A stretch of 27,751 bases of DNA from positions 1-27,751 of the IMG/VR virus record IMGVR_UViG_3300044638_002893; one strand, given 5' to 3'. Origin of the DNA: a virus. The notes under the pieces were generated by a model, which saw only the letters and a program-made list of their open reading frames with translations, ran no database searches and was not told the DNA's origin. Below, piece after piece: positions 1 to 27,751 of this stretch (its first letter is position 1; each line of letters starts with the position of its first letter). The position numbers were made by a program, and so were the translations under genes.

Positions 1-528
1 TACATCCCGAACGACGCGATGATCGCGAACGCGAAACGCGCGCTCGCCGCTCGCGAAAAAGCGACGCCATCGAATCGCGGAATGACCGCTGTCGGGCTCG
101 CTCGCGCTCGCGACATCCTCAACAAGCGCCCGCTTTCCGAGGACACCGTGCGCCGAATGAAGGCGTATTTCGACCGCCATGAAATCGACAAGCAGGGCGC
201 GACGTGGAAGACGCAAGGCAAGGGCTGGCAGGCGTGGAACGGATGGGGAGGGGACGCTGGGCAGACGTGGGCAAACGCAATCGTCGAGCGGCTGAACAAG
301 GCGCAAGCCAACTCCGCGACAAATCAAAGCCGCACCGAGTTTTCCGCCGCCACCGAGGTCGCGATGGTGCTCCACGAAAAGCCTGAGAACCCGAACGACT
401 GGCTGACCGCCGTCGAGCAATACCGCAAGCAGCTCGACATCCGATGCGGAGAGGCCGCGAAGCCGATCGTCGGCAAATCAATCATCGAGCACACCTTTGC
501 AACGCAGCCAACGAGCGCGAAGAAATAA
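1..528 (+). CDS. Phage head-region protein, 5' end missing (partial)
   Basis: The reading frame is open from the first base of the window, so the gene very probably begins upstream; an ATG at 19 is the first internal start but nothing supports it over an upstream one. The visible part holds a conserved phage module: a segment reading [11 protein letters not shown], then [17 protein letters not shown], then DKQG and a WGGDAG..WA motif (roughly residues 23-90 counted from position 19). I recall this module from phage proteins encoded near portal and capsid genes, alone or fused to morphogenesis proteins; its biochemical role is not known to me. The rest is a hydrophilic helical tail. It stops 7 bases before the tail fibre start. 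A role in head assembly is inferred from position only. Confidence 0.7.
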
Positions 529-535
529 CAACTTT

Positions 536-2974
536 ATGGATACACAGACGCAAATCGACCGGCTGATCGAGTTGGCAATCGTTCAACGCTCCGAGCTAAA
601 ACAGCTCGTCTCGGAATTGCCGCAACTTCGCGAGTATCTGAACGCGGAAATCGAGCGCACATTTGAGGAGGCCGAGCCGCAGATTCGCACCGAGCTCGAA
701 GAGTTCTGTCGCGCGCGGGCGACCGACGAACACGCGAAGACCGGAGCGGCACTCGCTGCGAAAGTTGAGCAGCTGTCGAAGCAGCTAGAGGTCACGACCG
801 CCGCGAAATACTCGGTGCTCATGGCCGAGCGCGCGGAGAACGTGAACTTGCTCGCGAAGGCCGAGGCGCGCATCGAGGACGCGGCTTCAATGCTCACGCA
901 CGCCGTGAAGGAAATCGTCACGGACGAGCTCTCGCGCTTCCCTCGCGCAGGCGAAATCGACCAGCTTCGCAAGGAGTTCGCCGAACCTCGCGGGCTCAAT
1001 CCTCGCGGCCGGTGGATGCCCGATGAAACCTATCAGCGTCTCGATCTCGTAACGATCAACGGCGACAGCTTCGTGTCGAACATCGACGGCAATCGCGAGC
1101 GCCCGAGCCGCACGGCTGGCGATTGGACTCTGAGCGCAGCGCGTGGCAACGGGGGCGGGGGCGGCGTGACCTCGATGACCGACCTCGTGCCCGTGCCGAC
1201 CAACGGACAGCTCCTAATCGGCAACGGCTCGGCGTTCGTGAACTCGACGCTTACCGCTGGCACCGGCATCGCGATCTCCAACGGCGCGGGCTCGATCACG
1301 ATCAGCGCGACCGACGGCAACATCACGCTCGACGACGGCACGGCGGCGGCTCCCTCGCTCAACTTTACCGACGACCCCAACACCGGACTCTACCGGCCAG
1401 CGGCGGATACGGTCGGCATCGTGGGCGGAGGTCACGACATCCTGCGGCTGACCGACATCGCGAGCGCGACGGACTACGTCCAAATCAAAAACGGCATCGG
1501 CGTCGGGAGCCCGATTCACATTCTCGCCGAGGGCGCGAGCGCGAACATCGGCGTGCATTTGCAGCCGAAGGGCAGCGGGCTTTTCACGATCTCGGACGGC
1601 GCGGATTTCAACAAGGGTATCCGGTTCCGGTCCTCGTCGAGCGCAGCCAGCGCGGTCACTTTGATCGACGCCGTCTCGACGGCCGGCCGCGTGGTTACGT
1701 TGCCCGATGCGACCGACACGCTCGTGGGACGTGCGACCACGGACACGCTGACGAACAAGACGCTGACGAGCCCGACGATGACCGCGCCGGTTCTTGGAAC
1801 GCCAGCGAGCGGGACCGCGACAAACCTCACCGGCCTTCCGATCTCCACCGGCGTCTCGGGCCTCGGCACCGGCGTGGCGACGTTCCTCGCGACACCTACG
1901 TCGGCGAATCTCCTCGCCGCCGTGACGAATGAAACGGGCACGGGCGCGCTGGTGTTCGGGACTTCACCCACGCTCACCACGCCAATCTCGGCGACCCTCA
2001 CCTCCCCCGCCGCGACCGACCTGACGCTCGCGGGCGGCAGCAGCGGCGCGAGTCTGGTGCTGGGGCAGGGGACTACGGCGGCGGACATCACCTTCACGCC
2101 AAAAGGCAACGGAGAATTTAAGTGGACCGGATCGACATTTCGCCAGACTGCTGTTTCTCCAAACTCTACCGGCTATGTAATTCCTGGCTACGCAACCGGC
2201 ACAAATCCAGACGCTGGAAGTTCCCGTGGGGCAGATATTAACCTGATAAACCTCAGCGCGACAGACCAGAATGGCGCGGCGTTGACGTTTTCAAACTCGA
2301 ACCAGCTTTCCAGCGCATACATTTTCGGGCAAAATTTGAGTCACGCGGGGCGAACTGGAAACATCATTTTTGGAACGGCTAACGGCTCATCACCAACGGA
2401 ACGGATGCGCATCGCCTCTAGCGGCACCGTCTCCATCTCGTCCTCCACCGCAGGCTCCGCAGGCGCAGGCGCGCTGGTGGTCACGGGTGGGCTGTCGGCG
2501 GGCGATGCAAGCTATTTCGGGGGCACGATCACCGCAGCCAAAAGCTTAAACAGCGACTTCTCCAACTTCATCACCAACGTAAACGCGGGGGCGGCAGCAG
2601 AGGCGAACCTCTACGTCAGCAACGCGGGCACGGGCGCGACATCAGCAACGCTTGGTGTGATGGGGACTGGCTACACCACTACTGGAGGATTTGTGCAAGA
2701 CGCAGGAGTTGTTTCTAGCGGCACGGGGCTGGCGGGTGGTCTTTCAATCATGGCGCGGGCGGCATCGTCTGATATTCGATTCTACGCTGGGTCACACACG
2801 AATCTCGTCGCAACATTCGCCTCCACCGGAGCCGCCACCTTCGCGGGCGCGGTGACGGTCACAGGCGCGCTCAAGCTTGGCAACGCCTACGTCGCTGGGG
2901 CGGTTGTCGGAACTGGCTCCATAACCATTCAAGATTCCACAGGCACCACCTATCGCATTCCCGTTCTCGTTTAA
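536..2974 (+). CDS. Tail fibre protein with repetitive Gly/Thr/Ser-rich shaft
   Basis: A predicted protein of 812 residues. I chose the ATG at 536 (sequence MDTQTQ) over the in-frame ATG at 497, which would overlap the previous gene by 32 bases. Residues 1-145 are highly charged and helical, likely coiled coil. A short segment containing GRW, then [11 protein letters not shown], then GDWTL (about 157-200) resembles the small carbohydrate-binding-like modules found near the base of phage fibres. The remainder is low-complexity beta-rich sequence with motifs such as [18 protein letters not shown], typical of trimeric fibre shafts. There is no recognisable S74 chaperone domain at the C-terminus, which ends [11 protein letters not shown]. 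The role, host receptor binding at the virion tail, is inferred from family resemblance. Its location between head genes is unusual for a fibre. Bases about 2100-2420 look less GC-rich than their flanks, suggesting mosaic exchange. Confidence 0.8.
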
Positions 2975-2986
2975 TCTCACACACCC

Positions 2987-3247
2987 ATGACCATCCCAAT
3001 CGCTCCTTACACTATGGGCTCTCCCGCAGCCCCTAAAGTCGGAACTCAGTTCGAGGTCCGATACATCCAATATACAGGCGTCACCGCCATCGCTGACTGC
3101 CACCTCCTCGACGCCGAGGGCGTGGAAATCATGCCCGTGGGCCTTGTTCCTGCGACGGCAGAGCAATGCGCTGCGTGGACAGACGACGCTGCGTTTGCGT
3201 GCGTGTTGGCCGTGAACGCTGGGTTTGAGCTGGTCTCGGAGGAATAA
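2987..3247 (+). CDS. Small protein of unknown function after the tail fibre
   Basis: An 86-residue protein starting 12 bases after the fibre stop. It contains a compact stretch with VGTQFEVRYIQYTGVTAIADCHLLDAEG features suggesting a small beta-rich fold, followed by an Ala/Asp-rich end. No transmembrane segment is evident. I do not recognise the family. The position right after the fibre suggests a fibre accessory or assembly factor, but this is only inference from context. The start is preceded by an A/C-rich leader (cacacaccc) without a Shine-Dalgarno sequence. Confidence 0.65.
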   Translation: MTIPIAPYTMGSPAAPKVGTQFEVRYIQYTGVTAIADCHLLDAEGVEIMPVGLVPATAEQCAAWTDDAAFACVLAVNAGFELVSEE

Positions 3248-3250
3248 GCC

Positions 3251-3394
3251 ATGACCAAAGAAGAACACAAAAACGCCATCGTGCAGCAACTCCAACAGCA
3301 GAGCCTAAACCTGCTGGTGGACTCACTCGCGGCTGCGCTGGCCGAGATCGAACAGCTCAAGGCCGCTGCTGCCGCTGACAAGCCCACGCCGTGA
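3251..3394 (+). CDS. Small coiled-coil protein (47 aa)
   Basis: A 47-codon gene beginning 3 bases after the previous stop. The product starts MTKEEHKNAIVQQL and continues as one amphipathic helix (LLVDSLAAALAEIEQLKAAAA), ending in a Pro-containing tail. It looks like a short coiled coil. Small proteins of this shape are common next to fibre and lysis genes in phages; the function is unknown. Support comes from tight packing with neighbours and sensible codon use; there is no recognised domain. Confidence 0.55.
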   Translation: MTKEEHKNAIVQQLQQQSLNLLVDSLAAALAEIEQLKAAAAADKPTP

Positions 3395-3423
3395 AAGCGC
3401 GAACTTACATCTGGCCCTGATGT

Positions 3424-3570
3424 ATGGACGCACTCGAAATCCTAGTGAAGGGCTGGCCTATATTCCTAGCCATGATAACCCTAATAGTCGTGCTCAGTAA
3501 GCTGGACCTACGCGTGGCAGTTCTTGAGGAAAAGATGAAATCGCTCTTCGACCTTTTTAACAAAAAGTAA
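3424..3570 (+). CDS. Small single-span membrane protein, possible lysis accessory
   Basis: A 48-residue protein, MDALEILVKGW followed by a hydrophobic span (PIFLAMITLIVVL, about residues 12-24) and then a charged helix (KLDLRVAVLEEKMKSLFDLF). The layout is a single N-terminal membrane span with a short coiled-coil tail, as in small holin- or spanin-like phage proteins. It ends 2 bases before the GTA-type holin gene. Function is inferred from topology and position only. Confidence 0.6.
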   Translation: MDALEILVKGWPIFLAMITLIVVLSKLDLRVAVLEEKMKSLFDLFNKK

Positions 3571-3572
3571 CC

Positions 3573-3983
3573 ATGTTCCCTCTCGCTGAAATCCTAGGCA
3601 TCGGCACGAAGCTGATCGACAAACTGATTCCCGACCCCGAGGCAAAGGCCAAGGCGCAGTTGGAGTTGGCGCAGCTCGCGCAGAGCGGAGAGCTGGCGAA
3701 GATGAACGCGGACTTGGAAGCCTACAAGACCGAGCAGAGCAACTTGACCGACCGGCTCAAGGCGGACATGGCGTCGGATTCGTGGTGGTCAAAGAACATC
3801 CGCCCGATGACGCTGGCGGCAATCCTTGCGGGGTATTTCTTGTTCGCGGGGATGTCGGCGTTTGGCTACAACGCAAACGAGGCTTACGTCTCGCTGCTCG
3901 GTCAGTGGGGGATGCTCATCATGAGCTTTTATTTCGGGGGCCGCACGCTTGAGAAGATCATGGAGATGAGGGCCAAAAAATGA
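3573..3983 (+). CDS. Holin, GTA_holin_3TM-like
   Basis: A 136-residue protein. Residues 1-70 begin with a Pro/Leu-rich helix (MFPLAEILGIGTKLIDKLIPDPEAKAK in pieces) and a long amphipathic helix rich in Gln, Ala and Glu. After the SWWSKNIRP motif come two hydrophobic segments, about residues 79-96 and 105-122, then a short basic tail. This order (ALEI.G...IDKLIPDP, helix, W..K..RP, membrane pair) is the hallmark of the holin family first described for gene transfer agent release. Holins permeabilise the inner membrane and time lysis. The stop overlaps the next start by 4 bases (ATGA), so translational coupling is likely. The cell-wall enzyme lies some 15 kb away at 19387. Confidence 0.8.
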   Translation: MFPLAEILGIGTKLIDKLIPDPEAKAKAQLELAQLAQSGELAKMNADLEAYKTEQSNLTDRLKADMASDSWWSKNIRPMTLAAILAGYFLFAGMSAFGYNANEAYVSLLGQWGMLIMSFYFGGRTLEKIMEMRAKK

Positions 3984-4294
3984 GCGACGAAGGCTCAAGG
4001 CACGCGCTCATCGAGAAGGCTGCATTTGCCGTGCTGCCGATCTTGTTTTCGTGCGTGGTCTATCTGATGTCGTCGCTGTCGAGTCTATCAAGAGAGGTTA
4101 CTATTCTTAAGCAACAAGTGAGCCTTGTGGTGACCTCGGATAACAAGCAAGCAACCAACACCGGAGCGGAACTTGCGCGTGAGAAGCTACGGCAAGACCT
4201 TGAAAAAGAGATTCAGCATAACCGAGACATGATTTTTGAAAACCGTCAGACCATCGCCGTCATCACCGAGCGCATCGGACAATTCAAAAAATGA
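3980..4294 (+). CDS. Membrane-anchored coiled-coil protein, possible spanin or lysis accessory
   Basis: A 104-residue protein. Residues 10-30 (KAAFAVLPILFSCVVYLMSSL in part) form one membrane span; from about residue 32 onward the protein is a hydrophilic, heptad-rich helix (LSREVTILKQQVSLV, then EKLRQDLEKEIQHNRDMIFENRQ). An N-terminal anchor plus a periplasmic coiled coil is the topology of inner-membrane spanins (Rz type), and also of other phage accessory membrane proteins. No outer-membrane lipoprotein partner with a lipobox was found beside it, so the spanin call is uncertain. It overlaps both neighbours by 4 bases. Confidence 0.65.
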   Translation: MSDEGSRHALIEKAAFAVLPILFSCVVYLMSSLSSLSREVTILKQQVSLVVTSDNKQATNTGAELAREKLRQDLEKEIQHNRDMIFENRQTIAVITERIGQFKK

Positions 4295-4452
4295 ACTCTG
4301 ACCACACCAAAGACATTCTGACCGCCGCAACGCCTGCCGCCGCGATGGTCTCGCTCTCGCAGGTCAATGAGGTCTCCGCGCTCGTCGGCACGTTGCTCGG
4401 CATTGCTTTTCTGCTCTGGCGCTGGCGGCGCGAGGCAAAGAAGGAGGATTGA
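4291..4452 (+). CDS. Small membrane protein (53 aa), possible second holin
   Basis: The ATG overlaps the previous stop (ATGA). The product begins MNSDHTKDILTAATPAAAM, has one hydrophobic span (VSALVGTLLGIAFLLWRW, about residues 30-45), and ends with a basic/acidic tail RREAKKED. The shape fits a class III-like or accessory holin, or an antiholin, and the context (fourth small protein in a lysis-like cluster) supports that. No family can be assigned with confidence. It is followed after 23 bases by the head protease gene. Confidence 0.6.
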   Translation: MNSDHTKDILTAATPAAAMVSLSQVNEVSALVGTLLGIAFLLWRWRREAKKED

Positions 4453-4475
4453 TTTTGACGGGCATCGCATAGGCG

Positions 4476-5414
4476 ATGGAACCCGTCATCACATTCGCAG
4501 CCTCCGCAGGCGTCATCGACGCGCAGACCGGAATCATTCGCGGCGTCTCGCTCATCACCAAAGGACCGGCACTCGGTCATGGCGTGATGATCGACAGCAC
4601 GACGCTTGAGCAGGTCAAGAAAGCTGCCGAGCAATACGCTGGCGGGCTCAAGGTGAAGCTCGACCACAGCGGCGGCGCAGGCGACATCGTCGGCTATATC
4701 GACACGTTGCGCATCGAGGGCGAAAAGCTCATCGGGGATTTGCATCTGCTCGAATCTTCGGTCCATCGCGCCTACATTTTGGAGATTGCCGAGCGGATTC
4801 CCGACACGTTCGGGCTCTCGATTGCGTTCTCGGGTCCGTCGGAAAAGAGCACGGACAAGCTCACGACTTTGCAGAGGTGCTCGGAAATCTACTCGGTTGA
4901 TCTCGTTTCAGAGCCAGCCGCAAACGCAGGTCTCTTCGCGCGCAAACTGAAACAACTTCAGAGCGTCGAATCCGAGCAATCCGAAGCAGAAATTAAAATC
5001 GAAATTCCTATGAACGACGAAATGAAGAAAGCCATCGAAGGCATGATTCAGTCTGCCATGATGAGCATGAATGAGAAAGTCGCGAAGCTCGAAGCAGCTC
5101 TCGCTCCGAAAGAAGACAAGCCTGCCGCCATGAGCGCGCAGAACGAAGTCGTGCAGCTCGCCGCGAACACCGCTGCGCTCGCCGCCGTCAAAGAATTTGC
5201 CAAGTCCTTCGGTGCGCCCGCCGCTCCGATCGCCTCGGCCGAAGCAGTCAAACCGGTCGCAAAGGTCGAGAAGTTCGAGGATGTTGTCGCCGCCAAAGCC
5301 ACCGAGCTCAAGGGCAACAAATCCGAGGCCATCACCTTCGCGATCAAAAACCATGCTGACCTTTACGCCGCTTATCGTGCGCGCGTGCAGAGCGGCGAAC
5401 TCGTCAAACTTTAA
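4476..5414 (+). CDS. Prohead maturation protease with scaffold-like C-terminal region
   Basis: A 312-residue protein. The N-terminal half (about 1-155) carries the pattern of HK97/XkdF-type prohead proteases: LDHSGG with a candidate catalytic His64, a GLSIAFS motif with candidate Ser115, and the closing SVDLVSEPAANAGLF motif (about 140-154). These enzymes cleave scaffold and capsid precursors inside the procapsid. From about residue 155 the protein is a charged, Ala-rich helical region resembling scaffolds, ending LVKL. It directly precedes the decoration and capsid genes, as expected. The start at 4476 is preceded by only a weak AGG; an in-frame internal ATG at 5010 could start a separate scaffold protein. 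Confidence 0.85.
   Translation: MEPVITFAASAGVIDAQTGIIRGVSLITKGPALGHGVMIDSTTLEQVKKAAEQYAGGLKVKLDHSGGAGDIVGYIDTLRIEGEKLIGDLHLLESSVHRAYILEIAERIPDTFGLSIAFSGPSEKSTDKLTTLQRCSEIYSVDLVSEPAANAGLFARKLKQLQSVESEQSEAEIKIEIPMNDEMKKAIEGMIQSAMMSMNEKVAKLEAALAPKEDKPAAMSAQNEVVQLAANTAALAAVKEFAKSFGAPAAPIASAEAVKPVAKVEKFEDVVAAKATELKGNKSEAITFAIKNHADLYAAYRARVQSGELVKL
5010..5414 (+). CDS. Possible nested scaffold protein inside the protease gene
   Basis: In frame with the protease, residue 179 is a Met (MNDEMKKAIEGM) at the junction between the protease domain and the helical scaffold-like region. The bases before it are strikingly A-rich (gaaattaaaatcgaaattcc), like several leader regions in this window that serve genes lacking a Shine-Dalgarno sequence. 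Nested scaffold genes read from an internal start are known in lambda (C/Nu3) and relatives. The product would be 134 residues. This is inference; no ribosome binding site proves it. Confidence 0.35.
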   Translation: MNDEMKKAIEGMIQSAMMSMNEKVAKLEAALAPKEDKPAAMSAQNEVVQLAANTAALAAVKEFAKSFGAPAAPIASAEAVKPVAKVEKFEDVVAAKATELKGNKSEAITFAIKNHADLYAAYRARVQSGELVKL

Positions 5415-5426
5415 TACCCAACTATC

Positions 5427-5777
5427 ATGGCAACTTCATTCCAAAACAGCGGCAGTTTTGTCGCTAATTCGGCCATCACGGCCTTCCGGCTCGTAAGTAT
5501 CTCGGCAAATAGAGGCGTCGGTCTTTCCGCCACCGCTTCCCTGCCTGACGGCGTGGCTACGATCGACGCTGCAAGCGGCGATTTCGTCACCGTTCAGTTC
5601 CTCGGTGGCAACACGGTCAAGGTGACGCTGCTCGCAGGTCCGGTCACCGTAAATGATACTCTCTTCTCAACCGCCAACGGGACCGTGGCGATTACAGGTT
5701 CCATAACGGTGGGTAAATCGCTCACCACGGCATCTGACGCTTCGGCGATCATCGAGATGATTCCGAAGAATCTCTAA
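5427..5777 (+). CDS. Capsid decoration/head-fibre-like protein (DUF2190-like)
   Basis: A 116-residue beta-rich protein, MATSFQNSGSFVANSAITAFRLVSIS at its start, then VTVQFLGGNTVKVTLLAG and GKSLTTASDASAIIEMIP. Small proteins of this composition, 110-120 residues, found between the protease and the major capsid gene, are typically decoration or cement proteins of HK97-fold phages. The assignment rests on position plus general sequence pattern. The start is preceded by an A/C-rich leader (taatacccaactatc) without a Shine-Dalgarno sequence. Confidence 0.7.
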   Translation: MATSFQNSGSFVANSAITAFRLVSISANRGVGLSATASLPDGVATIDAASGDFVTVQFLGGNTVKVTLLAGPVTVNDTLFSTANGTVAITGSITVGKSLTTASDASAIIEMIPKNL

Positions 5778-5796
5778 ACCCTAAAAAAATCTTACC

Positions 5797-6762
5797 ATGT
5801 ATACAAATTCAGCAGCCATTTTTCGCGGCGACATCGCCGGAGTAGTCGAGCAGGCAAAAGACTTCGAGGCCGGACTCATCGGCACCGCCGTCATGCCCAT
5901 TCTCGACGTGCCCGTGCGCGCCGGTCAGTATCCTTCATTCGTTCTTAAAGAGGGTCAGCTCCTCAAGAGCGACGTAAAGAACCGCGCCGCATACAGCGCC
6001 TACGCTCGCGGCACGCGTGCGTTTAACCAAGACACCTACACGGCTCTGGAATACGGTTACGAAGAGGCCGTGGACGATACCGTCACGCTCGACGTTGCCC
6101 GCTTCTTCGACGCCGAAGTCATCGCCGCCAAGCTCGCGAAACGGAAATTGCTCCTCGCGCACGAACTGCGCGTAGCTGCAAAACTGTTCGACAATTCCAC
6201 GTTTACCGCGACCAACAGCGGCACCGCCTACACGACCGCGAATCTAGCGACGTTCGATGTCGGCGCTGACGTTCAAGAGGCCACCGACCGTCTTCTCGCG
6301 AAGGGCGAGAGCGTGACGAACTTGTCCGTCATCATCCCGTATCCAGTGTGGACCCGCATCCGTGCGAGCACGAAGTTCCAGAACCGCCTTCGCGGCGCTG
6401 GCATTTCGTCCGACACCATCCTCAACGCCTCGACGCAAGCGGCGGCGGAGGTATTCGGTGTGGCTTCCGTCCAGATTGGTAGGGCTTCATATGATACAGC
6501 CCCCGAGGGTGTCGCATTTGCTGCCGGTAACGTCTGGGCCAATACGTTTATCTGGGTCGGCTCGGTCACGCAGGCGTCTGCCGGTTTCTTCGGAGGTGGC
6601 GCAGGCTTCACCTTGAACTGGTCCGAGTATGGCCCTGCCATCGGCGTCTCGACCTATCGCGAAGAGGCGATCAAGTCGAACATCGTGCGCGCGTCGCACT
6701 TCGTTGCCGAAAAGGTCGTCAATGCGAACGCGGGTCAGCTTATCACCACTCAGTATTCCTGA
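5797..6762 (+). CDS. Major capsid protein
   Basis: A 321-residue protein beginning MYTNSAAIFRGDIAGVVEQA, with features of one HK97-fold capsid family: a region with VRAGQYPSFVLKEG followed by GTRAFNQDTYTALEYGYEEAVDD (about 48-92), a long helix with AAKLAKRKLLLAHELRVAA (about 110-130), and a C-terminal segment with GFTLNWSEYG and EEAIKSNIVRASHF. It lies after the protease and decoration genes and is followed by a strong terminator, as is usual for a very highly expressed gene. It forms the icosahedral shell after assembly around the scaffold and protease cleavage. There is no delta-domain-like N-terminal extension, in keeping with a separate or protease-fused scaffold. Confidence 0.85.
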   Translation: MYTNSAAIFRGDIAGVVEQAKDFEAGLIGTAVMPILDVPVRAGQYPSFVLKEGQLLKSDVKNRAAYSAYARGTRAFNQDTYTALEYGYEEAVDDTVTLDVARFFDAEVIAAKLAKRKLLLAHELRVAAKLFDNSTFTATNSGTAYTTANLATFDVGADVQEATDRLLAKGESVTNLSVIIPYPVWTRIRASTKFQNRLRGAGISSDTILNASTQAAAEVFGVASVQIGRASYDTAPEGVAFAAGNVWANTFIWVGSVTQASAGFFGGGAGFTLNWSEYGPAIGVSTYREEAIKSNIVRASHFVAEKVVNANAGQLITTQYS

Positions 6763-6783
6763 TCTGAATACACCTGAGTTTAC

Positions 6784-6818
6784 AGCCCCACGCCTCACCG
6801 CGTGGGGCTTTTTGTTTT
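6784..6818 (+). terminator. Intrinsic terminator after the capsid gene
   Basis: A perfect 10-base-pair stem (agccccacgc at 6784-6793 with gcgtggggct at 6800-6809), a 6-base loop, and a T-rich run tttttgtttt at 6809-6818. It lies 22 bases after the capsid stop and before the glycosyltransferase start at 6862, so it should reduce read-through into the genes downstream. Confidence 0.9.
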
Positions 6819-6861
6819 GACGCTGCGGCGCGATTTGCCACACCGGAGGCAACACAACAAC

Positions 6862-8247
6862 ATGACGATCTCCCTCTGCGTGATTGCCGGTAATGAAACC
6901 GCGCACATCAAGACCATGCTCGATTCATTCGTCGGCATTATCGACGAACTCTCACTGGTGCGGGCCATCGGCTCGCAGGAACCGGACGACACCGAACAGC
7001 TCGCGCGGGACTGGTGCGAGCGCAACGCGGTCCCGATTGTCTTTTCGGACTACCGCAACGGGGTCACTGCGCAGGCGTGGCGGCACGTCGATTCGTTCGC
7101 GAGGGCGCGCAACCAAGCGTTCGCCCAAGGCACCGGCGATTGGCTTCTATGGGCCGACTGCGACGACGTGCTGACCGATGCGACGGACCTGCGGGAAAGG
7201 CTCAAGGAACTGACCGAGGACGTGCTCATGCTGCGATGCCCCTACGACGTGCGCGGCACCGGCAAGAAGCTGCAACGTGAGCGAATCATCCGCCGCACAG
7301 CGTTCGCCTCGGGGCGCGTCTGGCACCACGACGTCCACGAAAACCTGCTGTTGCTCCCGAACGATCTCCACAACGAGTGGACGGTGCCGGTTTGGCGGCA
7401 TCAGCCGGTGTCGATCAAGCAATCCAATCGCAAGCGCAACCTCGCAATCCTCGGGCGAAGCGTCGCGGAGTCGGCGACCCAATACTTCTACATCCACCAA
7501 GAGCACTACTGCGCGGGCAACAAAACCGCTGCCGAGCAGTTCGGGCGCATCGCGCTTTCCTTCCCGAATCTCGACGACTCGTTTCGCTACGAGGTGCAGC
7601 TGAACCTTGCGCGGCTCGTCGCGTCACGGCGCGAGGCGTTGCAATTCGCTATGGGTGCGCACGGGGTTTTCCCGTGGTGCCGCGAGGCCATCGCCTCGAT
7701 CATCATGCTCGCCTTTGAGCGCAACGACGGCAGGCGCGCGAGCTTCTGGGCGGAGCGGATGATGTCGCTACCGGAGCCGAAGGAAAAAGACCGACCGTGG
7801 ACGCACGAGGTGAAATGGTATGGCTGGGCCGGTCTCGATCTCGCTGCGCGGTCCTACCGGCTCGCGGACAATCCGAGGAAGGCGGACGGGCTCCAGTGGG
7901 CTTTTCACAAGCACGAGAAGCCCGCGATTCGGCTCACGCAGAAAACCCTCGGCGACTCGACGCGCTCGGTCTCCTTCCGCGAGGCGTGGCTTGGGACGGC
8001 AGCGCAACCGGAAACCGTCGAGCACGTTTTCCTTGTGCGCTCCGACGACAAGGAAACGATGGCGATGGCCAAGCAGTTCATCCACGACGTAGGACAGCCG
8101 CGGGCAACAGAGCGCGCGATGATCTCGGTGCACATCGAGGACGGCATGGTGCCGCCGCACGACTGGGACAAGCTCGTCATCGCAAGCGGCGTAACGCTCA
8201 TCGACGCCGAGAACATCAAAGAAATCCTCGTCACGAAGAAGCCGTGA
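6862..8247 (+). CDS. Glycosyltransferase family 2-like protein
   Basis: A 461-residue protein. I chose the ATG at 6862 (MTISLCVIAGNE) because it begins at the typical GT-A core and an earlier in-frame ATG (6802) lies inside the terminator; a GGAGG at 6846-6850 stands 11 bases upstream. The core shows the nucleotide-binding strand SLCVIAGNE (3-11), a DDTEQLARDW helix (about 42-51), RNQAFAQGTGDWLLWADCDD with the metal-binding DxD at Asp99-Cys-Asp101, and HHDVHE further on. From about residue 180 it is helical, TPR-like in feel, with a C-terminal 110 residues of unknown role. GT2 enzymes transfer a sugar from a nucleotide donor. Acceptor unknown; capsid, tail or host surface glycans are possible. 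It overlaps the next gene by 4 bases (GTGA). Confidence 0.75.
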   Translation: MTISLCVIAGNETAHIKTMLDSFVGIIDELSLVRAIGSQEPDDTEQLARDWCERNAVPIVFSDYRNGVTAQAWRHVDSFARARNQAFAQGTGDWLLWADCDDVLTDATDLRERLKELTEDVLMLRCPYDVRGTGKKLQRERIIRRTAFASGRVWHHDVHENLLLLPNDLHNEWTVPVWRHQPVSIKQSNRKRNLAILGRSVAESATQYFYIHQEHYCAGNKTAAEQFGRIALSFPNLDDSFRYEVQLNLARLVASRREALQFAMGAHGVFPWCREAIASIIMLAFERNDGRRASFWAERMMSLPEPKEKDRPWTHEVKWYGWAGLDLAARSYRLADNPRKADGLQWAFHKHEKPAIRLTQKTLGDSTRSVSFREAWLGTAAQPETVEHVFLVRSDDKETMAMAKQFIHDVGQPRATERAMISVHIEDGMVPPHDWDKLVIASGVTLIDAENIKEILVTKKP

Positions 8248-8885
8248 GCACGCCAGCAATCATCGTTTGCACGGTCAATGCCTCGTGTCTCGACGTGATG
8301 ACCGCGTCGCTCAACGCCTACGTCCCGCGCGAGGTTGAGCGGTATGTCCACCACAAGGTCGGCGCGAACTTTGGCGACGCCTACAACTTCGCCGCGCGCG
8401 AAGCGTTCAAGCGGCACGACGAGATTCTGGTGTGCAACGACGACATCGTGTTTACCCCGACAACGTGGGCGGTGCTCCTCGCGGATGTCGCGCATCTGCG
8501 CAAGGTCGTGCCGGATCTCGGCTACGTCGCGACGCGCTCGGACTATGCGCGCGGCGAGCAGAACGTCCGCAGCGGGCGCGGCAAGATCGACTTCCTGCGC
8601 TACCAGTCGGAGCGGCACATCGTGGAGACGCCGGTCATCGCGCCGATTTGCGCGTGGATTCACCGCGACGCGTGGGTGGATTTCCCGCCGATAAATTGGT
8701 TCTCGGACGACGTGCAATGCGCGGACATGAAGCGGAGGCACTTCATCTCGCGCGCATACGTTCACCACGTCGGAAGCCAGACCTGCGGGCAGGACGCGCA
8801 ACGGTGCTACGAGGACGCGGAGCCGTGGCTCCTCGCGAACCGGCCAGAGCTTCACGCGCGGTTTTATTTTACAGGCGGCGCATAA
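8244..8885 (+). CDS. Second glycosyltransferase-like protein
   Basis: A 213-residue protein starting at GTG 8244, overlapping the previous stop; this start gives MSTPAIIVCTVNAS, a strand typical of the beginning of a GT-A fold. It continues with VGANFGDAYNFAAREAF and then ILVCNDDIVF (residues 61-70), where Asn65-Asp66-Asp67 stands at the usual DxD-like metal site. A later part contains APICAWIHRDAWVDFPPINWFSDDVQCADMKRR in pieces, the acceptor-side region of small GT2-like enzymes, and ends in a short Cys-containing tail. It is shorter than standard GT2 enzymes and may act with its neighbour. Substrate unknown. It sits 2 bases before the connector gene. Confidence 0.65.
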   Translation: MSTPAIIVCTVNASCLDVMTASLNAYVPREVERYVHHKVGANFGDAYNFAAREAFKRHDEILVCNDDIVFTPTTWAVLLADVAHLRKVVPDLGYVATRSDYARGEQNVRSGRGKIDFLRYQSERHIVETPVIAPICAWIHRDAWVDFPPINWFSDDVQCADMKRRHFISRAYVHHVGSQTCGQDAQRCYEDAEPWLLANRPELHARFYFTGGA

Positions 8886-8887
8886 GT

Positions 8888-9208
8888 ATGGCAGCCGTGC
8901 GAGACTTCGACCCGACGCAAATCAACTCCGACTTCTCGGCGATACTTGAGCAGGCTGGCGTCTCGTTCACTTATCAGGGGGTGAGCGTCACCGGAGTCTG
9001 GGCAGCGGCGAGCAATGCGTTTGCCGACTTCGAGGACCAGCGCCGCGAGGACAGCAAATTTACCGTGTTCCTTTTGACGTCGAGCGTAAGCGCCACGCCG
9101 CAAGTCACGCAGACGCTTTCACGGGCGAGCGTCACCTACTTCATCGAGCGCGTCACCTTGGATGCCGAGGGCGCGGGCTGCGAAATCAGCGTGGCGAAGG
9201 TGATATGA
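8888..9208 (+). CDS. Probable head-tail joining/connector protein
   Basis: A 106-residue protein, MAAVRDFDPTQINSDFSAILEQAG at its start, then a beta-rich region with FTVFLLTSSVSATPQVTQTLSRASV. I chose the ATG at 8888, just after the previous stop, because longer forms would run through the glycosyltransferase gene in another frame. In size and order (before a gp10-like completion protein and a tail terminator-like protein) it matches head-closure or head-tail attachment proteins of siphoviruses. No specific motif confirms this. The stop overlaps the next ATG by 4 bases. Confidence 0.6.
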   Translation: MAAVRDFDPTQINSDFSAILEQAGVSFTYQGVSVTGVWAAASNAFADFEDQRREDSKFTVFLLTSSVSATPQVTQTLSRASVTYFIERVTLDAEGAGCEISVAKVI

Positions 9209-10107
9209 TTTCGATCTTCTCAGACACGAAGAAGCTGGAATTTGCGCTCGCGAGACTTGCCGACGCTGCAAAGGTCGATCTCGGTCTGGTCGTGAAACAG
9301 GAAGCCGCCTACGTCGCGAAGGCGATCATGCAGATCACGCCGCCCACCGGAGACAAAACCAAAAAAGGCGCGACGGTGGCGACGGTCACAGGCGGGGAGA
9401 TTACGAAAACCAAAGCGAGCGGACTCAGCACGAACGCAAGAAAGCAGGGCGAGAACGCGATTCTGGGCGACTTGTTCGGCGGAAATAAAATGGCCAAGGA
9501 ATTTCAGATTGGCTTGTTCCAGCGCATCGGAAACTCAACGGAGGTTCCGCCGCGCGGCGGGCGGCACGAGACGATGGGCGTCAGTCTGGGAAATGAAGGC
9601 GGCAAGAAAATCCGCATCTACCGGAAGTTCTGGCAGGAGTCGGCATCAATTGGAACGATGCGCGCTTTCCATTTCGCAAACCGAACCGAGCGCGGAAGAC
9701 GGAGGCAAGTTACGAGGAGTCTGGTGGGGCGCTGGGCGGTGCAGGACCAGATGTGGGTTTCGGAGCAGGCGGCGAATGCATATCTGAAATACACGCAAAA
9801 AAAGGTCGGACTCGCGAAGGCTGGATTCGCCGCTGCGGCAATGGCGTGCGGCGTGCGCGTGCCGTCGTGGATTCGCAAGCACATGGCAAAGGCTGGAAAC
9901 GCTCAGGTGCACTTTGGTCCGAATCCGTTCGTGGTCGCGCGGACTACCGGCAACCAGATTCCTGACCTCCAACGCGTGGTCGATGGCGCCTTGAAGATTC
10001 GTTACAAAATCACAATCTCGAAGTATCGCGCAATTCTTGCAAACCGCGCCGTCAATCTCGGCTTCACCCGCGTTGTCGGAGGGATGCCAATAAAATCTGA
10101 CGCATGA
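9205..10107 (+). CDS. Probable tail-completion/minor structural protein (gp10-like)
   Basis: A 300-residue protein starting in an ATGA overlap. The N-terminus (LEFALARLADAAKVDLGLVVKQEAAYVAKAIMQITPP in pieces) resembles the helix-plus-TPP motif of HK97 gp10-like tail-completion proteins, in which the N-terminal helix is followed by a proline-containing turn. It is about twice the usual length; the extra middle part is basic and Lys/Arg/Gly-rich (about 50-200), and the end carries IRYKITISKYRAILANRAVNLGF. It lies where completion proteins are normally found, upstream of the tail terminator and tube. The insertion and its somewhat less GC-rich sequence suggest a lineage-specific addition. Moderate confidence in the structural role, low in the exact family. 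Confidence 0.55.
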   Translation: MISIFSDTKKLEFALARLADAAKVDLGLVVKQEAAYVAKAIMQITPPTGDKTKKGATVATVTGGEITKTKASGLSTNARKQGENAILGDLFGGNKMAKEFQIGLFQRIGNSTEVPPRGGRHETMGVSLGNEGGKKIRIYRKFWQESASIGTMRAFHFANRTERGRRRQVTRSLVGRWAVQDQMWVSEQAANAYLKYTQKKVGLAKAGFAAAAMACGVRVPSWIRKHMAKAGNAQVHFGPNPFVVARTTGNQIPDLQRVVDGALKIRYKITISKYRAILANRAVNLGFTRVVGGMPIKSDA

Positions 10108-10535
10108 GCACACGCACCAACATCCGCAACGCGACGGCGAACGCTCTCACCGGCGCGCTCGTCGTGCCTACCGCGAACATCCTCCGCGGGCGCAATAACA
10201 CGATTGCGAGCATCTCGTTTCCCGCCGCCGCCGTCTATGCGGTCAGCGAGCAGATCGAGGTGCGCACGCTCGGGCCGAGCAACCGCACGCAATACCGGCA
10301 GCTTCAGCTCATCGTTGATTACTTCATCGCCGAAAGCGGAACGTATTTGATCGACGACCTTTTCGACACCGGCTCGGCAGCGGTCGAGGCGGCAGTTCTC
10401 GCCGACGTGACGCTCGGGGGGCAATGCCGCGATCTCCATCTTAACAGTGTGGACTATGTTATCGAGCCCGATGAAGACAAACGCTTCGGCACGGCTCGGC
10501 ACACTTTCAACTGCATCTATTTAACCACCGACTAA
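10104..10535 (+). CDS. Tail terminator-like protein (gpU-like)
   Basis: A 143-residue protein overlapping the previous gene by 4 bases. It starts with a helix (TNIRNATANALTGAL), followed by strands with VYAVSEQIEVRTLGPSNRTQYRQLQLIVDYFI, a helix with DDLFDTGSAAVEAAVLAD, and a C-terminal strand containing RHTFNCIYLTTD. This alternating fold and the order before the tube gene match minor tail protein U/tail terminators, which cap the growing tube and connect it to the head. The call depends on position and secondary-structure pattern. Confidence 0.65.
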   Translation: MSTRTNIRNATANALTGALVVPTANILRGRNNTIASISFPAAAVYAVSEQIEVRTLGPSNRTQYRQLQLIVDYFIAESGTYLIDDLFDTGSAAVEAAVLADVTLGGQCRDLHLNSVDYVIEPDEDKRFGTARHTFNCIYLTTD

Positions 10536-10536
10536 C

Positions 10537-10926
10537 ATGGCAAATCATCTCGGCCGCGAAGGCCTCGTCAAAATCTCCACCACTGCAATCGGCGAGCTGC
10601 GGAACTACAGCCTGTCGCATTCCTCGGACACCGTCGAAGATAGCGTGATCGGCGACACCTACCGCACGCGGCTCGCGACGATGAAAACGTGGAGCGCATC
10701 GGGCGATCTCTACTGGGACGAGACCGACGCGGGCCAGCTCCTTATCACCATCGGAAGCGTAGTGACGCTCAACCTCTACCCAGAGGGCGACACGAATGGG
10801 GATAGATACTACGGGGGCTCAGCGATCGTCACGAAATTCGACATTTCCGCCAGCTTTGACGGCATCGTGGAAGGCTCCATTGCCTTCGAGGGTAACGGCG
10901 CTCTGAGCACGCTGACCGCCTCCTAA
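10537..10926 (+). CDS. Major tail protein (tail tube)
   Basis: A 129-residue protein, one base after the previous stop. The N-terminus (MANHLGREGLVKIS..AIGELRNYSL) and C-terminus (FDISASFDGIVEGSIAFEGNGALS) are the paired strands characteristic of TP901-1/lambda-V-like tube proteins; the middle includes TRLATMKTWSASGDLYWDETDAGQ, also typical. It polymerises into the non-contractile tail tube around the tape measure. Its neighbours, terminator before and chaperone plus tape measure after, are in the canonical order. The short length shows no added Ig-like domain. Confidence 0.85.
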   Translation: MANHLGREGLVKISTTAIGELRNYSLSHSSDTVEDSVIGDTYRTRLATMKTWSASGDLYWDETDAGQLLITIGSVVTLNLYPEGDTNGDRYYGGSAIVTKFDISASFDGIVEGSIAFEGNGALSTLTAS

Positions 10927-10955
10927 TTTCTTAGCAGCAAAACACACACAACACA

Positions 10956-11279
10956 ATGGAAGCAATCGACCTCGTCAGAGAACACTTCGCCTCCCTCGGC
11001 ACGCGCAAAATCGACGTGCCCGAATGGAAGCTCGTCGTCCACGCATCGCCGGTCACGCTCGGCGAAAAAAACCGGCTCTATCGTCGCAGCAAAGAGAATG
11101 ACATGGAGCTGCTCGTGGACATCTTGATTATGAAGGCCACGGACGAGCACGGCGCAAAACTCTTCACGATCGAGCACAAGCCGACGCTCTTGAACAAGGC
11201 CGACAGCAACGTCGTGGGACGCATCGCCAACGCCATTCTGGCCGAAAACGGGCCGAGGGCGGACGACTTAAAAAACTGA
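10956..11279 (+). CDS. Tail assembly chaperone, short form (gpG-like)
   Basis: A 107-residue protein in the reading frame that ends at the TGA at 11277, preceded by the A/C-rich leader gcaaaacacacacaacacaatg. It starts MEAIDLVREHF and contains DVPEWKLVVHASPVTLGEK, NDMELLVDILIMKATDEHG and VVGRIANAILAENG. Position, size and the frameshift signal at its 3' end mark it as the G-type tail assembly chaperone, which with its extended form coats the tape measure and recruits tube subunits. Abundant short and rare long forms are expected in a fixed ratio in such phages. Confidence 0.85.
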   Translation: MEAIDLVREHFASLGTRKIDVPEWKLVVHASPVTLGEKNRLYRRSKENDMELLVDILIMKATDEHGAKLFTIEHKPTLLNKADSNVVGRIANAILAENGPRADDLKN

Positions 11280-11437
11280 TTCACGGCGGAGAAGCTGCCG
11301 ACTTCCTCGCCGTGTATGCCCTCGCGGACCGTCTCGGCAAATTCGCAAGCGAAGTGCTCGCCATGCCAGCGCAGGAATTGAACGGCTGGCTCGTTTACAT
11401 CGAACATCAAAACCGGAAACTGAAGCATCATGGCTGA
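10956..11437 (+). CDS. Tail assembly chaperone, -1 frameshift extended form (gpGT-like)
   Basis: Reading shifts by -1 at the heptamer A AAA AAC (11270-11276). The frame then continues from CTG at 11276 to a TGA at 11435-11437, adding 53 residues for about 160 in all. The added part contains LIHGGEAADFLAVYALADRL, then FASEVLAMPAQELNGWLVYIEHQN, a hydrophilic helical T-type domain. It overlaps the tape measure start (11430) by 8 bases, as often happens. The span between the short-form stop and the tape measure has no other gene, which fits. A chaperone of this kind, made in about a few percent of the short form, is a conserved feature of long-tailed phages. The existence of the extension is read directly from sequence; its efficiency is inference. 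Confidence 0.85.
11255..11314 (+). promoter_or_regulatory. Programmed -1 ribosomal frameshift signal
   Basis: Three elements lie in order. A purine-rich GAGGG (11255-11259) lies 10 bases before the heptamer, like the internal Shine-Dalgarno stimulator in dnaX. The slippery heptamer A AAA AAC (11270-11276) is in the right phase (TTA AAA AAC). Five bases later a hairpin begins, with arms 11282-11294 and 11302-11314, 7-base loop, seven perfect pairs (cacggcg with cgccgtg) followed by one G-T pair, one mismatch and four more pairs. The zero-frame stop TGA (11277-11279) lies between heptamer and stem. Confidence 0.85.
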
Positions 11438-12782
11438 AGCTACATTCACATTGCGGGCGGTCGATGCGACTCGGGCGGCGTTTGCGAGCGCGCAGAACTC
11501 TCTGACCAAGCTCCATTCCACGGCGAAAATCGTCGGGACTGGAATGGCGACTTTCTTCGGATTCTCCGCAGCAATCGGAGGCGCGAGGAGACTGAACTCG
11601 GCAATGGAGGACGCGGAAAAGAACGCGAAGAAGCTCGGTTTAAGTAGTGAAGATTTGGATGCGCTAACCGTCGCGACAAACTTCGTCGATGTTGCGATGA
11701 TGAAGATGCAATCAACGGTCGCGAAGGGAATCGGTGCGTTTGCAAGACTGTTTTCGGGCGCTGGAACCGGAGCAGACGCAGCCGCAGCACGCATCACGCG
11801 CATTTCTCCAGAACTGGAAAAGCTCAAGAAGCAGGCCGATGACGTGCGCGATTCAATCTCGATGATTGGCGCAACGGACTCGGTGAAATTCGCAGCAATC
11901 GGTGACGAAATCGCGAAGATCAATCGAGAGATAGAGCAAAGCGACAAGTCCGTTGACGCCGAGAAAAATGCAGAGCGCGGCGTGAGGATTGCTGAGCTGC
12001 AAAAGTCGAAGGCCGAGATGGCTTACGCCGCTTTCAAGTCAATGGACGAAGCTAAGATTGCAGTCACAAAAACGGATGCGGATTATGCGATGTCGCTTCT
12101 ATCGGAAACAGAGCAACAGACGAAAAACAATGTCGCAATAAGAGAAAGGGAACAGGCGTTGGTCAGTTTAAAAGCGGCGCTCGGAGACAAAACCAAGCCA
12201 TTTGATTTCGCCACAGCTAGCCCGCGTGAAATTCAGATGATGGATGAAATGAAAAAGAAGCTTGGGGAATACAACGAACTCCTCGGTAAGCGTAAGGTCA
12301 TCGAAACCGACCTGCAAATCATCGCACGCAACGCGGGCAGCATGATCGCAAGCGGCTTCGAGGACGCAATTTTCAGCGGGCAAAAGCTCGGCGAGGTCAT
12401 CCGGTCGCTCGGCATGGATTTGATGCGGATGGTGTTTCAGCAGACCGTGACCGCTCCGCTGGCGGCGGGCATCAGCGGCGCAATCCTCAAGGGCTTCGGC
12501 GCTCGTGCAATGGGCGGACCTGTCAGCGCGGGTTCCCCCTACATGGTCGGCGAAAAAGGCCCCGAGCTATTCGTCCCCAGCTCCTCGGGCAGCATCGTGC
12601 CGAACGGCGCAATGGGCAGCAGCGGCGGGGGCTCGGGCGGCGTCACGGTCAATTACAACATCGCGGCAGGCGTCTCGCGCGCCGAGCTGGTGCCAATCCT
12701 CGAACAAGAGCGGCGGCGGCTCAAGGCCGAGATTCCTGACATGGTGCGCCGCGGGGGAAGCTATCGCGCAGCGTTCGCTTAA
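11430..12782 (+). CDS. Tail tape measure protein
   Basis: A 450-residue protein starting MAEATFTLRAVDATRAAFASAQNSL, the standard beginning of this family. It holds long alpha-helical, coiled-coil stretches (about 120-290, rich in Lys, Glu, Ala), hydrophobic helices at about 35-50, and a C-terminal domain containing ARAMGGPVSAGSPYMVGEKGPELFVP and SGSIVPN, a hallmark of lambda-H-like tape measure proteins. It sets tail length and helps DNA entry. It is short for the family; at about 1.5 angstrom per residue it suggests a tail around 65-70 nm, an estimate that assumes the usual rule. It lies directly after the chaperone, as expected. Confidence 0.85.
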   Translation: MAEATFTLRAVDATRAAFASAQNSLTKLHSTAKIVGTGMATFFGFSAAIGGARRLNSAMEDAEKNAKKLGLSSEDLDALTVATNFVDVAMMKMQSTVAKGIGAFARLFSGAGTGADAAAARITRISPELEKLKKQADDVRDSISMIGATDSVKFAAIGDEIAKINREIEQSDKSVDAEKNAERGVRIAELQKSKAEMAYAAFKSMDEAKIAVTKTDADYAMSLLSETEQQTKNNVAIREREQALVSLKAALGDKTKPFDFATASPREIQMMDEMKKKLGEYNELLGKRKVIETDLQIIARNAGSMIASGFEDAIFSGQKLGEVIRSLGMDLMRMVFQQTVTAPLAAGISGAILKGFGARAMGGPVSAGSPYMVGEKGPELFVPSSSGSIVPNGAMGSSGGGSGGVTVNYNIAAGVSRAELVPILEQERRRLKAEIPDMVRRGGSYRAAFA

Positions 12783-12787
12783 AAGTC

Positions 12788-13384
12788 ATGGCTATCTCCT
12801 ACCCGCTTTCTCCGCCGTCTCCGTTCAACCTTTCGCGGCTTTCGTTTACCGGCGTCTCGGCGACCTCGCGCAATACATCGCCGTTTACGATGCAGACCCA
12901 GCAATACAATTGGCCTGGGCAGGCATGGCTCGGCTCGGTCGATTGCCCGCCGATGGTGCGCGCGGATGCCGAGACCGTGATCGCGTTCCTGCTCGCGGCT
13001 CAACATGGCACGTTTTATTTCCAAGACTACGCCAACCCGACGAATCGCGGGGGCGTGACAGGGACGCTGACGGTCACGACCGCAACGGCCAATGGGACCA
13101 CGCTGACGTTCGGCGGCGCCACCGGCTCGTTCGCGCTCGGCGATTGGCTGCAAATCTCGACCTCGCTTTACAAGGTCATCCAAGTCAATTCGTCGTCATC
13201 CGTTGACGTGTTCCCCGTGCTGCGTTCGAGCTACGCCGCCAGCACGCCAATCATTTACGGCAAGCCCAACGACGCAGCTCGCGCGCAAGGCGTCTTTCGG
13301 CTCGCATCCGGCTCAACCGAGTGGTCGATCGACCTCGCGTCAATTTACGGCGTGAACTTCTCAATCATCGAGGACGTAGTATAA
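12788..13384 (+). CDS. Tail-tip protein (distal/minor tail protein)
   Basis: A 198-residue protein, beginning MAISYPLSPPSPFNLSRLSFTGVSATSRN. The N-terminal and C-terminal parts look like a split small beta barrel, interrupted by an insertion of about 65 residues containing GTLTVTTATANGTTLTFGGATGSFALGDWLQI in pieces. The final part (TEWSIDLASIYGVNFSIIEDV) closes the domain. Its place right after the tape measure fits a distal tail or gpM/gpL-like tip protein; I cannot assign a named family. Its stop overlaps the next start by one base (TAATG). Confidence 0.65.
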   Translation: MAISYPLSPPSPFNLSRLSFTGVSATSRNTSPFTMQTQQYNWPGQAWLGSVDCPPMVRADAETVIAFLLAAQHGTFYFQDYANPTNRGGVTGTLTVTTATANGTTLTFGGATGSFALGDWLQISTSLYKVIQVNSSSSVDVFPVLRSSYAASTPIIYGKPNDAARAQGVFRLASGSTEWSIDLASIYGVNFSIIEDVV

Positions 13385-14034
13385 TGAGCATCACAACCGC
13401 AGGCCGCACGATCTCGGCGGACATGGTCACGGAGGTCACGACAGCGCAGCTTTCGCCGATCCTCATGGCGCAGCTCAACTTCTCCACGCCGGTTTACTTG
13501 TGGAGCGGATACGGAACGATCACATACAACAGTATCGGCTACCTCGGGCTCGGCACGCTCGGGACGATTTCGCCGGTGGAGGAGACGACGGACCTTTCGG
13601 CGCGCGGCATCACGATGCAGCTCTCCGGCGTGCCTACGGCGATGGTTTACACGGCGCTGACCGAGGACTATCAGGGCCGAACGTGCTCGGTAATGTTCGG
13701 CGCGCTCTCGCCGACTGCGGGGCTCATCGCTTCGCCGATCACGATCTTTGCCGGCCGAATGGACGTGATGCAAATCAGCGACGACGGGCAAACGTCGCTC
13801 ATCACCATGAGCGCGGAAAACAAGCTCATCGACTTCAAGCGGACTCGCGAACAGCGCTACACCGACGAAGACCAGCAAACGCTTTTCCCGACTTACGCCT
13901 CTATCACTTTGCCGGATCTCGGATTGGAGTTTGTTAACGCGATCCAAGAAAAAACGATCTACTGGGGAAACCAGAACACGACCAACGCGTCGAACTGGAA
14001 TGGTGGCAGCGAGACAACGCAGCCCGACGACTAA
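13384..14034 (+). CDS. Tail-tip/hub protein (DUF2163-like)
   Basis: A 216-residue protein. The start at 13384 (MSITTAGRTISADMVTEV) overlaps the previous stop by one base; longer in-frame starts would run deep into the previous gene. The middle has the pattern of tail-hub/DUF2163-like proteins: AQLNFSTPVYLWSGYG, GLGTLGTISPVEETTDLSARGITMQLSGVP in pieces, and IFAGRMDVMQISDDGQTSLITMSAENKLIDFKR. A C-terminal segment, DQQTLFPTYASITLPDLGLEF, follows. It lies between the first tip protein and the NlpC-like protein, the usual hub position. Confidence 0.65.
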   Translation: MSITTAGRTISADMVTEVTTAQLSPILMAQLNFSTPVYLWSGYGTITYNSIGYLGLGTLGTISPVEETTDLSARGITMQLSGVPTAMVYTALTEDYQGRTCSVMFGALSPTAGLIASPITIFAGRMDVMQISDDGQTSLITMSAENKLIDFKRTREQRYTDEDQQTLFPTYASITLPDLGLEFVNAIQEKTIYWGNQNTTNASNWNGGSETTQPDD

Positions 14035-14432
14035 TGAACCGCGTTGAAAATTGGCCGAAGCTTTTGGCCGCGTTCATCGACGAGCGGCGCGAGGTTCCCT
14101 TTGCGTGGGGAAAGGCCGATTGCTGTCTGTTTGCGGCCGATTGGGTGCTGGTCTCGACTGGGCGCGACATCGCGCAGGAGTGGCGCGGGAAATACACCAC
14201 GGCCTACGCAGCGCAGCGGTTCCTCAAAGCGGGTGGCGGCATTGAGAATCTCGTCGAGCGCGCAGGCGGTGAACGCGTGGCGACAGGGCTCGCACAGCGC
14301 GGCGATCTCGTCGCGCAGGATTGCGGCGATGGCGTGGCGCTCGGTGTTTGCATTGGCAACAGCGCAGCTTTTGTAACCGCAAACGGCATTGGCTTTGTTC
14401 CTTTCCCGTTTGGTTCCATCTGGAGATTCTGA
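14034..14432 (+). CDS. NlpC/P60-like tail protein lacking histidine (DUF6950-like)
   Basis: A 132-residue protein with the N-terminal signature VPFAWGKADCCLFAADWV (Cys30/Cys31) of NlpC/P60-like tail-tip proteins, and the C-terminal motif GVCIGNSAAFVTANGIGFVPF. These are normally peptidoglycan-cutting enzymes at the tail tip. There is not a single histidine in the predicted product, so the usual Cys-His catalysis cannot operate; this is a feature I associate with the DUF6950 subfamily. It may be a structural or altered enzyme. It overlaps the previous stop by one base and ends 2 bases before the J-like gene. Confidence 0.75.
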   Translation: MNRVENWPKLLAAFIDERREVPFAWGKADCCLFAADWVLVSTGRDIAQEWRGKYTTAYAAQRFLKAGGGIENLVERAGGERVATGLAQRGDLVAQDCGDGVALGVCIGNSAAFVTANGIGFVPFPFGSIWRF

Positions 14433-14434
14433 CC

Positions 14435-17400
14435 ATGCCACAATTAATAATCGCTCAAGCTCTCGCCTACGTCTTCGCGGGAACCGCCTTCGCCGCAGGC
14501 GGTTTTGCGGTCGGCGGTTTTTCGTTGGCCGCCGTTATTCAATTCGTCGCGCTCACCGGAGCGTCAATGGCCGCGTCGAAACTGCTCGCGCCAAAGATGC
14601 CGAGCTTTTCCGACTCCTCGCTCTCGAAACGCTCGCAAATGGTGCGCTCTCCGATTTCGTCGCGCCAAATCATTTACGGCACATCGAAGGTTTCGGGCGT
14701 GGTCGTTTACATTTCCACGACAGGAAACAAAAACGAAAACTTACACATGGTCGTCGCGTTGGCCGGTCACGCGGTCGAAGAAATCGGGGACGTGTATTTC
14801 GGCGAAGACCTAGCTCTGACCGGATCTGGCTCATCGGCAAATCAGGGCCGCTTCATCGGCAAGGCTCAAATTTACAAGCAGCTCGGCAGCTCGACGCAGG
14901 TCGCGCAGCCGCAACTCGTGTCTGCGACCTCGGGACTGACTGACGGAAAGTGGACCGATGCCCACCGGCTGCGCGGCATCGCTTACATTTACGTCAATCT
15001 GACGTGGGACACGGAAGTATTTACGAACGGGATACCGAACATCTCGGCAATCGTGAAGGGCAAGGTTATCGCTGACCCGCGAAACTCTACGACGGTGTGG
15101 AGCGCAAACCCTGCGCTCTGCTTGCTCGACTATCTCAAGAGCGATCTCGCGCTCTCGATGAACGACACCGAGATTGACGTAGAATCATTTAAGGCCGCTG
15201 CAAACATTTGCGACGAGCAGGTGCAGGTGCTTCCGGTCTCGCCGGTCACGAACGAAAACCGCTACGAGTGCAACGGCGTGCTCTCAACGAGCGAATCGCC
15301 AGATTCTAACATCGGCAAATTGCTTAGCTCGATGGGCGGGCTCATCGCCTACTCGGGCGGCAAGATCGTGCTTTACGCGGCTGGCTACCGCATCCCGACC
15401 GTGACGCTGACGGAGAAGCATTTCGCAGGCGGCATGAGCGTGCAGACGCGGACGAGCGCGCGCGATCGCGTCAATGCCGTGAAAGGCGTTTACGTCTCCG
15501 AGGCGAATCAATGGCAGGTCTCGGACTTCCCCTCGATTGCGCCATCGGCCTACTACACGGCCGATAATAGCGTGCGCTACTGGCGCGACGTGGTGCTGCC
15601 GTTCACGACCTCTTCGTCTTGCGCGCAACGCCTTGCCGTCATCGAGCTTCGCCGCGCTCGCGAGGAAATTACCTTCACCGCGCGCTTCCGACTCGAAGCG
15701 ATGCAGGTCCGTGCGGGCGATACGGTGATGATCACCAATGCAAAACTCGGGTGGTCCGCGAAGGTATTCGAGGTGATGGAGTGGCATTTTACGACAGAGG
15801 GAAATCCGCCGAACATCGGCGTCGAGATGACGATGCGCGAGACCGCTTCGACTGTTTACGATTGGACCGTTGCGGACGAGGTTGCGGTTCCAGATTCGCC
15901 AAATACGACGCTACCGAACCCCTACGACCTGAGCGCGCCGACCAATCTCACGCTTACGGCAAACGGAACGACGCAGCTCATCCAAGCCGACGGCACGGCG
16001 CTGCCTCGCATCCTTGTAGCGTGGACCGCGCCCGCCGAGGCGTTTATCCAATCAGGCGGCGTAGTTGCAATCGAATACAAGGAAAGCACGTCAGCGACGT
16101 ATCTCACATGGAGCCGCGTCGGAGGAGACCAGACGCGCGACTACATTTCGAGCGACGTGAAGATCGGTCTGACCTACGACGTGCGAATTTTTGGCGAGTC
16201 TTATTTTAACGTATCGACGAGTTACCTCACGGCGCAAACAGGCGTCGCCAAGGACACGACCGCGCCCGTAACGCCAACCGGCCTCACCGCCGTAGTCGGC
16301 ACGGGCCGCGCGGTCTCCCTCGACTGGAACGACAACACCGAGCCCGACTTCTCGGAGTATGGCATTTATCGGCTCACATCTCCCGTCACCGCTTCCGCGC
16401 TGAAAATCGCCGAGGTGCGCGCGTCGCGCTTCGTGGACACCGACGTGGACATCGGGACGACATATTACTACTGGCTCAACGCTTACGACACCGTGGAAAA
16501 CGTGTCAGGGTTTACCAACTACGTCCAAGCCACGCCATCGGTCATCACCGCTGGGCCTATCGACCCGACGCCGCCAGACCAGCCCGCAGCGCCGACGCTC
16601 ATCAGCACGACGGTCTATTTGTCGAGCGACGGCGGTTCATTCGCGCGCGTCTCGCTGACCGCTCCACCGCTGCCAGCTAGGGCGGTCGCTCTCGATGTGC
16701 TTTACCGGCGCACAGGTGCGAGCGATTACATCGTCGGAAATCAAATCGCGTCGTCGGTGTCCTACGCGGTGTCGATTGACGATCTCTCGGTTGGCGTGGC
16801 CTACGAGTTCGCCGCGCGCGGGATTTCGTTCTCGGGGGCGATCTCGCAGCTTTCAACCGCGCTGAGTCAGAGCGCGCCGAGCAACACGACGCTGCCCGAT
16901 GCGCCTACGGCGGTGACATACATTGCAGGAAACTCCTCGTCGTTTGAGCGGCCTGCGGAAATGATCGGCGGCATAGTCGCATTTTCGGTTCGCGTGAATT
17001 GGACTCCACCAACCACCAAGAGCGTTTTGAGTTATGAGTCTGTCTACACAGTGGACGACACAGATGCCGCAGCAAATTACAATTACAGCCTCGGTATTTT
17101 CTTTCGGTCCTCAATACCTGAGGAAATTTTCTCAGATTTAGCGACTCCGATCGGTTTTATTCGCGTTCGGTCAGTTGATCGAAGCGGGCAGAAAAGCGCG
17201 TGGGCGGGGGGAGGCGTTAATCTTACGACGCCGACGATGCTTTGGGGGATTCCTGGTCCGACGCTGATGAGGCAGGCGGCAAGTTCCGTGAACATCACCG
17301 GAGGCACCGTCGCCGGCATCACCGACATCGCGCTTGCCGACGGCGGAACCGGCGCAAGCACGGCAGCAAATGCGCGCATCAACTTGCTTCCAGCCTACGC

Positions 17401-18337
17401 GGGCAACGGGCTCAAGACCCTCGCGCTTAACAGCGGCGCAACCGATGTCGAGTGGAGCGCAGCAGGAACCGGCACAGTCACCTCGGTGGCGGGCGCGGGC
17501 ACGGTCAACGGCCTCACGCTCACAGGCACAGTCACGGCCTCCGGTTCTCTCACGCTCGGCGGCACGCTCGCAAACGTGGACCTGACGACCAGCGTGACGG
17601 GAACCTTGCCAATCGCGAACGGCGGAACCGCAGCCACGACCGCCAGCGGCGCGCGTGATGCCTTGCTGCCAGATTATTCTGGCAACGTCGGAAAAGTCTT
17701 GGCCGTGAACAGTGGCGCGACCGATGTGGAGTGGAGCGCGGCGGGAACTGGAACAGTCACCTCGGTCGATCTCGATGGCGGAACGACTGGACTGACCTTT
17801 AGCGGCTCGCCGATCACGTCATCGGGCACGATCACGGTCGCGGGCACGCTCGCCCTTGCGAACGGCGGAACGGGCGCGACGACTGACAGCGGCGCACGCA
17901 CGGCGCTCGGGCTCGGCACAGCAGCCACGGCGAACCTCAACGCTCTTGGCGCGATCACCGTGGACAAAATCAGTTTCACGGGCGGCGATCCGGTCACGAC
18001 CATTGACGAGACTTGGGGCATCACGCTCAACGGCGACGCGACGCATCCGGTGCGCGTAGTCGGTGCGGCGCTTGTGATGGGCAGCTTCGATGCTGGCGGG
18101 TCACTGACCGCTGGGCGAATCTTCCTCGCCGAAGATCGGTCACTCTACACCAGCGGGACCGACCTGCTTTTCAACAACGGCAGCGTGACGATCAGCATCA
18201 CCGCCGCGCCGGTCGTGCCCGTCGTGACTACGGTTATCCTCGGTTATCCGCTTTGCTCTACCTACGGAGGCACAGACGGGAATTTTCTCAGACAGATCAG
18301 TTACAACAGCGTGACTTATCTTTGCTTCGGTGAGTGA
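14435..18337 (+). CDS. Central tail-tip/host-specificity protein, lambda J-like
   Basis: A 1300-residue protein; the start at 14435 (MPQLIIAQALAYVFAG) directly follows the previous stop. Residues about 10-50 are hydrophobic with Gly-rich segments as in J-like proteins. Next comes a J-like core with KRSQMVRSPISSRQIIYG (about 65-85) and TWDTEVFTNGIPNISAIVKGKV (about 190-210). Fibronectin type III-like domains follow at about 503-608, 609-702, 711-815 and 820-935. From about 960 the protein is a Gly/Thr/Ser-rich fibre-like region with repeats (GGTGA, NSGATDVEWSAAG) and a final part with FLAEDRSLY. It should form the central tip spike and may fuse it to a short receptor-binding fibre. Clear long-tail context; the J-like call is firm, receptor unknown. 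Confidence 0.85.
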   Translation: MPQLIIAQALAYVFAGTAFAAGGFAVGGFSLAAVIQFVALTGASMAASKLLAPKMPSFSDSSLSKRSQMVRSPISSRQIIYGTSKVSGVVVYISTTGNKNENLHMVVALAGHAVEEIGDVYFGEDLALTGSGSSANQGRFIGKAQIYKQLGSSTQVAQPQLVSATSGLTDGKWTDAHRLRGIAYIYVNLTWDTEVFTNGIPNISAIVKGKVIADPRNSTTVWSANPALCLLDYLKSDLALSMNDTEIDVESFKAAANICDEQVQVLPVSPVTNENRYECNGVLSTSESPDSNIGKLLSSMGGLIAYSGGKIVLYAAGYRIPTVTLTEKHFAGGMSVQTRTSARDRVNAVKGVYVSEANQWQVSDFPSIAPSAYYTADNSVRYWRDVVLPFTTSSSCAQRLAVIELRRAREEITFTARFRLEAMQVRAGDTVMITNAKLGWSAKVFEVMEWHFTTEGNPPNIGVEMTMRETASTVYDWTVADEVAVPDSPNTTLPNPYDLSAPTNLTLTANGTTQLIQADGTALPRILVAWTAPAEAFIQSGGVVAIEYKESTSATYLTWSRVGGDQTRDYISSDVKIGLTYDVRIFGESYFNVSTSYLTAQTGVAKDTTAPVTPTGLTAVVGTGRAVSLDWNDNTEPDFSEYGIYRLTSPVTASALKIAEVRASRFVDTDVDIGTTYYYWLNAYDTVENVSGFTNYVQATPSVITAGPIDPTPPDQPAAPTLISTTVYLSSDGGSFARVSLTAPPLPARAVALDVLYRRTGASDYIVGNQIASSVSYAVSIDDLSVGVAYEFAARGISFSGAISQLSTALSQSAPSNTTLPDAPTAVTYIAGNSSSFERPAEMIGGIVAFSVRVNWTPPTTKSVLSYESVYTVDDTDAAANYNYSLGIFFRSSIPEEIFSDLATPIGFIRVRSVDRSGQKSAWAGGGVNLTTPTMLWGIPGPTLMRQAASSVNITGGTVAGITDIALADGGTGASTAANARINLLPAYAGNGLKTLALNSGATDVEWSAAGTGTVTSVAGAGTVNGLTLTGTVTASGSLTLGGTLANVDLTTSVTGTLPIANGGTAATTASGARDALLPDYSGNVGKVLAVNSGATDVEWSAAGTGTVTSVDLDGGTTGLTFSGSPITSSGTITVAGTLALANGGTGATTDSGARTALGLGTAATANLNALGAITVDKISFTGGDPVTTIDETWGITLNGDATHPVRVVGAALVMGSFDAGGSLTAGRIFLAEDRSLYTSGTDLLFNNGSVTISITAAPVVPVVTTVILGYPLCSTYGGTDGNFLRQISYNSVTYLCFGE
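17327..17767 (+). repeat. Imperfect direct repeat in the J-like gene
   Basis: Two copies of a 162-base unit (17327-17488 and 17606-17767) are offset by 279 bases. Their products share LLP, then L.G/V..LA.NSGATDVEWSAAG and TGTVTSV. The first 23-residue block is nearly identical at protein level but carries synonymous DNA differences, suggesting an old duplication or selection on the protein. A third, shorter version of the GGTGATT.SGAR motif follows from about 17849. Repeats of this sort are common in phage fibre shafts. Confidence 0.75.
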
Positions 18338-18416
18338 CGTATCCGCTTAAATAATACACGCAGCGCGCTCGCGCATCCGTAGTCTTAAAAAATTACACCC
18401 TTGCTACCGCGCCCGC

Positions 18417-18484
18417 AATCCGCTCCGCTCGAGGCACCATGCGGCTGGGAGGGCTGAGGCTACCAGCAAGCCCGCGAGCGGATT
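18417..18484 (+). ncRNA. Possible structured RNA or attenuator segment
   Basis: Two perfect 9-base arms, aatccgctc (18417-18425) and gagcggatt (18476-18484), enclose about 50 bases. The right arm overlaps the left arm of the downstream terminator stem by two bases, so the two structures compete at that point. No riboswitch class was recognised. Function is inference. Confidence 0.35.
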
Positions 18485-18507
18485 TACCGTTTCGCGGGCT
18501 TTCTTTT
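18468..18507 (+). terminator. Intrinsic terminator after the tail module
   Basis: A perfect 10-base-pair stem, aagcccgcga (18468-18477) with tcgcgggctt (18492-18501), a 14-base loop and a T-rich run (ttcttttg). It lies about 130 bases after the J-like gene and before the early genes, so it likely ends late transcripts, or attenuates a transcript starting in the leader. Confidence 0.8.
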
Positions 18508-18678
18508 GCGCGGATTCCGAATCCATCGCCAACATTTGATTCGTTTTAAGTAGCGCAACTGCAACGGCTTAGGGAAGCAGCAGGACAAAATACGCAATTG
18601 TGTTTACATCGGGTCGGGGATCGGAGAGAGTTTTTACGTCGGAGGAGATTAACCCGAGACACAAAACCAAAACACAAA

Positions 18679-18987
18679 ATGAAGATCAACACCACCCTCT
18701 CAGCCGCCTACGCCTACCTGAGAAATTCAGCCATTAACCGCAGCGCAATTCCCACCGTCACCACCTTGGATTGCGGAGCGCAGATCGTGGTCAAACTACC
18801 GCGATCAAACGATAAGACGCACCGCCTTTGCGTCGGCTTCCGCAAGAATGGTTTCTCACCGTGCATCCACTGGGTTGGAACCGCCACGGCTTTTGCCAGT
18901 TCAGAAGAAGCGACGATTCACCAGTTGAATTATGTCGTCTCTGCAATTCACGCTTTCAAGTCGGTCACCGTCGGAGGTGCCGCATGA
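18679..18987 (+). CDS. Hypothetical early protein (102 aa)
   Basis: The ATG at 18679 (MKINTTLSAAYAYL) is preceded by an A/C-rich leader (gacacaaaaccaaaacacaaa), the same type seen before other unlinked genes here; longer forms starting from 18598 contain an Arg-rich stretch and are less likely. The product has CGAQIVVKLPR, LCVGFRKNGFSPCIHWV and a C-terminal helix EEATIHQLNYVVSAIHAF. It has the look of a small alpha/beta fold, with three or four Cys but no clear zinc motif. I do not recognise it. First gene of the early chain; its stop overlaps the next start by 4 bases. Confidence 0.65.
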   Translation: MKINTTLSAAYAYLRNSAINRSAIPTVTTLDCGAQIVVKLPRSNDKTHRLCVGFRKNGFSPCIHWVGTATAFASSEEATIHQLNYVVSAIHAFKSVTVGGAA

Positions 18988-19151
18988 GCCCCACCACCGC
19001 ACTCACCCGCGCTCTGGTCCTCGCGATCACTGCGCCCGACCAAGAGCGCGCCGACCGCGCAATCGCCCTCGCCGAGTCTATCGGCGCGGGCTGCACGCCC
19101 CGTCAGGTTGCAACCGCAAAACGCAACGCCTCAAAGCTCGCTGCAAAATGA
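18984..19151 (+). CDS. Hypothetical small helical protein (55 aa)
   Basis: The ATG overlaps the previous stop (ATGA). The product is MSPTTALTRALVLAITAPDQERADRAIALAESIGAGCTPRQVATAKRNASKLAAK in overlapping pieces: a single helical, Ala-rich protein. A similar pattern (ALALALAITAP.E..A..A..LAE.IA) is seen in many phage small proteins of unknown function. No catalytic motif. It sits in the coupled early chain, which supports its being real. Confidence 0.6.
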   Translation: MSPTTALTRALVLAITAPDQERADRAIALAESIGAGCTPRQVATAKRNASKLAAK

Positions 19152-19390
19152 AACCTATCACCATCACCCGCCTCTCCGACGGGAAGCATTACACCGAGGA
19201 GCTTGTGGGCCTCCGCGCTTTAAGCGCCGACGCCTTGGAATGTCTCAAAGCTCTATTGAAAGACGCTGAAGAGTCATCGCAAGGCGTCTGCGCGCGGCTT
19301 GCGATCAAGCCAAACAAATGGCAAACCGCCCGCCTTGCGCGTATCACAAACGCCCGCGCCATCATCAACAAAGCCGAGGGCCGCGCATGA
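19148..19390 (+). CDS. Hypothetical small protein (80 aa)
   Basis: Starts at an ATGA overlap. The sequence begins MKPITITRLSDGKHYTEELVGL, then a helix SADALECLKALLKDAEESSQG and a basic C-terminal helix ARLAIKPNKWQTARLARITNARAI. The basic helix could contact nucleic acid, but no named motif is seen. Coupled on both sides by 4-base overlaps. Confidence 0.6.
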   Translation: MKPITITRLSDGKHYTEELVGLRALSADALECLKALLKDAEESSQGVCARLAIKPNKWQTARLARITNARAIINKAEGRA

Positions 19391-19767
19391 AATCCACGCT
19401 CCTCTTCCTCGCGCTCGCGGTCACAGCGCAAGCCGCGCCGCCACCCAGCTTTTTCCGCGCGCTCCACGTCGTCGAGACGTCGGGCCGCACGGGGCCTATT
19501 CTCGGCGACGGCGGCAAGGCGCTCGGGCCTTTGCAGATTCACCGAGGCTATCACGCTGACAGCCGCGTGGCGGGCGATTACAGCCGCGTGGCGGATCTCG
19601 ATTACTCAAAGCGGGTAGTCAGCGCCTACCTCCAACGCTACGCGCCGCAGGCGTGGGCGGCGGGGGACGTGACTACGCTGGCGCGGATTCACAATGGTGG
19701 ACCAAAAGGCGCGAGCAAGCCCGCGACCGTGGCCTACGGCGACAAGGTCGCGCGCCTCACCAAATGA
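19387..19767 (+). CDS. Exported lysozyme-like endolysin (i-type/destabilase-like)
   Basis: A 126-residue protein, the likely cell-wall enzyme of this phage. It begins with a signal peptide, MKSTLLFLALAVTAQA, with a probable cut after AQA (residue 16). The mature part follows the i-type lysozyme pattern: HVVETSG with candidate catalytic Glu30, GDGGKALGPLQIH with candidate acid Asp41, a helix with SKRVVSAYLQRYAPQAW, and the signature TLARIHNGGPKG near the C-terminus. The disulphide cysteines of animal i-type enzymes are absent. These enzymes cut the glycan backbone of peptidoglycan. Export through the host Sec system would make it holin-independent or SAR-like in use. It is distant from the holin genes and lies in the early chain, in which it is coupled by 4-base overlaps. 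Confidence 0.75.
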   Translation: MKSTLLFLALAVTAQAAPPPSFFRALHVVETSGRTGPILGDGGKALGPLQIHRGYHADSRVAGDYSRVADLDYSKRVVSAYLQRYAPQAWAAGDVTTLARIHNGGPKGASKPATVAYGDKVARLTK

Positions 19768-20057
19768 AAACCCTTAACGACATCAAACGCGTGGTCGCCA
19801 AAGCAGGCGCAACCTTCGAGGAGGATTGCGGCTATCGCGACATGAGAGTCATCCAGCTCGTTGCTCCCGTTGGTAAACTCTGGGCGGGCACGGACTGTCA
19901 ATGCGAGCCGGTGCAGTGGGCGTGCGGCGCATCTAGTCACGCGGTGCAACACAACGAGCAGGCGTTCGCGGACATCCTCGACACGTTGTCTCACGGACTG
20001 CGCGAGATGACGCTAGAGGAAGCGGCGGACTACGCCGAGGATTGCCTCACCAAATAA
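19764..20057 (+). CDS. Hypothetical small protein (97 aa)
   Basis: Starts in an ATGA overlap after the lysozyme. It has a Lys-rich N-terminus (MKTLNDIKRVVAKAG), a Cys-containing core with YRDMRVIQLVAPVGKLWAG and TDCQCEPVQWACGASSHAV, and a helical acidic end (REMTLEEAADYAEDC). Five Cys in the core do not form an obvious zinc knuckle. It is not recognised. The reading frame ends just before a 100-base gap containing an A/C-rich leader. Confidence 0.6.
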   Translation: MKTLNDIKRVVAKAGATFEEDCGYRDMRVIQLVAPVGKLWAGTDCQCEPVQWACGASSHAVQHNEQAFADILDTLSHGLREMTLEEAADYAEDCLTK

Positions 20058-20157
20058 TTTTCGGAGCCACCCGAACACCAAGGCCAACGAGCCCGACCGT
20101 GGGCGTGCGAAAATACGCGGTCACAACTCAGCAACACAACACAACGACAACACGACA

Positions 20158-20487
20158 ATGGACAACGACGACGACAACGACATGCTCTGGGCGGCGCAAG
20201 ACCTGCGGACGCTCACGAGCTGCAAAGCGGAAATCACGATCTCACGACGAGTGACGATCAAAATAGGTGCGATCAAGGAAGGCTGGGACTACCAGATTAC
20301 TTTTGGCGACATCCTCAATCGCGGAGCATGGCGCTGGGAGTGCGCGCAGGCCGATACGCTGGAGGCCGCGATGGACATTACCCGCGCGCAGATCACCGCA
20401 CAGGGCGACGAGAAGGCGCGCGAGCTCCTGCAATTGCAAGACGCTGCCGCGAAGCTCGGGCTGAAGCTCGTGGAGGCCGCGCCATGA
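20158..20487 (+). CDS. Hypothetical acidic-start protein (109 aa)
   Basis: The ATG at 20158 follows an A/C-rich leader (acaacacaacgacaacacgaca) like that before other unlinked genes. The product begins with an acidic stretch (MDNDDDNDMLW) and contains RRVTIKIGAIKEGWDYQITFGDI and a helix with ALEAAMDITRAQITAQGDEKAREL-like sequence. A small alpha/beta fold is likely. No family is recognised. It overlaps the next gene by 4 bases. Confidence 0.6.
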   Translation: MDNDDDNDMLWAAQDLRTLTSCKAEITISRRVTIKIGAIKEGWDYQITFGDILNRGAWRWECAQADTLEAAMDITRAQITAQGDEKARELLQLQDAAAKLGLKLVEAAP

Positions 20488-20681
20488 GCCGACCAAGCTC
20501 GCCGATGCTTCCGCTGGTAATTCGGCGCGTGCTCGAAGGCCGCTCCATAAAGGAAATCGCGTTTGAAACCGGAATGACGCCGAGCGCAGTCCAAAAAATT
20601 ATCAGCAACACAATGCGGAAGGAATACGTCACCGAGGCCGAATTTCGCCATCTCCTCAACCAACGCAAATCCACGCCATGA
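20484..20681 (+). CDS. Small helix-turn-helix protein, copy 1
   Basis: A 65-residue protein in an ATGA overlap, with a helix-turn-helix VLEGRSIKEIAFETGMTPSA and recognition helix SAVQKIISNTMRKEY, ending VTEAEFRHLLNQRK. Proteins of this size act as DNA-binding regulators or organisers in many phages. The C-terminal Y(V/I)TEAE motif is shared with the protein at 23762. Partner sites unknown. Confidence 0.65.
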   Translation: MSRPSSPMLPLVIRRVLEGRSIKEIAFETGMTPSAVQKIISNTMRKEYVTEAEFRHLLNQRKSTP

Positions 20682-21082
20682 ATCTTGAACTCATCCACGC
20701 GGAACTAATCCGCATCCGCGAAGCTCTGGAAGCTCGCCCGTTCGCATCCGGCGCACCGGCCGCAAAGCCTGCCGCTCCTCGCTCCGACGAGGTGCCGCTG
20801 CCGGCCGAGATCATCCCGAACGCGGGCGAGGTGCAGGTGCATTTCGGTAAAAACAAGGGCGTGGCGCTCTCGTCACTGGGTGAACGCTCCGTGGCATGGT
20901 ATGCGCAGGAGCCTGAGCCACGGCTCGGGAACAACGGCAAACCTTTCCCTCCTCGTCCCGAGGACGTGCTGCTTAGAAACGCAGCGCGGACGATCATCCA
21001 CCAAAAGCGCGGGACTCTACCGAGTGCCGCAGTTCCTACTGCTCCCGTCGCGAACATCGACGAGGGCAACGTCCCATTCTGA
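20678..21082 (+). CDS. DUF3820-like protein with SSB-like acidic tip
   Basis: A 134-residue protein with an N-terminal helix MNLELIHAELIRIREALEARPF, a Pro/Ala-rich linker, and a small domain starting VQVHFGKNKGVALSSLGERSVAWY (about 52-76), the (F/Y)GK.KG...L pattern of DUF3820/exonuclease X C-terminal-like modules. It ends NIDEGNVPF, resembling the SSB C-terminal tip (acidic residues then I/V-P-F) that recruits DNA-processing proteins. It stands two genes before nothing else but the RecT-like gene, so a role in recombination complexes is plausible, but unproven. Its last codons lie 5 bases before a hairpin. Confidence 0.6.
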   Translation: MNLELIHAELIRIREALEARPFASGAPAAKPAAPRSDEVPLPAEIIPNAGEVQVHFGKNKGVALSSLGERSVAWYAQEPEPRLGNNGKPFPPRPEDVLLRNAARTIIHQKRGTLPSAAVPTAPVANIDEGNVPF

Positions 21083-21086
21083 AAGC

Positions 21087-21119
21087 AAAAACCCGCCGAG
21101 GAAACACAACCTCGGCGGG
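21087..21119 (-). terminator. Hairpin with T-run on the minus strand
   Basis: A perfect 10-base-pair stem (cccgccgagg at 21092-21101 with cctcggcggg at 21110-21119) with an 8-base loop aaacacaa. On the + strand it is preceded by aaaaa and followed by cagctagcag, with no T-run. Read on the minus strand the stem is followed by ttttt, so it is a good intrinsic terminator only for leftward transcription. On the + strand it may act as a weak or RNA-structural element. Confidence 0.6.
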
Positions 21120-21162
21120 CAGCTAGCAGTAACAACACAACACAGAACAGCCAATCGTTAAA

Positions 21163-21849
21163 ATGAACACATCAGAAGCACAGCCAGTCACATCAACCGC
21201 CGTGGTCGAGACGCCGAAGAGCATCACGACCCCAGCCCCAAAGCCTCTCATAAACTACGGCGCGCAGGGCGTGAAGCTCGCGAGCCTCGAAGACGCCTTC
21301 CGATTCGCAAACGCAATCGTCGCCAGCGGATTCGCTCCGCGCGGCATGGAGAAGCCCGAGGCCGTTCTCGTGGCAATCCAGCTCGGCGCGGAACTCGGGC
21401 TCACGCCGATGGCGGCTTTGCAGAACACGGCAGTAATCAACGGCAGACCGGCGATCTACGGCGACGCGGCGCTCGCCTTGGTGCGCGCCAGCGGTCTCCT
21501 CGAATCCTTCTCCGAGGAAGAGGTCGGCGAGGCGGGCAAAGATTCGTTTGGTATCCGCGTCACCGCTACACGTCGCGACGGCTCAAAGGGGTGCGAGACG
21601 TTTACCATAGGCGACGCCAAGGCCGCGAAGCTCTGGGGCAAGTCGGGACCGTGGACCGATTACCCGCGACGGATGCTCAAGTTCCGAGCGCGTGGCTTCG
21701 TCCTTCGCGATGTGTTCGGGGATGTCTTGAAAGGACTCCGCACCGCCGAGGAGGTCCGCGACTATCCCGAAGAGCGCAACATTACGCCGCTCTCCGAGAA
21801 GGTTAGCGGAGGGCTCACGATGTCGATCACGCAAGGGGGTGGCGCATGA
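21163..21849 (+). CDS. RecT-like single-strand annealing protein
   Basis: A 228-residue protein. The ATG at 21163 starts after an A/C-rich leader (aacaacacaacacagaacag). The core includes AVLVAIQLGAELGLTPMAALQ (about 67-88) and NTAVINGRPAIYGDAALALV, followed by the conserved GPWTDYPRRMLKFRARGFVLRDVF (about 162-188). This is the pattern of a group of phage proteins annotated as RecT. Such proteins anneal single strands to a complementary target in recombination. A RecE-like nuclease gene lies 800 bases downstream, the usual partner arrangement. It is followed, through a 4-base overlap, by three small genes. The family call is good but the subgroup is uncertain. Confidence 0.7.
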   Translation: MNTSEAQPVTSTAVVETPKSITTPAPKPLINYGAQGVKLASLEDAFRFANAIVASGFAPRGMEKPEAVLVAIQLGAELGLTPMAALQNTAVINGRPAIYGDAALALVRASGLLESFSEEEVGEAGKDSFGIRVTATRRDGSKGCETFTIGDAKAAKLWGKSGPWTDYPRRMLKFRARGFVLRDVFGDVLKGLRTAEEVRDYPEERNITPLSEKVSGGLTMSITQGGGA

Positions 21850-22142
21850 ACACCGGAGAAATCAAAAACCAAGCAGTCATTAACAACGCGACCGAGCAGT
21901 TTCGCAGCCTGCTCGAAACGCACTTCATCGCCATCGCCCGAGCTGCCGAGGAGTCATTCGTCGAGGAAGAGAATCAAACCGAGCCAAAAGCAAAGGCGTC
22001 GTTTGCGCTCGAATGGGACGCGCTCTCACTAGCGCCGAAGGTCGTGGTGAAAATCGGCTGGTCGGTGCGCTACAAGGACGAGACGGAGGCGATGGTGGAC
22101 CCGTTGCAATCGAAGCTGGGACTTGTGGAGGAGGCGAAATGA
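21846..22142 (+). CDS. Hypothetical protein between recombination genes (98 aa)
   Basis: Starts in an ATGA overlap. N-terminal helices with INNATEQFRSLLETHFIAIARAAEESF, an acidic linker EEENQTEPKAKAS, then beta-rich sequence with ALEWDALSLAPKVVVKIGWSVRYKDETEAMV. The strand pattern recalls small phage proteins that bind or organise DNA, but no named family is seen. Position between RecT- and RecE-like genes suggests an accessory role. Confidence 0.55.
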   Translation: MNTGEIKNQAVINNATEQFRSLLETHFIAIARAAEESFVEEENQTEPKAKASFALEWDALSLAPKVVVKIGWSVRYKDETEAMVDPLQSKLGLVEEAK

Positions 22143-22447
22143 AGACGCCAAGCAACGACGGAGGACCGGCGTTTCCTCAGCATGGCTGGACTAACAATCC
22201 AGAAGTGCTTGAGCGCATGAAAAACCAAGGCGGTATGACCCTGCGCGACTACTTCGCGGGGCAGGCGATGGCGCAACTCATAAAGCGGGAAGTCCGCGAG
22301 ATTCGCAAAGACGGACGCAAGATGGACTGCTTCGGCTTGGACGACTCGCCGGAGGTGCCGTGGCACACGTCGCACATCGCAAGCGAGTCTTACGCTATCG
22401 CCGACGCCATGCTCGCCGCGCGCGAGCGCAAGGAGGACGCGCCATGA
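22139..22447 (+). CDS. Conserved phage protein, NDGGPAFP/GMTLRDYFAGQAM family
   Basis: A 102-residue protein with the widespread phage patterns NDGGPAFP (residues 5-12) and GMTLRDYFAGQAMA (about 33-46), joined by a charged middle and ending in a helix with YAIADAMLAARERKEDA. Its function is not known to me despite its frequency in phage and prophage early regions. The start is at a 4-base overlap with the previous gene. Confidence 0.7.
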   Translation: MKTPSNDGGPAFPQHGWTNNPEVLERMKNQGGMTLRDYFAGQAMAQLIKREVREIRKDGRKMDCFGLDDSPEVPWHTSHIASESYAIADAMLAARERKEDAP

Positions 22448-22650
22448 ACACGAAACAAATTCGATTTGTCGCAAAAACCACGAAGCGAAAAAGCAGAACA
22501 AGGAAGGGGCGACTGGAGGCATTTGAAGCTGGGGCGCAGATCACACAGTCTCACATGGCCGAGAGGCTCAGGAAGCAGGGGCTATGGGACCCATACGCAG
22601 CAGTTGGCTCGTCGCTCACGGTCTACAAAAAAGGAGAGGAACCAAAATGA
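22444..22650 (+). CDS. Small basic hypothetical protein (68 aa)
   Basis: Overlaps the previous stop (ATGA). The product is strongly basic near the N-terminus (VAKTTKRKSRTRKGRLEAF), then helical with QSHMAERLRKQGLWDPYAAV. It may bind nucleic acid or a nuclease partner. Near its end lies AAGGAGAGG (22631-22639), a good ribosome site for the RecE-like gene that follows. Confidence 0.55.
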   Translation: MNTKQIRFVAKTTKRKSRTRKGRLEAFEAGAQITQSHMAERLRKQGLWDPYAAVGSSLTVYKKGEEPK

Positions 22651-23483
22651 TCTACGAACCCAACGAAGTCTATCACGCCCACAGCGCGATATCGCACTCA
22701 AAACTAGAGCTATTCCGCCGCCGCCCCATCTCGTATTATCGCCGGTTCATCGCAAAGACCGTTGCGCGACCGGAGCCCACGGAAGCGTTTCGGCTCGGCT
22801 CGGCCGCTCACTGCGCGGTGCTGGAACCCGCGACGTTCTGGCAACGCTACGCGCTGCGACCGGAGGGCATCGACCGGCGCACGAAAGCCGGCAAGGAGGA
22901 GTTCGCGAAGTTCGAATCAGAGAACGTAGGCAGAACCGTAATTGACCAAGGCGAGGCCGGTAACGTGCGAGAAATGGCCGTTGCGGTGCAAAATCACCCG
23001 CTAGCGTCGCAGCTTCTGGCCGCTGGCTCACCGGAGTTAAGCTGGCGCGTTGAACCAAAGGGCGGCATGGCGCTGCAATGCCGCACAGATTGGTTTAACC
23101 CTGCGGGCTGCGAGTTGAGCAGCGGGCGGCCCTACGTCGCGGACCTCAAGACGGTGGAGAGCTTAGACGCCGACGCGTTTCGAAACTTTGAGCGCGCGTG
23201 CTTCAATTTCGGATACCACCGGCAAGCGGGATTCTACTTGCCGCTCATCACCGAAATCCTCGGGTCGCCGGTGTTCGATTTCTTCTTCGTGGCCGTGGAA
23301 AAGTGCGAGCCCTACGGCGTGGCGGTTTATCGCCTGAGCGACGCAGCCACGGCACGCGGGCACGACGAAACCATCGGGGACTTGATTCGGTTGCAGGCGT
23401 GCATTAAGGACCAGCAATGGCCCAACCTCCCGAACGAGCTCCGCGAAATCGGACTGCCAAAATGGTATGGGGGGACCGAATGA
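22647..23483 (+). CDS. RecE-like PDDEXK exonuclease
   Basis: A 278-residue protein with the motifs of RecE/exonuclease VIII-like phage nucleases: LGSAAHCAVLEP (His55), CRTDWF (Asp148), VADLKT (Asp166 and Lys168) and YHRQAGFY (Gln193). These residues form the PDDEXK metal site. The enzyme should resect double-stranded ends 5' to 3' and make 3' tails for the RecT-like protein upstream. Standard E. coli RecE is much longer; this corresponds to its C-terminal nuclease part, as usual in phages. A purine-rich site gga(g)agga (22631-22639) lies before the start, one of the few clear Shine-Dalgarno sequences here. Overlaps the next small gene by 4 bases. Confidence 0.8.
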   Translation: MIYEPNEVYHAHSAISHSKLELFRRRPISYYRRFIAKTVARPEPTEAFRLGSAAHCAVLEPATFWQRYALRPEGIDRRTKAGKEEFAKFESENVGRTVIDQGEAGNVREMAVAVQNHPLASQLLAAGSPELSWRVEPKGGMALQCRTDWFNPAGCELSSGRPYVADLKTVESLDADAFRNFERACFNFGYHRQAGFYLPLITEILGSPVFDFFFVAVEKCEPYGVAVYRLSDAATARGHDETIGDLIRLQACIKDQQWPNLPNELREIGLPKWYGGTE

Positions 23484-23584
23484 AAACCACAACTGACTTG
23501 GCTTTCTTCGTGATCTTCTTGGCCGTGCTCATCGTGGCGTATCCGTTTATTTTCAATCGAAAGGACGACCACGATGATCTCTGA
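23480..23584 (+). CDS. Very small single-span membrane protein (34 aa)
   Basis: Starts in an ATGA overlap. The product is MKTTTDL, one hydrophobic span (AFFVIFLAVLIVAYPFIF) and an acidic end RKDDHDDL. It is immediately followed by, and overlaps by 11 bases, another membrane protein. Pairs of small membrane proteins in early regions may take part in exclusion or membrane tethering; no function can be assigned. Confidence 0.5.
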   Translation: MKTTTDLAFFVIFLAVLIVAYPFIFNRKDDHDDL

Positions 23585-23765
23585 CGCACTCACAGTCGCC
23601 GCGATCTTCGCAAGCGGCGGGCTCATCGGCTACATCATCGGCGCGGCGCGAGGCCGCAAGCGCGGGCGCGACGAGCAATGGGTCGAGTGCTTTCTCGCCG
23701 GCGAAAAGCGCGAGAAGGCACGACGAGAGAAGGACGGACGATTCAAAGCAAAAACCAAATCATGA
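23574..23765 (+). CDS. Small membrane protein with basic tail (63 aa)
   Basis: The ATG at 23574 lies inside the end of the previous gene. One hydrophobic span (LTVAAIFASGGLIGYIIGA) is followed by a strongly basic/acidic cytoplasmic tail (ARGRKRGRDEQ, later EKREKARREKDGRFKAKTK). A transmembrane anchor with a nucleic-acid-like basic tail is curious but not diagnostic. Confidence 0.55.
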   Translation: MISDALTVAAIFASGGLIGYIIGAARGRKRGRDEQWVECFLAGEKREKARREKDGRFKAKTKS

Positions 23766-23974
23766 ACAAACGAAAATCAGACGAGGCGAAGCGCATCCAG
23801 TGCGACGCTATGCTCGCGCAGTTTATGCCCGTAAAAACGATCGCGCAGGCCCTTAGAATGAGCCGTGGCACCGTGAGCGAACGAGCGAAGCGCGCGGGGA
23901 TGCATCGACACTACATCACGGAGGCCGAGGTGAAGGTGCTGTTTAAGCATCGGATTGGGGGCGGTGCGAAATGA
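23762..23974 (+). CDS. Small helix-turn-helix protein, copy 2
   Basis: A 70-residue protein in an ATGA overlap with helix-turn-helix MPVKTIAQALRMSRGTVSERA, followed by HYITEAEVKVLFKHRIG. Its C-terminal portion matches the protein at 20484 (Y(V/I)TEAE...L...R). Probably a DNA-binding regulator. It lies directly upstream of the RusA-like gene. Confidence 0.65.
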   Translation: MNKRKSDEAKRIQCDAMLAQFMPVKTIAQALRMSRGTVSERAKRAGMHRHYITEAEVKVLFKHRIGGGAK

Positions 23975-24423
23975 GCACGCTCGCATTTACAATCACCGGC
24001 GAGCCGAAGGGACAGCCGAGGCCGCGAGCGTTCGCGCGGAAGATGGGCAACGTTCACGTCGCGAGGTTTTACGACAGCGACGTGGCGGACGAGTGGAAGC
24101 GCGCGGTGATGCTTGCGCTGTTTAAAACACTGGAACAGACCCGCTGGGAACTCACGCTGGCGCAGGTCTCGGTCTCGATCACCTTCGCAATGCCGCGCCC
24201 GAAGTCGCACAGCGGGGCGAAGGGGCTCAAGCCGAGCGCGCCGGTGGCCCACGTTGGGAAGCCGGATGTGGACAACCTCGCGAAGCTCATCCTAGACCAG
24301 ATCACGCGGAGCGAATGCGTGTGGCGCGACGACTCGCAGGTCGTGAGCCTCACCGTGCATAAATTCTGGGCGGTCGGGGCTGAGCAAGGATGCTCGGTTT
24401 CGATCTCGACGCTCGGGATTTGA
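23971..24423 (+). CDS. RusA-like Holliday junction resolvase
   Basis: A 150-residue protein with the RusA pattern: N-terminal ITGEPKGQPRPRAF, then KPDVDNLAKLILD (Asp99, Asp101) and WRDDSQV (Asp120/Asp121), the acidic residues that coordinate the metal in RusA. RusA-like enzymes resolve branched DNA made by recombination and replication and act in the cytoplasm. It fits the RecT/RecE-type module upstream. The stop is followed by 154 bases with at most one tiny gene. Confidence 0.85.
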   Translation: MSTLAFTITGEPKGQPRPRAFARKMGNVHVARFYDSDVADEWKRAVMLALFKTLEQTRWELTLAQVSVSITFAMPRPKSHSGAKGLKPSAPVAHVGKPDVDNLAKLILDQITRSECVWRDDSQVVSLTVHKFWAVGAEQGCSVSISTLGI

Positions 24424-24485
24424 GTTTACTTCGGGCGCGAAATCGGAAAGAACGAAAACAAGGCCGTGATAAGCCGAATCGTTAC

Positions 24486-24581
24486 ATGACCAATAACCAA
24501 ACAATTTCTCGGCCAGTTTTTGCGAGGCGTGTCATGCGCCAATTATCACCGCAGAAGCTGGTCGAGTTTTTTGTTTTATGA
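24486..24581 (+). CDS. Possible tiny protein (31 aa) before the replication gene
   Basis: An ORF MTNNQTISRPVFARRVMRQLSPQKLVEFFVL (shown in part) whose stop overlaps the replication gene start in the same ATGA manner as neighbouring genes. The pattern is the main support. The frame is also open from an ATG at 24390, but this would overlap the RusA-like gene by 34 bases. No family is recognised; it may only be a coupling leader. Confidence 0.35.
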   Translation: MTNNQTISRPVFARRVMRQLSPQKLVEFFVL

Positions 24582-25381
24582 GCAAGCTCCCCTTCCTTCA
24601 GTTTTACCCAGCCGACTATCTCGTCGATACGCGCGTGCTGACCCTATCGGCGCGCGGCGCATGGGTTGATATCCTTTGCATCCTCCACGGCTCATCAACG
24701 CGCGGAACGAAAAAGTTCCCAGCCCGAGGATGGGCGCGCATCATGGGAGTTCCCGAAGCCGATTTCTTGTCCGCTCTCCGCGAAATCGAGGACATGAAAG
24801 TCGGCGACGTGATACGGGACAGTAACGGAGATGTAACGCTTACCTGTCGCCGAATGATGAATGAATCTATTACGCGCACACAGACTAGGTTACGCGTTCA
24901 GAATCACCGCGAAAAAGAACGTAACGCAGGATGTAACGCATCGAGTAACGCGGATGTAACGCGCAATAAGTCAGAAGTCAGAAGTCAGAAGTCAGAAGCT
25001 AAGAATAATACAGCGCCGGTTCCCGTCGCGGCGGGCGATGAAGCTCCTGCCGCCGATTGTCCGTTTCCGCGAGAGGTCGCGAAGAAACCCGACGCGAAGT
25101 TTCGCGCCGAGTCATCGGAAATTCCGTCAACGCTCGCGACCCCTGAGTTTGTCGCAGCGTGGGCCGACTGGTGCGCCTACAAGCGCGAGCGCGGGCAGAC
25201 GCTGAGAAGCCGCACAGCCAAGGCTCAACTCGGAGAGATGAGCGGCTGGGGCGAAAGCGTGGCCATCGCTGCGATTCGCAAGAGCATCGTGAACGGCTGG
25301 ACGGGGGTTTTTCAGCCCGACGCAAACAGCGGGCGCGCCAAGCCGGTGGAAAAGCTCGAAGCTCGATTCGACATTTTTTGA
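24578..25381 (+). CDS. Phage replication initiation-like protein (DUF1376-type N-terminus)
   Basis: A 267-residue protein. Residues 1-95 have the DUF1376/YdaU-like pattern (LPFLQFYPADYLVDTRVLTLSARGAW, then ARIMGVPEADFLSALREIEDM) of phage replication proteins with a winged-helix-like domain. A Asn/Ser/Ala-rich linker (about 100-175), coded partly by repeats, follows. The C-terminal part contains FVAAWADWCAYKRERGQTLRSRTAKAQL and IAAIRKSIVNGWTGVF, the C-terminal module shared with such proteins. It is expected to bind the origin and work with the DnaC-like loader 700 bases downstream. Candidate iterons lie inside the gene, as in lambda O. Confidence 0.75.
   Translation: MSKLPFLQFYPADYLVDTRVLTLSARGAWVDILCILHGSSTRGTKKFPARGWARIMGVPEADFLSALREIEDMKVGDVIRDSNGDVTLTCRRMMNESITRTQTRLRVQNHREKERNAGCNASSNADVTRNKSEVRSQKSEAKNNTAPVPVAAGDEAPAADCPFPREVAKKPDAKFRAESSEIPSTLATPEFVAAWADWCAYKRERGQTLRSRTAKAQLGEMSGWGESVAIAAIRKSIVNGWTGVFQPDANSGRAKPVEKLEARFDIF
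24822..24962 (+). repeat. Iteron-like GTAACGC repeats, candidate replication origin
   Basis: GTAACGC occurs at 24833, 24921, 24933, 24945 and 24956, plus one near match GTAACGG at 24822. The last four are 12, 12 and 11 bases apart, near one helical turn, and several are preceded by GAT or ATG. They code a low-complexity linker of the replication protein. Lambda and related phages keep their origin inside the initiator gene, with iterons followed by an AT-rich stretch. Here 24968-25012 is less GC-rich than its surroundings. Confidence 0.55.
24971..24998 (+). repeat. Four tandem copies of TCAGAAG
   Basis: Exactly four 7-base units, TCAGAAG, lie directly after the iteron-like repeats, within the linker of the replication protein. 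The unit is not a multiple of three, so gain or loss of one or two units would shift the frame of the C-terminal part. Confidence 0.9.
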
Positions 25382-25391
25382 ACACAACCCA

Positions 25392-25802
25392 ATGAACACA
25401 CCCACACCCACACCCACACCACGCACGGACGACGCCCAGTGGGGCACTGGAAAAGTGACTACCGACTTCGCCCGCGCGCTGGAACGCGAACTCACCGCCC
25501 TCACCGCCGAGCGCGACCAACTCCGCGCTGACTGCGAAAATGAAACGAAATGGGCCGCGCACTATCTGGCGGAGTCGATAGCAGTGAAAGGCGAGCGCGA
25601 CCATCTGCGCGCCGAGGTGGAGCGATACCGACTCGTCACGCTCAAGCTCGACGCCGAACTCGCCGCCGAGCGGGCGCGGTTGGACTGGGTTTTCCGAAAC
25701 TGCAAAGTCACCGCTGACGACTACACCACGGGAAACCGCGACGTTTACGCCATCCACGATCGCGAGGATTTAGGCGCGGCCATGAAGGAGGACGCGCAAT
25801 GA
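25392..25802 (+). CDS. Coiled-coil protein of unknown function (136 aa)
   Basis: Begins with a Thr/Pro repeat (NTPTPTPTP) coded by tandem ACACCC units, preceded by the leader ttgaacacaaccca. A heptad-rich coiled coil follows (about residues 25-95: LERELTALTAERDQLRADC, LRAEVERYRL), then a short end with DWVFRNCKVTADDYTTGNR. Similar proteins, with ERDQLRAEV patterns, are frequent in phage early regions without known role. It is coupled to the next gene by a 4-base overlap. Confidence 0.6.
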   Translation: MNTPTPTPTPRTDDAQWGTGKVTTDFARALERELTALTAERDQLRADCENETKWAAHYLAESIAVKGERDHLRAEVERYRLVTLKLDAELAAERARLDWVFRNCKVTADDYTTGNRDVYAIHDREDLGAAMKEDAQ

Positions 25803-26086
25803 CCGCCGCCCGCACCGCCTACTGGCGCGAATACAACCGGAGAAACGCCGCGAAAAAGCGCGAGCAATACGCAGCGTTTCGCGAGCGCAACAAGGAGGAG
25901 ATCAACGCGGACAAGCGCGCGGCTCGGGCTGCGGGCAAGGTCGCGCCCCGAAAGGCCAGCGCGATTCGCGCGGTGAAGCCAACGGTCGCAAAGCCGCGCA
26001 CGGACGAGGGAAAAGCCGAGGCGCTGCTCACTCTGCGCGAAAAGTTCGCGGCGTTTCGGGCGAAGCGGGCGGAGGGGCGGGAATGA
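25799..26086 (+). CDS. Basic helical protein of unknown function (95 aa)
   Basis: Starts in an ATGA overlap. The N-terminus (AYWREYNRRNAAKKREQYAAFRERNKE in pieces) is a highly basic/acidic helix typical of small phage nucleic-acid-associated proteins. The end has a second helix (ALLTLREKFAAFRAKRAEG). No motif allows a function. It overlaps the helicase loader gene by 4 bases. Confidence 0.55.
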   Translation: MTAARTAYWREYNRRNAAKKREQYAAFRERNKEEINADKRAARAAGKVAPRKASAIRAVKPTVAKPRTDEGKAEALLTLREKFAAFRAKRAEGRE

Positions 26087-26751
26087 CCGCGCAACCGATG
26101 GCCAGCTTGCTCACAGGCTTCGTTCCTGACGGATTCTCGGCCACTCCGTTCGACGGTGAGGCCGCAACCCTTGCTTTCCTTGCCGAAGCCCGCAAACGCG
26201 ACGCAATCGCCCGATTTGAAACCGCGGTTCCGCCAGCGATGCGGGAATCGGACTGGGGGCACGCGGGGATGGCCGCGAACCGAGCGCAGATTGAGCGTGT
26301 GCTGGCGCATCAAGTCGGGGCTAAGGGGCTCCTGCTCAGCGGCAGGACCGGACGCGGCAAGACGCGCTCAATGTGGGCGCTCATGCGCAGGCTAGCGCAC
26401 GAGGAGGCGCGAGACATCCGGTATTTTCACGCGAGCGATTGGTTCGCGCAGTTGCAGGCGTGCCTGACTTACGGGCGCGATGATGCGCGTGGCTGGGTCG
26501 ATGCGGTCGCGCGCAGGCCGATCGTGTTCATTGACGACTTGGGGCAGGAGGCCATTCAGACCGCGCGCAGCGAGTGGGCGATGTCATGGTTCATGCGCTT
26601 CCTCGACATCCGCGTGAGCGAGCGGCTTCCGTTCTACGTCACGACGAATCTCGACGCGCAGGGGATTGCAGAGCGCGGGGCATCGAGCGTGCGGGGTGAC
26701 CCGATGGTCAGGCGGCTCATTGAGATTTGCGAGCCCATCAAATTCGTTTGA
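26083..26751 (+). CDS. DnaC-like helicase loader ATPase
   Basis: A 222-residue AAA+ protein. Walker A is GRTGRGKT (87-94), Walker B VFIDDLG (148-154), sensor I VTTNL (about 186-190), and an arginine-rich end RGDPMVRRLIEI (204-215) contains candidate arginine fingers and the sensor-II-like helix. This is the DnaC/DnaA-related helicase loader layout. Together with the replication protein it would load the host or phage replicative helicase at the origin. It lacks the extended N-terminal zinc or helicase-binding domain of some DnaCs, having only about 75 residues before the ATPase core. Coupled to the upstream gene by a 4-base overlap. Confidence 0.8.
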   Translation: MTAQPMASLLTGFVPDGFSATPFDGEAATLAFLAEARKRDAIARFETAVPPAMRESDWGHAGMAANRAQIERVLAHQVGAKGLLLSGRTGRGKTRSMWALMRRLAHEEARDIRYFHASDWFAQLQACLTYGRDDARGWVDAVARRPIVFIDDLGQEAIQTARSEWAMSWFMRFLDIRVSERLPFYVTTNLDAQGIAERGASSVRGDPMVRRLIEICEPIKFV

Positions 26752-26796
26752 GGCGACTTCCGCACGCGCTCAAATCGAGGCTTGACACGCGACGCA

Positions 26797-26960
26797 TGAG
26801 GGCCGAAACGGGTCGCGTGCGCGGCACAGAACACAAACCGAAAAACATAAGCGGCCACGCGTGGGCGAAGCACAAGCGACTCAACGCACAGCTCACGCGC
26901 GGAGGCCGAAAGCGGAGAAACACAACATGGAAACGAACACCAATGACCAGCGCGAGCTAG
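26797..26960 (+). CDS. Possible small basic protein (54 aa), overlapping the next gene
   Basis: An ATG at 26797 opens a frame with MRAETGRVRGTEHKPKN, then GHAWAKHKRLNAQLTRGGRKRR. The first 30 or so residues look protein-like, but the frame overlaps the next gene by 34 bases. It may be a tiny basic protein or leader. Without it the interval from 26752 to 26926 is non-coding. Confidence 0.3.
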
Positions 26961-27190
26961 AGGCTTTGCGCTTCTCCTCGCGGGCGGCGCGAGCGATCAC
27001 GACGCTTGAGGTGCAGCGGAAAGCGATCGGGCGCGAATACGGTGAGAGGATAAAGAAAATCAAGGCGCTGATCTTGATCTTGCAGCAGCGCGAGAGCCTT
27101 GGGCAAATGAGCATCGAGGGCATCGACGCGGTGGAGATTACGCCTGAGTTGAAGAAGCTGATCTACAATCCGGTCGGTGACTTGTCGTGA
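26927..27190 (+). CDS. Hypothetical small helical protein (87 aa)
   Basis: The ATG at 26927 (METNTNDQRELEAL) is preceded by gagaaacacaac, an A-rich leader. The protein is largely helical: RAARAITTLEVQRKAIGREYGERIKKIKALILILQQRESLG, ending with a compact IDAVEITPELKKLIYNP. No family recognised. Overlaps the next GTG start by 4 bases (27187-27190). Confidence 0.6.
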   Translation: METNTNDQRELEALRFSSRAARAITTLEVQRKAIGREYGERIKKIKALILILQQRESLGQMSIEGIDAVEITPELKKLIYNPVGDLS

Positions 27191-27597
27191 ACTCGATCAC
27201 GGCTGCCGACTGGGTGAGCAACTGCGTCGCGACCTACGACGCAGCGCGCGGCACGGCGCAGTTGTCCTGCGAAATCATGGAGCGGCTGGTGGAGATGCAC
27301 GAGATGCGGCACACGAGTGCGGCCGACCTTTGCCGTCGGCTTGGAACGCTGGCTGACCTTTCGCCTTCGATGTTCCTCACTACGGTGAGACTGGGCTCGG
27401 GGGACGTGCACGCGGTGAGGCAGTCGTTCGCGGAGATGGCCGAGCAGACCGGCAGGACGCGGCAGGCGCTGCATTACGAGTGGGCGCATGAGGTGGCCAA
27501 AGTCAGGATGGTTTTCCCTGAGCTGGCGCAGCTCATGGCGGATTACCGGCAGTCGACGGATGAGCCCGAGCGGGGCGATTCGGAGGAAGGGCGGTGA
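27187..27597 (+). CDS. Helix-turn-helix protein, possible small terminase subunit
   Basis: Starts at GTG 27187 (MNSITAADWV), overlapping the preceding stop. A 136-residue helical protein with a first helix-turn-helix-like segment (TSAADLCRRLGTLADLSPS) and a second (SFAEMAEQTGRTRQALHYEWAHEV), then a helical end (FPELAQLMADYRQ) and an acidic tail. Two-HTH proteins of this size just before the presumed terminase/portal segment can be small terminase subunits, which recognise the packaging site. Sigma-like or regulatory roles are also possible. Confidence in the HTH is fair, in the packaging role low. Confidence 0.6.
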   Translation: MNSITAADWVSNCVATYDAARGTAQLSCEIMERLVEMHEMRHTSAADLCRRLGTLADLSPSMFLTTVRLGSGDVHAVRQSFAEMAEQTGRTRQALHYEWAHEVAKVRMVFPELAQLMADYRQSTDEPERGDSEEGR

Positions 27598-27751
27598 TCG
27601 CACGCATCGAGGCGCGGAGGGGCCTAGAATCGCACGCAAGGGGCATTTGCGGGGGCACGGCGCAGGGCGGGGGCGTAGGGGGTAGAAGACTTCTAGGGGC
27701 GGGCGAAGGGCGCGGGTTAAGCGACCAAGCCGACGGCAAAGGTCGGCCGCA
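27598..27751 (+). other. G-rich end segment with a palindrome
   Basis: No confident gene. One frame is open from a GTG at 27594 to the window end, but its product would be Gly/Arg-rich and low in complexity. The strand holds several runs of four or five Gs (27651-27710 or so) and a perfect 13-base palindrome, tagaag a cttcta, at 27683-27695. It may be a packaging or regulatory site or the beginning of an unseen gene. Confidence 0.4.

Follow-up and report, generated by a model that had tools for sequence, protein, structure and literature searches.

Sequence evidence for programmed -1 ribosomal frameshifting in a tail assembly chaperone gene of the lambda G/GT type

Introduction

In phage lambda, the tail assembly chaperone gene lies just before the tape measure gene and gives two products, G and GT. 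It is established that tail chaperone genes share a conserved -1 frameshift (Xu et al. 2004, cited in PMC5009743), and tools to annotate tail chaperone frameshifts exist (PMC10885494). The window, i.e. the whole stretch of DNA analysed here, is a virus record of 27,751 bases with a G+C content of 60%, in which a short chaperone-like gene ends on a slippery heptamer and is followed by an open -1 frame. The question raised by this locus is whether the gene codes for a second, longer product through a programmed shift of the ribosome, and which elements would promote it.

Results

The tail region of the window was delineated with PHROG profiles, which support a tail terminator gene (10104-10535), a tail tube gene (10537-10926), a tape measure gene on the plus strand (11430-12782; phrog_1538, E 9e-12) and a distal tail gene (12788-13384). 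Between the tail tube and tape measure genes, the position expected of a lambda G/GT-type gene, the plus strand carries a G-like tail assembly chaperone gene of 107 aa in the zero frame (10956-11279). Its end had been predicted at 11277, which is only the first base of the TGA codon occupying 11277-11279; the gene thus ends at 11279. Phrog_344 matches the G product with an E value of 3.4e-7. As for phrog_16513, a tail assembly chaperone profile that describes the protein and not the frameshift signal, it matches residues 5-152 of the 160-residue fusion (E 1.2e-10), vs. only about 1e-3 to 1e-2 for the G or T half alone. An AF2 model of G (mean pLDDT 83), built without rows from annotated phage records, is predicted to resemble the HK97 tail assembly chaperone 2ob9, its best PDB match (Foldseek E 3.3e-3, prob 1.00), and its matches among viral structures include named tail assembly chaperones. 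Family (phrog_344, phrog_16513) and predicted fold (2ob9) both point to a tail assembly chaperone. In Pfam, neither G nor the T part scored above the cut-off, TAC_13 remaining below it, and NCBIfam gave no confident match for G alone or T alone. The G profile compared with the sequences of solved structures gave chance-level matches only, the fold comparison doing better.

Two other genes of the window deserve mention. A family 2 glycosyltransferase gene (6802-8247; Pfam E 1.6e-7) has an odd location between the capsid gene and the tail genes, and a gene-transfer-agent 3TM-type holin (3573-3983; Pfam GTA_holin_3TM, E 1e-11) lies upstream of the capsid gene.

Viral contigs, genome contigs and phage records provided homologues of the chaperone locus, amounting to 196 sequences once duplicates had been removed; 88 of these are close relatives of the window, hereafter clade W. 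The genome contigs contributed only three relatives, one of them on a betaproteobacterial MAG contig. The heptamer A_AAA_AAC was located on the plus strand at 11270-11276, in the X_XXY_YYZ register required for a -1 shift and directly before the TGA stop (11277-11279), as had been predicted. It is invariant in all 88 members of clade W and abuts the stop in every one of them, as it does in 67/67 sequences of the HTVC026P (pelagiphage) clade and 34/37 of the DSL-LC06 clade; in the remaining three DSL-LC06-type relatives, it stands one codon earlier. The heptamer reads AAAAAAG in HTVC112P and HTVC111P. In Rhodobacter phage RcCronus, where it is GGGAAAC, the chaperone CDS is annotated as joined, i.e. 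in two pieces.

The Leu codon preceding Lys-Asn drifts between T and C at its first base, while its last base, the first A of the heptamer, never changes, even though about 6% of the Leu codons in the window genes end in A; given Leu-Lys-Asn, the heptamer has a joint probability of about 0.016. A second in-register AAAAAAC, on the plus strand at 11066-11072 (codons E-K-N), served as an internal control and is not a functional site: it drifts, being intact in only 30/87 relatives and 5/25 clusters.

Beyond the stop, the -1 frame of the plus strand forms a T-like extension of 53 codons plus TGA (11276-11437, with the stop at 11435-11437), where slipped reading would resume with CTG ATT CAC and yield a GT fusion of 160 aa. 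The predicted length and end of this extension were correct; rather than exactly filling the gap, however, it overlaps the tape measure gene, which starts with an ATG at 11430, by 8 nt. This overlap of the GT stop and the tape measure ATG, ATGGCTGA (11430-11437), is kept in 76 of the 88 distinct relatives. The slippery site near the end of G is therefore accompanied by an open -1 frame that reaches the tape measure gene, the layout of lambda G/GT. Before the heptamer, pN/pS in clade W is 0.165 in the zero frame and above 1 in the others; after the stop, it is 0.244 in the -1 frame vs. 1.48 in the zero frame and 1.94 in the third one (47 clade-W sequences). The constrained frame thus switches at the junction. 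No stop codon was found in the downstream -1 frame of these 47 sequences, and the T part, which is predicted to fold into three helices, can be aligned between all clades, its A, E and W columns being fixed. The homologue alignment proposed as a check of the original prediction therefore came out in its favour, for the heptamer as for the downstream frame.

These figures also bear on two other explanations of the two frames. Readthrough of the UGA, or a sequencing error, is given practically no credence: the zero frame of the window is indeed open for some 30 codons past the TGA, but it is the unconstrained one after the stop, it is closed by stops in 47/47 relatives, and the identity of the chaperone stop itself varies among TGA, TAA and TAG in the distinct homologues. 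Since the change of frame is found in about 190 distinct genes, it is not a sequencing error. Alternatively, the -1 ORF could be an independent small gene that has a start codon of its own and is translationally coupled to the G stop, as some annotators have it; the T part corresponds to phi3LM21_p41, annotated as a distinct gene. Such a gene is extremely improbable, because no ATG, GTG or TTG is conserved near the junction, the GTG at 11312 being replaced by GTT or GTC in half of the relatives, and because a start at the sole conserved ATG (codon 29) would leave out the ADRL region, which is conserved. It would furthermore leave unexplained both the invariant heptamer and the phrog_16513 match across the fusion.

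Two candidate stimulators flank the heptamer. Upstream, a Shine-Dalgarno (SD)-like GAGGG lies on the plus strand at 11255-11259, 10 nt before the heptamer. The purine stimulator predicted there is thus present, although its exact letters are found in only about 12/88 close relatives, and what is kept is an SD-like element, detected by the published SD rule (Sharma et al. 2014, PMC4066793) in 74 of the 88. By cluster, the rule is satisfied in 16/26 vs. 3.8 expected, and the corresponding z-score of 7 overstates the evidence, since the clusters share ancestry and are not phylogenetically independent. Codon -7 is AGG or AAG in 84/88 clade-W sequences; where it is AAG (Lys), a G always follows, so that either GAGG or AAGG is kept. 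The Arg codon in the element is AGG in 43/44 cases, against a background of 6.5%. Compared with synonymous recodings, the SD duplex energy is only modestly low, with a median p of 0.2 per cluster.

Downstream, a putative stimulatory hairpin (11282-11314, plus strand) begins after a 5-nt spacer, exactly where it had been predicted, and comprises 13 stem positions and a 7-nt loop. Its stem pairs 11282-11294 with 11302-11314, with 12 pairs and one A.C mismatch in the window, where a folding energy of -17.6 kcal/mol (z -2.1) was computed for the 49 nt beginning at the stop. A hairpin located 4-10 nt after the motif, as in the rule of Sharma et al. 2014 (PMC4066793), was found in 84/88 clade-W sequences, the median energy being -19 kcal/mol. 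The mean hairpin energy is -21.4 kcal/mol vs. -15.2 kcal/mol for recodings that keep the -1 protein and its codon usage; the observed hairpins beat such recodings in most clusters, and the hairpin is the most stable 38-mer of the gene region. Concerning covariation, which had been proposed as a further check, the pairing is kept through some paired changes, three stem pairs being altered on both sides (one of them from C-G to U-A, another from G-C to C-G), but the signal is limited: in most pairs of the stem, a single partner varies or neither does, and shuffles equalled the number of doubly changed pairs 94 times out of 500.

Could both elements be mere by-products of GC-rich coding, the heptamer alone being of importance? 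The base composition of the window, the modest result of the SD duplex test and the one-sided or absent variation of most stem pairs speak for this possibility. We nevertheless regard it as unlikely, given the comparison with recodings of the same codon usage, the rank of the hairpin as the most stable spot of the gene region, the near-exclusive use of AGG for Arg and the retention of AAGG in the Lys variants. As judged from these sequences, the conservation of both stimulators in clade W exceeds what chance at the codon level would give.

Another strong fold, likewise conserved, was observed near the start of the chaperone gene (10985-11035), about 285 nt before the stop, where the mean energy in 24 clusters is -17.7 kcal/mol. 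It may serve to control the translation of the chaperone, or may have arisen by chance from GC-rich coding.

The stimulators vary greatly between clades. In the DSL-LC06 clade, an SD-like GAGG is found at another spacing in 26/34 sequences and a weak hairpin in 10/34. In the HTVC026P clade, SD-like elements are found in 0/67 and marginal hairpins in 4/67, and the heptamer sits within an invariant run of nine A (A9), whereas the run is only A6 in the window and in all 88 close relatives. It would thus seem that stimulators turn over between clades, while the heptamer and the stop stay. That all these loci represent one orthologous site, with a fixed heptamer plus stop and a clade-specific set of stimulators (SD and strong hairpin in clade W; mostly SD alone, at another spacing, in DSL-LC06; neither in the pelagiphages, in which, owing to the A9, transcriptional slippage may have taken over), is a tentative interpretation, plausible though not the one we would bet on.

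Such slippage of the RNA polymerase on the A run, instead of slippage of the ribosome, might also be invoked for the window itself. The pelagiphage A9 would lend itself to it, being invariant, devoid of SD and hairpin, and long enough for an RNA polymerase slip. The run of clade W is another matter, as A6 is generally too short for slippage by bacterial RNA polymerase, and the ribosomal stimulators are conserved in the window and its close relatives. A fused message of transcriptional origin is accordingly very unlikely there, and ribosomal frameshifting is retained as the explanation.

The annotation of the relatives was also inspected. A matching GT product is missing from the records of HTVC026P, HTVC112P, HTVC202P, HTVC111P and DSL-LC06, those in which it was looked for. 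In HTVC112P and HTVC111P, two of these four pelagiphages, hypothetical ORFs on the minus strand (gp41 and gp45) are annotated over the -1 extension instead. Relatives of HTVC026P and HTVC202P display the invariant A9 before the stop, with neither SD nor hairpin. In Sinorhizobium phage phi3LM21, the slippery AAAAAAC lies one codon ahead of the G stop, and p41, a 'hypothetical protein' (L087:2396-2506), falls within the -1 frame T part and ends with it.

Discussion

The chaperone gene, one of the lambda G/GT type, almost certainly undergoes programmed -1 ribosomal frameshifting at this site. The majority of ribosomes would decode TTA AAA AAC and terminate at the TGA, giving G (107 aa). A minority would pause while the Lys and Asn tRNAs occupy A_AAA_AAC, aided by the pairing of the upstream GAGG with the 16S rRNA and by the downstream hairpin; the tRNAs would then re-pair one base back on AAA AAA, and translation would proceed through CTG ATT CAC to give GT (160 aa). 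By analogy with lambda, G would coat the tape measure protein and the T part would recruit the major tail protein. We infer both the slippage on the ribosome and these roles, and its rate is probably between a few per cent and tens of per cent. For comparison, the gpG:gpGT ratio in lambda is about 30:1, G binding the tape measure protein and T the tail tube protein (PMC5009743), and rates of 6-7% were measured for two genes of an HK97-like chaperone cluster (PMC3711429). A_AAA_AAC is a weak heptamer of low efficiency in E. coli (PMC4066793), which makes the conservation of stimulators understandable, as they would lift the site to the level needed.

The window resembles lambda G/GT in having, just before the tape measure gene, a chaperone gene for which two products are predicted, with the -1 shift placed close to the end of G. 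The overlap with the following gene is shared as well, the T/H overlap of lambda being ATGGCTGA, letter for letter that of GT and the tape measure gene here. This lambda-like layout, 8-base overlap included, makes an identical role the most reasonable reading. The differences lie in the heptamer (G_GGA_AAG in lambda vs. A_AAA_AAC), in the length of T (about 144 residues vs. 53) and in the conserved SD-like element and strong hairpin that characterise the window. The T part is weakly colinear with the start of lambda T, and homology to it is not claimed because of the weakness of the profile match (hhalign probability 6.7); a profile comparison of G with lambda G found nothing.

The cassette had been described as dnaX-like, which is right for its layout and wrong for its product. 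As in E. coli dnaX, an SD-like element about 10 nt upstream, an A6 heptamer and a stem-loop some 5 nt downstream are found together. In dnaX, however, the heptamer is A_AAA_AAG, the gene is unrelated, and the slip leads into an early stop, so that the shifted product is the short one, whereas the slip in the window avoids a stop and extends the protein; neither A_AAA_AAG nor a truncated shifted product was found there. The dnaX frameshift rate is about 50%. The cassette would thus work like dnaX, but is not dnaX. Annotated phage frameshift sites lie on average 26-36 nt from the stop (PMC10885494), unlike the heptamer of the window, which abuts it; this arrangement is already known from other frameshift genes, dnaX variants with a stop directly after the site having been described (PMC5009743). 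An upstream SD plus a downstream structure are likewise found in IS911 (IS3), and A_AAA_AAC is used by a proven IS cluster, with no established stimulator in that cluster (PMC4066793), although the IS911/IS3 and IS1 transposases are proteins unrelated to the chaperone. The joint presence of both stimulators, which had been called less usual, is indeed uncommon and yet not new, since SD and hairpin occur together in nine of the 69 clusters that Sharma et al. 2014 surveyed (PMC4066793). As far as its sequence tells, the site is a well-supported and ordinary lambda G/GT-type frameshift whose stimulators resemble those of dnaX and IS911, and its mechanism is a textbook one.

The present analysis settles the annotation of the 160-aa GT product. 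Moreover, the approximately 190 distinct homologous sites, with their fixed heptamer and varied stimulators, constitute a resource on how phages tune their frameshift rate.
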